This document shows, one piece after another, positions 1 to 64,000 of a stretch of DNA of 64,000 bases. How positions within the stretch are numbered: the first letter of the stretch is position 1; every line of letters starts with the position of its first letter. The stretch is from Flavobacteriales bacterium. GTDB taxonomy: Bacteria; Bacteroidota; Bacteroidia; Flavobacteriales_D; Crocinitomicaceae. Under the pieces are notes generated by a model, which saw only the letters and a program-made list of their open reading frames with translations, was not told where the DNA came from and did no database searches. The translations under genes were made by a program, and so were the position numbers. The stretch is taken from positions 16,754-80,753 of the forward strand of contig JABXHO010000062.1 in NCBI GenBank assembly GCA_013373595.1, given 5' to 3'.

Positions 1-1
1 A

Positions 2-3000
2 TATCCTCGTATCCCAAATGATTTGCCGCAAAAAATTACCAAATCCTCTTTGTCTGGAAATAGGGAATTAAACACCAAGAAGAGGGTTCTGGGATGGTTG
101 GATTTTCCAGAAGGATACATTTTATTCGAAAACGGTGAGGAAATTTGGAATGAAGGGAAGATTATAGATTTACCTGAAACTTGGAAAAAAAGAAGTGATC
201 ATACAACGTTAGATAATTACTACGAATTCAAAGTCCCTCAAAGAATCTGGGTTAACAAATACGGTGAATTTTCCGAAGTAGAAGAAAAAGAGAAAAAACC
301 AGCATGGTTCATCCCATGCCATCTTTTGCTAGATCCGACATCAGGTGTAATATTTGATTCGAAAGTTCATGAGTTCACTAAGCTCATGCGACTTGGAAAT
401 GAAGGTCGAAGCACGGCCACAACGATTACAGCTCTTAGTACAATCAAGGCACTGAACAGCCAGGGGTTGGACCCTAGTCTGCAAAAACTATTGAGTTTTA
501 CAGACAATAGACAAGATGCTTCATTGCAGTCGGGGCACTTCAATGATTTCATTTCAACAGTTCAATTAAGATCTGCCATTTACTATGCACTCAAAAAAAA
601 TCCTGATGGACTAAACGCCAGCAACATAGCTAACCGAACAGCGGAAGAATTAGGTTTAAACGAGATCGAATTCGCTAGAAGACCATCAGAAAACCCAAAA
701 TATCCCGACCTCAAGAATAAGGAAATGCTGGAAGAGTATCTCTTTACGCGAATAGTATATGACCTAAGGCGTGGATGGAGATACAACACTCCCAATCTTG
801 AGCAATGTGCATTATTAGAAATCGATTACAAAACACTTAATCAACTAGCTGCAGATGATGAAGAATGGGAAGATTTTCACCTTCTAAATTCATTAAGCAA
901 TGAAGAACGTAAGGATATATTAAAACAAATCACGACTTATTTCAGAACTTCTTACGCGCTGGATCATAGGAAATTAGAAGATAGTAAAAGAGCAGAACTG
1001 GCCAACGAAATTAAGGATACCTTAAGAACTGATAGTAACTGGTGTTTGGATGAAAATGAAAAAATTGCTGCACCTGTAACACTGATCCCAAGGGGTGTTG
1101 GTAAATTGCCACATGGCGTAGAGACTGCTGGTTGTGGACATCTGAGCGCACTTGGTAAATATATCAAAAGACTGTTCATTAGTCATACTGGCGAATTGCC
1201 GTTTAGAGGTGACGAACTAACCGATTTCATGGTAAGAATATATGAAGTCATGCGCAAAGCTAACCTCCTTCAATCATTTGAAATAAAAGGAAAAAAGGGG
1301 AGTGTAATGGGATACAGGCTTCGGTTAGATCAGGTGATATGGAAAACTGGAGATGAAGCAAACGTTGAAATTGACAAAGTAAGGGTGAATGCGATAAGTG
1401 AAATCAGCATTAAACCGAATGAGTATTTCCAAAACTACTACAAAGTCAATTACTCTAACTTGAACAAAAACATTTACGGAGCGGAACATACTGGACAGCT
1501 TCCTTCTGCAGCAAGGCAAATGCGAGAAACTGCATTTCGTACTGGAGAAATCTCTGCTCTTTTCTGCTCTCCAACAATGGAATTAGGGATTGATATCAGT
1601 AGCATGAACGTAGTACATATGCGAAATGTCCCTCCAGGGCCTAGTAATTACGCGCAAAGAAGTGGGCGTGCGGGAAGAAGTGGACAAACAGCCTTGGTTA
1701 TGACCTATTGCTCAAATACTTCTCCTCACGACAGGAACTATTTTGAAAACTCAACTGAAATGGTAGCTGGTGTTGTGGCCGCGCCAAAATTAGACTTATC
1801 AAATCAGGAACTGATTGAATCCCATTTTAACGCCTACATTTTTATGGAGCTGGGATTATCTCAAGTTAGAACTTCTGTAAGCGAAATACTTGATCTGGAG
1901 CAAACAGAAACTCTTCCAATTAGAGACGATATAAAGGCCTATATTCTGGATCAGATTCAAGAATACAAAGGAGATTGGATCACTCAATTTAACAAAACTC
2001 TAACTGGCATACTGCCTGAATTACAAGATAGCAATTGGTATTCAAGCACCAGACTTGAGCGACAAGCAGTAAATTATTTTACCCTATTGGACAGAAGTTT
2101 CAATCGTTGGAGAGAACTATACAGAAATGCCAATAGACTGATTGAAAAAGCACGAATGATCGTGGATGATCCAACCATTAAATCAGGATCCCAAGAAAAG
2201 AAGAATGCCAATAAAGATCAGTTTTTAGCGCAACGACAACGTGAGTTATTATTGAATGACACTAGAAATCAAAACTCTCAATCCGAATTCTATATTTTTC
2301 GATACCTAGCGGCAGAAGGCTTTTTACCTGGGTATAACTTTACGCGACTACCAGTTAGGACATTTATTGGCACTAGGGATAAGGGTGAATATATCTCAAG
2401 ACCGCGCTTTATTGCACTGAAAGAATTTGGACCAAACAATTTGATCTATCATATGGGCAGTAAATACCGTGTAAACAGAATGATGTTGACCGATTCCGAA
2501 CATTTATTGCATAAAATAAAAATTAGTAAATCCACAGGTTATGCCTTTTTGGATGATGAAGGCATCAGTATTAATAATGATCCCATTACGAACAAAGAAC
2601 TAAAAGGTGATGAAAATGTTGAACTCAATCCCAACTTACTAGAATTGGCAGAAGGTCAAACAAAGTTGATGGAGCGAATTTCTTCTGAAGAAGAAGAACG
2701 AACTTCTTCTGGCTATGATATTGAGCAGTACTTCACATTTTCATCGGGAATTCGAAACACCTTAGCTTGCAAAATCTCTTATGACAACGAGCTTTTACTT
2801 GATCTAAGATATGGACCCTCTGCGCGACTCCTTCAATTAAATAGAAAATGGAGAAGATCACGACCTGGTGACGAAAATGGATATAACATTGGATTAAACA
2901 CTGGCTTCTGGAAAAAACCAATCGAAGATGAAAAAGACGATGAAAAAGACCCTGTAAAAAAGGTACACGTTTACACCACAGATACAGCGGATGTACTTTA

Positions 3001-3793
3001 CATACAACCGGTGAAATCGCTTGGTCTAGATGAAGAAGGTGTAATTACATTGACGTATGCAATGAAACGTGCCATTGAGAAAGTCTTCCAAATTGAAGAA
3101 AGTGAATTAGGAGCATGGAATATGGGGTCTGGAGAGCATGCTAACATTCTACTATACGAAGCTGCGGAAAGTAGTTTAGGAGTTTTGTCAGAACTTATCA
3201 AAAATCCTGACAAGTTGAAAGTAGTTTTTAAAGAAGCATACAAGGTGTGTTATTTTAATCCTGAAAGCTTGGAGGACGATAACCCAAATGCATTACGTGC
3301 CTCATATGATGACCTACTTTCGTATTACAATCAGAGGCACCATTCCATAATTGATCGACACCTCATCAAAAAGCCTCTAGAACTATTGTTCAATGCAACA
3401 ATCGAAGTTGGGAAAAATGAACAAAAGTCTTATCACAAGCAATTTGAATTCCTAAAAGAATCATACGACAAGAGCTCCGTTGCTGAATTGAAGTTTTTAA
3501 ATTACCTGTACAACAAGGGAATTGCTCTTCCCGACAAAGCTCAAGTCAACTTAAAAGATTATTACATTTCAGCTGATTTTGTCTATGAAAATCCTGAAAC
3601 AGAAATACAGACCTTTATTTTTGTGGATGGTTCAGTACACGATAAACCTGAAGTAATTGAAAAAGACAAAAAACAAAGAGACTTATTGGCTGAAGCTGGT
3701 TATGACCTTATTGTGTGGCGCTACGACCAAGAATTAGACGCAATGATTGAAAACAGGAAAGATATTTTCGTAAAAGTGATTGACAATGAGTAA
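2..3793 (+). CDS. DUF1998-type superfamily-2 helicase with C-terminal nuclease-like domain (5' truncated)
   Basis: The reading frame is open to the left window edge, so the start and the first RecA domain (Walker A, DEAH box) lie outside. What is present is the second helicase domain: an FTDNRQDASLQ block about 160 residues after the first TTG in the window, and motif VI in QRSGRAGRSG near residue 545. A DUF1998-like region follows, with NMGSGEHANILL near residue 1040. The last 100 residues contain ADFVY, FVDGSVHD and a GYDLIVWRYD ending, which resemble the Vsr/DUF559-type PD-(D/E)XK fold attached to some large helicases. In DISARM, helicase DrmA and DUF1998 protein DrmB are separate; DruE of Druantia carries both. 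The next gene overlaps by 8 bp, so the two are translationally coupled. Family placement is firm. The role in phage defence is inferred from the neighbours. Confidence 0.85.
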   Translation, partial: YPRIPNDLPQKITKSSLSGNRELNTKKRVLGWLDFPEGYILFENGEEIWNEGKIIDLPETWKKRSDHTTLDNYYEFKVPQRIWVNKYGEFSEVEEKEKKPAWFIPCHLLLDPTSGVIFDSKVHEFTKLMRLGNEGRSTATTITALSTIKALNSQGLDPSLQKLLSFTDNRQDASLQSGHFNDFISTVQLRSAIYYALKKNPDGLNASNIANRTAEELGLNEIEFARRPSENPKYPDLKNKEMLEEYLFTRIVYDLRRGWRYNTPNLEQCALLEIDYKTLNQLAADDEEWEDFHLLNSLSNEERKDILKQITTYFRTSYALDHRKLEDSKRAELANEIKDTLRTDSNWCLDENEKIAAPVTLIPRGVGKLPHGVETAGCGHLSALGKYIKRLFISHTGELPFRGDELTDFMVRIYEVMRKANLLQSFEIKGKKGSVMGYRLRLDQVIWKTGDEANVEIDKVRVNAISEISIKPNEYFQNYYKVNYSNLNKNIYGAEHTGQLPSAARQMRETAFRTGEISALFCSPTMELGIDISSMNVVHMRNVPPGPSNYAQRSGRAGRSGQTALVMTYCSNTSPHDRNYFENSTEMVAGVVAAPKLDLSNQELIESHFNAYIFMELGLSQVRTSVSEILDLEQTETLPIRDDIKAYILDQIQEYKGDWITQFNKTLTGILPELQDSNWYSSTRLERQAVNYFTLLDRSFNRWRELYRNANRLIEKARMIVDDPTIKSGSQEKKNANKDQFLAQRQRELLLNDTRNQNSQSEFYIFRYLAAEGFLPGYNFTRLPVRTFIGTRDKGEYISRPRFIALKEFGPNNLIYHMGSKYRVNRMMLTDSEHLLHKIKISKSTGYAFLDDEGISINNDPITNKELKGDENVELNPNLLELAEGQTKLMERISSEEEERTSSGYDIEQYFTFSSGIRNTLACKISYDNELLLDLRYGPSARLLQLNRKWRRSRPGDENGYNIGLNTGFWKKPIEDEKDDEKDPVKKVHVYTTDTADVLYIQPVKSLGLDEEGVITLTYAMKRAIEKVFQIEESELGAWNMGSGEHANILLYEAAESSLGVLSELIKNPDKLKVVFKEAYKVCYFNPESLEDDNPNALRASYDDLLSYYNQRHHSIIDRHLIKKPLELLFNATIEVGKNEQKSYHKQFEFLKESYDKSSVAELKFLNYLYNKGIALPDKAQVNLKDYYISADFVYENPETEIQTFIFVDGSVHDKPEVIEKDKKQRDLLAEAGYDLIVWRYDQELDAMIENRKDIFVKVIDNE

Positions 3794-6590
3794 GGAACAT
3801 AAGCCAGGAACGTTAGTCAATTATAGAGGTCGGGATTGGATTGTAATGCCTTCTGATGATGCGGAGATACTAAATATCAAACCTCTAGGCGGCTCTGACC
3901 ATGAAATAACAGGCATATATTTACCAATAAGAATTCCTAGACAAGATATTACGAATACAGAAATCAGCTATCCTGATGAAAATGATATCGGTGACTTTGA
4001 ATCTTCCAAACTTTTGTTTCACGCATCACGTTTATCGTTTAGGAATGCTGCGGGTCCGTTTAGATGTATGGGGAAATTATCCTTTCGGCCTAGATCCTAT
4101 CAAGTAATTCCTTTGGTAATGTCCTTAAAGCAAGAAGTAACTCGTTTACTAATTGCTGATGACGTAGGAATCGGTAAAACCATCGAAGCGTTAATGATCA
4201 TTAAAGAAGCAATGGAACGGGGTGAAATAAATCGATTTGCCGTTATTTGCTTGCCTCATTTATGTGAACAATGGAAAAATGAATTGAAAGATAAACTGGA
4301 CATTGAAACTGAGATTATTCGTTCTTCAACGATTGCTGGATTGGAACGAAAAATTCCCGATGATAGGAGTGTGTTCCACCACTACCCTTATCAGGTGATT
4401 TCAATTGATTACGTAAAACAAGCTTCAAAGAAAGGTATCTTTTTAACAGATTGTCCTGAGTTTGTTGTGGTGGATGAAGCACATACCTGTACAATGCCGG
4501 CAGGAGCAAAATCAAAAACACAACAACAACGATACAGTTTACTGCACGACATCTCGGCAGATGAGAAGCGGCATATCCTCTTATTAACAGCAACTCCGCA
4601 TAGTGGAAAAGATGAAGAGTTTCGTTCACTTTTGGGTTTGCTGGATCGCAAATTTGATTCACTCAATTTTGAAAACATTAGCCCTCAACAGCGTAAAGAA
4701 CTCTCAAGGTATTTTGTTCAGCGAAAGCGTGCGAATATTACCAGATGGCTGAACCAAGACACTCCTTTTCCTGAAAGAGAAACAAAAGAAATTGGGTATA
4801 AACTCAACCCCGCATACAAAGACTTTTATACAGAAGTGCTGCGATTTGCCCAAGGACTTACACAAAGAGATGATGATAAAAAAGGACTTACTCATTATTG
4901 GGCTGCTTTAGCATTATTGAGAGGTGTGATGTCTAGCCCTCAAGCAGGACTTGAGATGCTCAAAGCACGTAGGGAAAAGCAATTACTGATTGAAGATACT
5001 CCTGAAATCAACCCTCTGTTTTCTTCAGAAGATCAAGATTCGGATGTTATAGAAACTGATTTAATTGAGCAACTTGAATTACAGTCCGCAGATATAATAA
5101 CCATCGACGGACTAATTGATCAGATCAAAACGTTAATGACTTTAAAGAACGATCGAAAAGCGAAATTCACGGTTGAACAGGTTAAACAATGGATAAGTGA
5201 GGGTGTTTACCCAATCATTTTTTGCCGATATATTGCAACTGCGAATTATTTGGGGTCACTCATAAAAGAAGCACTACCAAATAATGTAAATGTTCAAGCG
5301 ATCACCTCTGAATTCGCGGATGAGCAGCGAAAAGAAATGATTGATTCGATGGGAAAGAGTGATAAACGGGTTTTGATTGCCACGGATTGTCTCTCGGAAG
5401 GAATCAATCTTCAAGATCATTTCACGGCTGTTTTGCATTACGATCTACCCTGGAACCCAAATCGTCTTGAACAACGTGAGGGGCGAGTTGACAGATATGG
5501 CCAGAACGCCGATAAAGTGTTTGCTTACTTGCTTTGGGGCGAAGATAATCCAATTGATAGTGTCGTACTGAAAGTGTTGATCAAGAAAGTGCGGGACATT
5601 CAAAAAGCAACTGGAGTGTCCATCGTTATAGGAGATGAAAATAAGTCCATCATGGATTCAGTATTGAAGGAAGTGCTTTTAGATCCTGAGAAAATTACAT
5701 CGCAAAACACACTAGATTTTGGTGATGAGTTTAATAACACCAACACGATAATCACGAATCAATTAGAACAGGCAAAGGAAAAAGCCGAGAAATTGAGAAG
5801 CATTTTCGCTCATGAAAGCATCGACCCAAAAACCATCGAATCTGAATTAATAGAGGTTGACGAGGTCATTGGGGATGTGAAAACCGTTGAAGATTTCGTC
5901 GTTCAAGCTTGTCGAACATTAGGAGCAACGGCGAAGAAGGAAAAAAATGGATACGTCCTAGACCCGTTCAATTTACCTGATCATTTAAAACGGACGCTTC
6001 CAGATGTGAAATTAATTCCGCTCAGTTTTGAATCCCCAACACCAAGAGGCAGAGTGTACATCGGGCGAAACCATAAATTCGTGGAACAGTTAGCGCAAAT
6101 GATGATGTCCTTGGCGTTTGAACCTAAAAAAGGTGTAGGACATATCGCTCGTGCTGCAGTTATTCAAACAGAGGCCGTGAAATCTCGTACAACTATCGTT
6201 CAATTTAGAGTGCGAAACGTGATCAAAGAAGTGGGAAGAAATCGAGAACTAATTGCTGAAGAAATGTACCTCTGGGGATACAGTGGAAGCAATAGTTCCA
6301 AGAAAGTCTTGGACTACTCCACTTGCAAAACGCTCTTATTAGAAGCTAAAAGTGCTGTTAATATTCAGCCTGATCGCCAGAAGCAATTATTTAGAGAAGT
6401 ATCAGAAACGTACGGTACTTTAAAACATGAAGTTCAAACGCTCTCTGAAGAAAGAGCACTTCATCTAGTTGAATCTCACAGCCGATTTAAAGAGTTAGTT
6501 GGAGGAAGACGATTCGAAGCAGTTCATCCTGTTTTGCCCCCTGATGTGATGGGGATTTATGTGTTAATGCCTAAACCTAAAGCGCTGTAA
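3786..6590 (+). CDS. SNF2-type helicase, DrmD-like
   Basis: This is a superfamily-2 ATPase of about 934 aa. Walker A is in ADDVGIGKT (Lys131), the DEAH box is at residues 230-233, motif III is LLTATPHSG, and motif VI is in EQREGRVDRYGQ near residue 565. This is the SNF2/RapA-like type in which ATP hydrolysis drives movement on double-stranded DNA. The C-terminal 300 residues are family-specific. I chose the ATG at 3786 over an in-frame TTG two codons earlier. It lies inside the end of the upstream helicase gene, and the methylase starts 2 bp after its stop, so the three genes form one transcript. A SNF2 helicase beside a large adenine methylase and a DUF1998 helicase is the class 1 DISARM signature (DrmD, DrmMI, DrmA/B). 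The system assignment is inference. Confidence 0.8.
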   Translation: MSKEHKPGTLVNYRGRDWIVMPSDDAEILNIKPLGGSDHEITGIYLPIRIPRQDITNTEISYPDENDIGDFESSKLLFHASRLSFRNAAGPFRCMGKLSFRPRSYQVIPLVMSLKQEVTRLLIADDVGIGKTIEALMIIKEAMERGEINRFAVICLPHLCEQWKNELKDKLDIETEIIRSSTIAGLERKIPDDRSVFHHYPYQVISIDYVKQASKKGIFLTDCPEFVVVDEAHTCTMPAGAKSKTQQQRYSLLHDISADEKRHILLLTATPHSGKDEEFRSLLGLLDRKFDSLNFENISPQQRKELSRYFVQRKRANITRWLNQDTPFPERETKEIGYKLNPAYKDFYTEVLRFAQGLTQRDDDKKGLTHYWAALALLRGVMSSPQAGLEMLKARREKQLLIEDTPEINPLFSSEDQDSDVIETDLIEQLELQSADIITIDGLIDQIKTLMTLKNDRKAKFTVEQVKQWISEGVYPIIFCRYIATANYLGSLIKEALPNNVNVQAITSEFADEQRKEMIDSMGKSDKRVLIATDCLSEGINLQDHFTAVLHYDLPWNPNRLEQREGRVDRYGQNADKVFAYLLWGEDNPIDSVVLKVLIKKVRDIQKATGVSIVIGDENKSIMDSVLKEVLLDPEKITSQNTLDFGDEFNNTNTIITNQLEQAKEKAEKLRSIFAHESIDPKTIESELIEVDEVIGDVKTVEDFVVQACRTLGATAKKEKNGYVLDPFNLPDHLKRTLPDVKLIPLSFESPTPRGRVYIGRNHKFVEQLAQMMMSLAFEPKKGVGHIARAAVIQTEAVKSRTTIVQFRVRNVIKEVGRNRELIAEEMYLWGYSGSNSSKKVLDYSTCKTLLLEAKSAVNIQPDRQKQLFREVSETYGTLKHEVQTLSEERALHLVESHSRFKELVGGRRFEAVHPVLPPDVMGIYVLMPKPKAL

Positions 6591-6591
6591 T

Positions 6592-9500
6592 ATGAGTTTC
6601 TCAAGCATTAACATACAAGGGAACATCATTTCTTCGGAAATTTTGGATAAAATCCGAACGGAAGAGAAATTCAAGCATCAATCTCCTGAAGCATTTGGTA
6701 TTTCCAGAAACGCGTCTTTGAGAGATGAGATTGGCATGGCGTGGTCCATTGTACGAACGCATTGGCAGGCCTATAAGAAACGTTTGGAAACCCTACCTAA
6801 AGGTGATACTGGAACGTCACTCACTCGCGAGAAATTGATTCTACCTTTACTTACAGAGTTGGGATATGAAGTAAGCATACAGCGAGCTCAACAGATCAAT
6901 GGGAAGTCCTACGCTATAAGTCATAGCGCAAGTAACCGTGATCAATTTCCCATTCACATAATGGGGTTCAATGATAATCTGGACAAACGAAGAGACATTG
7001 GGGGTCCGCGCTTATCGTCTCATGCCTTAGTTCAAGAATACCTCAACAACACAGAGCACTTATACGCTTTAGTAACCAACGGAAGACAACTTAGATTACT
7101 GCGCGATGCTACGCGCTTGGTTCGTATGAGTTATTTGGAATTCGACTTAGAACGAATGTTCGAGGAAGAGCTTTACGCCGATTTCTCAATACTTTTCAGG
7201 GTCTTACACGCAAGTAGAATGCCCGAAAAAATAGACTCGGGACCAGAATCTGTTATCGAATTCTACCACCAGGAAAGCATGGCTTCGGGTACTCGAATTC
7301 GGGAAAAATTGAGTGAAGCCGTTGAAAACTCAATCAAAACACTGGCAAATGGCTTTTTGGAGAACAAACGCAACGAAGAACTAACTCAACTGGTTGAATC
7401 GAAACGTTTGTCAGCAGATGAATACTACATGCAACAGTTGCGGTTGATTTACCGCATTCTATTTCTCATCGTTCTGGAAGAACGAAAATTGGTATATCCC
7501 GAGGAACTCACAGACGAACAACAGCGATTTAGAGATATTTATTACCGCTACTACAGCGTCGAACGTCTACGTAAACTCACAGAAAACCGAGTATATGTTG
7601 ACGAAGATAAATACGATTTATGGGAAAGCCTCAAAACAACATTCCTGTTATTCGAAAAAAAAGAGTTTGGTTCTAAAATTGGTATTCAACCGCTCGGGAG
7701 CGGATTGTTTGATCCTAATGGACTTGGAAAATTAAATGGACTATACTTAAACAACGGTAATTTAATTGAAGTTCTAAAACGACTCACCACATTTATGAGC
7801 GATCAGGGACAATTGGTTCGGGTGAATTACTCAGATTTGGATGTGGAAGAATTTGGTTCTATTTACGAGGGTTTGTTGGAGTATGACCCCGTTGTTGAGA
7901 AAGTTGGATCAACATTCCAATTCAGTTTTGTTCTTGGAGACGGTCGCTCGAGTTCAGGTTCGCACTACACACCTGAAGAATTAGTCAAACCATTGATCAA
8001 ACATTCACTCGATTACATCATTGAAGATAAGTTAAAAGAACCTGATCCTGAAAAAGCTCTACTGTCCATTACAGTTTGTGACGTTGCCTGTGGTTCCGGA
8101 CATATTTTGTTATCCGCTGCGCGAAAAATTGCCACCGAATTAGCGAGTCTTCGTGAAGGTGCTGAACAGCCCTCCCCTACTTACTACCGCGCTGCCATTA
8201 AAGATGTAATACGTCACTGTATTTATGGAGTCGATTTGAACCCATTAGCAGTGGAATTGTGTAAAGTAGCATTATGGTTAGAAGCACACAACCCGAACGA
8301 ACCACTCAACTTTTTAGATCATCACATTAAATGTGGGAATGCTATTGTTGGACTAGCGCATTTTGAGGAATTAAAAAATGGTATTGCCGACGAAGCATTT
8401 AAAACCTTGCCCGGAGACGATAAAAAGGTCGCAGCGGAATTCAGGAAAAGAAACAGTTTAGAACGAAAAACTGGACTAGCTGAAGAAAAATCTGAAGGAC
8501 AACAAATTACCCTAGATACAAATGTTGAACTTGGGAATAGTTTGAAAGGTATTCACAAAGACTTTGCGGAATTTGTAACGCTACCAGAAACAACTCCCGA
8601 AGAAATTACTCGGAAAGAAAAAGCTTATAAAAAACTAACAAACAGCAGAAAGTGGTACCGTCTAAACAATCTCGCTGACTTACAAGTAGCACAGTTTTTT
8701 ATCCCCAAAACAGTGGAAAACAAGCAGCGAATTACCACAGATGCGAAGTACAGAACGTATCTGAATGCTGGAACACAGATTTTGGATCGTGGAACAGCAA
8801 TGGCCATTGCACAAGAAAAACGTTTTTTCCATTGGTTTTTGGAATTTCCGCAGGTGTTTGCGAATGGTGGCTTTGATTGTATTTTGGGGAATCCGCCATT
8901 CCTAAATGGTTTAAAAATTACCGAGTATTTTGGAGATAGCATGAACCTCTATTTGGTAAGTAATTTCAAAGGAGGTTCAAAAAGAGTAGACTTGGCTGCC
9001 TATTTTTTTAGAAGAGATTTTGAGTTAATTAACAGCAGAGGTTTCTTCGCTTTAATAAGTACTAATACAATAAGTCAAGGTAAAACAAGAGAAGGTGGGC
9101 TTGATGTTATTCTTAAAAACGGTGGTACCATAGTATTCGCCAGTAAGTCTGTACAATGGCCAGGAGAAGCATCCGTAGTTGTATCACTTTGCTCAATAGC
9201 CAAAGGACATGAAAGTATAAATAGAGTATTGAACAATAAAAATGTTGAATTTATTAGTTCACTCTTTGAGGATGAAGAAAAACTGGCTAAGCCTTACAAG
9301 CTCTTTAAAAATACAAGTCTATGTTTTCAAGGTTCAAACCCATATGGAAAAGAGTTCGAGATCAATGAAGAAATAATGCTTCACATGTTGTCTATATCCG
9401 AACAGAATAACAATGTGGTCAGACCTTATTTGGGAGGGAAGGAATTAAACTCTCGAGTAACCAATTCTCCTTCTAGATGGATAATAAATTTTCATGAATT

Positions 9501-10641
9501 AGATTTATCCGAAGCAAAAAAATATACTGAACCCTTTAAGCATGTAGAGAGTTTTGTAAAACCTGAAAGGAACAAAAGAGATGCAATTAAATATCCAAGA
9601 TTGGTAAATGAATGGTGGAAGTTCTGGCATTCGAGACAATCTCTTTATGATACCATTGGTAAAAAAAAACTTACTTCTCTCATAGGTCGATCTCGGGTTT
9701 CAAACCTTCACATCATAGATTCCTTCCCACCTGACTGGACATATTCTGAAGCTTTAATTGTGTTTCTTTTTGACGACTATGACTCAACTGGAGTTTTACA
9801 ATCAAATATTCATGAGGCATGGACAACCAAGTATTCTTCAACAATGAAAAATGATGTACGATACATTGTAAGTGATTGTTTTGAAGCATATCCATTTCCA
9901 AATCAAGAGATAAAAGATATTGGCACGAAAACAAAATCTTACTTTAAAAAGCGAAATGAAGTCAAAAGTCATCATCAAATCGGACTAACAAAACTGTATC
10001 GATTATTTCATACCAATGATGAATTGGAGTTAACAATATTAAAATTAAGAGAACTCCACAAAGAAATGGACGAGGCAGTTTTAGCCGCTTATGGTTGGCA
10101 AGACATCGATCTTCGCCATGATTTCTACGAAGTAGATTACCTCCCAGAAAACGACAGAGTTCGTTACACCATTCATCCAGAAGCGCGTAAAGAGGTGCTA
10201 AAACGTCTATTAATGCTGAACCACGAACGCTACGAAGAAGAAATAAAACAAGGACTTCACAAAAAGAAAGATGTACTCGCTTTTTATGCCCAAAGAAATG
10301 AGGATCTTCCTGCAGACGTAAAATTCAGTGATGCGAAAAGCAAAAAACCAGCTAAGAAAAAAGCTAAAACAAACAAGGTCGCAGAACCACAAATCCAATA
10401 TGGTTTATTCGAAGAAACAGCCATCAATGAGATTGGTATCAATAGCAAAGTGCACATCAAAAATTCGAGCGGAGATAACTTTAAATATCACATCCTGAAA
10501 TCAGCCCGAAAAGATGCCTTCTCGGAAGATTACAAACAAATAAACCCCACCACCAGGCTCGCCGAAAATATGCTCGGTAGAAAAACAGGTGATAAATTCC
10601 AGTTTGGTGGTGTTGGTTATGAAATAATTGAAGTGAACTAA
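6592..10641 (+). CDS. Large Eco57I-type N6-adenine DNA methyltransferase, DrmMI-like
   Basis: At 1349 aa this is the size of the big adenine methylases of class 1 DISARM, BREX (PglX) and type IIG enzymes. SAM-binding motif I is in CDVACGSGHILLSA near residue 497, followed by YGVDLNPLAVELCKVALW. The catalytic motif IV is NPPF near residue 766, which specifies adenine N6 methylation. The N-terminal 450 residues are helical and resemble the N-terminal part of type IIG/PglX proteins, but I saw no PD-(D/E)XK motif there. The central and C-terminal parts would include target recognition, ending in a lysine-rich linker near residue 1245 and a small beta domain. It probably marks self DNA for the two upstream helicases. 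Coupling to the SNF2 gene is 1 bp after its stop. Confidence 0.85.
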   Translation: MSFSSINIQGNIISSEILDKIRTEEKFKHQSPEAFGISRNASLRDEIGMAWSIVRTHWQAYKKRLETLPKGDTGTSLTREKLILPLLTELGYEVSIQRAQQINGKSYAISHSASNRDQFPIHIMGFNDNLDKRRDIGGPRLSSHALVQEYLNNTEHLYALVTNGRQLRLLRDATRLVRMSYLEFDLERMFEEELYADFSILFRVLHASRMPEKIDSGPESVIEFYHQESMASGTRIREKLSEAVENSIKTLANGFLENKRNEELTQLVESKRLSADEYYMQQLRLIYRILFLIVLEERKLVYPEELTDEQQRFRDIYYRYYSVERLRKLTENRVYVDEDKYDLWESLKTTFLLFEKKEFGSKIGIQPLGSGLFDPNGLGKLNGLYLNNGNLIEVLKRLTTFMSDQGQLVRVNYSDLDVEEFGSIYEGLLEYDPVVEKVGSTFQFSFVLGDGRSSSGSHYTPEELVKPLIKHSLDYIIEDKLKEPDPEKALLSITVCDVACGSGHILLSAARKIATELASLREGAEQPSPTYYRAAIKDVIRHCIYGVDLNPLAVELCKVALWLEAHNPNEPLNFLDHHIKCGNAIVGLAHFEELKNGIADEAFKTLPGDDKKVAAEFRKRNSLERKTGLAEEKSEGQQITLDTNVELGNSLKGIHKDFAEFVTLPETTPEEITRKEKAYKKLTNSRKWYRLNNLADLQVAQFFIPKTVENKQRITTDAKYRTYLNAGTQILDRGTAMAIAQEKRFFHWFLEFPQVFANGGFDCILGNPPFLNGLKITEYFGDSMNLYLVSNFKGGSKRVDLAAYFFRRDFELINSRGFFALISTNTISQGKTREGGLDVILKNGGTIVFASKSVQWPGEASVVVSLCSIAKGHESINRVLNNKNVEFISSLFEDEEKLAKPYKLFKNTSLCFQGSNPYGKEFEINEEIMLHMLSISEQNNNVVRPYLGGKELNSRVTNSPSRWIINFHELDLSEAKKYTEPFKHVESFVKPERNKRDAIKYPRLVNEWWKFWHSRQSLYDTIGKKKLTSLIGRSRVSNLHIIDSFPPDWTYSEALIVFLFDDYDSTGVLQSNIHEAWTTKYSSTMKNDVRYIVSDCFEAYPFPNQEIKDIGTKTKSYFKKRNEVKSHHQIGLTKLYRLFHTNDELELTILKLRELHKEMDEAVLAAYGWQDIDLRHDFYEVDYLPENDRVRYTIHPEARKEVLKRLLMLNHERYEEEIKQGLHKKKDVLAFYAQRNEDLPADVKFSDAKSKKPAKKKAKTNKVAEPQIQYGLFEETAINEIGINSKVHIKNSSGDNFKYHILKSARKDAFSEDYKQINPTTRLAENMLGRKTGDKFQFGGVGYEIIEVN

Positions 10642-10713
10642 AAACAAAGAATTCCAAAGGAACTCTATTTATTGAAATTAAACGTTAATTTGTATACGTA
10701 AATAAACAAACCG

Positions 10714-11847
10714 ATGGAAGAGGACGAAACAACAAATGATTTGGAACCAAACGTTGAAATTGAAGAGGAAATAATTGATGAAGAAACAGGTTTGATCGAA
10801 AAACCTTTCGATCCAACCTTGATCAATATTGAAACGAAAACGCCGTCTTTAGACACATTGATCAAGCGAATTCGATCTCACTCCGTTGAACTCGATACTG
10901 AAAATTACTTTCAGCGTAAGGATGACCTTTGGGACAAACAACAGCAAAGTCGATTGATTGAATCAATCATTATTCGTTTCCCATTGCCCGCATTTTTTTT
11001 CGATGCCTCGGATGACAATAAGTGGCTTGTCGTAGACGGATTACAGCGCTTGAGTAGTATTCGAAATTTTTGCGTGGACAAGACCCTAAAACTAACGAAC
11101 CTCGAGTTTCTATCTCAGTTCGAAGGAAAATACTGGGATGATTTACCAATGGACATTCAGCGCGTAATTGAAGAGTCCCAAGTGGTGATTTACAAAATCA
11201 TGCCTGGCACTCCAACCGATGTAAAATTCAATATTTTCAAGCGAATCAATACGGGAGGTTTAATATTGGAGGCTCAGGAAATTCGACATGCGTTGTTTCA
11301 AGGTACACCTTCTAAATTCATCGCTGAGCTGGCCAAGAACGAAGCTTTTTTAGAAGCCACTCAATGGAGAATACGCACCGACAGAATGCTAGATCGAGAC
11401 TTTGCCAATCGTTTCTTGAGTTTCTATTTATTCGGATTCGAAAATTACACCGATTTAGATTCGCACATGAGTAAAGCAATGGCTGAATTGTACAATAAAG
11501 ACGAACAGCAACTTGATGCTATTCAAGAAGCCTTTACCAAGGCAATGGATACCTCAAGACTAATATTTGGAAACGAAGCCTTCCGCAAAATTTACAAACC
11601 TTACAAGCGTTTACCTCCCATTAACAAAGCACTATTCGAAGTGCTTTCCACCCAGCTTTCGCTGCTTTCAGATGATGAAAGGGAAGAACTCATTCTACGC
11701 GGGGAAGATTTTAAGGGGGCACTTCGACTACTCCTAGCAGAAGACCCTACATTCTTTGATTCTGTTACAAGTTCAACAGGTACAAGAGGACGTGTTTTAA
11801 CGCGTCATAGAGACATTCTTACAATTATACACGATACTTTATCATGA
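10714..11847 (+). CDS. DUF262 domain protein (ParB-like fold)
   Basis: This 377-aa protein carries a DUF262 domain from about residue 45. The signature DGxQR appears as DGLQR at residues 108-112, followed by a KRINTGG block. DUF262 is the N-terminal part of GmrSD-type modification-dependent nucleases and is found in many defence genes, where the DGQQR motif can bind or hydrolyse nucleotides. No C-terminal HNH (DUF1524) domain is present, so it is not a full GmrSD. An acidic N-terminal tail of 40 residues precedes the domain. The gene begins 72 bp after the methylase and its stop overlaps the next start in an ATGA junction. It is the first gene of a coupled trio with an ATPase and a toxin-like protein. 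Its exact activity cannot be read from sequence. Confidence 0.8.
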   Translation: MEEDETTNDLEPNVEIEEEIIDEETGLIEKPFDPTLINIETKTPSLDTLIKRIRSHSVELDTENYFQRKDDLWDKQQQSRLIESIIIRFPLPAFFFDASDDNKWLVVDGLQRLSSIRNFCVDKTLKLTNLEFLSQFEGKYWDDLPMDIQRVIEESQVVIYKIMPGTPTDVKFNIFKRINTGGLILEAQEIRHALFQGTPSKFIAELAKNEAFLEATQWRIRTDRMLDRDFANRFLSFYLFGFENYTDLDSHMSKAMAELYNKDEQQLDAIQEAFTKAMDTSRLIFGNEAFRKIYKPYKRLPPINKALFEVLSTQLSLLSDDEREELILRGEDFKGALRLLLAEDPTFFDSVTSSTGTRGRVLTRHRDILTIIHDTLS

Positions 11848-12995
11848 TTCAATCAATTGAAATAAAGAACTTCAAATCAATAAAGAAAAAGTACTTTCCT
11901 TTAAAGAATTTGAATATTCTTCTTGGGCTAAATGGAATGGGGAAATCCTCTTTTATTCAGAACCTATTGGCATTTCGCCAGTCACGAGATTTACTAACGG
12001 GACGCTTCGATTTGAATGGAGACTATGTCAATATTGGATCTACAAAAGATGCTTTGTATCAGTATGCTAGCAAAGATCCGTTCTCGGTAAACCTAAAATT
12101 TTCATCGTTGCATTTAAATATGCAATTTAATTACCACCCTGAGGCCGACTATTTTACAACGGACGAAATCGAAGACACGTTCAAGGACGAAAAGGAAGTT
12201 TCAACACAATTTTCAAATGAAGGTCTATTCAATCGTAATTTTCAATACTTAAACGCAAATCGAACTGGTCCAAAATCGATTAATGATAAAAACTACACAC
12301 AAGTTATTGAATTAAGAAACCTTGGGAACGATGGACGATATACTGTTCACTACATTGAATCATTTGGAAATGACACGATTGAATTCAAGAATTTAATCCA
12401 TCCAAAATCAACGGTGAAAGATGAAATCACAGGGAAAGATTTTGTGAATGATACGCTAATTAATCAGGTTAATTTATGGATGGGGGAAATTTCTCCCAAC
12501 GTAAATATTAAAACCACTAGTATTTCCTCTGACAATGTATTGTTAGAATACGTTTTTAAGCAACCCAACTTTGGTAACACAAATCGTTTCAAGCCAGAGA
12601 ACGTTGGTTTTGGCATTAGCTATGGATTACCTGTTGTTGTCGCCTTGTTAAAAGCAAAGCCTGGAGACTTACTGATTATTGAAAATCCTGAATCGCATAT
12701 CCATCCGAGAGGTCAAGCCGAACTTGGAAGAATGATTGCTTTGGCAGCGATGAATAATGTTCAAATCATCGTGGAAACTCATAGCGATCATTTGTTGAAT
12801 GGAATTCGAGTAGCTGTCAAAGAGAAGGAAATAGATAAGGATAAAGTGAAATTATTTTATTTTGAAAAGGTTATTGAAACGAGTGAGCAATATGCTAAAA
12901 TAACAGATATTGAAGTTGATGAAAATGGAGAACTCAGCGAATATCCGAAGAATATGCTTGACGAATGGAGCAACCAATTATTTAAACTAATGTAA
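11844..12995 (+). CDS. AAA ATPase with DUF3696-type C terminus
   Basis: This is a 383-aa ABC/OLD-like ATPase. It opens with the typical SIEIKNFKSIKK strand, has Walker A in GLNGMGKSS (residues 28-36), Walker B as LLIIENPESHIHP near residue 276, and the H-loop in VETHSDHLLNGI near residue 312. The last 40 residues (IEVDENGELSEYP, ending in MLDEW) match the DUF3696 tail. Related ATPases act as sensors that hold or license a partner effector, as in PARIS (AriA) and in OLD/Gabija systems. Its start overlaps the DUF262 stop by 4 bp and the next gene starts 2 bp after its stop. The likely role is an ATP-dependent sensor or scaffold for the YoeB-fusion protein. That role is inference. Confidence 0.85.
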   Translation: MIQSIEIKNFKSIKKKYFPLKNLNILLGLNGMGKSSFIQNLLAFRQSRDLLTGRFDLNGDYVNIGSTKDALYQYASKDPFSVNLKFSSLHLNMQFNYHPEADYFTTDEIEDTFKDEKEVSTQFSNEGLFNRNFQYLNANRTGPKSINDKNYTQVIELRNLGNDGRYTVHYIESFGNDTIEFKNLIHPKSTVKDEITGKDFVNDTLINQVNLWMGEISPNVNIKTTSISSDNVLLEYVFKQPNFGNTNRFKPENVGFGISYGLPVVVALLKAKPGDLLIIENPESHIHPRGQAELGRMIALAAMNNVQIIVETHSDHLLNGIRVAVKEKEIDKDKVKLFYFEKVIETSEQYAKITDIEVDENGELSEYPKNMLDEWSNQLFKLM

Positions 12996-12997
12996 AG

Positions 12998-13825
12998 ATG
13001 GAAGTTTTCTTCAATGAATTATCGACACTTCCAAAATTCGATTCAATTACCTCCGCACGAAGTAAAATCATTGAATTACTTGAAACGATGAAACAATTGA
13101 AGACGCAAGAATTCAATGTTCTTAGAGCTCCTAATAATTTCTTTGCCATTGAATTATTTTCGGGATACAGTTTTGCCAATTTCGTTCATGACCCAGAAGT
13201 GAGTCCTATCTTAAGAATACTACTTCAATCTATCGTGAAAAATCCATTTATCCCGAACGAAAACTCATATGAAGCAGAGGTCTTTGTTCTAAGTAAATTT
13301 GAAACACTCAATTGTACAGGTAAACAAACATCTCCAGAAGGTATTGCAGTTGCATATGTAAACAGCTCCCCTACACTAAGTCTTGCGAATTGCAACCAAT
13401 TTTCCCAACCGGTTCTGGAGTTAACCGTAGTAAATGAACTGAATGAATCTTCAATTGAAGAGGTTCAGAATTTTTGGAACCCCGATAGTGTCAGAACCTG
13501 GGCCGACGGTCTCATTGGTCAATTAAAACTTGACTCAAAGGAAAACATATTAAAGATCTTTCCAGAGAATAAATACGAATTCGACTCTAGAGCCATGAAT
13601 GAGTTTTTAGATTGGCACCGAGATGATCCAAGGTATCAAAAAAGAATAAGAGAATTGATTCTTGATATTAATGAGTTCCCATTTGTTGGAGGTAAGGGGC
13701 TTACTGAAACCTTAGGTGGCGGAAAAGCATCCAAGCGCATTGTTAAAAAAGACAGAGTTGTTTACACATATACTCAATCAAAAATTACCATTCACAGTTG
13801 TAAAGGTCATTATGACGATACATGA
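12998..13825 (+). CDS. Putative effector: novel N-terminal domain fused to a YoeB/Txe-type RNase toxin domain
   Basis: This protein has 275 aa. Residues 1-190 match nothing I recognise. Residues 195-275 align end to end with E. coli YoeB, a ribosome-dependent mRNA endonuclease. MNEFLDWH corresponds to the YoeB N-terminal helix, KRIRELILDINEFPF to the long helix, and the terminal SCKGHY to SCRYHY. The four catalytic positions of YoeB (Glu46, Arg65, His83, Tyr84) are matched by Glu237, Arg253, His271 and Tyr272. Free YoeB is 84 aa and paired with the antitoxin YefM. Here there is no antitoxin gene; the toxin is fused to a larger protein and sits 2 bp after an ATPase gene. I infer that it cleaves RNA after activation by the ATPase and DUF262 proteins, perhaps as abortive infection. 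The domain call is strong. The system role is a prediction. Confidence 0.75.
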   Translation: MEVFFNELSTLPKFDSITSARSKIIELLETMKQLKTQEFNVLRAPNNFFAIELFSGYSFANFVHDPEVSPILRILLQSIVKNPFIPNENSYEAEVFVLSKFETLNCTGKQTSPEGIAVAYVNSSPTLSLANCNQFSQPVLELTVVNELNESSIEEVQNFWNPDSVRTWADGLIGQLKLDSKENILKIFPENKYEFDSRAMNEFLDWHRDDPRYQKRIRELILDINEFPFVGGKGLTETLGGGKASKRIVKKDRVVYTYTQSKITIHSCKGHYDDT

Positions 13826-13950
13826 AGCTCAAGATAAAATGAATCCAAAATCACTTTAAACAAAAAAACTTCGCGAGGTTATCGTGTGTCCCAAAATCTG
13901 CTCGCTTCGACTCCATCCCTTTGGAATCAGCATCATCTAAAGCCTACAAA

Positions 13951-13973
13951 ACAAAAACCCCGCCGAAGCGAGG
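13951..13973 (-). terminator. Probable native tRNA terminator, displaced by the island
   Basis: Read on the - strand, CCTCGC-TTCG-GCGGGG forms a 6-bp stem with a UUCG tetraloop, followed by TTTTTGTTTT. It lies 5 bp beyond the 3' end of the truncated tRNA copy. This is where the terminator of the original tRNA gene should be, so it supports the view that the sequence left of 13,979 was once directly downstream of the tRNA. Confidence 0.75.
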
Positions 13974-13978
13974 TAGTT

Positions 13979-14025
13979 GTGGTCCCACATGGGCTCGAAC
14001 CATGGACCCCCTGATTATGAGTCAG
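13979..14025 (-). repeat. Left attachment repeat: displaced tRNA 3' end
   Basis: These 47 bp are identical to 52,845-52,891 and in the same orientation. They hold the anticodon loop, variable loop, T arm and 3' acceptor strand of the CAU tRNA, but the D arm and 5' acceptor are missing and the sequence diverges after 14,025. It cannot be a working tRNA. It is the target-site copy left at the far end when an element integrates into a tRNA gene. The integrase gene starts 138 bp away. Confidence 0.92.
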
Positions 14026-14115
14026 ATTTTTCAACACCTGTAAAATTTAGAAATACTCGAAAGTCGTCTATTTATCTTTATTTAACAGTATTCTCTAAAT
14101 GAGATTTCAGGACAT

Positions 14116-14157
14116 TTGCGTATTTTTCAGGTATAAAGCACGCAAATAAACACGCAA
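14116..14157. other. Candidate integrase arm-binding sites, left end
   Basis: The hexamer ACGCAA occurs at 14,140 and 14,152 (12 bp apart) and inverted (TTGCGT) at 14,116, all between the left attachment repeat and the integrase start. The same hexamer occurs twice, 11 bp apart, just inside the right end. Paired short repeats near both ends are typical of arm-type sites of tyrosine recombinases. Assignment is by position and repetition only. Confidence 0.45.
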
Positions 14158-14162
14158 TTATT

Positions 14163-15458
14163 ATGGCTAAAGTTAAACTAAAACTCGATCAACGCAAAAA
14201 TTGTATGCGCCCAGATGGGACATTTCCGTTGGTTTTATCTTTATCTCATAATTCGAAAACTCGAACCATTTCTCTCAAACAGTATCTTCAACCAAAGCAA
14301 TGGGATCAAAGTAACTTAACACCAATTGATATTCCCTATCACAAAGCTATTGGTATTCGACTTAGAGCTAAACTCTCCAAAGCAGAATCTCTTATTGAAG
14401 AATTGAAGTTTGAACTATCCCAAATGAGTATTTCTGTCTTAAAAACAAAAATTGAGGCGGAACTCTTATCCAATGAATCAACGACTGTTTCGCAAAAGAC
14501 CAGTTTTGTCACACGAAAAACGAATACAGCATCACTCACTGATTATTCTATGCGAAAGGTTCAGCGCTTTCGAGATTCGTCTAAACATGGAAGTGCCGAT
14601 GCTATTGAAACAGCCATCCGATCATTGGAACGATTTACGAATACTCATAATATCAAGTTTGCTGAAATTGATCTTACATTTTTAAAAGACTTTTGCGCGT
14701 TCTGCTATGCTCGCGGAAATAAACCGAACACCGTTGGAGCGTACTTGCGACAGGTAAAAGCATTGTATAACGAAGCTATTGAAGAGGGTTTGATCAACGA
14801 AGAGGTTTACCCGTTCCGAAAATTCAAAATGCCCAAAAGTCCAAAGACGAAAAATCGAGCGTTGAGAATAACTGATATTGATAAACTACGCTCATTGGAT
14901 TTGAAGCCTCACTCGGCAATCTGGAATGCACGCAATTATTTCCTATTCATGTTTAACAATATGGGGTTAAACTTTATTGATCTCGTTCAGTTGAAGAAAT
15001 CGCAATTGATTCAAACGGAGTATGATTCCGATGGAAATCTCATTTCTGGTCGCATTCGTTACAGTAGAAGTAAAACTCAAAAGGCTTTCTCTATAAAAAT
15101 GACTGACGAGTCGATTTCAATTCTGAACAGTTACGAAATAGATACAAAGAATGAAGATGATTTTTTGTTTCCCATGAGATACGAAAACTCTGAACAAGGC
15201 AGAAAACGGTATCGTCAACAGAGAAAACGTGTAAATCGAAAAATGAGAGAATTAGCGAAATTGGCACACATCGATGAGGAACTCACGACTTATTATGCAA
15301 GACACTCTTGGGCGACAATTGCAAAACGAAAGATGATTCCAGTGTCTTTGATTTCAGAAGGACTCGGCCACTCCAATCTCAAAACAACTCAGATCTATTT
15401 GGATTCCTTTGATGATGATGCTTTGGATGATGCGAATGCGAGTATTGTTGAATCTTAA
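14163..15458 (+). CDS. int: Tyrosine recombinase (island integrase)
   Basis: This 431-aa protein has the Bacteroidota integrase layout: N-terminal arm-binding domain (residues 1-90), SAM-like core-binding domain (about 120-215) and C-terminal catalytic domain. Catalytic features seen are the beta-hairpin lysine region (SRSKTQKAF), Arg380 in YYARHSW, His403 in GHSNLKTTQ and the nucleophile Tyr412. At the usual first arginine the sequence is NNMGLNFIDL, with no Arg in the standard slot; IntDOT of CTnDOT also lacks it. The first His of the HxxR motif is a Tyr. The gene sits 138 bp inside the left attachment repeat and ends 4 bp into the convergent T9SS gene. It should recombine the two 47-bp repeats to excise the island. 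Confidence 0.93.
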   Translation: MAKVKLKLDQRKNCMRPDGTFPLVLSLSHNSKTRTISLKQYLQPKQWDQSNLTPIDIPYHKAIGIRLRAKLSKAESLIEELKFELSQMSISVLKTKIEAELLSNESTTVSQKTSFVTRKTNTASLTDYSMRKVQRFRDSSKHGSADAIETAIRSLERFTNTHNIKFAEIDLTFLKDFCAFCYARGNKPNTVGAYLRQVKALYNEAIEEGLINEEVYPFRKFKMPKSPKTKNRALRITDIDKLRSLDLKPHSAIWNARNYFLFMFNNMGLNFIDLVQLKKSQLIQTEYDSDGNLISGRIRYSRSKTQKAFSIKMTDESISILNSYEIDTKNEDDFLFPMRYENSEQGRKRYRQQRKRVNRKMRELAKLAHIDEELTTYYARHSWATIAKRKMIPVSLISEGLGHSNLKTTQIYLDSFDDDALDDANASIVES

Positions 15459-18400
15459 ATTTTAACGATAGGAATTCGTGATCTTCCTTTTTCAGAGATC
15501 ACGGTAATGAAAAATAGTCCTGACTCTGAACCCAGAGTCACTACAACTTCTGATGAATCCGTGTACGATTCACTCTGAATAGTTTGACCAAGTGGATTCA
15601 TAATTTCAACTTTAACTTCTCCAATTTGATCATGAAACTGGACTGTTACATTATCGGCTGTTGGGTTAGGATGGATTGTCCAGTTGAATGTTTCTCCCAA
15701 TTTAAATATGCCCACTTGATTGATTGCTTCGCAAGAACTTGTATCTACACAGCCACTGTCATCAATTTGAACGGCATAAAGTCCATTTTGCTGAGCCACA
15801 AAGCTCGCACTCGTTTCTCCTGAAATTTGAGCAAAATTGTTGTCACAATCAAGCCACTGGTAGGAGGACATTCCTAATGGAGCGACCAATTCGGGATCAT
15901 TGTTGGTGATGGTGGTGTTTACGGTGTTGATGGTTAAATCAAGTGTAACGATTGAATCGCAGCCGAAAGCATTGGTAAGTAGAAATGTCGATGTGTCATT
16001 ATCGCTGTAATAGGTTAATCCATCGATCCACGTATATTCAAAGCAGGCCGTTACTTCGTCGGTTGATTGACTTGGAGGATTGATCGTTAAATCGAGCGTA
16101 ACTGTGGAATCACAACCGAATGTATTTTGGAGAACGTAAGTCGCGGTGTTGTTGCTCGAAGTATAGGTGTTTCCGTCGATCCATGTGTAAGATTCACAGG
16201 CGGAGATGACGTCGGTTCCTGAGTTTGAATTTACTATTGTCAAGTCTAACGTCACAATTGAATCGCACCCTTGTGCATTCGTTAATATCCATTGCGCGGA
16301 GTTGTTGGAAGACGTGTAGGTATTGCCGTCGATCCATGTGAAATTGTTGCACGCTGCATGAACATCGGTATCGAATGTTGGCTGAAGAATGGTTAAGTCT
16401 AACGTCACGACTGAATCACAGCCTTGTGCATTCGTTAGCACCCATTGCGCCGTATTATTGGAAGAGATATATGTGTTTCCATCCAGCCAAGTATACGACT
16501 CGCACGCTGAGACAACATCCGTACCAGAGGTTGGTGTATTGATTGCAAGATTCAAAGTAACAACTGAGTCACAGCCTTGATTGTTCAACAGTGTAAACGT
16601 TGCAGTGTTGTTGTTGGCCGTATAGGTGTTGCCATCAATCCAAGTGTGACTATTACAGGCAGTAACAACATCAACGCCAGCCGTTGGAGTCAATAAGGTT
16701 AGATTCACCGTATCTGACGAAACACATCCGTTAGTGTCAGTCACTTCAACAAACCAATCTCCAGCGGTTGAAGCGAAGAGCGAATTTGTACTGCCTAAAC
16801 CATTGTTCCAGTCATAAACTACGAACCCGGTAGGAGCAACAAATTCGATGGAATCTCCTATGCAAACCTCCTGATCGCCACCAAGATCAATCATAGGCAA
16901 AGAATAAAACATCACATGCGCCGTATCTTTGTTTGAACAGCCATTGACATCTGTAACTTCCACAAAATAGTCACCCGTGGTTGTGACCACAAGAGAGTCA
17001 ACATTTGCCAATCCATTGTTCCAATCATACGTCGCGTATCCTGTATCTGCGTATATGGTAAAGGATTCTCCCTGACACAAGGTATCTCCCACAATGCTGA
17101 TGTTCGGCAGCGGGTTTTCCTCAATGATAATGGTATCAGACTTGGCAGCACAGCCATTCGTATCCTGAACAGAATAATAATACGAACCGATTGCATTTAC
17201 CACCAAAGAATCTGCTGTGCTCAAGCCATTGTTCCAGTTATAGTTAAATGGTCCTGAATCGGCAAAGAGTGTTGTTGAATCGCCTTGACAAATATTGAAA
17301 TCCGCGCCCAAGGTGGAAAGTATTGGCGATGAAACGTACACGACAGGAATCACGGAAGACGTATCGACGTTGTAACCATTTGAAACGATGCATCGATAAT
17401 CTCCTGCATTTGGCATCGTTCCAAGAATCGTGAGAGAATCTGCTGTAGCACTGGGAATGTCTGTTCCATTAAATTGCCACTGGAAGTTAATTGGAGGTAC
17501 GCCACCCGTAGTGATTGAAATAGTAACGCTATCTCCTGAACAAATGACTGCGTTCTGTGACGTAGTCAAAACTTCGGCCTCGAGGAAAACTTCGTATGCT
17601 CCAATATCGACTGTATCGAGAACTAATCGCGCTCCTCCTCCTAAATCGGTTGAAGGAAGGTTAAGTCCAAGTGTGTCCGGTGTTCCTGCATTTAGACAGG
17701 GAGAGTTGCTTCCAATGCGCCAATCGGCATTGAGTCCGTCAAACAAGTCTCCAGCTCCTGAGGATGGTGCGATAAACTGTGGAACCTGATTAATATTGTT
17801 TGTATAAACCGGAGCTGGACCAGTACCGTAGTTAATACTGGATAGTCCCCCTTCGATATTGCAGTGCGTGAAAGATGCACTGGACGGATTCCAGCCGTTG
17901 TATTCAATAGATCCATTGTAATAGGTGCCGCCTCCAACATTTCCTTTAAAAATACAATTGATAAAATCGGAATTCGACCCCGAAGTAGTTGCCATAATTC
18001 CAATAGCCGGCGTCACTTGGTTGTTCACGAAATTGCAATTGGTATAGGTCGCTTGGCAAGAATTTGTAATCGATGCAACAATACCTTGATTATTCGCGAA
18101 CAGGCAATTTTTCGCGTTACCGATACAGTTTCCAGATAGGACTATTGTGGCACTCGATGTGTTATTTGTAAAGGTGCTATTTTCAACATTAATGGTACAA
18201 TTGTCCGTTGCATAAATTGCCGCTCCTGACTGTGATACCGAATTGGCGTGAAAGGTTTCATTCTCCAGATTTATTTGACTGTTATTCAAAAGGTAAAATG
18301 CGCCACCTTTATCCCCGCCATTCCCAGTGTAATAATTACCGTTAAAGTTTGAATTGGTGTACGACTGAAAAAAGGCCACTGCTCCATCATCACCTGAAAC

Positions 18401-19231
18401 GTTATTTATAAAGGTATTATTGGTAACCGTAAGAAATGCATTGCCTGCCCAAAGGACAGCCCCGTCATAGGTGGATGTATTACCTTCAAACGTATTTCCA
18501 TCTAGCGTGAATGAACAGAAGCTCCAGCAATGGATGGCTCCACCAGTTAGAGCGTCGTTGAATGAGATAATATTATTCGATAAAATAGGATTTGCTGGCG
18601 AACTTATAGTGAATGCCCCACCATAATTGTCGGCACTATTGTGAATGATCGTATTCTCCTCAAAAACGCATGATCCGGTCCCAGAAATAGAAAAGGCACC
18701 TCCGTTGTTCTGACATGTATTGTACTGCACCAAATTATTCTTGAATATTGCGCTGGTATTCCCAAAAAATGCACAACCCGCTCCAAATGCCTGACCGTAC
18801 TGAAGTGTACAATTCTCAATTCTAACCTTACTGAAATTTGTAATTCGAAAAAGTCCCGTTCCTTTACCGTACTCGATCGTACAATATTCGAAAATCGTAC
18901 TATCACTAGCAACATTCACGGAGTCCATGAAAATGCTCTTCCAACCGCTTACCTGATTTTGCGCTGTGAAGGTAATTGGATCCAATGAAGTACCTGAAGC
19001 CAGAACGTTTCCTTTGATTCGCAACCGTCCTGTAGCACCAAACTGTATGATTGTCCCAGGTTCTACCGTCAACGTCTGGCCGTCTTGAACGACAATCAGT
19101 CCTTGCACTTGGTAGGGAGAATTGGCCGCTGTCCAAGTACCACTTACATTACCCGCAGGAATGGCTGTTTGGGCAATTGTAAAGGACACACTTATCAAAA
19201 GGAATACTATCGAAAAGATTTGCAGTTGCAT
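15455..19231 (-). CDS. Secreted beta-helix protein with 51-residue repeats and a T9SS sorting domain
   Basis: I start at MQLQIFSIVFLLISVSFTIAQ, a clean signal peptide cut after AQ; longer in-frame starts only add a polar lead. The protein is about 1258 aa. Residues 40-520 are right-handed parallel beta-helix repeats (recurring NNTF, GGAFS and GGAIH turns), as in surface pectate-lyase-like folds. An immunoglobulin-like domain and three NWNNGL repeats come next, then five 51-residue repeats with GCDSVVTLDLTI and TWIDGNTYT motifs. The last 75 residues (WTIHPNPTADNVTV through GLFFITVI) are a type A T9SS sorting domain, so it is exported and attached or released by the host T9SS. It is a likely adhesin or matrix protein. 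Its gene meets the integrase gene tail to tail with a 4-bp overlap. Confidence 0.85.
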   Translation of the reverse strand: MQLQIFSIVFLLISVSFTIAQTAIPAGNVSGTWTAANSPYQVQGLIVVQDGQTLTVEPGTIIQFGATGRLRIKGNVLASGTSLDPITFTAQNQVSGWKSIFMDSVNVASDSTIFEYCTIEYGKGTGLFRITNFSKVRIENCTLQYGQAFGAGCAFFGNTSAIFKNNLVQYNTCQNNGGAFSISGTGSCVFEENTIIHNSADNYGGAFTISSPANPILSNNIISFNDALTGGAIHCWSFCSFTLDGNTFEGNTSTYDGAVLWAGNAFLTVTNNTFINNVSGDDGAVAFFQSYTNSNFNGNYYTGNGGDKGGAFYLLNNSQINLENETFHANSVSQSGAAIYATDNCTINVENSTFTNNTSSATIVLSGNCIGNAKNCLFANNQGIVASITNSCQATYTNCNFVNNQVTPAIGIMATTSGSNSDFINCIFKGNVGGGTYYNGSIEYNGWNPSSASFTHCNIEGGLSSINYGTGPAPVYTNNINQVPQFIAPSSGAGDLFDGLNADWRIGSNSPCLNAGTPDTLGLNLPSTDLGGGARLVLDTVDIGAYEVFLEAEVLTTSQNAVICSGDSVTISITTGGVPPINFQWQFNGTDIPSATADSLTILGTMPNAGDYRCIVSNGYNVDTSSVIPVVYVSSPILSTLGADFNICQGDSTTLFADSGPFNYNWNNGLSTADSLVVNAIGSYYYSVQDTNGCAAKSDTIIIEENPLPNISIVGDTLCQGESFTIYADTGYATYDWNNGLANVDSLVVTTTGDYFVEVTDVNGCSNKDTAHVMFYSLPMIDLGGDQEVCIGDSIEFVAPTGFVVYDWNNGLGSTNSLFASTAGDWFVEVTDTNGCVSSDTVNLTLLTPTAGVDVVTACNSHTWIDGNTYTANNNTATFTLLNNQGCDSVVTLNLAINTPTSGTDVVSACESYTWLDGNTYISSNNTAQWVLTNAQGCDSVVTLDLTILQPTFDTDVHAACNNFTWIDGNTYTSSNNSAQWILTNAQGCDSIVTLDLTIVNSNSGTDVISACESYTWIDGNTYTSSNNTATYVLQNTFGCDSTVTLDLTINPPSQSTDEVTACFEYTWIDGLTYYSDNDTSTFLLTNAFGCDSIVTLDLTINTVNTTITNNDPELVAPLGMSSYQWLDCDNNFAQISGETSASFVAQQNGLYAVQIDDSGCVDTSSCEAINQVGIFKLGETFNWTIHPNPTADNVTVQFHDQIGEVKVEIMNPLGQTIQSESYTDSSEVVVTLGSESGLFFITVISEKGRSRIPIVKI
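15915..16679 (-). repeat. Five tandem 153-bp coding repeats
   Basis: The T9SS protein carries five head-to-tail 51-residue units built on TDVVSACESYTW, DGNTYTSSNNTA and GCDSVVTLDLTI. The middle copies are nearly alike at the protein level but differ at many third codon positions, so they are not a very recent expansion. Such arrays can change copy number by recombination. Confidence 0.8.
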
Positions 19232-19294
19232 TTTTCTACGTTCCATTAAAGTTAGTAATTCCACAATTGTAAGAAAGAGAAAAGGCCACAATCA

Positions 19295-19326
19295 AAACAG
19301 ATTACACAATTCTACTGAATCTGTTT
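19295..19326 (-). terminator. Candidate terminator after the giant-gene operon
   Basis: AAACAGATT and its exact inverse AATCTGTTT flank a 14-nt loop about 25 bp downstream of the 1935-aa gene stop. The stem is AT-rich and followed by only a short T tract, so strength is doubtful. The 120-bp gap 19,232-19,351 holds nothing else that I recognise. Confidence 0.4.
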
Positions 19327-19351
19327 CAATATTGTAAATCGACTATTCTTA

Positions 19352-22300
19352 CTATAAAGAAAATTCATTCCTTTTGAGGTTGACTAATCCTGAACTATTT
19401 TCTACATCCACACGGAAACGATGATAAATTGGCTCACCAGTCGCGTCTCTTTTAGGAAGGGTACTCGAACCTAAGGTAGTATCAAAGAGATCGACATTAA
19501 CCAAAACATCGTTGTTATGAACATTTGGATCGATTTCATGAATCATTTTCCAATTTCCCTGCGTGTTCTGTTTGTACAATCTATATATTGCGTTGTATGT
19601 AGATTGAAGAAAGGAAATGTTCACATTCGTTATTTCTAATGGACTGCCAGATGGCGGATCATGATGGAAACTAAGATCTGGCGCAACTGGATTCAAATTA
19701 TCAACCACATTGATCAATGCAACATTCGATGATTTCGAAGGTATCATTTCTAAAGAACCTTGTTCATTAGAAATTTCTCTCAAGGCCACAATACGGTAGA
19801 ATAATGGCTCTCCGAAAAGTGGGAAAGTCTTATCTGAGAAATCGTCAATTAAATCATACCCAACTCCAATTGTTCTAACCAGATCCATTGTTCGAACGCT
19901 TAGGGCTTTTTGAGAATCAATTGTTCTGTATAATTTAAACTCTTTAATATTTTCAGATTCCTGAAATTCATTTAATTCAAATAAAATAGAATTTTTCTGA
20001 GAAGTCCCTGGAACTTTTAGATTCGTTACTACTTTTCTTATTTCAGGAGCTTCAGCCGGTCCACTATTCACCAATTGAATTGGGCCACTTACAGGGCTTC
20101 GGTCGCTAACAGCTAGTGTGTTTGAAAGCTCTACAGCAAAGTAGAAATAGATATTGGAAGCGGCTCCATCCAATGTATAGTCCGTAAATCGCACGAACCT
20201 ATCATTTGTTAGATCTTCATACCCCGTATCTCCATCTTGCAAAATCGTTCCGCCTCCATTCTTCTCATATCGGAAAGCCATTGGCCATGGATCAAACTCA
20301 GGATCATCTTTCGTGTAGCGAGCACCAGTTTGCGGGTTGCGCAGCACAGGTTCTCTTCCAGTAGTTTGGAATTCCGTATCCTGCAATTGCTTATAAATTG
20401 CTGGGATTTCCGTTAGCGGAAGGAAGGCACCATCAATACAATCTTTGGTAATTTGAAAGTACGTTTGCGTAACGAGACCTATCGCCGGATTTGAATCCGT
20501 ATATGAATAAGTGTCCGCAAAATCATAAGGTTGCGTTTGCTGCTCTTGTTTGGTTGGGAATGGTGCCTCAACCACCGTCGGGTCTGCATGAGGAATCAAA
20601 TACCCATCATTAGATGGCATTGGAAACCTGTAACCTCCTGGTGTATACTCTTTGAAAGTGTTGGTGATAGTGTCAATATTCATGTTCACTAAATCATTCC
20701 ATCGATCCTGCATGAAATCAACGTCGGGACTTGTTAAACTAGACAGTTCATCGAGAATCTCATCAACGTGAGCAGGTTCATACAACTGATCTAAAATTCT
20801 TCGCTCGTTTGCACGGTAAAAAATCAACGCGAATGGATTGTCTACCTGAACATCAAACGTATATGTCGCCTTTCCATAAAAATTCGGTCGTGTTGCGAAC
20901 AATGGTCCCGTTGGAACACCCGGTGCCACAAGTTCACGTATTTCTCGTGCCAACAATCCAGCTGGCGGCGTCATGTACGATGCCAATGCAGTTGGGGTGA
21001 TGGTTGAATCAATAGAGCGTGCTGCCATGTACGATGTGCGCGTTCCTTCCCCATCGCTAGGCAAGATATTGTCATTGATAAACAATCCTGCGCTTTTGTA
21101 CACGTACACGCGGTACGAAGGGTGGAAGTTAATTATCGACACGGTTCCAGTTTGAATTGGCGTGTAGCCGTCCAATGGCGTAAAATCGCTTCCAGTCAAG
21201 ACAAAATCATTGTTTGCGTCGCGCTCCAGACCAAACGTTGCATCAAATGCCGTGAGTACTGTAACGCCACCGGATTCTTTGATCTTCCACACGACCAGAC
21301 GCTTCATTTCGTTGTTAGCGTCTAGAACGCGAACTGTTCCTCCAACGTAATCAACGATTGCATTCGGATCTCCATTCGGGTGTGCAGGAAGCAGTTCTGT
21401 ATCAAAGGTAATCGTATAAACGCCTGTCGGCACCTGCGCTGGTCCTCCTGCCGGCACATACGACATAATGTTCGGATCAGGATCGGCGATATCGACGATA
21501 GTACCACTTCCGGTAAGTCCTCCGATGTCAAGCGTTTCTGTCGTTCCATCGCTGTGAGTTACCAATTCTGTATGCGAACTAAATTGCTCAATGGATACTG
21601 TTGCTGCCAATTGCTCATCCCAGCTAGCTCCGCTATCGAGATTTTCTGCGATGAAAAAGCGTTGATCCTCTTCCGGACTGATCCATGATTCTGTGGTAGA
21701 GAAGATATTGTTGTTGTTCACATCTTGCGACGCGGTAACGCGCTTCTGCTTTAATTTAATTTCAGGATTGGTTCCCGAAGTGATGATATCCAAAATCTCG
21801 AATGCCTCACCGTCTATCGTTAATCGTGCACCGATAAAACGTGCCACATCTAGACTGTCAATTACCGGAGTTACCACCTGGTTGACGCTTGCGTTCAAAT
21901 AGCCTGTTGTTTTGACCGTCACAGTCTTAGCAACAGGATCTTCGACAATTGCTCCAGCACCGCTATCAATTTTACCCTGCACAATCAACGGTGACGATTG
22001 TCTCCAAAACAACTCTACACCATCGGCAGTTTGATAGGCTTTGTTGTGCACTTCATTCCAGTCGAATGTAATACGCACGTAGGTTTTATCCGCATCCACA
22101 ATTGCATCCAGATCATCTTGCTCCTGTTGGGTTGTAAAGATCAAAGGCGCTTCTTCCTGAATCAATTGCACATTGAAATTGGTTGGCGGTAACAAGGTGT
22201 TCACTGGAGGGAAAGTTGTATAATCTGTTTCTTCCTTATTGCTGATTTGCGAAACGCGCGAGAACCAGTTGATACTGTAAAGTGCATAATGGTGCTCGCC

Positions 22301-25159
22301 TTCTGTTGTTTCCTCGTGAATGTAGACACGTTCACCAGCTGTTAGTGGAATTCCAGTTACTTCTGGAAGTCCTCCCAAGTCCTGCCAACTAGGATCGTTC
22401 GTGATTTCCGGTCGATTGAACGGATTGCCATCACTAATTAGCGATTCTGCATATTCCAATCCGAGCAAAACGGCAACCGACTGACTGCAAAGACTGAACT
22501 GGGTTGAATTTTCGAAAAACGTTTCCAATTCTTTCTCGAACTGGAATTCTTCTCTGTTGATTTGGATGTAACGGGACGCTCCATACGGATTATATCCTTG
22601 CTCATCAGTGAGTAATGTAGGTGAGCCTGTGTGATTATCGACATAAATTCCATAAGTGACGGGTTTTTGCACTGGTACCGGTGGTAATTTGTGGTCTTCT
22701 TTCGATATCGGAGGCGTCATGTAATAATGCTGAACGGTATCAGGTGCTTCCTGCTCCAATTGTGCCTCCGTCACATAATGCATTAGGTAGACAAACTGTT
22801 CTTCTTCACTCGATGTGTCGTTAAAGTCAATGTGCCCCAATCCCAGCATTCGTGCCACGTGATAATCCAACGAAACAAAATTCAGCATATCCAGATAACT
22901 AATATCCATCGAGGAATCGTTCGCAATTGGATCGTTGTTAGTATGCGTTACTACTGCTTTCACGTCTGTGATACTAGTATCTAAATATGTAACCACAGCC
23001 TCCTTCAACCCTTCGGTCATAGTCCAACGTGATTTATAATTATCCACATTTACACGGAATTCGCCAACGGCATTTACATCTGGCTCGTTGTACTTACGCC
23101 ATTTACCATCTAAATTGTAAAGGGTGTCGTCCTCCAATCGCTTAAAAACAGATGCATTCGTGTCGGTATTCCCATCGTCTAGAGCAAATTGATTTATATA
23201 CGACCAGGCTCCTTCAATATTCTTCCCATAAATGAAATCATCGTAGGCGATTAATCGAATTTTAGTCGGCACCGAATCTCCATCGTAATCAAAACGGAGC
23301 GCATCCACATTGTCACAGAAAATGGTTTCATTCGTTGCAAAAGTGAGTACCTTTCGTGTTGAAACTTTTCGAGTCTCAACATCCAATGGATCACTAATTT
23401 TTACGGTCTCGACACGCAGGTTACTCGCCCCTTGTCCAAGAGTAAACTCAGCAGCAAAAAAGAGCTTGTCAACAATTCTAACCGTTATTATACCAAGGTA
23501 ATTACTCACAAAATTTGCAGGCGAAGTGCTTGGGTTGTGGTTTACCCGAGTCATATCGTATTGAGCGCGATTCTCAAAAGTAACTTCAACATCTGTTGTA
23601 AATGATGGATCCGCAGCAATCGGCTGAAAACTGTTGTAACGCCATACACGGTCGAGTCCTACTTCAGTGATAACATCAGGCACAACGGAAAAATTTACAT
23701 CAACATAATAAGCCATGTTGAACGGTGTCTTGAAAATACGCACGTAATCGTCCTCTCGATTATAACCTATGTTTGTTGGATAAGATCCTCCGGCAGCCGA
23801 ATAATCTCCCTTTGGAAGATGTGTTTCACCAAGGTTACGTAGTAAATCCCATCGTAAATGGAACCCCTCAACGGAATCATCAGATTGATCCGAACCAGCA
23901 GCATCCAAATAAATGTAAGGCGATTGAAACATGACGTTCCCTTCTAATTGCAATGATGTAGATGGACAAATTCGATTCTCAACGTAAGTCAAGTCGGACG
24001 AAGACATTTCCTCACTACTCACCGTCATTTCTGGAGCTGGCAGTTTTCCCACCCAATCGGATGAGTCTAGTTGCTCAGAAATACCCCGTGGTGACTCTAG
24101 CGTAACGGTAGAACAAGATTCAAAGTCTTTATTTGTGTGGGCTATCAATAATGAATCAAGTTCACTCTCATTCTGGTACCCCACTACTGCCACTTCATCA
24201 TCAATTGTACCGTCATTCAAAATATCGAGTAGAATGGTCGTTCCCTGAATATCTAATTCTTTCTCCCATTGTAAAGTTAAAGAAGAATCGAACTTGCAGA
24301 CTATCGACTTCTGTTGTTGTTTCGAGTATTGCAGAACGTAATAAGCGGTACTTGTTTTAATAATGCGCTTGGGACCAGTTTCGTCTCCTGAGAAATAATC
24401 AAACGAAGAAACGGAATGCGTAGTATTATTGGGGTCAATAATGCCGATAAAACTCGCCTGCTTATGAATGTCACCAATCACCACAAGGGTTTTGGCATCT
24501 CTACGCACAAGATCGACTATTTGATGGGAAAACTGATGCTTGTATAATTTTGCCCAGTTTTGCGTTAAGTTACTATCGAAACTGAAAATGAAAGACTGAA
24601 AGTCGTTCACGGTTGTTCCTCCGTACACCAATACTCCACTTCCATCGCTCTTAACGTCATGAACCATTTGATTGGAATGCGTTGCAATCTGAACAGTTTT
24701 AAGAACAGTTCCTGTACCATTGATTTTCACCAGTTCAACGCGCTCATCAGCTACTGCATGTTCGTACCAGGATGTAAAAAAATACGTGTCTTTCTCCGAT
24801 TTAATTAATCGAATGTTCTCCTTTGTATTAGTCTGAGCATAAGACTTACACCAAAGTACGGAACCCGTGCTACTTACACGAGCAATAACAGTTTTATTTC
24901 TGGCAGCACTTAAAACCAAGGAGCCATGTAGTAGAAAGTCACCATTATCGGCACGAACCCCCGTTTTAAAAAATACCGTATTTTTAAGAATTGAATACTG
25001 CTTCGCCATTTGTAAATCTCCATTTCCATTGGTTTTTACAAAAAGTCCACTCTGAGAAACCTGCCCAACACCAAATAGTGCATCAGACAGAGAATCATCA
25101 ATAATTCCAAGAAGCTTTGAGCTTGCTACGTTATCATATAATTTTACAAAAAATCCCAT
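19352..25159 (-). CDS. Giant protein of unknown function (1935 aa)
   Basis: I start at the ATG at 25,159 (MGFFVKLYDN), 28 bp after the stop of the upstream giant gene; the longer frame would overlap that gene by 95 bp with a poor lead. There is no signal peptide, membrane segment or T9SS tail. Residues 1-370 alternate short beta strands with polar turns in a way that suggests a beta-propeller. After that the protein is a long series of beta-rich domains with acidic loops, a DYHVARMLGLGHID helix near residue 810, and fibronectin III-like stretches in the last 300 residues. I recognise no catalytic motif. It is the last of three giant genes read together, behind a subtilisin-like peptidase, so it may be a structural or substrate partner. 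Function unknown. Confidence 0.7.
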   Translation of the reverse strand: MGFFVKLYDNVASSKLLGIIDDSLSDALFGVGQVSQSGLFVKTNGNGDLQMAKQYSILKNTVFFKTGVRADNGDFLLHGSLVLSAARNKTVIARVSSTGSVLWCKSYAQTNTKENIRLIKSEKDTYFFTSWYEHAVADERVELVKINGTGTVLKTVQIATHSNQMVHDVKSDGSGVLVYGGTTVNDFQSFIFSFDSNLTQNWAKLYKHQFSHQIVDLVRRDAKTLVVIGDIHKQASFIGIIDPNNTTHSVSSFDYFSGDETGPKRIIKTSTAYYVLQYSKQQQKSIVCKFDSSLTLQWEKELDIQGTTILLDILNDGTIDDEVAVVGYQNESELDSLLIAHTNKDFESCSTVTLESPRGISEQLDSSDWVGKLPAPEMTVSSEEMSSSDLTYVENRICPSTSLQLEGNVMFQSPYIYLDAAGSDQSDDSVEGFHLRWDLLRNLGETHLPKGDYSAAGGSYPTNIGYNREDDYVRIFKTPFNMAYYVDVNFSVVPDVITEVGLDRVWRYNSFQPIAADPSFTTDVEVTFENRAQYDMTRVNHNPSTSPANFVSNYLGIITVRIVDKLFFAAEFTLGQGASNLRVETVKISDPLDVETRKVSTRKVLTFATNETIFCDNVDALRFDYDGDSVPTKIRLIAYDDFIYGKNIEGAWSYINQFALDDGNTDTNASVFKRLEDDTLYNLDGKWRKYNEPDVNAVGEFRVNVDNYKSRWTMTEGLKEAVVTYLDTSITDVKAVVTHTNNDPIANDSSMDISYLDMLNFVSLDYHVARMLGLGHIDFNDTSSEEEQFVYLMHYVTEAQLEQEAPDTVQHYYMTPPISKEDHKLPPVPVQKPVTYGIYVDNHTGSPTLLTDEQGYNPYGASRYIQINREEFQFEKELETFFENSTQFSLCSQSVAVLLGLEYAESLISDGNPFNRPEITNDPSWQDLGGLPEVTGIPLTAGERVYIHEETTEGEHHYALYSINWFSRVSQISNKEETDYTTFPPVNTLLPPTNFNVQLIQEEAPLIFTTQQEQDDLDAIVDADKTYVRITFDWNEVHNKAYQTADGVELFWRQSSPLIVQGKIDSGAGAIVEDPVAKTVTVKTTGYLNASVNQVVTPVIDSLDVARFIGARLTIDGEAFEILDIITSGTNPEIKLKQKRVTASQDVNNNNIFSTTESWISPEEDQRFFIAENLDSGASWDEQLAATVSIEQFSSHTELVTHSDGTTETLDIGGLTGSGTIVDIADPDPNIMSYVPAGGPAQVPTGVYTITFDTELLPAHPNGDPNAIVDYVGGTVRVLDANNEMKRLVVWKIKESGGVTVLTAFDATFGLERDANNDFVLTGSDFTPLDGYTPIQTGTVSIINFHPSYRVYVYKSAGLFINDNILPSDGEGTRTSYMAARSIDSTITPTALASYMTPPAGLLAREIRELVAPGVPTGPLFATRPNFYGKATYTFDVQVDNPFALIFYRANERRILDQLYEPAHVDEILDELSSLTSPDVDFMQDRWNDLVNMNIDTITNTFKEYTPGGYRFPMPSNDGYLIPHADPTVVEAPFPTKQEQQTQPYDFADTYSYTDSNPAIGLVTQTYFQITKDCIDGAFLPLTEIPAIYKQLQDTEFQTTGREPVLRNPQTGARYTKDDPEFDPWPMAFRYEKNGGGTILQDGDTGYEDLTNDRFVRFTDYTLDGAASNIYFYFAVELSNTLAVSDRSPVSGPIQLVNSGPAEAPEIRKVVTNLKVPGTSQKNSILFELNEFQESENIKEFKLYRTIDSQKALSVRTMDLVRTIGVGYDLIDDFSDKTFPLFGEPLFYRIVALREISNEQGSLEMIPSKSSNVALINVVDNLNPVAPDLSFHHDPPSGSPLEITNVNISFLQSTYNAIYRLYKQNTQGNWKMIHEIDPNVHNNDVLVNVDLFDTTLGSSTLPKRDATGEPIYHRFRVDVENSSGLVNLKRNEFSL

Positions 25160-25187
25160 TTTGTTCAGTGTTTGTTGGTAAGTCCTT

Positions 25188-28100
25188 TTAGGACAGGTAC
25201 GTGAATGATATAATTTCTGTTTGAACAATGTCGTAATCAACACCATTGTACTGTTTGTACTTGAAGGTAAATTCAAGTACATCCGAATTACTCAGCCCGA
25301 GATTCATTGACCCATTAGTGATAAATATTGAGGATAAATCTTTAGAATATAGATACTCAAAAGTTCCTCCCGCATTTACCGTCATTTGAATACAACCTGA
25401 GAGTTCCGTAGAAGGTAGCTTCGGATCATTGAAGGGTTCTGGGTTTTTCACTAGAATACCAATCACATTTCCTGAATTTGTATCCTTGATGACGTTGAAC
25501 TCTGTACTGATTGGAGCTTCCATGGCTTGCATTTTCAGCGCGCCTTCAAGCAATCGGTTGTACGGATGACCAAACTCTTGACGCAATGCATCATCGGTTG
25601 GTACTGTATCTTGTACCACGGTGATTGCCGTAGCCAGGTCCGCTGGATCAATCGCGAAACCATCATAAAAGATAGCCTCTCTGGTCGCTCCTTCCGTTTG
25701 AGCAGCCCCCTCTAGCTGCCAGCTTCCTACCTGATCAGTAAAATTGGCATAACGTGACGTTTGGAATCCATATCGAAGAATCTCGCGAGTCTCGAATTCT
25801 GTTTCCGGGAAGCGTTTGTAACTCAAGTTAAAGACTGCTGTGTACAATTTCAATGGTTTCAAGGTCGGCAATTGGAAATTCGCCACTGGATACTGTGGAT
25901 CGATCACGGTTGTTGTAGAACAAGGCATTCCATTGGTCATCATGTTGTTGAGAATCGTGACCTCCTCACTAACCAATGGCAATTCACTCAAGGTCCAGGA
26001 CAGCACTCCGTCAGAATTCGTTGCACCTTCTTCAATCGCTGGATCTAAAATGGTCACTTTGAACTCAATGTCCAACTGAGGCAATCCTCCGAATGGGGAC
26101 CAATTGTGGAACATTTCGTATACATAATTTTGTGTGTAGTACAACAACAGTTTCGGATCTTCGAAAAACAATGGCTTCGCGTTGATCAGTTGTCCATCCG
26201 CGTTAGGGTAACATTTCGGGAAATCGATATAGTAGAGCAAATTCTTTAATTTGAATTCGTCCTCACTTCCTACTGTTTCCAATGCTTGGTAGTCAGGCAC
26301 CATGTCGTTGATTCCAGCATCATTGCGATACTTGTGGAAGTGCCCAATTGGTCCCATTGTTCTAAACCCATAAACAGCAGTGTTGTTGTGCTCGGTCAAA
26401 TAACCACCACCTTCACGATTCAGCTTATCTTTAGTGGTAATTTGAATCGCGTAATTCGTATCCGGTCGCCAAATTGGTTGAATGGAACCGTTGAATGAAT
26501 TGATGATTGTCTGCACTTCTTCTTCCACCTCTACCAAAGTTGGCATTGTTGCATTTATTAATGCGCTTTCTACATCAAGTGTACACACCGAATAAACGTA
26601 GGTCGCGCACATATCTGAACAATCGAAGGATTCGAAACATGTGCTAATATACACGGTCTCCATCGAACCGTCATTCATATTTAAATCGATCAAATATCCA
26701 GTACCATCTCCTCCAACAGTAAGATCTAATCGCGGATTGGTGAAGTTCTTGATAGCGTCAAAACTAAATGTAGAATTCGGCTGGAGCAATTGGAATTCAA
26801 TCTCACAGGAGTAACCGCAATTGTCAACAATATTGATGATTAAACTGTTAGCTGTCTGCGCGACTGGTATCCAAGTTGGCGAGGGATTCTCGCACTGTCC
26901 CTGCCCTGCATACATCAGTGAATTCATCCATAGATTGTCATATGGAGACTGCGTTAATAATGTTGTTTTTGTAAGTTGTCGTCTCGAAGCCAAAACCTGA
27001 AGTAAGTTGATAAACTCCTGCCCAATTGCTGTTATCCCTTCAGTACATTCGGTCGGCTGTTGCGCACAGGTTCCTGCATCAACTACAATTCGATCGATTG
27101 GATTATTTGTATCGCTGTAATCTACAATCCCTGAATCCGTCGAAAGCACGGTTTGCGAACTAACGAGGACGAAACTGAATGTTGGTGCAGCCAATGTTCC
27201 TGGCGGTTGCAGATCTTGTTCTCTGCGATAGAAACTCACCGTTGCACCGTCGGTTACTGTCTGCAATTTCAGGGTGATGTCGGCTTTCGGTTCAGAGAAA
27301 ATTATTTCCATGCTTTCGCCTGATTGAATCCGCACTGCCTTTGTTAAACTGAACGCACTGCGCGTCACCCAATCGCCATCACCAGAATTGATGCGCATAA
27401 GGAACTGTTCGTGCCAGATTAATTGGTCTTGTGGAATCAATGTCGCTCCCACCCCAGCATCAGGAATTTCGAACACTTCGTAATTGGTACAATTCATCTG
27501 AATCGTACCTGGCGGACAGAAAATTTCCTCAGTGGTAATTCCAAGATCTTCAACAACCACATCACCCGTGCCCATCGAAGTGTAACTCAACGGAGATTGT
27601 GCCATGATCCGTAATTTGTTGTGCAGATTCGCTGACTGGTATTGCCAGTAACCAGATTTCAACACTGTTAATGGAGTTGTTACGAATGGTGCCATCGACA
27701 TTGGTGTGTTTGCAGCGTAGATATCGAAATCAACCCAAGCAGAACCGTTGTGATACATGATTTTGACGTCTTGCAAAAGATATTCGTGCTTCACACGATC
27801 AGATTTACCACGCTGCGGCGGCACATAATCAATGTATGAACTTCCCATGGTATTTCCCCCGAAATTGTTCAGAACGTTGGTCGATGGAAGCACACCATGT
27901 AAGAACTCTATATCGATAAAGGAGTCCATTGGGACGATATTTCCAATTAAATCATTGTCTGGATCTGCTGGGAGTGAAGTTCCTGCCCACAATTCAAAGG
28001 ATTCTTGCGTTTGCATGTTGATGGCTTTGGCTGAATCTCTAAGGTTTTCTTTTAAGAGTGGTGTTTCACTCAAGTCAAGATCGTTTGTAAAAGTCCATGT

Positions 28101-31100
28101 AAAGCTGAATTCCGCGCAACGATCCTTCCTGAGTACCTTCACACATACTTTAACAGAGCCTGCAACGATAAATGGCTTCGCGGATTCCGCTGCGAGTGAT
28201 GCAGCAGCACCGATGGAGAATCCAAAACCAAAGATGTAGAGTCCAGCACTACCCCCCAATTGGATGGATGCCCCTTTTTGTTTTGGACGTTTGCTGATTT
28301 TTCCTGCCACATCAAGGTAGGCGCTAAGTTCTGCACGTAACGGTCCAAATTTCTTTTCAACTTCGAACGACGCCCCTGCTCCGGTACTGATTCCATTCGA
28401 AGACAGCATAAAGTAGAAGTACGCATTGAAGAGATCCAGTAGGCGTACCTGAATACGTCGGCTTTCTGGTAAATCTTTACCGATATTGATGTACCATGCT
28501 CCGCTGTTGCCCCAGAAGAATCCCATTTCAATAAGTCCGTCAACTGTTGCGATTCCTCCTGGGTTGTCTCCATCATCTGGAATTTTGTAGTTCACTCCAA
28601 AGGCTGTTTCAACCGAATTACTCGTAATCGCGACCAGAGCGAAGAACGGTGGGTCTTGAGTGGTATCGAGTCCAATACGCTCTTTGAGAATTTGTCCCTG
28701 ACCTTGTAGCAGGAATACTTCTGGTAGGCTCAACAAGAAAAATATTTTCGCGGAGAACGCTTTCCCACTGTCGGTTGCAGTTGCCAGCGAAACTCCAGCA
28801 CCAAGGCTAAATCCATCCGTTTGTTCGAATTTCGATCCCTGAATTCCTTCTTTGTAATCTGGTTCGATTTTCGCCTTGTAGTATTTCCACCATGGTTCTG
28901 TCGGATCGACATTTGCGGCTTCTTTCGTTGCCACGTAGCGCTGTCCAACAAGTCCGCGAAAACCGTAAATACCAAGTCCAGTTGCTCCTAGAACAATTGG
29001 CGTGGACAGTTCCAATCCTACATCTATAAGGAAAGCTGGAACTTTAGGATTTAATCTCATCGCCGCGCTTCCGCCCATTTTCAATTTCGGCAAGGTGAAG
29101 TCTACCCCACCCTGATATTCGGTTCCGCTCGCGGTATCCTTCATAGCCAGGAAGCCTGATAACAACAAGGCGGCATCTTCCGGTTTGGCGTTTCCTGGAA
29201 TGACGATATCGATGGCGATACTTTGGATGCGCATGTAGAAATGCAAATCACGACCCGCACTTTCATCTACATCTGAAGTCCAATACAAGGCTATTCCGTT
29301 ACCACTAGCATCGACACCTCCTGGATTTACACTAATCCCGCCATCGAACGTTACGTATTTGTATTTACGCATTTCTGGCAACAAGGTATTGGAATTGGTT
29401 CTTTCTTGTTCATGCGACCCCATTCCAACAGCAGTTACGGACAGTTCCACAGGTCCTAACTTCAAGCTAACAGCCTTCGGAAGGGTAATTTTCCCTCCTT
29501 CAATTTCAATTTCACCGTCATCCCAAATTATAAGTTTTTTTATGTCGAGTTTGTCTGGAAGGAAATTGCCTATAGCACCACCAAGGTCCTCAAAATTAAC
29601 TGCTCCAGAGATACCAAAGAACCAACGTCCATCCTCGCGCCCAACAAAAACACTGCTGAGTTCAATTGATAAGATGTCTTTGATCTTTATTGCTGTAATA
29701 CTCTGGTCTTCGGATGCTGTTACTTTGAAGTCACCATCCTGACCGATGTGGACATTGATGTTAATTTCTGCTGGGTTACCAGCAGCGTCTTCAAACCCCG
29801 GTATCATTAATGTTCCGTTAATATTGGAACCGACAATCGCATTTTGTTGAAACGTCATGTCAAACGAATTGAAACAAGCCTTAAGCTTATCTCCAAATGT
29901 TTTACACAACCCAGCCCCTGTTGTTTCAAGCCCCACTGTTCCAGAGATTCCTCCAGTGCCAATCAATAAATTTCGACCGACGATTGCCCCCCCCGGAGGG
30001 CTCGTCGGATCATCTTTAATAAATGGAGGCAACCCAATTTCGAGGTACTCAACGAAGACTCCAATAAAATCATTTGGCCTTCCGTCTGCCGTTGCTTCTG
30101 GAATATTCGTTTCCTTAGAAAAATCCACCTTCGCATTAGTGAAACCAATGGTAAAACCTGTTTGCCCTATCTGAGCTTTAGGATAATCCCCCGGAAATGA
30201 AACGGTCGGACTTCCTGGATATCCTATTCCTCCTTCTGTGGAGAAATTAAACGAGTCGAAATCGAAATCTAAGCGAAGTAAAATTGCTTCATCATCTTCT
30301 ACCGTTCCATCAGGTTTGATCGGAACGAGAACATTTCTAGGAAACTGAAATGCTAAACTTACATCTAACTCAGCTTGAATTTTTGGGATGAAGAGTTCCT
30401 TGACACGCTCAACAGCACTTGTTCCTGTTTTAAATGCAAACAGCTGATCAATATTATCCAATATGTCTTCAACTTCTCCTACCTGATCAAGAATCTTAAA
30501 AACTAAATACGCAAATGAAGATGCGGCAGATTCAGCTGAGTTAAATATCGAATCGGTCAATTCTCGAATCGCCATCTCAGGATCATTTAGTAACGGCACT
30601 GGTATTTCATTTATTGTACCAGCCAAGTCATTTACCTCATTCAACATGGCAACGAGCTCAGCAATACTTCCATTTTCGGTAAATAGGTCAATTATCTGCT
30701 CTAGCAATTCGGAAATTTCAATATCTAAAATTTCCAGTAGCATATTAAAAAAAGCGAATGGCTCGGCGCTAAAACTATCTAATGAGAAATTACTTACATA
30801 CTTCAGAATTTCCTGTTCGTACGTCACTGAAATCGGAATAATCGTTTGAGTTGGGTCGCTTGGATCAGGATTGAAAAGCAGTTTAAAATCGGTTCCGGGG
30901 ATACCTATTCCCAATTCCTTAAACGCTACGATTACCACATAGAAACTTCTAGTATCGCCAGATGGAGATTTCTCAACCTGAAATTCCTTTACAAAAACTC
31001 CATCGAGCAAGTTTTCCAACCCGTCCTTAATGAACCCGAGTTGTTCTGGCAATGACTCAAGCGTGACAACGTCTGAAAGTCTTGGATATGATTTATTTAA

Positions 31101-31109
31101 GGTAGACAT
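25188..31109 (-). CDS. Giant beta-rich protein of unknown function (1973 aa)
   Basis: No signal peptide and no sorting domain are visible. Residues 1-230 are mainly helical. From about 250 to 1050 the protein is a long run of amphipathic beta strands rich in Gly (stretches like GGSAGLYIFGFGFSIGAAA and LGIYGFRGLVGQRY), as in an elongated beta sheet, a solenoid or a lipid-facing channel. The last 900 residues are mixed beta domains with several Cys pairs. The gene lies 151 bp after the peptidase gene and 28 bp before the 1935-aa gene, so the three are probably one operon. I could not assign a family. Large beta-rich proteins of this type are known from bacterial domains of unknown function, but a profile search is needed to name one. 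Confidence 0.7.
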   Translation of the reverse strand: MSTLNKSYPRLSDVVTLESLPEQLGFIKDGLENLLDGVFVKEFQVEKSPSGDTRSFYVVIVAFKELGIGIPGTDFKLLFNPDPSDPTQTIIPISVTYEQEILKYVSNFSLDSFSAEPFAFFNMLLEILDIEISELLEQIIDLFTENGSIAELVAMLNEVNDLAGTINEIPVPLLNDPEMAIRELTDSIFNSAESAASSFAYLVFKILDQVGEVEDILDNIDQLFAFKTGTSAVERVKELFIPKIQAELDVSLAFQFPRNVLVPIKPDGTVEDDEAILLRLDFDFDSFNFSTEGGIGYPGSPTVSFPGDYPKAQIGQTGFTIGFTNAKVDFSKETNIPEATADGRPNDFIGVFVEYLEIGLPPFIKDDPTSPPGGAIVGRNLLIGTGGISGTVGLETTGAGLCKTFGDKLKACFNSFDMTFQQNAIVGSNINGTLMIPGFEDAAGNPAEININVHIGQDGDFKVTASEDQSITAIKIKDILSIELSSVFVGREDGRWFFGISGAVNFEDLGGAIGNFLPDKLDIKKLIIWDDGEIEIEGGKITLPKAVSLKLGPVELSVTAVGMGSHEQERTNSNTLLPEMRKYKYVTFDGGISVNPGGVDASGNGIALYWTSDVDESAGRDLHFYMRIQSIAIDIVIPGNAKPEDAALLLSGFLAMKDTASGTEYQGGVDFTLPKLKMGGSAAMRLNPKVPAFLIDVGLELSTPIVLGATGLGIYGFRGLVGQRYVATKEAANVDPTEPWWKYYKAKIEPDYKEGIQGSKFEQTDGFSLGAGVSLATATDSGKAFSAKIFFLLSLPEVFLLQGQGQILKERIGLDTTQDPPFFALVAITSNSVETAFGVNYKIPDDGDNPGGIATVDGLIEMGFFWGNSGAWYINIGKDLPESRRIQVRLLDLFNAYFYFMLSSNGISTGAGASFEVEKKFGPLRAELSAYLDVAGKISKRPKQKGASIQLGGSAGLYIFGFGFSIGAAASLAAESAKPFIVAGSVKVCVKVLRKDRCAEFSFTWTFTNDLDLSETPLLKENLRDSAKAINMQTQESFELWAGTSLPADPDNDLIGNIVPMDSFIDIEFLHGVLPSTNVLNNFGGNTMGSSYIDYVPPQRGKSDRVKHEYLLQDVKIMYHNGSAWVDFDIYAANTPMSMAPFVTTPLTVLKSGYWQYQSANLHNKLRIMAQSPLSYTSMGTGDVVVEDLGITTEEIFCPPGTIQMNCTNYEVFEIPDAGVGATLIPQDQLIWHEQFLMRINSGDGDWVTRSAFSLTKAVRIQSGESMEIIFSEPKADITLKLQTVTDGATVSFYRREQDLQPPGTLAAPTFSFVLVSSQTVLSTDSGIVDYSDTNNPIDRIVVDAGTCAQQPTECTEGITAIGQEFINLLQVLASRRQLTKTTLLTQSPYDNLWMNSLMYAGQGQCENPSPTWIPVAQTANSLIINIVDNCGYSCEIEFQLLQPNSTFSFDAIKNFTNPRLDLTVGGDGTGYLIDLNMNDGSMETVYISTCFESFDCSDMCATYVYSVCTLDVESALINATMPTLVEVEEEVQTIINSFNGSIQPIWRPDTNYAIQITTKDKLNREGGGYLTEHNNTAVYGFRTMGPIGHFHKYRNDAGINDMVPDYQALETVGSEDEFKLKNLLYYIDFPKCYPNADGQLINAKPLFFEDPKLLLYYTQNYVYEMFHNWSPFGGLPQLDIEFKVTILDPAIEEGATNSDGVLSWTLSELPLVSEEVTILNNMMTNGMPCSTTTVIDPQYPVANFQLPTLKPLKLYTAVFNLSYKRFPETEFETREILRYGFQTSRYANFTDQVGSWQLEGAAQTEGATREAIFYDGFAIDPADLATAITVVQDTVPTDDALRQEFGHPYNRLLEGALKMQAMEAPISTEFNVIKDTNSGNVIGILVKNPEPFNDPKLPSTELSGCIQMTVNAGGTFEYLYSKDLSSIFITNGSMNLGLSNSDVLEFTFKYKQYNGVDYDIVQTEIISFTYLS

Positions 31110-31260
31110 AACTAGTTCATTTATGGTCGGCGCACATTGCGTCGAAATGGGTTAAATTTATTTGCTGGTGCATCAATCTTATCGATTGATCTTCTCCTGT
31201 TAATCTGAGATTAAGAAGCAGACAAGCATTATCTATTTTCGTGACTCTTTTCATGCGATC

Positions 31261-34200
31261 TTAGACTCCGAATTCTGTTAAGTATTCATCGATGTAGAAC
31301 AAGCCTATTTCTGGATTCCTCAAGAATATTCGAATCAGCACTTCAGCTAGCGATGCATTAGGATCCACATTCAAATGACCGTTTGCACTAATAATACTTC
31401 CCTGAAGTGTATGAGCAGGGTCTTTTAAGTAGCTATATGCCTCAAACGCACCGCTATCGTGTGTATCTGTCAACATCGTAAATAACTCCTGATAAACACT
31501 AAAAGATGGAGGTGCAAAGCCGTAAGCTATGTTGCATTCATTCACAACCAAACTGAATTGCGTATCGCTATCTACATGTCCAAATGATTGATCACTGGGC
31601 ACTAACTCATTGAGGTAATTACTACTTGCTCTTCCTCCGCTCAACCAACCGTTAGCTCCAATAAAAATGACACCTGCTGCTTCGTCAACTGTGATAATAT
31701 CTGGGTCGGAAACATTTCCAGGATCAAGCACTTCTTGAATGTACAAGTAGTCCGCTGATTCCAGAATTGGTGATCCAAGAGGGAAATTCGAATCAATATC
31801 CGCCTTAAGTGCAGTTAATTCGGCTTTTAACTCTTGAATTTTATTTCCAGTCGGATCATATACCACAGGTCCTGCTGCACTCTGAGCGTTACTAATTGCT
31901 TCACCGATCGAAGAGTAAATGACTTTTTCCGAAATAAGTGGATACGTCGTAGATCCAGCATCTTTGATTCGTTTGTGAACTTGTCCTCTCGGATCAAAAG
32001 ACACGATCATGTATTCGTTAAATGATTCCAATGCGTTGAACATTGCCAGTTTTTTGAACCTTCTTAAATCATCCTGAATGGTTCGTCGACTTGTTCTGAA
32101 CTTATTCTTCGAAGGATCGGTGAGATCCAATACTTCCGATTTGTAAGCACTCATGATAACATTCCCTTGCGTCTGGACATTCGTCTTGATCGCTTCCCAG
32201 CGCGTCTTGTTTTTCTGAATCTCACTCCACAACAGCGGCATATTTACATCTGCACTTTCGGCAACTGCGAACTCTTCTAATAGTCTCAATTCTAATGCAA
32301 TATCGCTGAAGAATGTTTCCGCTATCATTAAATCGGACATGTACTTCAAGTCTTCAGTATTGACGCGGTCAGATCCATTTTGGAACAACACAGAGTATTC
32401 GGCTACGTAACCCTCTCTGTACTCATTCCTGTACCAACATACAACGCGGTAGAACGTGTAATTACCTTTGTAATTTGCTCCTCCTCCAAGCAAACGTCTT
32501 CCTAAAACAACTACTCTAGTTCCTGCGGGAAGCATAATAGGGTCACCTGCATTGACTACACCAGATCTTCCCCACGTATCTTCTGGAGTTCCTGTATAGG
32601 TTTGAACGTTTCCTGTATCATCATAGAGTTCCCATTCTAATTTATGGTTCGTATTCGTTTCTCTATCTACATCAACAATTAGTCTTCGATACACCTGTGG
32701 ACTACCAGAATTATTCTTGTCCCATGTAATATCGTTCCAACTTGCAACGGCCGGTTCTGGTTCTATCACAGCAGCCGCAGAAGAGCATAGGAAAGTACCA
32801 CTACCACCATAAACTTCGAGTGTTTCAGGAAGTTCTGTGAAGGCTCCTGAACTGTTCAATCCTGCAAATCCAATTTCGGCCTTCAGGTACCCTAAACCGT
32901 TATCATCTAAATTGGATGTTTTCGAACGGATGTTGATGACTGGTGCGTAAATGGTATCATCCAAATTAGCAATATTCGTTTTGAGTGTGGCTAACTCTGC
33001 GTCAGTGATTGACAATCCCATTAAATTCAATGGTGAGCTTATTTCATTTCCGATAATCTCATCTGAAACAATATCTAGGTAGTAAATCGTGTTTCCACCA
33101 ACCACAATCTCACGCTTTCGTTTGTGCAAGCCTGGAAGTTTATTCCCTAATATTGCGTCAAAGAAACTTTGATCGAAGGATCCTGCCAGCAATCGTTTGT
33201 AACGCGAGCTTCCTCGCAAACTCAAAGCAGTTGTTTTCGGCACTGCATAGAATATTGTTCTTCCCGAATCTTTTGCTACGCCGGAATCCACCACACCCTG
33301 GAAACCAATGCTATTGGCTCCGTCAATGTATGGCTCGGTTCCAACTGGCATCATCTGAGTACTCTTAGCATTCGCAAAGAATTCAGGTTCAGGGCCAAAA
33401 ACATTATCGAAATCATGGTTCTTTGGAAGCAAACTGCCTTGATCTTCCGAATCGGTTCCGATATCGTCTATATACTTGAGTCGCACATAATATGAAACCA
33501 ACGAAGTCACCGGTGTTGAAGGATCAGGTGGATAATTCAACAAGCCAATGTCAATGGAATCCTCAGCATAACCATCAATATCCGTTGAAAAGTTATAGAA
33601 TCGCTGCTTATCCTTTGTAAGTTCCAACATTCTACTCAGCTTCTTATTGAACGGCTTACCCGATGAAAGATACACCTTGAAATTACTGGTCGATTTACCT
33701 CTCAAGTATGCTCTGAAAGGTACTGTTTCCTTTTTACTGTCATCATTTCCACTCACTAATGAAACATCTGCGGCAGTTAGTATTTTAATTGGCCAGCTAT
33801 TAGTAGAATATCCCATTAAAGCTCCTGAATCCGATGGACCTCCTTTCTTACCGAGGATAACTTTAATTTCCGGTGGAACGACCTGACTAAAGTTGTATGT
33901 TTTTCCCTGAACCCCTCGGATATCCAGATAGATCGTGTTCCTATTAAAGAAATAAGGACTCAATAGTTTTACATATACATTTTCTTGTCCGGCTACATAT
34001 TCTTCTACAGTAGCCGTTCCTCCTCCTTCTAGGTTCGCTTTAACTATCCCACCGATACCGTGCATTCCATAAAATGCACATGGGTCAAGGTATCCCAAAA
34101 TTTGCGATCGAGCGGTTAACTCAGCTTCTGTCGAAGCACCAGTTGCTGTGTAGGTTATTATGTTCTGTTTCTTCCGTACATCTCCGAATACAGGATTGAG

Positions 34201-37200
34201 GTTTTCGTCCTCCAAAATGATATCGAAACCAAAATTGTTCGAACCGCTTAATCCAACGAAATGTCCTAGGGTATCTCCTTTCTTCACTGGCACAGGTTGA
34301 TTATCTCCACGACCGAAGAAACCCGCTGATAATGGAGTTCCATCGGGAAGTCCAACAAGGTCTAATCCTAAAGATTCTATTCCCACCACTTCACCAGGTG
34401 GAACTGATGCTACTGCGTTCACTTTCTTGTAGAGCTCTTCATAGCTTTCAACGGCATTCTTCACCAAATCAATCGTCCCTACAGAAGCTATATTCAAATC
34501 TGTCGAATTCGCAACCAATTCACTCTTTAGAATCCCTCGATAAACGAAGTATTTAACTTTGAGTCCTTGAATAACTCCTTGATCGTATGGTTTGAGTATA
34601 AGGTTTACGGTGGCATTCGGACCAGCAGGTCCGTCCACAGTATCCTGAGCAAAGACTACTCCAGCTGTTACCGCATAGGCTAATGGGTCTAATGCCCCAG
34701 CTGTTGTGAACAAGTTGGTCGTATTAAACGCGGTGCTACTATTTGGTCCAAAGGACATCGTTGCTGATTGACCGCTTGCAATCAAATCGGGTTGAGTGTA
34801 GAACAATACCTCTTGTTTTTCAGTCGCTCCCGATGTTCCTGTTGTCGACTCAGGAGAGATTGTAGAAGGCGTTGTTACGATAATTTGATGTGCTTCAGAA
34901 TATAGCTCAAACTCGTTTTCTTCATTGTATACTTTTACAGCAATGGAGATCTTAGACGTCGTTAAGCCAGCTTGAACTGTTGTTTCAAACACCGTTTGAA
35001 TCTCTGGGGTATTCACATCTCCAGTAATGTTTGGATGTACAGTAATCCAGGTATCATTAAACGTGGTATCATCAATGACTGGGTCTATAAATTCGAAAGC
35101 GCTACTCGTTGTATTGTAATGATATTCAGCCACCTCTGGATTCGTTCCAGAGGAGAAAAACTCTCTTTTAAAAACAATGTGAATATTCTTCTTATAAAAT
35201 ACTCCCGATAGGGCTTTAAGATCAATACTCACCACTTCATCGATTGGCGAAGCGTCTATATTGATCAGGTTTACGGGTAAACCAATATTCCCAGTCTTAC
35301 GGAACTGCGCATTGTAGAATCCTATCTCCCGAAATGAAATATTGTTATTCGTTTGAGGTGAAAGACCATCTGTTATTGTTGCGCCATCTTTTACGATTCC
35401 ATCGTGAGGTAGCACTTCCGCTAACGCAAATAGACGTTTTGTTCCAAAAGCGATTGCTTCTGGAGTATTCGTTCCGTCGAATTTATTTCTTGGTGGGAGG
35501 TGGTTATCAGGCCAACCTGAAAGGAACAACTTATGATGTTCGTCCGTTCCCTGCCCCTTACCTTTAATTGGTTCACTAAAATTTTCTATATTTTCATTAA
35601 GTATAATCGTCCCTTCAACACCCTTAGATATATCAAATGCAACTCCAGGATTAACTGTATTTAAGTTATTCAGCACGTAGTTCTCGAGCTGAAGGTTTTT
35701 GTCAGTTTTGACGCAAATAGAAAAACGAACATTATTAACATCTCTTGCGCTTGCATCTTTCGCCTTTTCGAAACTATCTTTTTTTCCGGCATTACGTACT
35801 CTAGCATATACTTGCCTTGATCCAGGACGCAAAACTATTGTCCACTCGTCCGCAATGTCATGGGTTCCTGTTCCAAACTTAATCCGTACTCCTGATGCTC
35901 CTCCCTCAATATCGGCAAAAGTGGTAGAAATAGTAATTGGAGATGGTGAAGATGTAACAGTGGAACCAACCGTTTTTTCGAAACTATAAGCGGTTGAACT
36001 ATCAACTCGAATAACATAAGTTGTGAGTTCTGAAACAGGAGGCCCATCATAAAAGGTGTCGACTTCAAGATCATCATCTCCCGAACCATCAAAGCTGGTC
36101 ACTTTTGGAATCGCAATCTCTAAGTTCTGATTTAATTCATTACTGTCATTTTCAGCCGCCAAATCCAAATCGGCTTGTTTTCTGACCCAAATATCAGGGC
36201 TTTGAATCGAGTCTCCATTTAAATCCTTACCATTATCATTTAGGTTGTTCTTGATATAGAGATCTACATCTTCAAATTTATAATCTTTAGCCTCTGTCAC
36301 AGCATCCAGTGGATTGACTCTTCCGAAACCAAAAGCATGATTGTAATCTGCTCTTCTACCTTTAGTAATAAAGTATGGAGAATTGTGCGTAAATTCTGGT
36401 TTATCAATGACAATCTTATTCGGTTCAATTTTCTCAACGATTACCCGAATTTCGCTTGAAACCTCTTTCACAATTACGTTTGCATTATAACTGTTCTGAA
36501 CCGAGGTAGAGGCCTTTAATTTTAATGTAGTCTCATTGTTCGATGGATTGATTGTTACAGCTGTTCCATCATTAATCAATTCTATTTCCTCCGTTTGAAA
36601 AGCTGGGTCGATTTCCACAACAACTCCTATCGGATTGACACCCGTAGGTAAAGTGAATGGTGCCGTTAAAACAATCCTACTACAACTTCCATCACGGCCA
36701 TATTTTGGAGAACTATTTGATGTTGTACCAAAGCCGCTAATTTCTGCAGCAGTGCCATTGATCAAAATATGATCGCCCGTCTTGAAACCATCCGTGCTAT
36801 TTACATCTATATTCGCTCCATTTACAGCGATTAAAGATGTTTTGGTGTCTCTTCCGATAATTAGCGTCTGCCCTTGCTTAAATCCTCGTCCATCTTTAAC
36901 TACTATTGTAGTATCACTGGCGCTCACGGCATTTTTTAATGTTGATTCCCACCCTATAAGTAGGGTTTGTTTTAATTGAAAATCATCACTACTTGCAACA
37001 GTAATTTGTCTGCTAGAACCATTAAGTGTCCCAGAGGTAATATTGATAGGTGCAGAATCAATGTCTTCATTGACTACTGCGCCTGTGGTAGAATTAATTT
37101 CCTGATGTTTCGCAATAAAGCCTCCCTCGTTATTAACTACTGGTAAAGCATTTGCCTCATCGTACATGTCTACCGAATTGAATTGTCTCCAATTCAGAAT

Positions 37201-39606
37201 TGATCCAATAGTGCTGACACCTCTATGCCTCATGTTTATTGGAATAGCGGTTCTTCTAAGAATGTCCCGAACCTCTAACCAACTTAAATTAGGATTGACG
37301 CTTAGCATCAAACCAACAACACCACTCACAATTGGAGTCGCTGCAGATGTCCCACCGAAGAACAAATGAAACCTAGAGAAAACGCTGCTTGACGCATTTT
37401 TCAAAATAGTCAATTTTTTTCCACTCGAATGCGAGTTCAAAAGACTAGCCTGATGATTTTTCGAAAAGTTAGTACTTACCGTAACTGTAGAATCTGAAGC
37501 ATTCCCTGATATCGCGACAACCAATAACTCAGATTTTCCTCCATCACTTAACAAAGCTATTCCTGTTGCAGAGGTGACGACTTCATTAACCAGAAATGTG
37601 CTCGAATTAGCATTCGCTGTGCCCTTTACAGTGAATTGAATAACACTCCCTCCAGAGACAAAAGGTTCTGGGGAAAATAACGAATCACGAGCCGGGATAG
37701 TTGCAGGAGGTGGGCTAGGGTTAGGTTTCGTCGGTTCACCCCTATGCGAAGATGTGGCTATTCCATATGCGTATGGTATATGAACCGCGGAAGGAGGAGG
37801 ATCGGTACTGGGTGGAACAGGTAGTCTACCGACTAAGGAGTCACTTGGAGCACAAACATCAATAAATCTGTCATAATCATTGGAATACGTGCTGTAAGGC
37901 GACTTCGTTTCTTGCCCCAGATAGTTTAAGGTTGATGCCGCTATCGACATCATATTCATATGCTGTCCAAATATTGTTGTATTCTTTAACGAATCGTCTG
38001 AATTTCCCGCTCCAACTACATTAGGTATTCCTCGTCTTTGCCTACCTAAAAAACTGACTAGCTTCATTCCTTTGGAAAAGCTGTTCAACTCAGCAGGCAA
38101 CAAGGATGACAATCCCCATGAGTTACTAAAAACAGAAGCCGAAGGTCCTTCCACTGCATAATCGTCTAGGTCATAATTATTGGGATTATTGTTCGGAGCG
38201 GGGTTCCCGGTATCTTGAATGGGCTCAACTTGCTGCCCAAGGGCTGGAAAATTTTCTGGGAATTTATGACTTGCTGGATATAACGATCCTAAATGATTTA
38301 ACCAGTTCGTTTCGAGACCAGATGCGTGCTTAAACATGTTTGCAAGAAATTCTCCGTTCGAAGAGGAGGGATATACCAAACTCATCATTCTTGAGTTGGG
38401 GATCATACCTTGCGTACCGTGAGTCGTTGCTTTCGCAGCCACTGTTCCTGAAGCATTGGTACCGTGATATTGGTTATGACCTGACTCATTTCCCTGCTGA
38501 TTGTTGTCATGATCATAAGTAAAGTAGGTCTTTTTGATATTACCACCTCCTGGGGGCGTGACATCACCAGAAAAGTCGTTGTGTACTGCTGAAGTGCTAC
38601 CCTGAGATGTACCCGATACAGGAGGAGTATCAGAAGTCTCGATTCCACCATCAACTACAGAAATAGTCACGTCAGCACTTCCAAATTTTGAATGACTCCC
38701 CAGCTTATCCTTTACAACCTGCCATACTTCAGACATTTCTAACAAATCGAAATGCCATTGAAAACCTGTCATATTTCCAACAGGAGGTACGGAAAAGGCT
38801 GTTGCTTTTAGCGGCGTACAAGGGATCACGCTGCGTATAGAACTATGACTAGCTAAATCGTTAATGAAGTTAATCATTTCGTAGTCATTAGGCGGTATGT
38901 ATTCTACTAACAAGGTATTCTCAGAATGCACAACTTTAGACACCACCTTGAATGAATATTGCTCCACTACTTTTGAAATATCCTTTATTGAGATATCTTT
39001 TTCGAATTCTACATAAACAAAGCCATTTAAAATAATCTGAGCATCCTCATTATCTACAATCATGGGGCCCATGCAGCTAACCACCTCATCTTTTATGAGT
39101 AAATCTTTTAACTCTTTTCGACTTTTCGAAGACTTCAGATTTTTCAACTCTACTCTTCGGTTGACTTTTTCCTTCTTCGATTCTTTTGGCTTGTTAACTC
39201 CGAATTGTTTTATCCTTTCATAGAACGCCTCTTTTCGTTCTTCTGATAACCCTTCCTTTAAAACAATCCCTAAATTGTCAACATCTCGAACAAATGGTAT
39301 TTTTTGATTTCCGACAGTTAGAAAATCTCCACCGTCTACTCCCAAGTGAATTTCGTGAATCTCGTTGTTATTAGAAACTTTAAGCGGATAATCATGGGAG
39401 CAGAGATCACCAGAAAACGCTTGAACAACATAACTCCCAACAGGAATATTTTCTATGATATGAAGTCCCGATTCACTATCATAAGTAGGGATCAATGTTG
39501 AAATGCTTTCTTTGCTTTTATTGGACCTTAACTTTACCTCAACGGAAGTAAGACTTTTCCAGTTTGCGTTGAAAAATCGGAACTTAACGGTGGTTATCTT
39601 AATCAT
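31261..39606 (-). CDS. Giant subtilisin-like (S8) serine peptidase, 2781 aa
   Basis: No signal peptide. Domain order: CnaB/carboxypeptidase-regulatory-like domain (1-90), a short block with a helix (91-137), a charged linker, an I9-like prosegment (176-265; MGPMIVDNED, then VEYIPPNDYEMINFIND), and the S8 catalytic domain. The triad is Asp319 (ISVVDGG), His381 (HGTNASGT) and Ser754 (GGTSAATP), with the oxyanion Asn535 (GAGNSDD). About 150 extra residues lie between Asn535 and Ser754, an inserted beta domain. The next 2000 residues are beta-rich domains of unknown role, ending in a helical part. It heads the giant-gene operon from a visible promoter at 39,732-39,763. It probably matures other proteins of the cassette or acts on outside targets. 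Substrate unknown. Confidence 0.85.
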   Translation of the reverse strand: MIKITTVKFRFFNANWKSLTSVEVKLRSNKSKESISTLIPTYDSESGLHIIENIPVGSYVVQAFSGDLCSHDYPLKVSNNNEIHEIHLGVDGGDFLTVGNQKIPFVRDVDNLGIVLKEGLSEERKEAFYERIKQFGVNKPKESKKEKVNRRVELKNLKSSKSRKELKDLLIKDEVVSCMGPMIVDNEDAQIILNGFVYVEFEKDISIKDISKVVEQYSFKVVSKVVHSENTLLVEYIPPNDYEMINFINDLASHSSIRSVIPCTPLKATAFSVPPVGNMTGFQWHFDLLEMSEVWQVVKDKLGSHSKFGSADVTISVVDGGIETSDTPPVSGTSQGSTSAVHNDFSGDVTPPGGGNIKKTYFTYDHDNNQQGNESGHNQYHGTNASGTVAAKATTHGTQGMIPNSRMMSLVYPSSSNGEFLANMFKHASGLETNWLNHLGSLYPASHKFPENFPALGQQVEPIQDTGNPAPNNNPNNYDLDDYAVEGPSASVFSNSWGLSSLLPAELNSFSKGMKLVSFLGRQRRGIPNVVGAGNSDDSLKNTTIFGQHMNMMSIAASTLNYLGQETKSPYSTYSNDYDRFIDVCAPSDSLVGRLPVPPSTDPPPSAVHIPYAYGIATSSHRGEPTKPNPSPPPATIPARDSLFSPEPFVSGGSVIQFTVKGTANANSSTFLVNEVVTSATGIALLSDGGKSELLVVAISGNASDSTVTVSTNFSKNHQASLLNSHSSGKKLTILKNASSSVFSRFHLFFGGTSAATPIVSGVVGLMLSVNPNLSWLEVRDILRRTAIPINMRHRGVSTIGSILNWRQFNSVDMYDEANALPVVNNEGGFIAKHQEINSTTGAVVNEDIDSAPINITSGTLNGSSRQITVASSDDFQLKQTLLIGWESTLKNAVSASDTTIVVKDGRGFKQGQTLIIGRDTKTSLIAVNGANIDVNSTDGFKTGDHILINGTAAEISGFGTTSNSSPKYGRDGSCSRIVLTAPFTLPTGVNPIGVVVEIDPAFQTEEIELINDGTAVTINPSNNETTLKLKASTSVQNSYNANVIVKEVSSEIRVIVEKIEPNKIVIDKPEFTHNSPYFITKGRRADYNHAFGFGRVNPLDAVTEAKDYKFEDVDLYIKNNLNDNGKDLNGDSIQSPDIWVRKQADLDLAAENDSNELNQNLEIAIPKVTSFDGSGDDDLEVDTFYDGPPVSELTTYVIRVDSSTAYSFEKTVGSTVTSSPSPITISTTFADIEGGASGVRIKFGTGTHDIADEWTIVLRPGSRQVYARVRNAGKKDSFEKAKDASARDVNNVRFSICVKTDKNLQLENYVLNNLNTVNPGVAFDISKGVEGTIILNENIENFSEPIKGKGQGTDEHHKLFLSGWPDNHLPPRNKFDGTNTPEAIAFGTKRLFALAEVLPHDGIVKDGATITDGLSPQTNNNISFREIGFYNAQFRKTGNIGLPVNLINIDASPIDEVVSIDLKALSGVFYKKNIHIVFKREFFSSGTNPEVAEYHYNTTSSAFEFIDPVIDDTTFNDTWITVHPNITGDVNTPEIQTVFETTVQAGLTTSKISIAVKVYNEENEFELYSEAHQIIVTTPSTISPESTTGTSGATEKQEVLFYTQPDLIASGQSATMSFGPNSSTAFNTTNLFTTAGALDPLAYAVTAGVVFAQDTVDGPAGPNATVNLILKPYDQGVIQGLKVKYFVYRGILKSELVANSTDLNIASVGTIDLVKNAVESYEELYKKVNAVASVPPGEVVGIESLGLDLVGLPDGTPLSAGFFGRGDNQPVPVKKGDTLGHFVGLSGSNNFGFDIILEDENLNPVFGDVRKKQNIITYTATGASTEAELTARSQILGYLDPCAFYGMHGIGGIVKANLEGGGTATVEEYVAGQENVYVKLLSPYFFNRNTIYLDIRGVQGKTYNFSQVVPPEIKVILGKKGGPSDSGALMGYSTNSWPIKILTAADVSLVSGNDDSKKETVPFRAYLRGKSTSNFKVYLSSGKPFNKKLSRMLELTKDKQRFYNFSTDIDGYAEDSIDIGLLNYPPDPSTPVTSLVSYYVRLKYIDDIGTDSEDQGSLLPKNHDFDNVFGPEPEFFANAKSTQMMPVGTEPYIDGANSIGFQGVVDSGVAKDSGRTIFYAVPKTTALSLRGSSRYKRLLAGSFDQSFFDAILGNKLPGLHKRKREIVVGGNTIYYLDIVSDEIIGNEISSPLNLMGLSITDAELATLKTNIANLDDTIYAPVINIRSKTSNLDDNGLGYLKAEIGFAGLNSSGAFTELPETLEVYGGSGTFLCSSAAAVIEPEPAVASWNDITWDKNNSGSPQVYRRLIVDVDRETNTNHKLEWELYDDTGNVQTYTGTPEDTWGRSGVVNAGDPIMLPAGTRVVVLGRRLLGGGANYKGNYTFYRVVCWYRNEYREGYVAEYSVLFQNGSDRVNTEDLKYMSDLMIAETFFSDIALELRLLEEFAVAESADVNMPLLWSEIQKNKTRWEAIKTNVQTQGNVIMSAYKSEVLDLTDPSKNKFRTSRRTIQDDLRRFKKLAMFNALESFNEYMIVSFDPRGQVHKRIKDAGSTTYPLISEKVIYSSIGEAISNAQSAAGPVVYDPTGNKIQELKAELTALKADIDSNFPLGSPILESADYLYIQEVLDPGNVSDPDIITVDEAAGVIFIGANGWLSGGRASSNYLNELVPSDQSFGHVDSDTQFSLVVNECNIAYGFAPPSFSVYQELFTMLTDTHDSGAFEAYSYLKDPAHTLQGSIISANGHLNVDPNASLAEVLIRIFLRNPEIGLFYIDEYLTEFGV

Positions 39607-39731
39607 ACTTAAATATTTAGAGGTGTACTGAATTAATCAGTAATCAACTCATTTACCAACCGTTACGGGATTGCAAGATCGGAATAGTTGGTCTTAACAA
39701 AAGGTGAACGTAATTGGTTAATTCGTCTGTA

Positions 39732-39778
39732 TAAAGATATGTTGACTGAACGTTCGTGTCAATGAGTATTAATACTCA
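39732..39778 (-). promoter_or_regulatory. Promoter of the giant-gene operon with abutting 16-bp palindrome
   Basis: On the - strand ATTG (39,763-39,760), then 20 bp, then TATCTTTA (39,739-39,732) fit the Bacteroidota TTTG / TAnnTTTG promoter. The perfect palindrome TGAGTATTAATACTCA (39,763-39,778) directly abuts the upstream box, a position used by activators. The peptidase start is about 125 bp downstream. The gap 39,607-39,899 holds no other gene. Confidence 0.5.
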
Positions 39779-39899
39779 AATTGAACACTTTTTTGACTAA
39801 ACACTGAGTGGGTCGCGACAATAATACGTCCGATTAAACTCGTATTACTCTTTTGTTCGAGTTCCAAATACATGTGAGAAAAACCGCGTTACGAGTGAC

Positions 39900-40841
39900 T
39901 TATTTTTTTACAAAAAATGTAAACGACAATTGATGAGCACCTGAATATTCAACTCCATTCAAATTATAGATTAACTCGGTTAGGTCATTAACCCCATTCA
40001 ACAAATAACCTGGCATGTCGAAGTAGAAATTCAAATAGCCTCCAGTGGTGCCAGCTCCATAATTCGTCAAGCCCATTCCTTCGAAAAATTGACGCATTTT
40101 TTCCTGATCCACCTCATCCTTTCTCATGGAAATGGTAAGAGTTCCTGGAAACGTTGTCGCGTCTGAAAAACTTTCTTCATTTGAAATAAGTGGTCCGGCA
40201 TATTCGACCAAATCGACTTCAGCTCTTAATTTCTCCAATTCGATACATCTCGCACCTTTCATTTCGTACTCGCCTTGCTTTTTCTTTACGATATAGGATC
40301 GTTTTAAATGTTCACCGGGAGCTCTGTGAAAAGGCTCTGAACTTTTTCGAAGAAAATCACTCATTAAAAAGTGAACCTCCAGTCCTAAATTTTCTAATAA
40401 ACGCTCAAATCTGGCTTGCAAGGAAGAATCAGTTTCAGGATTATTATCTCCCATTCGGGTAAGGTAGAGGAAGTCTGCATTATCATTTACGGGATAGTTT
40501 AAGCCTTCTAGAAAATAATAGGGTTCATCCTTTTTTAGTAAATAAATCTTGTCTGGAAGAACACGAATGTTTTCTGCTGAAATCGTTAGATAGTCGGGAT
40601 GAGAAATGACTATATCATATAGTCTCGTACTTTTACTTCTGTACTTCAACTCATATTTTTTTGACTTTTCGCTGTACGCACCGCCGGAACCATTAATCGA
40701 AAATTCAGCATCCGTTACTGGTTCATTGTTTCCGTTCAAAAGTTGAAACGAATTAGACTTGTTTGGTTCTTTCATTGTTTCAGATTGAGCTAAACTTATA
40801 TTAGCCAGAATTAATAAGGTGAAAAACACTACGGATTTCAT
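39900..40841 (-). CDS. Secreted protein paralogous to the peptidase prosegment
   Basis: A signal peptide (MKSVVFFTLLILANISLAQ) starts this 313-aa protein. The rest follows the N-terminal 265 residues of the neighbouring giant peptidase block by block. There is a CnaB-like domain (30-105), then YYFLEGLNYPVND with a helix ARFERLLENLGL (peptidase: DFLTVGNQKIPFVRD, AFYERIKQFGV). Then comes a linker, YAGPLISNEE at 214 (peptidase: CMGPMIVDNED), and a prosegment-like half ending in a helix LTELIYNLNGVEYSG (peptidase: MINFINDLASHSSIRSV). The peptidase domain itself is absent. S8 prosegments act as chaperones and inhibitors of their enzyme, so a free secreted copy may inhibit or fold the peptidase. 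The similarity was seen by eye and is weak residue by residue but collinear. Confidence 0.65.
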   Translation of the reverse strand: MKSVVFFTLLILANISLAQSETMKEPNKSNSFQLLNGNNEPVTDAEFSINGSGGAYSEKSKKYELKYRSKSTRLYDIVISHPDYLTISAENIRVLPDKIYLLKKDEPYYFLEGLNYPVNDNADFLYLTRMGDNNPETDSSLQARFERLLENLGLEVHFLMSDFLRKSSEPFHRAPGEHLKRSYIVKKKQGEYEMKGARCIELEKLRAEVDLVEYAGPLISNEESFSDATTFPGTLTISMRKDEVDQEKMRQFFEGMGLTNYGAGTTGGYLNFYFDMPGYLLNGVNDLTELIYNLNGVEYSGAHQLSFTFFVKK

Positions 40842-40949
40842 GCTAGTTCTCTTTTAGGTCACTTACTTCAATAACTGTGCCAAGACAGGAAATATCAACC
40901 GTAAATCTATTCAACAGAGCTAAATATCTGTACTTTTCAATCAGAATAT

Positions 40950-41606
40950 TCATATCGCGTAAACATTATTCTTAATTGCATAAACCACTAATTCTGCTGT
41001 TGTTCTACACTGCGTCTTCTTCGAAATCCGCATTCTGTGATTCTCTACTGTTCTTTGACTGAGAGAAAGTTCCAATGACATCTCGCCATTCGATCTCCCT
41101 TTGCAAATTAGTACAACTATTTCTGCTTCGCGTTCAGTTAGCACATTTTTTTTGTCGAGAAGAGACTCCTTCTCTTCGGATTCAGAATTAACTTCCAATA
41201 AAAACTCAGGTGTCAACAGCCCATGGTAGAAGCGCTTATTCGTGTACACTTGTCTTATTGCATTGACTAACACGTCAATGCCAACCGATTTACTCAGAAC
41301 CGTCCAGGCTCCATGAGTCAAATACCTTCTTAAACTTTGAATGGATTCAGCTATCGTTAAAAAGATCACTTTTACATTTGGGTGAAATTGGCTTAAAAAA
41401 CTCAGGGTTTGTAAGCCATTCATTTCGGGCATTTCTTCATCTAGCAGAACTAAATCTACTTCCTTCTCTTTTATGGCTTCAATTAATTCTTTGCCATTTC
41501 TTGAAGAAGCAACAATTTGAAATTCTAAAAAATCACCGAGTACACGCGAGAGTCCTTCTCTTATAATTTCCTGATCTTCTGCTAGTGCTATTCGTATGGT
41601 GGTCAT
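40950..41606 (-). CDS. LuxR/NarL-family response regulator
   Basis: A 218-aa two-domain regulator. The receiver domain has the acidic pair Glu10-Asp11, phospho-acceptor Asp56 (LVLLDEEMPEMNG), Thr84 and Lys106. The C-terminal LuxR-type helix-turn-helix begins LTEREAEIVVLICKG and contains LSQRTVENHRMRISKK. No cognate histidine kinase is encoded in the island, so the signal must come from elsewhere or the protein is an orphan. It is divergent from radC and 109 bp upstream of the secreted prosegment-like gene on the same strand. With the palindrome at the giant operon promoter, it is the obvious candidate regulator of the cassette; that link is inference. Confidence 0.92.
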   Translation of the reverse strand: MTTIRIALAEDQEIIREGLSRVLGDFLEFQIVASSRNGKELIEAIKEKEVDLVLLDEEMPEMNGLQTLSFLSQFHPNVKVIFLTIAESIQSLRRYLTHGAWTVLSKSVGIDVLVNAIRQVYTNKRFYHGLLTPEFLLEVNSESEEKESLLDKKNVLTEREAEIVVLICKGRSNGEMSLELSLSQRTVENHRMRISKKTQCRTTAELVVYAIKNNVYAI

Positions 41607-41631
41607 GTTGTAAATAACGGTTAGTTGTAGG

Positions 41632-41675
41632 GTTGTTACGCTTTAAGTTTTAATTTGAAGCGCAGGAGTAACAAC
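41632..41675. promoter_or_regulatory. Inverted repeat between the response regulator and radC
   Basis: GTTGTTAC (41,632-41,639) and GTAACAAC (41,668-41,675) are exact inverses, with GCTT / AAGC also inverted inside. They lie 26 bp upstream of the response regulator start, in a 165-bp divergent spacer. This could be an autoregulatory operator. Nothing else in 41,607-41,771 stood out. Confidence 0.35.
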
Positions 41676-41771
41676 AGTTAAACTTAAAGAAAATTATTTT
41701 ATTGCACAAGTAGCCATTTTTAACTTTTTTTGGTTTCAATCCAATCCATCTAAAAAGTTTATCTTTACCAC

Positions 41772-42404
41772 ATGAACATCAACCTATCCAGCGAAGAAAA
41801 AATCAAAGTCTTAAATGGCGACGACCTTTACGGAATCATGCAGCGCATTTTACTTCGTGCGGATAAAATTGATCAGGATCGTGAGCATTTTTGGATCGTC
41901 GGCTTAGCAACGAACAACCGTATTCTTTTTATCGAGTTAATCGGGCTAGGCTCGGTAAATGCAACAATTGCAGAGCCCATGGATGTTTTCAGTTTCGCCC
42001 TTCAAAAACGTGCCGTAAAAATCATATTAGTTCATAATCATCCGAGTGGAGAACTGAAACCTTCACCTGCGGACCTAGACATGACCGACAGACTGATTCA
42101 AGTAGGAGTTATCGTGAATACCGAAGTGTACGACCACCTCATCATCACAAAACGAAGCTACATGAGTTTCCGCGACACAAGTGTACTGGATGAGCTAAAA
42201 GAGAGTAAAAAGTATGTTGTTCCAACCATGCCATTGGATGACCGATTAAAATTAAAAGCAGAACAATTAGCAGAGAAGAATGCAGTTTTTGTCAAGAGTG
42301 AAATCGCATTGAAGTTACTCGGAAAAGGTGTCGACCTCGAAACGATTCGCGAAACGACAGGTTTATCGACTGAAGAAATACAACAATTGCGTTCCGAAAA
42401 TTGA
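41772..42404 (+). CDS. radC: RadC-family JAB/MPN+ domain protein
   Basis: This 210-aa protein carries the RadC C-terminal JAMM metalloprotease-fold motif: Glu55, then HNHPSGELKPSPADLD with His88, His90, Ser92 and Asp101. The helix-hairpin-helix N terminus of chromosomal RadC is missing, as is usual for the short RadC proteins carried by plasmids, prophages and integrative elements. The C-terminal 70 residues are an extra helical extension. Its function in mobile elements is unknown; claims of DNA repair for RadC are not well supported. It opens the + strand module of the island and is followed by the phased GATC array. Confidence 0.9.
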   Translation: MNINLSSEEKIKVLNGDDLYGIMQRILLRADKIDQDREHFWIVGLATNNRILFIELIGLGSVNATIAEPMDVFSFALQKRAVKIILVHNHPSGELKPSPADLDMTDRLIQVGVIVNTEVYDHLIITKRSYMSFRDTSVLDELKESKKYVVPTMPLDDRLKLKAEQLAEKNAVFVKSEIALKLLGKGVDLETIRETTGLSTEEIQQLRSEN

Positions 42405-42424
42405 TTTAGACTCACCCGTAAAAA

Positions 42425-42478
42425 GATCAGTAAGGATCAATAGCGATCAGGAAAGATCACAAAAGATCGTTGACGATC
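42425..42478. repeat. Six GATC sites spaced exactly 10 bp apart
   Basis: GATC occurs at 42,425, 42,435, 42,445, 42,455, 42,465 and 42,475. Flanks partly agree (often an A or AA after the GATC, and purines before). There is none in the 60 bp on either side. The 10-bp step is close to one helical turn, and is not a multiple of three, so it is not a coding repeat even though a reading frame passes through. It lies between radC and the next gene. Confidence 0.9.
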
Positions 42479-42513
42479 GATACGAAAACGAACTTCTTTC
42501 TCGTTGTTACCTC

Positions 42514-43287
42514 ATGGAAAACACCCTCGAAAGCGAATTCAAATTACGAAAGCAGAAGCATCTTGAAGCTCTCAATAGTTCGTATCAGTCATTAATTGAA
42601 GCTGCTCACGACAAAACATACGCAGCACGTGTTTATTCCAACTCTCTATTTGGTTCGATCTTGGATTGGAAAGACCAATCACTCTACTTCGAACGTGTTT
42701 TGGCTCAAGTAGCACACCTTTCAAAATTGAATCCAAGTAATGTTATCGCACCACTAATCGAAAAGCTTCCTACGATCAAAGAAGGAATCTATGACACCTT
42801 ACCCCTATTCAATGAAGATGATACTGACACTCAAAATGAACTTCGCTTCTTGGAATTAACCGACATCGAATTGGCTGATCACCTGGCACAATTTATTGCA
42901 GCTTTGGATTTATCGAAAAAGTACGCCTCACGAACTGTCGAAGAATCGAATAAAAGTGATTCAACCAAAAACAAGAAGCATCGTTTCACCCGAAATCAGC
43001 AATTATTAGCGATTTATTACACCTTGAAATCAGCGGGTATTGAACCTCGAAAAACTGCAGATATGACGAACTACTCCCGCTTCGTCCACCTACTCAGTGG
43101 AGTTGGTTTCACTAAAGTAGAAAACGATATTTTTTACTCTAAAGTTCAGAAACTGCCGAATCTTTCAACCGATCCCTATTTAAAGAAAGATCTCGAATAC
43201 ATCCGAGACTACTTCTTAAAGATTGATGCACACAAAATCGTTGAAGAAATCGATTTAGAAATCAAAAACTGCTCAAATAACCACTAA
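42514..43287 (+). CDS. Hypothetical protein of Bacteroidota mobile elements
   Basis: I start at the ATG at 42,514 (MENTLESEFKLRKQKHLEAL), giving 257 aa; a longer frame back to 42,328 would overlap radC and run through the GATC array. The N-terminal half is helical, with a coiled-coil-like start. The C-terminal part FTRNQQLLAIYYTLKSAGI then VHLLSG and KVQKLPN resembles the C-terminal region of RteC-like proteins and other hypotheticals seen beside integrases in Bacteroidota. RteC regulates excision in CTnDOT. I do not claim that function here, only the likeness and the setting. Confidence 0.65.
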   Translation: MENTLESEFKLRKQKHLEALNSSYQSLIEAAHDKTYAARVYSNSLFGSILDWKDQSLYFERVLAQVAHLSKLNPSNVIAPLIEKLPTIKEGIYDTLPLFNEDDTDTQNELRFLELTDIELADHLAQFIAALDLSKKYASRTVEESNKSDSTKNKKHRFTRNQQLLAIYYTLKSAGIEPRKTADMTNYSRFVHLLSGVGFTKVENDIFYSKVQKLPNLSTDPYLKKDLEYIRDYFLKIDAHKIVEEIDLEIKNCSNNH

Positions 43288-43297
43288 AAAGCATCAT

Positions 43298-43359
43298 TTA
43301 GGGGTACCCTAACCCCACCCAAGGGCTGTTTTTGTCCCGAACTTTGCACTGTAGTTTTA
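43298..43359 (+). promoter_or_regulatory. Promoter with upstream inverted repeat
   Basis: TTTG (43,331) and TAGTTTTA (43,352) are 17 bp apart, a good Bacteroidota promoter, with the start codon at 43,376. Just upstream TTAGGG-GTA-CCCTAA (43,298-43,312) is an inverted repeat that could be an operator for the small-gene operon 43,376-45,189. Confidence 0.5.
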
Positions 43360-43375
43360 ACAAAACGTATACAGT

Positions 43376-43975
43376 ATGAAGCAGAAAAAGCAGAAGAAAA
43401 AATCGAAAGTCTATTCGAAAAAAGGACTATCTGGACTCATCCAAAAGTACAGTTCACTTGACACGAAACAGAACGTTGGCAATACAGCCATCAAAAGTAT
43501 CACTGAAGTTGCGGCAGGGGCTGGTGTAGGATCACTTCTTTCAGCATCAATCGGAAAGAACTCGCCACTTGCGGGTTTACTCCTAGTATTTGCTGGAAAC
43601 TATGTAGGCGACTCTACTCATCTCCTGAAAACAATTGGCATCGGAACTATTGCACATGGAATAGCGAAGGCAAATGACTATGACAAAATGGGAAATGCTA
43701 AATCACGATTTCAGCAACTTCGTGAGGATTGGAAAAAGACATTTCGAATTTCCACAAAAGAAAAGAAGTCGATCGTTAGGACCTCGACTGAAACTCCTAC
43801 ACCAACATCCACTGAATTGAATACTGTGGAATTGGACTCTAGTCCAGAGGTGTCAGGTCCTGAATTCTTGTATAACCTCTATGAGGAAAGTGAAACTCGC
43901 ACAAACGATGAAAAACTCGACCTAGAGAAAACCAAAGATTTGGATGAGCAATTAAAAATGAACCCTTTAATCTAG
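43376..43975 (+). CDS. Hypothetical protein with glycine-rich hydrophobic hairpin
   Basis: A 199-aa protein with a strongly basic N terminus (residues 1-14 nearly all Lys, Gln and Ser). A hydrophobic Gly/Ala-rich region follows at about 45-95 (EVAAGAGVGSLLSASI, then LAGLLLVFAGNYVG and IGIGTIAHGIAKAN) that could be two or three membrane helices or a helical hairpin. The acidic C-terminal tail is rich in Thr, Ser and Glu. It is the first of four + strand genes at close spacing. I do not recognise a family; similar small proteins occur in Bacteroidota plasmids and islands. Confidence 0.6.
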   Translation: MKQKKQKKKSKVYSKKGLSGLIQKYSSLDTKQNVGNTAIKSITEVAAGAGVGSLLSASIGKNSPLAGLLLVFAGNYVGDSTHLLKTIGIGTIAHGIAKANDYDKMGNAKSRFQQLREDWKKTFRISTKEKKSIVRTSTETPTPTSTELNTVELDSSPEVSGPEFLYNLYEESETRTNDEKLDLEKTKDLDEQLKMNPLI

Positions 43976-43981
43976 CAGACC

Positions 43982-44668
43982 ATGGAAGAAAGAATGGCAT
44001 ATAACGAACAGAATACGAATCGCATTTATCGCAGACTAGAAAATGCGACCAAGCAAGGATCACCAATCGAATATGAAATACGTATCGATTCCTATGTTTC
44101 TGTTCACAGAACTACAGACTTAGAATTGTTTGATTGGCATGAGAGTGATTTAGACGAAGACTCCGAGAAAATTACGTTTCTCCTCTATCGTGGGAAATCA
44201 CAGCACTCTGATCGCTTTGAATTAATCGGGACGCCAACCACTTCGTTATTTGGGCTTCAAACCGAGAATGAACGTATCAAGACAAGTATAGCGGCATTTC
44301 GAAAGGAGCAAGAAGAACAGGAACGGGAAAGAAAACTGCTTAAACTCAGGAGAAAGGTCAAAAAATTGAAACGGATTGTACACACCCAGGACAGCCTCAT
44401 TACTGAACTTCAAACCAAACAATCATTTGATTTCAAAGAATTGGTTCCGTTGCTTCAAAGTATCCGTCCAGCAACGGGTATGGAATCTTCGCCAAATGAA
44501 GCAACATTGGCAGGAATTCCCGTCAGCACCATAATCCCAGAGTTTGAAAAAGCCGAAAAACAATATGGAAGAGAACGCATCGTGGAAAGTATGATGATCA
44601 TGCTCGATATTCTTCCCAGCAAATCCCTCATTAAAAAAGTGAAAGAACTCATCAAGAATCATGGATAA
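43982..44668 (+). CDS. Hypothetical coiled-coil protein
   Basis: A 228-aa protein starting 6 bp after the previous stop. Residues 1-100 form an alpha/beta domain (YEIRIDSYVSVHRT, then ITFLLYRG). Residues 105-145 are a strongly charged coiled coil (runs of Glu, Arg and Lys around RRKVKKLKRIVHTQDSL). The C-terminal 80 residues are helical, with an IIPEFEKAEKQYG segment. The stop overlaps the next start by 8 bp. It is likely a DNA- or protein-binding partner of the two HTH proteins that follow. No family recognised. Confidence 0.6.
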   Translation: MEERMAYNEQNTNRIYRRLENATKQGSPIEYEIRIDSYVSVHRTTDLELFDWHESDLDEDSEKITFLLYRGKSQHSDRFELIGTPTTSLFGLQTENERIKTSIAAFRKEQEEQERERKLLKLRRKVKKLKRIVHTQDSLITELQTKQSFDFKELVPLLQSIRPATGMESSPNEATLAGIPVSTIIPEFEKAEKQYGRERIVESMMIMLDILPSKSLIKKVKELIKNHG

Positions 44669-44906
44669 AGAATTGAACAAAAGAATAAAAAGTCTTCAGA
44701 AACAACTGAAGCAATTGGAGAAAAAGATCAGCACTCAGAAAGAGGTACTACTGACTCGCGCTCAAGCGGCTGAATTCCTATCTGTATCACTCACCACCCT
44801 ACGTGAATGGACGGAAAATGGATTAGTCTTGGGACGTAGAATTGGAGGTCGTGTGTATTACCTCAAAAGTGAGATCCTCGGGTCGATGGTTGTAATTGGA
44901 AAATAA
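44661..44906 (+). CDS. Small helix-turn-helix protein, excisionase-like
   Basis: 81 aa: a short coiled coil (residues 1-28) followed by a MerR/excisionase-type winged HTH, LTRAQAAEFLSVSLTTLREW, then RRIGGRVYYLKSEI. This HTH_17-like fold is the usual excisionase or recombination-directionality factor of Bacteroidota integrative elements. It overlaps the upstream gene by 8 bp and is followed by a second small HTH gene. It is a plausible partner of the integrase, though it lies 29 kb from it in the integrated form; on the excised circle they are closer through the joined ends. Confidence 0.75.
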   Translation: MDKELNKRIKSLQKQLKQLEKKISTQKEVLLTRAQAAEFLSVSLTTLREWTENGLVLGRRIGGRVYYLKSEILGSMVVIGK

Positions 44907-44916
44907 AACAGTGAAG

Positions 44917-45189
44917 ATGGAAATTATCGTATTTGAAAAGGAGAGTTTTTACAAGTTGGTTGATGAATTGACCGAGCGCATTGTGCGTAATGTGGAACGA
45001 AGATATAAAGAGCAAGAATGGATTAATGAGGTTGAAGCGAAGTCGCTGCTTGGGATTAAAAGCAGGTCAAAATTGCGTGAACTGAGGGAGCAACTGATGA
45101 TTGAGTTTAGTCAGTTTGGGAAGATTATTCGGTACAGTCGGAGTAGTATTTTACGATTTTTGGAGGAGAGACGGGTGCGGTTGAGGTGA
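44917..45189 (+). CDS. Second small helix-turn-helix protein
   Basis: I use the ATG at 44,917 (MEIIVFEKESFYKLVDEL), 10 bp after the previous stop, rather than a TTG further up; 90 aa. It has a helical N terminus and a C-terminal winged-helix-like half (WINEVEAKSLLGIKSRSKL, then IIRYSRSSILRFLEE), the form common in tandem with excisionase-like genes in Bacteroidota elements. The TGA stop abuts the stop of the convergent HNH gene with no spacer. Confidence 0.7.
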   Translation: MEIIVFEKESFYKLVDELTERIVRNVERRYKEQEWINEVEAKSLLGIKSRSKLRELREQLMIEFSQFGKIIRYSRSSILRFLEERRVRLR

Positions 45190-46155
45190 TTAAGGGGTTA
45201 AAAAACCCGCCTTCCCTAGATAATCAGTTATTATGTACTTCGCCAATCCGCTGTACTCTTGATTTTTATCAGTAAAAGATTTTAATTCAATAAGCTCTTG
45301 GCGGAGTATTCCTTCAAACCATGTTCGCTCTTCTTCAGAAGTGTCAAGATATTTATTAAAGTTTTCAATCGCCTGTTCAACCCTTCGCAGTTGTGCTTTT
45401 ATTTGGATCACTTTTGCTTCTCTTGCTTGAACTAATGCAAGCCTTTGAAGACCATAAACGCGAATAGATGTTTGCGCTTTGTTTTTCTCAAAATCGTTTA
45501 ATTTAAAATTCGGACTAATCGTGCCATTTTCATTATACTTAAAATGTTTCTCAACTTCATCAGTACATGGTTTAACTAAAAGTCTCTCAGACTCTTCTTT
45601 TTTATGGTGTTCTATATATGTGGTATGATCAGATATATAAATGCCCCCGTGAGTTGAGTTAAGACGATATGTTTCTGTTAGTAAAGGGAACTGGTTAAGT
45701 TTACCCAAAACAATTTCTTTCAATTGACCATTTTCGATTATTTCATGGGAGTTAGTTTGATTACAAAATGGACAAGAGAAAAGCAGATTATCCCAATCTG
45801 AGGCCAACCAATAGTAACCAGGCTTGGTAATTGGCTCTCCTGAATTTGTATATCCAGCTTTCGGTCGAAAATGTTCTATATCTCCATTATAAATGGACGT
45901 GATTTTACTTTCACAATAAGCACACTTTCCATGAAACATTTTTATTAAGGCTTTACGAACCTCTTTATCTGAGTATACAGTATACGAACTCTTGGTTCTA
46001 TGCCCACGAGTTCCCATTTTTGCGTACTTCAAATTATGATTAACAGGGTCACTAAAAAAGTCTATTACATCAGTAGTTTCAATTTCACCCTCACTTTTAG
46101 GGTTTTCACCTACTTTAAGAATTTCAGGTATATCGATTCGATTAACCTTAATCAT
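45190..46155 (-). CDS. HNH endonuclease, PtuB-like, with complete active site
   Basis: 321 aa. HNH elements: zinc pair Cys78-Cys81 (GKCAYCES), catalytic His95 (DIEHFRPKAG), Asn123 (DWDNLLF) and second zinc pair Cys128-Cys131 (CPFCNQ). This is the pattern of PtuB-type and retron-associated HNH nucleases of Septu systems. The opening MIKVNRIDIP is like the MIKVSRGNKP start of the upstream fusion gene, so the two HNH domains are paralogues. The start overlaps the fusion gene stop by 8 bp. It is the last gene of the five-gene operon and probably its DNA-cutting effector, activated by the ATPase next door. The role is inferred from Septu. Confidence 0.85.
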   Translation of the reverse strand: MIKVNRIDIPEILKVGENPKSEGEIETTDVIDFFSDPVNHNLKYAKMGTRGHRTKSSYTVYSDKEVRKALIKMFHGKCAYCESKITSIYNGDIEHFRPKAGYTNSGEPITKPGYYWLASDWDNLLFSCPFCNQTNSHEIIENGQLKEIVLGKLNQFPLLTETYRLNSTHGGIYISDHTTYIEHHKKEESERLLVKPCTDEVEKHFKYNENGTISPNFKLNDFEKNKAQTSIRVYGLQRLALVQAREAKVIQIKAQLRRVEQAIENFNKYLDTSEEERTWFEGILRQELIELKSFTDKNQEYSGLAKYIITDYLGKAGFLTP

Positions 46156-48262
46156 GATTCTCAGTATTTAACTTGGACCAAATTGCAGAAACACGATCGA
46201 CAGCTTCTTTCTTTAGTTCTTGTCTTGACATTGGCTCTCGATTATAAACTAATTTTTCAGCTAAAAGTTTATCAATCACGGTGTACATTAATTCCTCACG
46301 CAAAGAAGCTCCGAGTTGCTTCTGTTCACGTAAATCATCTTTTAAGTCATTTAACTCAGTTCGTTCTTCAGGCGTTAGATCTTCCTGATTGGCCAATAAA
46401 GAGTGATATTGATTAAACTTTGCTTCTAGCTTTGGATCGACTAAACTATTTAAGCCGAAAAACTCAGATGCTAAAATTTGATCTACGCGCAACAAACTAG
46501 GGTCCGGTAATTCTGTAATTGGTGTAATTTCCTTATTAATATTTCTAAGCAACAATATTTCGCCTTGTTCTGATCCTCTTAAACAAAGTGGATGATGAGT
46601 GGAGATAATGAAGTTGATGTTTTTAAAGACACCCCTTAATTGTTCAACGATTCTCATTTGCCATCTAGGATGTAGCTGATTTCCAAGTTCATCTATCAAC
46701 ACTATTCCCGACATTTTGTCCATGTCAGAATGCGCACTTGATAATTTCATCATAATATCAACAGCTAAGATTATAGTGCTCTTGAATCCATCACTTAATT
46801 GAGAAAAAAGCACTTCCGAATCTTTAAACATGATTTCTCCTTTATGCACAGTTAGCTCATTATTTTCAAAGTCATGCGGCAGAAGCTGTTTGATCGAAAA
46901 TGCAATTCGATCAAATAAATCAGGATCATTGCTGTAGGTAGATTGTAGCCATGTAGTAACATCATTCAATGCTGTTATGGGATTAAATAAGTTCTTATAA
47001 CTGATTTTGTTCAAATCTCTTTTAGGATTTTCTTTTACTACATCTGAAGAAAGTCTTAGAGAACCATAACCGATTACGAACGAATTGAATTTCCCTTCTT
47101 GAATAATTGATCCATTCTTACGAACCAGAGTTGTTTTAATTATGTTATTACTGTTTCGCTCTTTGATGATAATGTTCGCTTTTTGCTTTCTTTTTTTTAT
47201 CAAACTAGGAACTACCTGTTTATTTAGGACTCTTTTGTCTGCACTCAGTCCAACCGCTATTGCTTGTAAAATTGAACTTTTCCCAACACCATTTTCACCT
47301 AAAAGAAATAACCAAGATTTCTTTTCAAGTGGATCTTCCTCAAAATCTATTTTAATATGTGAGATTCCCTTGAAGTCCTTAATTTCAATGAATTCGATCG
47401 GAAAAAAATCATTTTGAATAAATTCGGTATTAGTAATTTCCTTTGTTGATTTAAATTCTTCAAAATTCTTGATTCGATTAGACTCCTCCTTTTGTTCAAA
47501 CCCTAATAGCTCTATGAGTTGAGGATACGTCTCTATTTCATTATGAAGAACAGATTTTGCCAACGATAAATACTCAACTCTTGGATCTTCTTCATATATA
47601 TTATGTAGATACTCAAAATCTCGGGGAGATAATTTTGTCTTCCCATGATCTAATAATTTTGCCGCCAGATTTGTAATATGAATTCGGGTGTTAATTCTCC
47701 GGCTTAACAAATTGGTTCTGTTGAGCCTTATTAACTCTATTGTTTGATGTCCTTTTTCGGTTTCAGAGCCAATGTTTCCCTTGTAATCAAAAACAAAATG
47801 TTGATCCGGATTATCATCACAAGGATTCAATAATTGAGGTTGTTCGCTATTTAATGACTCTTCTCTTGAAAAGACTCTAACACCAAGAATGGGAAAATAA
47901 TTTGCTTTATACTGATTGCATTCTTTACAACAGTAAATAAGATTACTCCACTCGAGGTTCAACCACCAGTATAAATCCTGGTAATATTCTTTTTTGTCAC
48001 GAACTCCGTTGTTAGGTCTAAACCGATCAACTGTACCTTTTTCAGGCGATTCTATTCTTGTTTCACAATATCCACATTTACCATGAAAAGTTTCATGAAG
48101 ACTAACTTTCAATTCGTTATCAATTTCCCTATTAAAGGGGAAATCATATCTTTTTTGACCTCTATTTTTTGAGGTGTAGAACTCTTCCATTTTTTCAACT
48201 GCTAAGCCTACTATGTTAGAATCTAGATATTTGGGTTTATTCCCTCTTGATACTTTGATCAT
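46148..48262 (-). CDS. HNH-like domain fused to PtuA-type ABC ATPase
   Basis: 704 aa. Residues 50-130 have the HNH zinc ligands (Cys63, Cys66, Cys112, Cys115 and CNQYK), but the catalytic His of the EHFRPK block is Arg80 (TVDRFRP), so this copy is probably not a nuclease. Residues 285-640 are an ABC ATPase: Walker A GENGVGKSS (Lys328), Walker B IVLIDELGNQLHP (Asp524-Glu525) and an H-loop in STHHPLCLRG. The tail (ASEFFGLNSLVDP, then charged helices) matches PtuA of Septu. In Septu, PtuA oligomers hold PtuB nucleases. Here the scaffold carries its own degenerate HNH. It overlaps both neighbours (4 bp and 8 bp). Confidence 0.85.
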   Translation of the reverse strand: MIKVSRGNKPKYLDSNIVGLAVEKMEEFYTSKNRGQKRYDFPFNREIDNELKVSLHETFHGKCGYCETRIESPEKGTVDRFRPNNGVRDKKEYYQDLYWWLNLEWSNLIYCCKECNQYKANYFPILGVRVFSREESLNSEQPQLLNPCDDNPDQHFVFDYKGNIGSETEKGHQTIELIRLNRTNLLSRRINTRIHITNLAAKLLDHGKTKLSPRDFEYLHNIYEEDPRVEYLSLAKSVLHNEIETYPQLIELLGFEQKEESNRIKNFEEFKSTKEITNTEFIQNDFFPIEFIEIKDFKGISHIKIDFEEDPLEKKSWLFLLGENGVGKSSILQAIAVGLSADKRVLNKQVVPSLIKKRKQKANIIIKERNSNNIIKTTLVRKNGSIIQEGKFNSFVIGYGSLRLSSDVVKENPKRDLNKISYKNLFNPITALNDVTTWLQSTYSNDPDLFDRIAFSIKQLLPHDFENNELTVHKGEIMFKDSEVLFSQLSDGFKSTIILAVDIMMKLSSAHSDMDKMSGIVLIDELGNQLHPRWQMRIVEQLRGVFKNINFIISTHHPLCLRGSEQGEILLLRNINKEITPITELPDPSLLRVDQILASEFFGLNSLVDPKLEAKFNQYHSLLANQEDLTPEERTELNDLKDDLREQKQLGASLREELMYTVIDKLLAEKLVYNREPMSRQELKKEAVDRVSAIWSKLNTENHD

Positions 48263-49593
48263 GATTGAATAGAATTTTTAGCAAATCGTTCCAAGATGTC
48301 TGTGCTTGGATGATTTGAAAGAGATATTAATTTGTTAGCTACCGCAACAGGAATTAATGCATTCTCATAGATATCACATTTGAGTTTGTCTACATTCATT
48401 AAGATTTCATGAATGTTTGGTAAGTCAGTTAGTTCAGGGACATTGTAGTACTTCTTATGATCCTCAACGGGTATTGTAAGCACATAAATACGTTCATCAT
48501 TGGTTTTGTAAAAGAATTTTCCGCTGTAATACGAGGTACTTCCATATTGTTTAGCAGAAGAATCTCTCATTTGAATATAGGTATAGATATAGTCATTGTT
48601 AAGAAGATATACCTGCCCAGGATTCAGTAAGTCTTTTATTTCCTTGGCATGATCTACAAATGGACCTGAATTTTCGACTCCTACCATATTTATTCTATTC
48701 TTCTCATTCAGGAAGGAAATTAGTGACTGCATTGGTTTATGCATATTCGCTGTTTCTCCACCAAAACTCAAAGGACCATCTTTGACAAACAAAAAACGAT
48801 CTACCAAAGCATCTTCTATTTCTAACAGACTTTTGATGGTGTGAATCATTAGGAATGTTTCAGTCGCATTTTTTAAATAGGTTACGATACCTTCCGCACC
48901 AGTATCGTTATCAACCTTTTCAAACAGGCGAAAAATGTCCGTTATTAATATTTCCTTTTTGCATTTCGGATGTGTGCATTCCCAGGAAAAATTTATTGAG
49001 GACATTTTATCCTTTTCAAGTTCTATGTCCTTTGTACCACAATGAGGACATTTAGATAAAGGATAGGATTTCTTTGGCTCTTTTCTATACTTTTCAAAAA
49101 TGAACCAATAAATGGTTTTTAAAACTGAGGAAGATCCCGAATGACTCTTGCTATAAAAGGCTTGAATACTATTTCTAACTGAAGTTTTGAAATCTACTGA
49201 TTTATCAAGAGATACGTTTTTCGTAGGTAAGACGAATTTTTCACGTTTTATTTTTTTTAGTTTACCAATATCTGATGGAGAAACAAACGGCTTCCTTTCC
49301 ATTTCGTCCAGATCCTGACTTCTAATCAGTAATGAACCAAACTGAAAAAACGTAATCAATGATGATGGGAAAGTTTTCTTTACAGGAATTGTAGTGTCCT
49401 CCCCATCTACAGTTACAATATATTCAATCGAATTTTCATCCGGATAATTAATATCATGCTTCAGGCTCTCGTTAAGTTCTACTTCTTCAACTGAAACGGG
49501 GATTTTACAGTTACTGAGGTACTCTTTTACCTCTTCATCATTAATAATATGACTATGAGAAATTCTACTTCCTCTTTCAAAGCTACTTGACAT
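48259..49593 (-). CDS. NurA-like nuclease with internal zinc ribbon
   Basis: 444 aa. NurA fold features are an early acidic motif (TVDGED, Asp63) and a later one (FVKDGPLSFGGE, Asp272), then an NMHKPMQSLISFL helix and VGVENSGPF strand, as in NurA-family 5'-3' nucleases. A zinc ribbon is inserted between them: Cys182-Cys185 and Cys206-Cys211 (CPHCG, then CTHPKC). In archaea NurA works with HerA in DNA end resection; in bacteria HerA-NurA-like pairs occur mainly in defence loci. HerA is the gene directly upstream (5-bp gap), which strongly supports the call. It ends in a 4-bp overlap with the HNH-ATPase gene. Confidence 0.75.
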   Translation of the reverse strand: MSSSFERGSRISHSHIINDEEVKEYLSNCKIPVSVEEVELNESLKHDINYPDENSIEYIVTVDGEDTTIPVKKTFPSSLITFFQFGSLLIRSQDLDEMERKPFVSPSDIGKLKKIKREKFVLPTKNVSLDKSVDFKTSVRNSIQAFYSKSHSGSSSVLKTIYWFIFEKYRKEPKKSYPLSKCPHCGTKDIELEKDKMSSINFSWECTHPKCKKEILITDIFRLFEKVDNDTGAEGIVTYLKNATETFLMIHTIKSLLEIEDALVDRFLFVKDGPLSFGGETANMHKPMQSLISFLNEKNRINMVGVENSGPFVDHAKEIKDLLNPGQVYLLNNDYIYTYIQMRDSSAKQYGSTSYYSGKFFYKTNDERIYVLTIPVEDHKKYYNVPELTDLPNIHEILMNVDKLKCDIYENALIPVAVANKLISLSNHPSTDILERFAKNSIQS

Positions 49594-49598
49594 GAGAT

Positions 49599-51614
49599 TT
49601 AAGTAAAAAGTTTAACTTGAATTGGAACAACAAAAGGGTTAGAATAGGTTTTCATACGCACAAAGCCTTTGTCATTTTTTGCGGAGAATCGAATCAGAGC
49701 ATCTGCAAAATCTCGGAAGTCATAAAATTTACGAAGTTCTTTAACTTCATCTTCATTATTTAGATGAGCAATAAACCAATTTTGAGTGTTTTTGAGAATG
49801 TTGGAACTAATGGAGCTAACTTCTTGGGTTGCATAAACCATTCCTAGGTTCAATTTAGCTCCTTCTTTAGCAATTCTGTTGTATATCTGGCTTAAGTCTT
49901 TATCATCTTTTTTAGGAAACAAGTTATGGGCCTCTTCAAAATAGAACTGAATAAAGTTATTGGGTTTAGCATCAATGAAATTTTTCATTGATGAGTTAAA
50001 AATTGCCCTACAAATTTTTTCTGAATATAGGTTTTGAATCTCCGGATCACCCTGTGATAGATCTACAATTACAATTTTTCCTTCACGCACTAATTTGCAA
50101 ATATTGTCCTCAAACAATTCGGTTGCAGAAGTTGTATGGTACTTAATTAATGATCTTAGTTTGATATAGCTATTAACAGGTCCTCTTTCTCTAGGCCTCC
50201 TATATTGAGTTAAAAATCTTAAGGCTGCCTTTAAATCATTGTCGGCCCATGGTTTGCCTCTATTAGTTTCATAATTTTTCAGATAATCCCATTCCTCATA
50301 ATGTTTCCATACTTGAGAAAACCATGTTATGGCATCATCATAAGAAACTCCTTTTTTGGGATCTATTCCACCTGTTTTAACTTGTGTATTTAATTCTGCA
50401 CAGCCATCAAAATACAATTTATCAGGACCTGAAACTGGAAACCCTGCCAGTTTTAAGCAACATTTGTACGCGGCAATTTTTCTGTTATACCTAATTTTAT
50501 CTCCTCCTACTAGATCCCCGCTATCTTCAAGGCTTACACCTAAAAAATCTTCAACATAGTCCGACTGTTTACCTAATTGCTTAAAATATCCTCTCATTAA
50601 TTCTTGCCCGGCAACTACATCTCGATAAAAATTGATTTTGAGGACTTCAAAATTATCTTTTTCTAGTACGCTGTAGCGTGTTACTTTCTTGTCATATTTT
50701 TCAAAAATTGCAGTTCCATCCTGAAGGTTTTTGTTCGCGTACTCACCATTAATATCAAAAATAATTTGTCCCACCTCATCTTTGGGCACCTCATTCTCAT
50801 AATATGGAGATAAGTTGTCTTCAAAATTTGTTGATCGTTGATCGGATTGTTGATTAGATTTTTGCGAAAGTTCTTCAGTCGCTTCTATGAGTTTTTTAAC
50901 AGTATTGGATTTACCTGTTCGAGTCATTCCAAACAAAGCAGTCCTCTTACCAAGAATGTCCTTTGTATGCATCAATACAGACTCCTGACTGTTTACGTCT
51001 ACATCATAATTTTTCCGACTCGAACTATATCTAACATTACCTATTTGAAAATTCGATTCTGGCTTTAAAGGACCATCTGAATCTCTAAGGTTTACAATGT
51101 ATTTAAGATACTTTCCTGAAGGCTTATATACCTTATACAGGTGAGGGGAATAGAAATTTTCCAGGTCAGCTCCAAATTCGATCACACCATCTTTATCTTT
51201 ATAGAAAGTACCAAGAATCGAACATTCCAAGCCAGAACAACTAAACTCAAATCTTGTAAATTGATCTATTTGTCGGTTTTTTCCTGCTGTTTTTAATTCT
51301 TCTTTAAAATATTCAATTCGCGAACTAATAACACTGCTATCACTAGGAATTGGACATGGTCTTATAGCTCTAATTAACAGCGCTTCATGTACCTCATCAT
51401 CACCAAAATCGTTTTCGTAAAAAGCTAAAAGAAAACAACCCTGAGCAATACCACCAACATTATATTTCCAATCATCACAAGTTAAAATACTTGTTCTATC
51501 GTAGTCAATTTTAAAAGGATTACCCACAAAATTCTCCTGATCATTTGCAACCTCAAAAATGTCAGTTTTTGCAATGTCTTCTAATTCTTTTCTAAAGTCG
51601 TTTACTTCTGCCAT
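49599..51614 (-). CDS. HerA-like hexameric DNA-translocating ATPase
   Basis: 671 aa. Residues 1-200 include the HAS-barrel-type N terminus. The FtsK/HerA ATPase follows: Walker A ALFGMTRTGKSN (Lys235), a QIIFDINGEY block, Walker B IQFYFEEAHNLFP, and the sensor MVYATQEVSSIS. About 200 residues of helices are inserted between the first and last motifs, as in HerA. HerA pumps DNA into or through its nuclease partner. The NurA-like gene lies 5 bp downstream and the methyltransferase 2 bp upstream, so the three are co-translated. Confidence 0.87.
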   Translation of the reverse strand: MAEVNDFRKELEDIAKTDIFEVANDQENFVGNPFKIDYDRTSILTCDDWKYNVGGIAQGCFLLAFYENDFGDDEVHEALLIRAIRPCPIPSDSSVISSRIEYFKEELKTAGKNRQIDQFTRFEFSCSGLECSILGTFYKDKDGVIEFGADLENFYSPHLYKVYKPSGKYLKYIVNLRDSDGPLKPESNFQIGNVRYSSSRKNYDVDVNSQESVLMHTKDILGKRTALFGMTRTGKSNTVKKLIEATEELSQKSNQQSDQRSTNFEDNLSPYYENEVPKDEVGQIIFDINGEYANKNLQDGTAIFEKYDKKVTRYSVLEKDNFEVLKINFYRDVVAGQELMRGYFKQLGKQSDYVEDFLGVSLEDSGDLVGGDKIRYNRKIAAYKCCLKLAGFPVSGPDKLYFDGCAELNTQVKTGGIDPKKGVSYDDAITWFSQVWKHYEEWDYLKNYETNRGKPWADNDLKAALRFLTQYRRPRERGPVNSYIKLRSLIKYHTTSATELFEDNICKLVREGKIVIVDLSQGDPEIQNLYSEKICRAIFNSSMKNFIDAKPNNFIQFYFEEAHNLFPKKDDKDLSQIYNRIAKEGAKLNLGMVYATQEVSSISSNILKNTQNWFIAHLNNEDEVKELRKFYDFRDFADALIRFSAKNDKGFVRMKTYSNPFVVPIQVKLFT

Positions 51615-51616
51615 TT

Positions 51617-52588
51617 TTAATCAAGTGTTAGAGGTGAGTCAAGTTCAGGTTCGCCAAATCTAATTTCTGCTTGTTTGATATATTCTTCTTTTAATTCAAA
51701 TGAAATCCATCTACGATTCAATTTTTCTGCGCAATACCCAGTAGTATTACTACCCGCAAAAGGATCCAAAACAAGGTCATTTTCATCTGTTAAAAACTGA
51801 ATAAAGAAATTGACCAAGCCACCAGACATTCTGGCAGGATGAGGAGTGACTCCATTTTCCCTACAGGTTCTTAGAAAATAATCGTTAGAGTTAGTGTTCG
51901 AAAAGCTCAATACGCTATGAGGTAATCTCACTTCTCTTTTTTGATCAAGAGGCTCCATTTCAAAAAAATTGTGCGAAATACTACCACCGTGATCCGTTAG
52001 AAACCCTTTTTCACTTATATGATGTTCTGAAGGTCTTTTTCCTGAGTTATAAGATTGTTTTTTTAGAAGCGCCTTCATGCTTTTACTGTATGGTCTTAAT
52101 ACTTTACCATTGTCCGCTTTTGGAAAATCGCTTTTAGCGAGCCACCATACGTGTGTGTAACTATCTACAGTTCTTAATCTATTCACGGTAACCCACTGAG
52201 CAGGTGAGGGAAGTTTAGAAGGATTGTAACAAATAAATTCTTGTATCAAGCGTAAGTTTGCTGTTGGGTGCTTGACAAGTCCAAATAGACACTCTAGATG
52301 TAGAAGCGATTGAACGGGACGTTCGGCTTCCCATGAATTACCAATTTCGATTACTAAAGATCCGTCATCAGTTAGCAAATCTGAAAATAATGGTGCTAAT
52401 TCAACAAACCACTTCAAATAATCTTCACCTTTTTCATTACCGTATTGTTTTTTTTTGTTCAGCGGAAAAGGCGGAGAAGTGACGATTAAATTAACTTTTC
52501 CTTTCATTTCATTTCTATACCTATCCGAAAGTAATTCAATGGAATTACCTTGTATGATTTGCCCCTTTTTTGACTTAAAAATCTGCAT
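51617..52588 (-). CDS. Beta-class DNA methyltransferase (probably N4-cytosine)
   Basis: 323 aa. Motif IV is TSPPF at residues 37-41, near the N terminus, and motif I is DPFAGSNTTGYCAEKL near residue 275 with WISFELKEEYI after it. IV before I is the beta-class order. The SPP(F/Y) form is usual for N4-cytosine enzymes, though some SPPY enzymes methylate adenine. There is no endonuclease partner of the classical kind next to it; instead it opens an operon with HerA, NurA, HNH-ATPase and HNH genes. It probably marks the host so that the downstream machine spares it. Start is the ATG at 52,588, with a 257-bp upstream spacer before the tRNA. Confidence 0.88.
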   Translation of the reverse strand: MQIFKSKKGQIIQGNSIELLSDRYRNEMKGKVNLIVTSPPFPLNKKKQYGNEKGEDYLKWFVELAPLFSDLLTDDGSLVIEIGNSWEAERPVQSLLHLECLFGLVKHPTANLRLIQEFICYNPSKLPSPAQWVTVNRLRTVDSYTHVWWLAKSDFPKADNGKVLRPYSKSMKALLKKQSYNSGKRPSEHHISEKGFLTDHGGSISHNFFEMEPLDQKREVRLPHSVLSFSNTNSNDYFLRTCRENGVTPHPARMSGGLVNFFIQFLTDENDLVLDPFAGSNTTGYCAEKLNRRWISFELKEEYIKQAEIRFGEPELDSPLTLD

Positions 52589-52614
52589 CTAATTTAAAAC
52601 AATGTTAATGTGTA

Positions 52615-52651
52615 AATCTCTTATACTAAGATTGTAAAAATCTCACTAAGA
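52615..52651 (-). promoter_or_regulatory. Direct repeat pair upstream of the methyltransferase operon
   Basis: AATCTC-TTAT-ACTAAGA (52,615-52,631) and AATCTC-ACTAAGA (52,639-52,651) are a repeated motif with a 4-bp indel, 27-63 bp upstream of the methyltransferase start. It may be an operator. I found no convincing promoter boxes here. The rest of 52,589-52,780 shows nothing I recognise. Confidence 0.35.
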
Positions 52652-52780
52652 AATAATCATATCCTATCTTTCATCTGAATAGTTCTAATAGCGGTTGCCC
52701 CCTTCTCGTTGACTAGTTAAATATGACAATAATATTGAAACTAACCTAAGTCCACTTATTATTTAACTTCCATATTAAAC

Positions 52781-52797
52781 ACGCAAAAAGAACGCAA
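52781..52797. other. Candidate integrase arm-binding sites, right end
   Basis: ACGCAA occurs at 52,781 and 52,792, 11 bp apart, about 50 bp inside the right attachment repeat. The left end has the same hexamer twice 12 bp apart plus one inverted copy. Both ends also share the context AAACACGCAA. Confidence 0.45.
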
Positions 52798-52801
52798 AAA
52801 C

Positions 52802-52833
52802 AAAAAAGACCTTCAGAACAACCTCCGAAAGCC
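52802..52833 (-). terminator. Island-borne terminator for the tRNA
   Basis: On the - strand a 10-bp stem with three G-T pairs (GGCTTTCGGA and TCTGAAGGTC, loop GGTTGT; 52,833-52,808) is followed by TTTTTT. It lies 12 bp past the tRNA 3' end and is unrelated in sequence to the displaced terminator at 13,951-13,973. The island seems to supply its own terminator for the tRNA it entered. Confidence 0.6.
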
Positions 52834-52844
52834 TTTAAAAATAA

Positions 52845-52891
52845 GTGGTCCCACATGGGCTCGAACCATGGACCCCCTGATTATGAGTCAG
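52845..52891 (-). repeat. Right attachment repeat inside the tRNA gene
   Basis: This copy of the 47-bp direct repeat covers the tRNA from the anticodon stem to the 3' end, so the tRNA is regenerated by the element after integration. The crossover lies somewhere within these 47 bp, most likely in the anticodon or T arm. Confidence 0.92.
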
Positions 52892-52919
52892 GTGCTCTAA
52901 CCAGCTGAGCTATAGGACC
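52846..52919 (-). tRNA. tRNA with CAU anticodon (Met elongator or Ile2)
   Basis: 74 nt, full cloverleaf: acceptor GGTCCTA paired with TGGGACC, D arm GCTCAGCTGGTTAGAGC, anticodon arm CCTGA-CTCATAA-TCAGG, T arm with GTTCGAGCC. CCA is not encoded. CAU may be elongator methionine or, if the wobble C becomes lysidine, AUA-reading isoleucine; the sequence alone does not let me decide. It is the integration target of the island. Confidence 0.95.
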
Positions 52920-53094
52920 CGTTCACGATTTCTTGAAATGTCGAATTTCGTGAGCGTGCAAAGTTAGCATACTCCGCGATATTGTCAAATTAATTTTCTA
53001 AGAAGTTTAAGAGTCTATTTTGCGGGTTGTAACGTTCAAATTCATCACGCTAAAATGAGTTTGTGTGTTTTTTCGGCTCATTCATTGAATCGAT

Positions 53095-53125
53095 TTTGAC
53101 AAAATACAATTCTTTATTATCCTTG
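53095..53125 (+). promoter_or_regulatory. Promoter for the single-domain response regulator
   Basis: TTTG (53,095) and TATCCTTG (53,118) with a 19-bp spacer match the Bacteroidota promoter pattern. The start codon follows at 53,182. The region 52,920-53,094 shows no gene. Confidence 0.45.
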
Positions 53126-53181
53126 TCGTGTGGGTCGCGAAGCGAACACATACTGCTAAAACATATAAACGAAAACCAAAA

Positions 53182-53583
53182 ATGGATCTCTACTCCCAGC
53201 GAATTGCCATTCTCGATGACGAGGAAATATTTTCTTTTTCCGTTGAACACTATCTGAACAAGGCGGGCTTCTCGAACGTCAAACGATTTGAAACTTCAGG
53301 TGAATTCTATTACCATTTGAATAAAGGATTTGTACCCGATGTTCTTCTGTTGGATCATTTTCTGAATGATGAAATCGGATTAGATATTTTAGAAAAACTC
53401 AATGAGACGCACCCTGACATGAAGGTCGTTTATCTTTCTGCTCAGAAAACAGCAGCGATTGCGGTTCGGGCGTTAAAACTTGGAGCCTTCGCGTATCAGG
53501 AAAAGAGCGTCACAGATATCAAAGAAATTATCGAATTGATTAAGTCGGATAAGCGAGTGGAGTTCCTTGCCGACACTCCGTAA
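53182..53583 (+). CDS. Single-domain response regulator
   Basis: I start at MDLYSQRIAILDDEE (53,182), 133 aa; the longer frame begins upstream of the likely transcription start. The receiver domain is complete: Asp12-Asp13, phospho-acceptor Asp58 (VLLLDHF), Ser86 (YLSAQK) and Lys108 (YQEKS). There is no output domain, so it acts by protein contact, as CheY or Spo0F do. No kinase is adjacent. It is the first backbone gene beside the tRNA. Confidence 0.9.
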   Translation: MDLYSQRIAILDDEEIFSFSVEHYLNKAGFSNVKRFETSGEFYYHLNKGFVPDVLLLDHFLNDEIGLDILEKLNETHPDMKVVYLSAQKTAAIAVRALKLGAFAYQEKSVTDIKEIIELIKSDKRVEFLADTP

Positions 53584-53602
53584 ACCGCGAAAGAGTTCAA
53601 TT

Positions 53603-54397
53603 CTAGTGCAAGAACAACTTCTGGATCAACACGCCGATTGCAACAGCGATCAACAAGTAACTAAAGAGGTTTCGCAGGAGTTTTCCCGAGAAATGACGTT
53701 GTAGATATGTTCCCAAAAAGACACCGATCACGGTTAGGAGTGTGATGATTGAAACAAGCATCCAGTCAATTCCCCCGTCTTTGGCTATCTGTGGATTGAA
53801 AATATCTCCCGACAAAGCAATTGCGGATTGAATGGAGATGATGAACATCGATGTTCCAACTGCTTTTCGGATATCCATTCCCAAACGCATTAAAATGGGA
53901 ACAATGATGAACCCTCCGCCTGCACCGATAAATCCACTCAGTAATCCAGTTAGCAAACCGAACAATATTACAACTGTAATAGAAGGAGTCTCCGATGAAG
54001 GTTCACGTTTTGAAAAGAGCGTTTTGAATGCCGTAAACAACATCACAGCGACAAGAAGTAGTGCAATTACAATCTCCAAAGACATCTGAATTCCAAATAA
54101 CTCGAAAGATTGAGGAATCGCGGGAAGCATATAGCGTCGAATCAGGAATGCGATCGACATACTTGGAATTAAAAAGATAAGTCCTTGTTTGAAATCAACT
54201 TGCTTCGACTTCAATCGCTGAAGCGTGCCGACACCTGATGCCACCGATACAACAATGAGTGAATACGTTGTTGCCAAAAGCATGGATGTCCCGAAAACAT
54301 AATGCACCAAAGGCACGGTCAAAATAGAGCCGCCTCCACCCACCAGTCCGAGCACAACGCCAATGAATAAAGAAATCAGTGCACCGAGAAAAATCAT
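53603..54397 (-). CDS. TauE/SafE-family membrane permease
   Basis: 264 aa with about eight hydrophobic helices. The TauE/SafE double-repeat motif is clear: GLVGGGGSILTVPLVHYVFG in the first half and GFIGAGGGFIIVPILMRLG in the second, each preceding a conserved helix. The family exports sulfite or other small organic sulfur anions across the inner membrane; the true substrate here is unknown. It ends 20 bp from the convergent response regulator gene and follows the heme A synthase gene on the same strand by 30 bp. Confidence 0.93.
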   Translation of the reverse strand: MIFLGALISLFIGVVLGLVGGGGSILTVPLVHYVFGTSMLLATTYSLIVVSVASGVGTLQRLKSKQVDFKQGLIFLIPSMSIAFLIRRYMLPAIPQSFELFGIQMSLEIVIALLLVAVMLFTAFKTLFSKREPSSETPSITVVILFGLLTGLLSGFIGAGGGFIIVPILMRLGMDIRKAVGTSMFIISIQSAIALSGDIFNPQIAKDGGIDWMLVSIITLLTVIGVFLGTYLQRHFSGKLLRNLFSYLLIAVAIGVLIQKLFLH

Positions 54398-54427
54398 ACC
54401 GCAAAAATGATTGTATGTTGAGTCAAC

Positions 54428-55444
54428 TTACCCAAGTTGGGTCGCCGTTTTACCGCGCATAACGCCCATTGTCATGATCCCAAACAAGATCGTTGCAAAT
54501 ACTAAGTGAGATGTTTGCACCAACCCAGGCATATCTGCATAGGCCAACAACACACCAGAAATCAATTCGAGCGCAAGTACAATATACAATGCGCGCACGG
54601 AAAGCAACTTTTCACCACGTTCATTTTTCCACGCCATTACAGAAAGCAAGATCAAGACCAACCACGAAAAGCTTCTGTGAATGTAGAAAGGCATTCCCAA
54701 CTGTTCTGCCCAATCTTCTCTCCCGTAGCCCATCTTGGTCAATACATCAATCGATTCTCGCACCTGCGTTCCCAAAAACATTTGATAAATCGTAATTCCA
54801 AAACAAATCCACAAAAGGTAAAGCGTCCACTTTGGAAGTTTCAGATACCCTTTCATCACAGGGCTGATTTGTCGGATAAGGTAGAGTTGCAATGCGATAA
54901 TGACCAAAGCCAAGAACATGTGAACAGTGATTGTCCACGGAACCAAATTTGTCGCGACCACTATTGATCCAAACCACGCCTGAACTCCCATGAGTACAAG
55001 GTTGATGCCTGCTATGAGCAATAATTTACGCTTCCTATACTTCACAAGCATCCACAAAAAGGCAATCAGCATGGCATTTCCCGCTAGAAATCCGAACAAG
55101 CGATTTACGTATTCCGTCCACGTTTTTCGTGCGTTGAAATCTTCTTCTTTCAATACATCAGGGTCGTTCTGTAACTTCTCAGCCGTGCTTTCCATCCCCA
55201 ACGAACGAAGAAATCCAGAAAATTTATCAACCTTTTTTTTCCTTCCTTCTGAATAATTTTCCTTGTAATCTGCCGGTAATTCATCTGGACTTGTTGGAGG
55301 AATCCATTGACCGAAGCATTTTGGCCAATCTGGACATCCCATTCCACTTCCCGTAATTCGAACAAAGCTTCCCGCGACAACCACTAAATAAATGAGCACG
55401 AGCGCTATCCAATTAAATCGAACGAAAGCCTTTGAAAAATTCAT
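54428..55444 (-). CDS. ctaA: Heme A synthase (COX15/CtaA family)
   Basis: 338 aa, eight transmembrane segments. The first helix is followed by the family motif GSFVRITGSGMGCPDWPKCFGQW; conserved haem-binding histidines include the one in TVHMFLAL and in FYIHRSFSW and QTSHLVFA. The enzyme oxidises the C8 methyl of heme O to give heme A for cytochrome c oxidase. A 60-residue soluble insert near residues 50-110 (ADYKENYSEGRKKK) is common in Bacteroidota members. The divergent epimerase gene starts 40 bp away. Confidence 0.93.
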   Translation of the reverse strand: MNFSKAFVRFNWIALVLIYLVVVAGSFVRITGSGMGCPDWPKCFGQWIPPTSPDELPADYKENYSEGRKKKVDKFSGFLRSLGMESTAEKLQNDPDVLKEEDFNARKTWTEYVNRLFGFLAGNAMLIAFLWMLVKYRKRKLLLIAGINLVLMGVQAWFGSIVVATNLVPWTITVHMFLALVIIALQLYLIRQISPVMKGYLKLPKWTLYLLWICFGITIYQMFLGTQVRESIDVLTKMGYGREDWAEQLGMPFYIHRSFSWLVLILLSVMAWKNERGEKLLSVRALYIVLALELISGVLLAYADMPGLVQTSHLVFATILFGIMTMGVMRGKTATQLG

Positions 55445-55483
55445 ACTACAAATTTAATCATTCGTACCTTAGCAGGTAGTAAA

Positions 55484-56293
55484 ATGAATGATTTGTCAAC
55501 AACAATAATAGGATGTGGATGGCTTGGAAGAGCATTTGGTGAAGCGCTCGTCCAACAAGGGGAAAAAGTGTACGGTTCTGTTCGAAGTGAAGAAGGCTTT
55601 GAACAATTGAGTCAAGTCGGTATCCATCCCTTTCAATTGGACTTAAACGAAGCTGTTTCCATTCCGAAAGAGATAGCCGAGCAAACGAAAAATCTTGTCA
55701 TCACCTTACCTCCACTGCACCGTGATGAGCCCATGCGCTACCACTCCAAATTGGTTGCCCTACTCGAACAATTTGCGGACAACATTTCTGTCATTTTTAC
55801 CAGTTCAACAGGAATTTACCCAGATGAAGAAGGTGAATACGACGAATCTTACTCCTTCTCAACTGATCAGGATTCCTCGATTCTGAACGTTGCCGAGAAT
55901 GCGATTCGAGAAAATTCTAGTGCGCACATTATCTTTCGTTTAGGAGGATTAATTGGTCCAAATCGTCATCCAATTCGATACCTTCAAGGTAGAAACGAAG
56001 TGAAAAATCCATTGGGATTAATCAACTTTGTACACCAAGGAGATTGTGTTCGCGCCATGCTCTTAGCACTTGAAACTAAAGAGATCGCGGAAACATTTAA
56101 TCTCGTTTTTCCAGACCGTCCTACGCGAAAAGATTACTATTTTTCAGCAGCAAAGCATTACCAACTGGAACCGCCCACCTTCTCCAACGAATCACCAAGT
56201 AAACGGATCATTTCTTCAGAAAAAATCAGACAACAATTTGATTTTGAGTTCAAATATCCCATCCACAACTTTCCTGAACTCCAATTCAATTAG
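55484..56293 (+). CDS. NAD(P)-dependent epimerase/dehydratase-like protein
   Basis: 269 aa with an extended SDR Rossmann fold. The nucleotide-binding motif is IGCGWLGRAFG at residues 9-19, an atypical form of GxxGxxG. TSSTGIYPD at about 106 is the active-site Ser/Thr strand, and the usual YxxxK is not evident. It is the YeeZ-like group, whose members often lack the catalytic Tyr. LIGPNRHPIRYLQGR and FVHQGDCVRAML are typical of that family. Function unknown; likely NADP-linked. Confidence 0.8.
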   Translation: MNDLSTTIIGCGWLGRAFGEALVQQGEKVYGSVRSEEGFEQLSQVGIHPFQLDLNEAVSIPKEIAEQTKNLVITLPPLHRDEPMRYHSKLVALLEQFADNISVIFTSSTGIYPDEEGEYDESYSFSTDQDSSILNVAENAIRENSSAHIIFRLGGLIGPNRHPIRYLQGRNEVKNPLGLINFVHQGDCVRAMLLALETKEIAETFNLVFPDRPTRKDYYFSAAKHYQLEPPTFSNESPSKRIISSEKIRQQFDFEFKYPIHNFPELQFN

Positions 56294-56371
56294 CTTTGCT
56301 TTTCAAGAGTCCAAAGAAATTCTTTCATTTTTGGAATAACTTTTGCTTAATTCTTTCGTCTAGCAAATAGG

Positions 56372-59056
56372 ATGACGAAGTTACTACTAGTAATATCACT
56401 GATTTTGAGCGCTTTCTTCTCGCAGGCGTCGCATATTGTAGGTGGTGATATTTACTACGATTACCTTGGGAACGACATGTATCGTTTTTACATCTCGATC
56501 TACCGTGACTGTAACTCAACAGGAGCTGCGTTCGACAATCCTCTTCCTTTGGCTGTGTACAACAACGGAGCACTCATCCAGAACATTAACATTCCCTTTC
56601 CAGGAGATCAAAACGTTCCTGTGGTTTTCAACAACCCGTGTGTGACTCCTCCGAATAACATTTGTACAGAAAACGCCATTTACGTCACCGATATATTTCT
56701 TCCTCCAGCTGTTGGAGGATACACGATTTCTTACCAACGTTGTTGTCGTGGTCCGAACATTACGAACATCACAAACCCTGATGATACGGGGTTCACCTTA
56801 ACCTGTGTTGTTCCTGGAGTAAACACGAATGCATGGGTAAATAGCAGTCCGCGTTTTACGAATTACCCACCGCAGTTACTCTGTAATAACGAAGATTTAA
56901 TTTTCGATCACAGTGCTACGGACCCTGATGGAGATCAATTGGTTTATTCCTTGGTAACGCCAAACGCAGGAGCTGGAAGCTTTAATCCAGCACCGAACCC
57001 TGCTCCACCGCCCCCATATTCTCCCGTCAACTGGGTTGCTGGACACAGTGCGGCAACTCCACTTGGACCAGGATCAACTATCAACATCGACCCTGCAACA
57101 GGTTTGCTTACGGCCTCTCCAAATTTAATCGGACTGTACGTAGTTGGAATTCGCGTGGAAGAAATTCGAAATGGTGTCGTAATTAATGCGACTACGCGTG
57201 ATTTTCTGTTCCGAGTGTTCAACTGCAACTTACAACTTGAAAGCATTCTGCCTACGCAAGAACAACTTCCGACCTTTATTGATTACTGTCAAGGACTTAC
57301 CGTTGATTTCGTGAATGATTCGTACGGAGGAACAAACTATGAGTGGGATTTCGGTGTTCCAGGAATCACAACAGATGTGAGCACGGCATTTGAACCTTCA
57401 TACACGTATCCTGGCCCAGGAACATATCAAGCCATGTTGGTGGTAAACCCAGGGTGGCCATGTACAGATACTGCTTACATGGACATTATTGTGAACAATC
57501 CTATTACCGTTTCCTATACGGTTTCCGATGACACATTATGTATCAATGGAAATAGTTTTGACTTTGTAGCTGCGAGTACCGCCCCTGCTGGAGCAAATTA
57601 CACGTGGGATTTTGGTCCTAACGCAACAAGTCCAACCACCACTGGAAACGTTGTGAATGGCGTTAACTTTAATACAACGGGACACATTCCTGTTACGGTT
57701 GAGGTTGAAAGCAATTCGTGCGTGGCGGACTACACCGACTCTATCTTCATCTTTCCAGAGCCAACAGCAGCTATTATTTTGCCTGCGGAAGTGGAATGCG
57801 GAGGGTTAACCGTTGATTTTGGGAATGGATCGACGAACTCAAACGCTTACGATTGGGATTTTGGCGTACCTGGAACAACCACAGACGTGAGTACTGACTT
57901 TGAACCGACGTTCACTTTTCCTGCAGCAGGAACATACACTGTGACTCTCGTTTCGAGTTCCAGCCCAATATGTACTTCAACGGCAACAGAAACGATCACT
58001 TTGAATGAGCCGCTGACAGTGGCATTTACGTCACAAGATTCCATGTGTATTACTGGAAATAGTTTTGATTTTGACGGTACCGTTAGTGGTCCTCCTGGCT
58101 CTGTGTTCACATGGAACTTCGGACCGGATGCTAGCATTCAAACGTCCAATGATATTGATGTAAATGGAGTAAGCTTCAATAAAACAGGTCCTATTCAGGT
58201 GACACTTACAGGTACGTTTGAGAACTGCGAAGAATCGGTGACACAAGAAATCTACTTGTACAGAGAGCCAACGATCAACTTTGGTATTGCTCCAGGATCA
58301 CAATGTGCTCCTTTCAATGCGCAATTCATCAACCTTTCTGATGCCGAGACGCCCGCTTCGTACACGTGGGATTTCGGAGATGGCACAACATCCAATTTGG
58401 AAAACCCGACACATTTGTACACCACACCTGGAAACTATCCTGTGACACTAACCATGGAAACAGTTTCAGGCTGTGTGGCAACGCTTAACTTGCTGCAAGC
58501 CGATTTAGTGAATGTGCGTCCATCACCTGAAGCAGGATTCTCGCTTACACCAGATTACACCGATATCTGTAACTCAACTATTCAGTTTATTGATGAATCT
58601 GCGGGAGCAACAGAATGGTTCTACATCTTTGATGACAGCACATCGAACAGTAGTGGCGTTCCTTCTCCCATTTACACGTATCTCAATGACGGAGGACATC
58701 ACCCTGTACAAATCGTAACGAATGAATTTGGTTGCAAGGACACAGCTCGAAATTACCTATTCATTGAGCCATTTACCTTGTACGCACCGAATGCATTTAC
58801 ACCAGACGGAGATCAATTCAACAATACATTCTTACCCATTGCCTATTTACCTGTTGTGGAGTGGAAGATGGAAATATTCAACCGTTGGGGTGAGCGCGTG
58901 TACACAACAACTGACTTGTACGAAGCTTGGGATGGAACTGCACCGAATGGACAGATGTCACCCGATGGCATTTACACATGGAAGGTAACTTACGTTAGCT
59001 GCGAACCTCTGAGTCAGGAGAAAATTCAAACTGGACATGTTTCCTTGCTGCGCTAA
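56372..59056 (+). CDS. PKD-domain surface protein with gliding-type (T9SS type B) C terminus
   Basis: 894 aa with signal peptide MTKLLLVISLILSAFFSQASH. The mature part begins with a domain holding HIVGGDIYYDYLGNDMYRF, typical of Bacteroidota SprB-like proteins. Several PKD domains follow (YEWDFG, YDWDFG, YTWDFGDGTTSN), then the gliding-motility-associated C-terminal domain (LYAPNAFTPDGDQFNNTF, then WGERVYTT and DGIYTWKV). That end is the type B T9SS signal, which tethers such proteins at the cell surface by the PorP/SprF route. It is probably an adhesin or matrix protein. Its end converges on the DUF5686 gene. Confidence 0.9.
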   Translation: MTKLLLVISLILSAFFSQASHIVGGDIYYDYLGNDMYRFYISIYRDCNSTGAAFDNPLPLAVYNNGALIQNINIPFPGDQNVPVVFNNPCVTPPNNICTENAIYVTDIFLPPAVGGYTISYQRCCRGPNITNITNPDDTGFTLTCVVPGVNTNAWVNSSPRFTNYPPQLLCNNEDLIFDHSATDPDGDQLVYSLVTPNAGAGSFNPAPNPAPPPPYSPVNWVAGHSAATPLGPGSTINIDPATGLLTASPNLIGLYVVGIRVEEIRNGVVINATTRDFLFRVFNCNLQLESILPTQEQLPTFIDYCQGLTVDFVNDSYGGTNYEWDFGVPGITTDVSTAFEPSYTYPGPGTYQAMLVVNPGWPCTDTAYMDIIVNNPITVSYTVSDDTLCINGNSFDFVAASTAPAGANYTWDFGPNATSPTTTGNVVNGVNFNTTGHIPVTVEVESNSCVADYTDSIFIFPEPTAAIILPAEVECGGLTVDFGNGSTNSNAYDWDFGVPGTTTDVSTDFEPTFTFPAAGTYTVTLVSSSSPICTSTATETITLNEPLTVAFTSQDSMCITGNSFDFDGTVSGPPGSVFTWNFGPDASIQTSNDIDVNGVSFNKTGPIQVTLTGTFENCEESVTQEIYLYREPTINFGIAPGSQCAPFNAQFINLSDAETPASYTWDFGDGTTSNLENPTHLYTTPGNYPVTLTMETVSGCVATLNLLQADLVNVRPSPEAGFSLTPDYTDICNSTIQFIDESAGATEWFYIFDDSTSNSSGVPSPIYTYLNDGGHHPVQIVTNEFGCKDTARNYLFIEPFTLYAPNAFTPDGDQFNNTFLPIAYLPVVEWKMEIFNRWGERVYTTTDLYEAWDGTAPNGQMSPDGIYTWKVTYVSCEPLSQEKIQTGHVSLLR

Positions 59057-59132
59057 TGCAACGCATTTCAAAACGGAAAGACTTTATTTTAGATTTACGC
59101 GAAGGAATCTCGAAGAATCATTCGAATAGAAA

Positions 59133-61523
59133 TCACTCCAAGGTAAAGGACACTACCAACTTCGGCACTAAGTTTTGTTTCCAGTCTGGATCGGCATAAT
59201 ATCCATAACGGTAGAATACTCCCAAACCGATTGACGTGAAATTATTCGTTAGCATTCCATCAAAAATGAATCCTGCTTCGTAAAACCCTTTATCCATGGT
59301 TTCGAATGTCCATTGATGCGCTTCTCGATTGGCAAAGTTTCCAAATCCGATCGCATGATGTAATCCAAATTTCGGTTGATTCCACTTCGCTTTCGTTTTG
59401 ATCGATCGGAATGTGAACCGCAGGAATAAGTTTGCTTGCTCCGTTGTAAAAAAGCTTCCGAACGGCATTGTTTCGAAGGTATTTGGCACAGAAACATTCC
59501 AGAATTGATTGGTTCCATTTCCATTGTGTGCAAAGGTCAACGGGACATCTCCAATAACCTTCATGGCTGCCAATTTCCATTGTAATTTACCCAGTGTTCC
59601 GATGTTCGCTGTATGATTGATTTCTGCATTCAAGCGCAAATAATCCAATTCACTCTCCGCCACTCCTTTCCATCCACGTGCAGCCTTGAATCTGATCTGA
59701 GGATATTTTTTTCCCAAGGAAACTTTTTGTGTTCCAATCAACATGGATTTCTCCAAAATGTTCCACGTAAACTCGACACCTGACTCAAAAACATCCAGTT
59801 CGTTCGCTTCGAGTTGTGTGTATTCGTAACCCTGAGTGAACCAAATTCGCTGGTAATTCCCAAACATCTTCAATTCAATGTTCGCTTTTATGTCCCACGA
59901 AAAAGCGAGTTCTCCTAATCGCTGACGATCCATTTGGGAGATAAAAAACTGTCGATACAAATCATTTGAAATAAGTGAGTAGTTATCGTGGTACACCGTC
60001 CCCCCTCTTTCTATTAAATCTTGCTGGTAACGAAGATCAAAACGAATCCCTTTTCTTCGATTTATATGAAAGGTGGCATTTCCTCCATACTTCCATTCCT
60101 TGTCTCGTGTTCCCCAACCGAAATAACCGCCAATTTGTATATTCTTCATGAGGTTTTGCGATGTTTCAAGGCCTAACCCAAGTCGATATCCTTCATAATT
60201 TCGGAATGTCACGAGACGCTGAAGGTCCAAATTGATCATTTTACCTACTGGAATTTTCCCCTCTGAGAGCACTTTTAGCACGCCAATAAATCGATCAAAA
60301 TTATTCGCTTCTCCAATGCTATCAATCACGCGGTAGGTTTCCTTTTCCTTGTCCGTAATCGTATATTTCCGATACTTCTCCCACTCCTCATCTTCGAGTT
60401 CGCCAGCATTTTCTGCTGTTTCCACAACAATGTTATCATTAAACCCTTTCTTATCGATCTCAGGGTTGATTTTGACCTCATCAATATACGAACTACCACG
60501 TCCAATTAAATATGCCGATTTCAGATTTGGATCTAACTCCAGCGATCGGAAATCAATCTCGGTTGTCAACTTAGAAGGAAACCATTTTTGTCCATCTACG
60601 AACGCATACTCTTGAACGATTCTCATGGAATTCCCTGTTGAATCGCCATAGGGTTCAGCGATCACTTTCTCTATCGCGTAGCCATTCGTGTTAATGTACA
60701 AATGTCCCGTCATCCCATTGAATACTTTTCCGAGCCGCGGTCGATAAAAGATGGTGAAGGTCGTGTCTTGATTGACGATGGTTGTATCTTCCAAAATGAA
60801 TAGATAGCGGTTGATTCCACCACGCGCAATGGGGTTTACATATTGATTCCCGAATAAATTGAATTGGTTCTCGTAAAAATGAAACGACTGCAAGCTCTTT
60901 GCAAAAGTAGAAAACAAAGGATCAGAAATCCCGGATACCTTGTACGCTAGAATCTCTTCTTTGTCACGGTAAGGAGGAATAAAACTTCGTTTTGATATGC
61001 TTTCCATCAAGAAAATATGCTGATCTTCAGAAAAATCGCGCATATCAATCAAGTTGGAGTCTGTGGTTTCTTCAGGAATTTCCGCTATTGCCTCAGGATT
61101 AATATCAATTTTGAACTTGCTGTAGCTTCTGTAGGTGAATGCATCGTTTTTAACTGGGTGGTTTATTTTTCGTCGATCAATCACCTTGCGCATGATGCGA
61201 TGAGCAGGGTTTTCACCAGCTACCACAACCACTTCTTCTACGTCTTGCTCTCCATATTTCATGTGCAATACGTTCCCTTTTACCTCCGACAATACATAGG
61301 TGGTATCGAGATACTGTGTGTAATTCAACTCCACTGAAGTCACCCCATCACTTAGTGAGAAATAACCATCCAAATCACTCAAAAAAGGTGTTCCAACATT
61401 TGGGGTTACTTTCACAAAAGGAATCGGTTCATTGGTTCCTTCTTCCTGTATTTGAAATGTTTGTTGCGCTAAAGTACAGAAGGCACTAACAACTGAAAGG
61501 AATAGAAGTATCGTTTTGTTCAT
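59133..61523 (-). CDS. DUF5686 outer-membrane protein with CnaB-like plug domain
   Basis: I start at MNKTILLFLSVVSAFCTLAQ (61,523), a signal peptide; an earlier in-frame Met adds a polar lead. 796 aa. Residues 20-100 are a carboxypeptidase-regulatory-like domain. A DUF5686 region follows (AHRIMRKVIDRRKINHP), then a C-terminal beta barrel of amphipathic strands ending in LVPKLVVSFTLE, a typical outer-membrane terminus with aromatic or hydrophobic alternation. Function of DUF5686 is not known; the CnaB-barrel order resembles SusC-like proteins but without the TonB plug. Confidence 0.85.
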   Translation of the reverse strand: MNKTILLFLSVVSAFCTLAQQTFQIQEEGTNEPIPFVKVTPNVGTPFLSDLDGYFSLSDGVTSVELNYTQYLDTTYVLSEVKGNVLHMKYGEQDVEEVVVVAGENPAHRIMRKVIDRRKINHPVKNDAFTYRSYSKFKIDINPEAIAEIPEETTDSNLIDMRDFSEDQHIFLMESISKRSFIPPYRDKEEILAYKVSGISDPLFSTFAKSLQSFHFYENQFNLFGNQYVNPIARGGINRYLFILEDTTIVNQDTTFTIFYRPRLGKVFNGMTGHLYINTNGYAIEKVIAEPYGDSTGNSMRIVQEYAFVDGQKWFPSKLTTEIDFRSLELDPNLKSAYLIGRGSSYIDEVKINPEIDKKGFNDNIVVETAENAGELEDEEWEKYRKYTITDKEKETYRVIDSIGEANNFDRFIGVLKVLSEGKIPVGKMINLDLQRLVTFRNYEGYRLGLGLETSQNLMKNIQIGGYFGWGTRDKEWKYGGNATFHINRRKGIRFDLRYQQDLIERGGTVYHDNYSLISNDLYRQFFISQMDRQRLGELAFSWDIKANIELKMFGNYQRIWFTQGYEYTQLEANELDVFESGVEFTWNILEKSMLIGTQKVSLGKKYPQIRFKAARGWKGVAESELDYLRLNAEINHTANIGTLGKLQWKLAAMKVIGDVPLTFAHNGNGTNQFWNVSVPNTFETMPFGSFFTTEQANLFLRFTFRSIKTKAKWNQPKFGLHHAIGFGNFANREAHQWTFETMDKGFYEAGFIFDGMLTNNFTSIGLGVFYRYGYYADPDWKQNLVPKLVVSFTLE

Positions 61524-61631
61524 GGTTACAAAGCTAATCGAACTGTTTGATTTTTTTGATCTTTCCAATTAAGACTGAAGAAGAAACGGAAAGTTGCATC
61601 GACAAATTGCATTTGCTCGGTTTTTTCGTAC

Positions 61632-61663
61632 GTTGCTGATCGCGCGATTTCTCCGTACTTTTG
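61632..61663 (+). promoter_or_regulatory. Promoter for the radical SAM gene
   Basis: GTTG (61,632) and the perfect TAnnTTTG box TACTTTTG (61,656-61,663) with a 20-bp spacer match the Bacteroidota pattern. The coding start at 61,707 lies about 40 bp downstream. Confidence 0.45.
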
Positions 61664-61706
61664 GTGTATCGGACGAACAGCAGATCATATCAATATTTTA
61701 CGGCAT

Positions 61707-62687
61707 TTGACATTTCCTAGGATTTGGCAAAGCGTTGTATTGAAGTCGAGTTATTGGTTTTCACGTTTGCGGAAGAAGTCATTTCATAAGGGAATGCCGA
61801 TTAGTTTGAGCATTGAACCCACTACGGCCTGTAATTTAGGATGTCCTGAATGTCCAAGCGGATTGAAACAGTTCACCCGTCCGACAGGAAAACTGAATCT
61901 TGATTTACATGAGAAGATGTTGGATCAAGTGAAAAAATCAGTCTTCTACATTAACTATTATTTCCAGGGAGAACCATTTTTGCACCCGCAGTTTTTGGAC
62001 TTAATTCGAAGTGCGAAGCAACGAAAAATCTATACGGCTACTTCAACGAATGCGCACTTCATCAACTCGGAAAAAGCAAAAGAAATTGTTGCTTCAGGCT
62101 TGGATCGGTTAATTATTTCCATCGATGGACTTACGCAGGAAACTTACGAGAATTATCGCGTTCATGGAAAACTGGACAAAGTGATTGAAGGAACTAAACA
62201 CCTTGTAGCAGCGAAGCAGGAAGCGCAGTCGAAAACACCTCATTTGATTTTTCAGTTTTTGGCTGTAAAACCGAACGAACATGAAATCCCAGAGGTCTTT
62301 CGTTTAGGGAAAGAAATGGGTGTGGATGAAGTTCGGATTAAAACGGCTCAACTCTACGATTACAAACACGGAAATCCACTCATGCCCGAGAACGAAACGT
62401 ATGCACGCTACAAGAAGAATGTGGATGGAACATACTCCCTGAAATACAAAACAGGAAACCATTGTTGGCGTATGTGGTCTTCCTCTGTGCTAACGTGGGA
62501 TGGAAAAGTCGTTCCGTGTTGTTTCGACAAAGATGCACAGCACGTATTAGGTTCATTAGAAAACGCCACGTTCAAAGAAATTTGGGACAGCTCCGCCTAT
62601 CGCGGATTTCGAAATGCCGTACTGACATCACGAAATGAGATTGACATCTGTCAAAATTGCTCTGAAGGCGCCAAAGTCTGGGCGTGA
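61707..62687 (+). CDS. Radical SAM protein with SPASM domain
   Basis: 326 aa. The [4Fe-4S] SAM motif is CNLGCPEC with Cys42, Cys46 and Cys49, in the variant form CxxxCxxC. The TIM-barrel core follows (ISIDGLTQETYENYR). The SPASM region has Cys in NHCWRMWSS, GKVVPCCFD and DICQNC, so it holds extra iron-sulfur clusters. This kind of enzyme modifies peptides or small molecules, but the substrate cannot be read; no RiPP precursor gene is next to it. The start is uncertain: a TTG at 61,707 opens the frame, and an ATG at 61,794 would cut the SAM domain close to its N-terminal strand. The TTG fits the promoter better. Confidence 0.88.
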   Translation: MTFPRIWQSVVLKSSYWFSRLRKKSFHKGMPISLSIEPTTACNLGCPECPSGLKQFTRPTGKLNLDLHEKMLDQVKKSVFYINYYFQGEPFLHPQFLDLIRSAKQRKIYTATSTNAHFINSEKAKEIVASGLDRLIISIDGLTQETYENYRVHGKLDKVIEGTKHLVAAKQEAQSKTPHLIFQFLAVKPNEHEIPEVFRLGKEMGVDEVRIKTAQLYDYKHGNPLMPENETYARYKKNVDGTYSLKYKTGNHCWRMWSSSVLTWDGKVVPCCFDKDAQHVLGSLENATFKEIWDSSAYRGFRNAVLTSRNEIDICQNCSEGAKVWA

Positions 62688-62717
62688 CTTCAACGGACTC
62701 CGTCACCAAAATGTCGA

Positions 62718-63503
62718 TTAAAACGGCAAAGTCAATCCTAAATCGAAGGCAATTATGTTTCTGAATAGGTACTCGCGAATTTCGCCTGCCACATCTCGAT
62801 TAAATTCATACGATGTAAACCCAAAATCAAGCGTGTATCGAATTCCGTAGTTCAGCATTAATGATTTCCCGATGGGCGTTCGCGTTTTCAGACCGTACAT
62901 CAATTGTGCAAATCTTACAGAACCCTCCATGTTATTATCCTTGAATAACGCATCTTGATCTGCGGAAGCACCATTCGGACCACCTGAAATAGTTCCGTTA
63001 CTGTATTCAACCAAGTAGTTTTTCTTAGCGATAGAATTAATGGTAAATCCGACACCTATTTGGTGCACCAGTCCATTTGGAAGGAGTCCATTTCGACCAC
63101 TTATTTCAATTCTTGGAAGAATCAGAATCGAATTTGTTATCAAGCTTTCATGATTCTCGATGTAGTTGTAACCATCCATTTCACTTCCATAGAGTACTCT
63201 ATCAGACAACCTGAAACGATCGAAGCCAAGTTCAAGAGCTAATCCTACATTCGATTCTATTGCACGCCCAATGCTCACTCTTGCTCCCGTATTGAACCAT
63301 TCAGTATAAGGAGATAATGAATTCCCAGAAGGTCGTAATACGGCTCCCCGGTTAAGGTTAGTCAACCCATAAATCAACGAAACATACGAGCTAGAAGATA
63401 GATCAATGAAGTTCTTTTTTCCGTAATATCCGTAGTTATCTTGTGCGCTTACTGTAATAGAGAGCACGGTAAAACTGATCAATAATATAAACGTGTTTTT
63501 CAT
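62718..63503 (-). CDS. Outer-membrane beta-barrel-like protein
   Basis: 261 aa with a signal peptide (MKNTFILLISFTVLSITVSAQ). The mature part alternates hydrophobic and polar residues in about ten strands with Gly and aromatic residues, and ends in IIAFDLGLTLPF, a C-terminal Phe typical of outer-membrane barrels. It resembles the small porin-like or OmpW/OprF-like barrels of Bacteroidota. It lies 9 bp downstream of the partial gene at the window edge on the same strand, so they are probably co-transcribed. Confidence 0.75.
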   Translation of the reverse strand: MKNTFILLISFTVLSITVSAQDNYGYYGKKNFIDLSSSSYVSLIYGLTNLNRGAVLRPSGNSLSPYTEWFNTGARVSIGRAIESNVGLALELGFDRFRLSDRVLYGSEMDGYNYIENHESLITNSILILPRIEISGRNGLLPNGLVHQIGVGFTINSIAKKNYLVEYSNGTISGGPNGASADQDALFKDNNMEGSVRFAQLMYGLKTRTPIGKSLMLNYGIRYTLDFGFTSYEFNRDVAGEIREYLFRNIIAFDLGLTLPF

Positions 63504-63512
63504 GCTCTCGAA

Positions 63513-64000
63513 TTAATGTGTTGAACTTAAGTGTTTGAACAAACTATACATTCTGTTCCCGATATTATGTTTCGTCAAACGCTCGTTGAAATGAAAGATA
63601 TTCCCCGCTTTGAATTCACCTGAATCCAAGTCCATCAATAAAACAGTCAACCTGGTTTGATTCCCCGACATCAATTTGATTGGAATGTACAGTGTGAGGG
63701 TAAACGGAAGTGTTGGATAAATAAGCGCTGACAGCAAAACGCCATAAAGATTAATGTCTGGCTCAAAGGTATGGTCTACCACCGTGAACATCACATTTGA
63801 GGTTCCGTTGTAATCGGCAATCTTTTTCAACTCTAGGTAATCAATAGGAAAAGGCGTCACATCATCCTCTTCCACAAGCTGATTGAGGAATCCAATTAGC
63901 GTAGAGCGCGCATTGTATGATTCAGTCGTTAAATTTCGCTTATCAATACTATGCGTCATTGTTCCTGCCTGATCTGCCGCTTCAACAATGGCATCAGCAA
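63513..64000 (-). CDS. Hypothetical protein, probably truncated by the window edge
   Basis: The frame is open past the first Met at 63,959 to the window edge (ADAIVEAADQAGT precedes it), so the true start may be outside. The visible part has at least 148 aa, with one hydrophobic stretch near the middle (GVLLSALIYPTLPF). The C-terminal half contains strand-rich segments (LTVLLMDLDSGEF). No family recognised. Confidence 0.6.
   Translation of the reverse strand, partial: ADAIVEAADQAGTMTHSIDKRNLTTESYNARSTLIGFLNQLVEEDDVTPFPIDYLELKKIADYNGTSNVMFTVVDHTFEPDINLYGVLLSALIYPTLPFTLTLYIPIKLMSGNQTRLTVLLMDLDSGEFKAGNIFHFNERLTKHNIGNRMYSLFKHLSSTH

What the first reader, a model, noticed from the sequence alone, without database searches (positions are those of the whole stretch)
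10714..13825. DUF262 - DUF3696 ATPase - YoeB-fusion trio, candidate abortive infection system
Seen: genes coupled by a 4-bp overlap and a 2-bp gap; the last protein ends in a YoeB-like domain with all four catalytic positions (Glu237, Arg253, His271, Tyr272). Known: YoeB cuts mRNA at ribosomes; AAA ATPase plus effector pairs guard toxins in PARIS-like systems. Inference: the ATPase and DUF262 protein hold or trigger the RNase, with no classical antitoxin. I do not know a named system with this make-up.
Basis: partly seen in the sequence, partly recalled or inferred. Interest (0 to 1): 0.87.

Follow-up and report, generated by a model that had tools for sequence, protein, structure and literature searches.

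The report
Menshen defence operon with YoeB toxin
Three adjacent bacterial genes match the known Menshen family of anti-phage systems, and the third ends in a YoeB-like RNase domain that has all its catalytic residues and would likely shut down protein synthesis in infected cells; this gene set is already in print, so the find is mostly ordinary, but in close relatives the third gene has apparently been swapped as a single unit.

Summary
In detail: a DUF262 gene (10714-11847), a DUF3696 ATPase gene (11844-12995, 4-bp overlap) and a third gene (12998-13825, 2-bp gap) ending in a YoeB domain with Glu237, Arg253, His271 and Tyr272. It is not an unnamed system. PADLOC models match NsnA and NsnB of Menshen at full length and the head of NsnC. 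The same make-up was described in 2025 as ptuXYZ (Gerdes, mBio), a text that never mentions Menshen; by make-up they are one kind of locus. The four residues are invariant in 36 further homologues and in the 120 listed members of a second YoeB-tailed clade. Related NsnC heads carry other tails; in four loci with 88-94% identical NsnB (NsnA 70-95%) three unlike nsnC forms occur, with identity resuming at the stop codon. Likely mechanism (inferred): NsnA/NsnB sense infection and license NsnC, which cuts mRNA at the ribosome. In 7 of 37 relatives the trio directly precedes hsdR of a type I restriction operon, in 6 also behind hsdS, recalling prrC; here it follows a methyltransferase operon. A restriction-guard role is possible, but enrichment was not significant (13/37 vs 2/20, p=0.06) and the second sample did not replicate it (2/11).

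The parts
10714..11847 (+). nsnA (ptuX): DUF262/GmrSD_N ParB-like NTPase, 377 aa, with a DGLQR motif; no DUF1524 nuclease domain found
   Evidence: PADLOC NsnA E 3.4e-123 over 19-383 of 385; motif read in the translation, its role from PMC10952713 (passage)
11844..12995 (+). nsnB (ptuY): ABC/OLD-type ATPase with DUF3696 C-terminus, 383 aa
   Evidence: PADLOC NsnB E 1.8e-109 over 1-343 of 345; segments GLNGMGKS, ENPE and ETHSDH largely invariant in 19 aligned NsnB
12998..13825 (+). nsnC (ptuZ): effector gene, 275 aa, head + YoeB tail
12998..13570 (+). NsnC head (residues 1-191), related to heads of NsnC proteins that have other tails
   Evidence: PADLOC NsnC PDLC03895 E 4.9e-22 on residues 1-165 only; nearly the same order of helices and strands as the head of a differently tailed NsnC
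13580..13813 (+). YoeB domain (residues 195-272)
   Evidence: Pfam; NCBIfam TIGR02116 E 1.7e-09 but below its cut-off (37.7 vs 51.8 bits); PDB sequence; fold
13706..13708 (+). codon of Glu237 (YoeB catalytic position)
   Evidence: sequence; invariant and 120 of 120
13754..13756 (+). codon of Arg253 (YoeB catalytic position)
   Evidence: sequence; invariant and 120 of 120
13808..13813 (+). codons of His271-Tyr272 (YoeB catalytic positions)
   Evidence: sequence; invariant and 120 of 120
6592..10641 (+). Eco57I/MmeI-like DNA methyltransferase (DrmMI type), ends 72 bp before nsnA, same strand; neighbour, not part of the trio
   Evidence: DrmMI E 5.8e-220
3780..6590 (+). SNF2-type helicase (DpdE/DrmD type) of the upstream gene run; neighbour
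   Evidence: DpdE E 7.9e-165, DrmD 1.8e-84
1..3793 (+). 3' part of a 1759-aa helicase (best PADLOC match DruE, E 1.2e-90) that begins upstream of the window; neighbour

Best explanation
The trio is a Menshen (NsnABC) locus whose effector NsnC carries a YoeB-type RNase tail, and it likely aborts phage infection by cutting mRNA in the ribosome once NsnA and NsnB detect the phage. Shown: gene order, the match of all three genes to Menshen models (NsnC by its head), the YoeB match and its catalytic residues, and different nsnC genes on one conserved nsnB background in relatives. Inferred: NsnA (ParB-like NTPase) and NsnB (ABC/OLD-type ATPase) form the sensor-switch; the NsnC head docks the effector on them and keeps the tail silent in place of a YefM antitoxin; an infection signal frees the tail to enter the ribosomal A site, stopping translation of host and phage. 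The trigger is unknown.
Confidence: 0.66

Rival explanations
1. Restriction guard: the trio is an accessory of restriction-modification operons and fires NsnC when restriction is blocked or fails, as PrrC does for EcoprrI.
For: In L005, L006, L007, L072, L137 and L139 nsnABC lies between hsdS and hsdR (in L072 and L137 with one or two small genes after hsdS; hsdR is read in two ORFs in L005 and L139), and in L004 directly before hsdR behind a duplicated hsdR 5' remnant. nsnC-hsdR spacing is 2-9 bp or an overlap. Other loci have a DNA methylase or restriction gene immediately upstream (L060, L062, L066, L070; window: DrmMI-type methyltransferase, 72 bp). PrrC is embedded in a type IC operon and activated when T4 Stp inhibits it (PMC3874165, PMC12707154, passages).
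Against: Not significant against a control of 20 DUF262 loci without a close NsnB: 13 of 37 vs 2 of 20, Fisher p 0.059; the second, independent sample gives only 2 of 11 (p 0.60); queries came partly from sample 1, which favours it. Many Menshen loci have no restriction gene nearby, so the trio can stand alone.
Confidence: 0.17
2. Addiction-type toxin-antitoxin module: NsnA/NsnB act as the antitoxin and the locus is kept by addiction rather than by phage defence.
For: YoeB tail with complete active site; tight three-gene coupling.
Against: No YefM-like partner; two large NTPases are not the make-up of known YoeB antitoxins (recalled); the family has reported anti-phage activity; the locus follows a restriction-like gene run, with CRISPR-Cas genes beyond it.
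Confidence: 0.09
3. The tail is a RelE-superfamily domain with another target or no enzymatic role, and NsnA/NsnB do the antiviral work.
For: Fold neighbours include ParE gyrase inhibitors; the other NsnC tail sets compared are not related to it by profile comparison.
Against: All four YoeB catalytic residues are invariant in both clades, as expected if catalysis is selected.
Confidence: 0.08

Closest known systems
Menshen anti-phage system (NsnABC; Millman et al. 2022, seen only through passages of PMC10952713 and PADLOC models)
   Same: Gene order and all three components; NsnA and NsnB match over their whole length, NsnC over its head
   Different: The NsnC tail here is YoeB; no PADLOC NsnC model matched that tail
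ptuXYZ (Gerdes 2025, mBio, PMC11980606; abstract, passages and section 26 read)
   Same: DUF262 gene without DUF1524, ATPase gene, third protein with N-terminal PIN-like and C-terminal YoeB-related domain; 17 operons shown there
   Different: No difference in make-up seen. The text does not use the word Menshen (0 occurrences); its sequences (Table S2) could not be compared
Menshen domain polymorphism study (Li et al. 2025, NAR gkaf357)
   Same: By its title it covers variable domains of Menshen, so tail variation is very likely in print
   Different: Not held; only the title was seen, in reference lists
Cami1 (CARF-RelE)
   Different: Activated by cA4 in type III CRISPR (PMC11229360, passage); Pfam found no CARF domain in NsnC, and it has two NTPase partners
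PrrC / EcoprrI restriction guard
   Same: Some relatives of the trio sit inside type I restriction operons; translation-stopping RNase effector (predicted here)
   Different: PrrC is one protein cutting tRNA-Lys; here three genes and a predicted ribosome-dependent mRNA cutter; coupling to restriction not shown
YefM-YoeB toxin-antitoxin
   Same: Toxin domain fold and catalytic residues
   Different: No YefM gene; the toxin is a C-terminal fusion, with 3 residues beyond the Tyr that ends the PDB chains
PARIS (AriAB)
   Same: ATPase of the same broad class (AriA 72 bits)
   Different: Effector differs; no DUF262 partner in PARIS (recalled)

Membership tests
Menshen (NsnABC) | NsnA: DUF262 protein of this family | tested here: met
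   PADLOC NsnA E 3.4e-123, residues 10-376 of 377
Menshen (NsnABC) | NsnB: DUF3696-type ATPase of this family | tested here: met
   PADLOC NsnB E 1.8e-109 (365 bits), full length; next best model 118 bits
Menshen (NsnABC) | NsnC as third gene | tested here: met
   seven NsnC models hit the first 143-200 residues, best 4.9e-22; the tail is not covered
Menshen (NsnABC) | A-B-C order in one operon | tested here: met
   4-bp overlap and 2-bp gap
Menshen (NsnABC) | protects against phages | not testable with these tools
   needs a bench test
ptuXYZ (Gerdes) | DUF262 first gene without DUF1524 | tested here: met
   Pfam: GmrSD_N and a sub-threshold PSD4 only, no GmrSD_C
ptuXYZ (Gerdes) | third protein ends in a YoeB-like BECR domain | tested here: met
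ptuXYZ (Gerdes) | third protein begins with a PIN-like domain lacking catalysis | tested here: inconclusive
YoeB toxin domain | fold and Glu/Arg/His/Tyr active site | tested here: met
YefM-YoeB toxin-antitoxin module | adjacent YefM antitoxin gene | tested here: not met
   upstream neighbour is nsnB; downstream only ORFs of 47 aa or less before the integrase
PrrC-like restriction guard | gene embedded in a type I R-M operon | tested here: not met
   in the window it follows a DrmMI-type methyltransferase; a place inside type I operons was seen only in relatives L004-L007, L072, L137, L139
PrrC-like restriction guard | activation by restriction inhibition | not testable with these tools
   needs a bench test
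PARIS (AriAB) | AriB effector partner | tested here: not met
   the third protein has NsnC hits only, the first none to AriB (for the ATPase 25 of 110 rows were shown)

The most novel reading that the evidence does not exclude
Menshen trios are plug-in guards of restriction operons: they occupy the slot between the DNA-reading and DNA-cutting genes (as in hsdS-nsnABC-hsdR), watch restriction through a ParB-like NTPase and an ABC-type ATPase, and release a swappable toxin, here a YoeB ribosome-dependent RNase, when a phage disables restriction.
Probability: 0.17. Interest if true: 0.68.

Novelty: new member of a known kind. Interest (0 to 1): 0.34.

Why it matters
It links two published names, Menshen and ptuXYZ, by make-up, and so gives the YoeB-tailed loci a family with reported anti-phage activity and gives Menshen an effector whose chemistry is well known. 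The replacement of nsnC between closely similar loci points to the NsnAB-NsnC interface as the place where effectors are exchanged. If the restriction-guard reading held, it would add a modular three-gene guard to PrrC and PARIS, testable with existing anti-restriction proteins.

Full report

IT HAS A NAME. PADLOC identifies NsnA (E 3.4e-123) and NsnB (1.8e-109) over their full length, and NsnC models on the head of the third protein only (best 4.9e-22, residues 1-165). That Nsn names stand for Menshen is my recall, consistent with a review's account of Menshen as a DUF262 gene with an OLD-type partner. That review states that loss of the DUF262 gene abolishes resistance (PMC10952713, passages, citing Millman et al. 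2022, not read). Gerdes 2025 describes this very make-up as ptuXYZ: a DUF262 gene lacking DUF1524, a PtuA-like ATPase, and a third protein with a PIN-like head and a YoeB-related tail, 17 operons (PMC11980606, section 26). The word Menshen does not occur in that text, and a search for ptuXYZ, PtuZ or PtuY counted four papers, three listed, of which only that one is relevant. I equate the two by make-up; I could not compare Gerdes's sequences. A third paper, Li et al. 2025 on domain polymorphism of Menshen, is not held; I saw only its title in reference lists. It very likely covers variable NsnC tails, so I claim no priority for tail variation.

CONSERVATION. Searching with the third protein returned 37 proteins (one is the window's own), all with PF06769; the other 36 are 42-71% identical to the query. 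A second NsnC clade, reached from locus L061, gave 158 proteins, 120 listed, all of the listed with PF06769; in those 120 the four residues are E, R, H and Y in 120 of 120 each. A third clade, from L003, has a related head but another tail (243 hits, 120 listed, none of the listed with a Pfam domain).

TAILS AND CASSETTE EXCHANGE. The first sample has 27 trios: the window, six public contigs and 20 from genome searches. A YoeB tail is present in 5 of 27 (window, L004, L005, L007, L061). Pfam was run on 21 of the 27 third genes; the other six (L060, L069, L075, near-copies of scanned ones, and L114-L116) were judged only by a YoeB-tail profile built from A1, which did not hit them. The other tail classes are labels of mine, set by eye. 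Of 11 further loci (two duplicates dropped) one, L134, has a YoeB tail by Pfam; two of the 11 (L135, L141) show no recognisable third gene. L004-L007 are the clearest case of exchange: their NsnB proteins are 88-94% identical pairwise and NsnA 70-95%, yet L004 and L005 carry clade-I YoeB NsnC (89% identical to each other), L007 a clade-II YoeB NsnC, and L006 a different tail (24-29% between classes). Between classes DNA identity ends 5-27 bp into nsnC and picks up again within 10 bp of its stop codon, for about 3 kb. So the nsnC ORF has apparently been replaced as a unit; the two levels of NsnA identity suggest that nsnA is exchanged at times as well. The window shows a like incongruence: its NsnB groups with L067, L002 and L003, all with another tail (100/100), while its NsnC head groups with YoeB clade I (100/99). 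Heads and tails largely travel together: the heads of the two YoeB clades as one clade are not rejected (p-AU 0.35).

OCCURRENCE. NsnA-family matches at E 1e-20 or better occur in 68 of 395 genomes of the phylum (the weaker ones include other DUF262 proteins); a full-length YoeB-tailed NsnC in 2 of 395, window included, with at most six candidates scored per genome. NsnB at E 1e-25 is in 4 of 399 genomes of the order, at E 1e-50 (profile) in 16 of 395 of the class, and the window's NsnC in 1 of 240 of its family, itself. The distribution is patchy, as expected of defence genes.

RESTRICTION CONTEXT. In the window nsnA begins 72 bp after an Eco57I/MmeI-like methyltransferase (DrmMI 5.8e-220), the last of a same-strand run: an HNH protein (by eye, no PADLOC hit), a DruE-like helicase, a DpdE/DrmD-like helicase and the methyltransferase. 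In relatives, hsdM-hsdS-nsnABC-hsdR is seen in L005, L006 and L007 and, with extra small genes, in L072, L137 and L139; hsdR is read in two ORFs in L005 and L139. L004 has hsdR directly after nsnC and a duplicated hsdR start before nsnA (127 bp, 86%); its gene further upstream had no Pfam hit. Methylase or restriction genes directly precede nsnA in L060, L062, L066 and L070, a piece of an MmeI-type gene in L069, and HsdS in L067 and L115. PrrC, an RNase embedded in a type IC operon, guards restriction (PMC3874165 and PMC12707154, passages). But the statistics are weak: with one fixed rule, 11 of 26 loci of sample 1 and 2 of 11 of sample 2 have a restriction gene within four genes on the same strand, against 2 of 20 DUF262 loci without a close NsnB (all 37 against 20: Fisher p 0.059; sample 2 alone p 0.60; type I alone 9 of 37 vs 1 of 20, p 0.08). 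The rule's queries were taken partly from sample 1, which biases towards it. Four of the 20 control loci (L055-L058) do have a distant NsnB-like gene. I rate the guard reading at 0.17.

VERDICT. A sound observation of a known kind of system. What these calls add: ptuXYZ and Menshen are one kind of locus by make-up, the active site is conserved in two NsnC clades, nsnC is exchanged as a gene, and the trio recurs inside type I restriction operons.

Noticed in passing
window 13982-14025 and 52848-52891: Exact 44-bp direct repeat: a 3' fragment of tRNA-Met beside an integrase gene (14163-15458), and part of the intact tRNA-Met (52845-52919); only these two copies in the genome (35-base core, up to 2 mismatches). 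This suggests an integrated element of about 39 kb; the trio lies just outside its left end.
   Followed up: partly
contig G000:C123:13665-20546 (L008/L109) and window 1-10641: Restriction-like gene run of mixed make-up: HNH protein (by eye; no PADLOC hit at 1e-5), DruE-like helicase, DpdE/DrmD helicase, DrmMI-type methyltransferase.
   Followed up: partly
window 6592-10641, residues 1279-1348: The methyltransferase ends in a GreA/GreB C-terminal-like domain (PF01272, E 1.4e-06, 28.6 bits against a cut-off of 26.9), which looks unusual for such an enzyme.
   Followed up: no
L008 523-13434 (upstream of the window, - strand): Type III-B-like CRISPR genes with Cas10, Cmr1, Cas1, a separate reverse transcriptase and an 833-aa DHH-CorA fusion.
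   Followed up: no
L061 6261-6324 and 10661-10724: 64-bp direct repeats, 97% identical, flank a block of nsnABC plus a DUF4143 ATPase gene, as if the block moved as a cassette.
   Followed up: no
L004 2054-2180 and 5453-5579: Duplicated hsdR start on both sides of nsnABC, a possible scar of its insertion before hsdR.
   Followed up: partly
L003 9106-9960 (P0158, residues 185-284): NsnC tail with DHGK and TTGRN stretches, well modelled (pLDDT 95.9) but without a clear PDB match; similar to CARF_DUF2103 C-termini in PADLOC (E 5.8e-13).
   Followed up: partly
L055, L056, L057: Recurrent neighbours: a DrmD-like helicase, an NsnA-like DUF262 protein and a distant NsnB-like ATPase, perhaps another three-gene system.
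   Followed up: no
window 15455-39606: Four very large - strand ORFs (1278-2781 aa), the first repetitive and surface-protein-like by eye, fill much of the implied integrated element.
   Followed up: no
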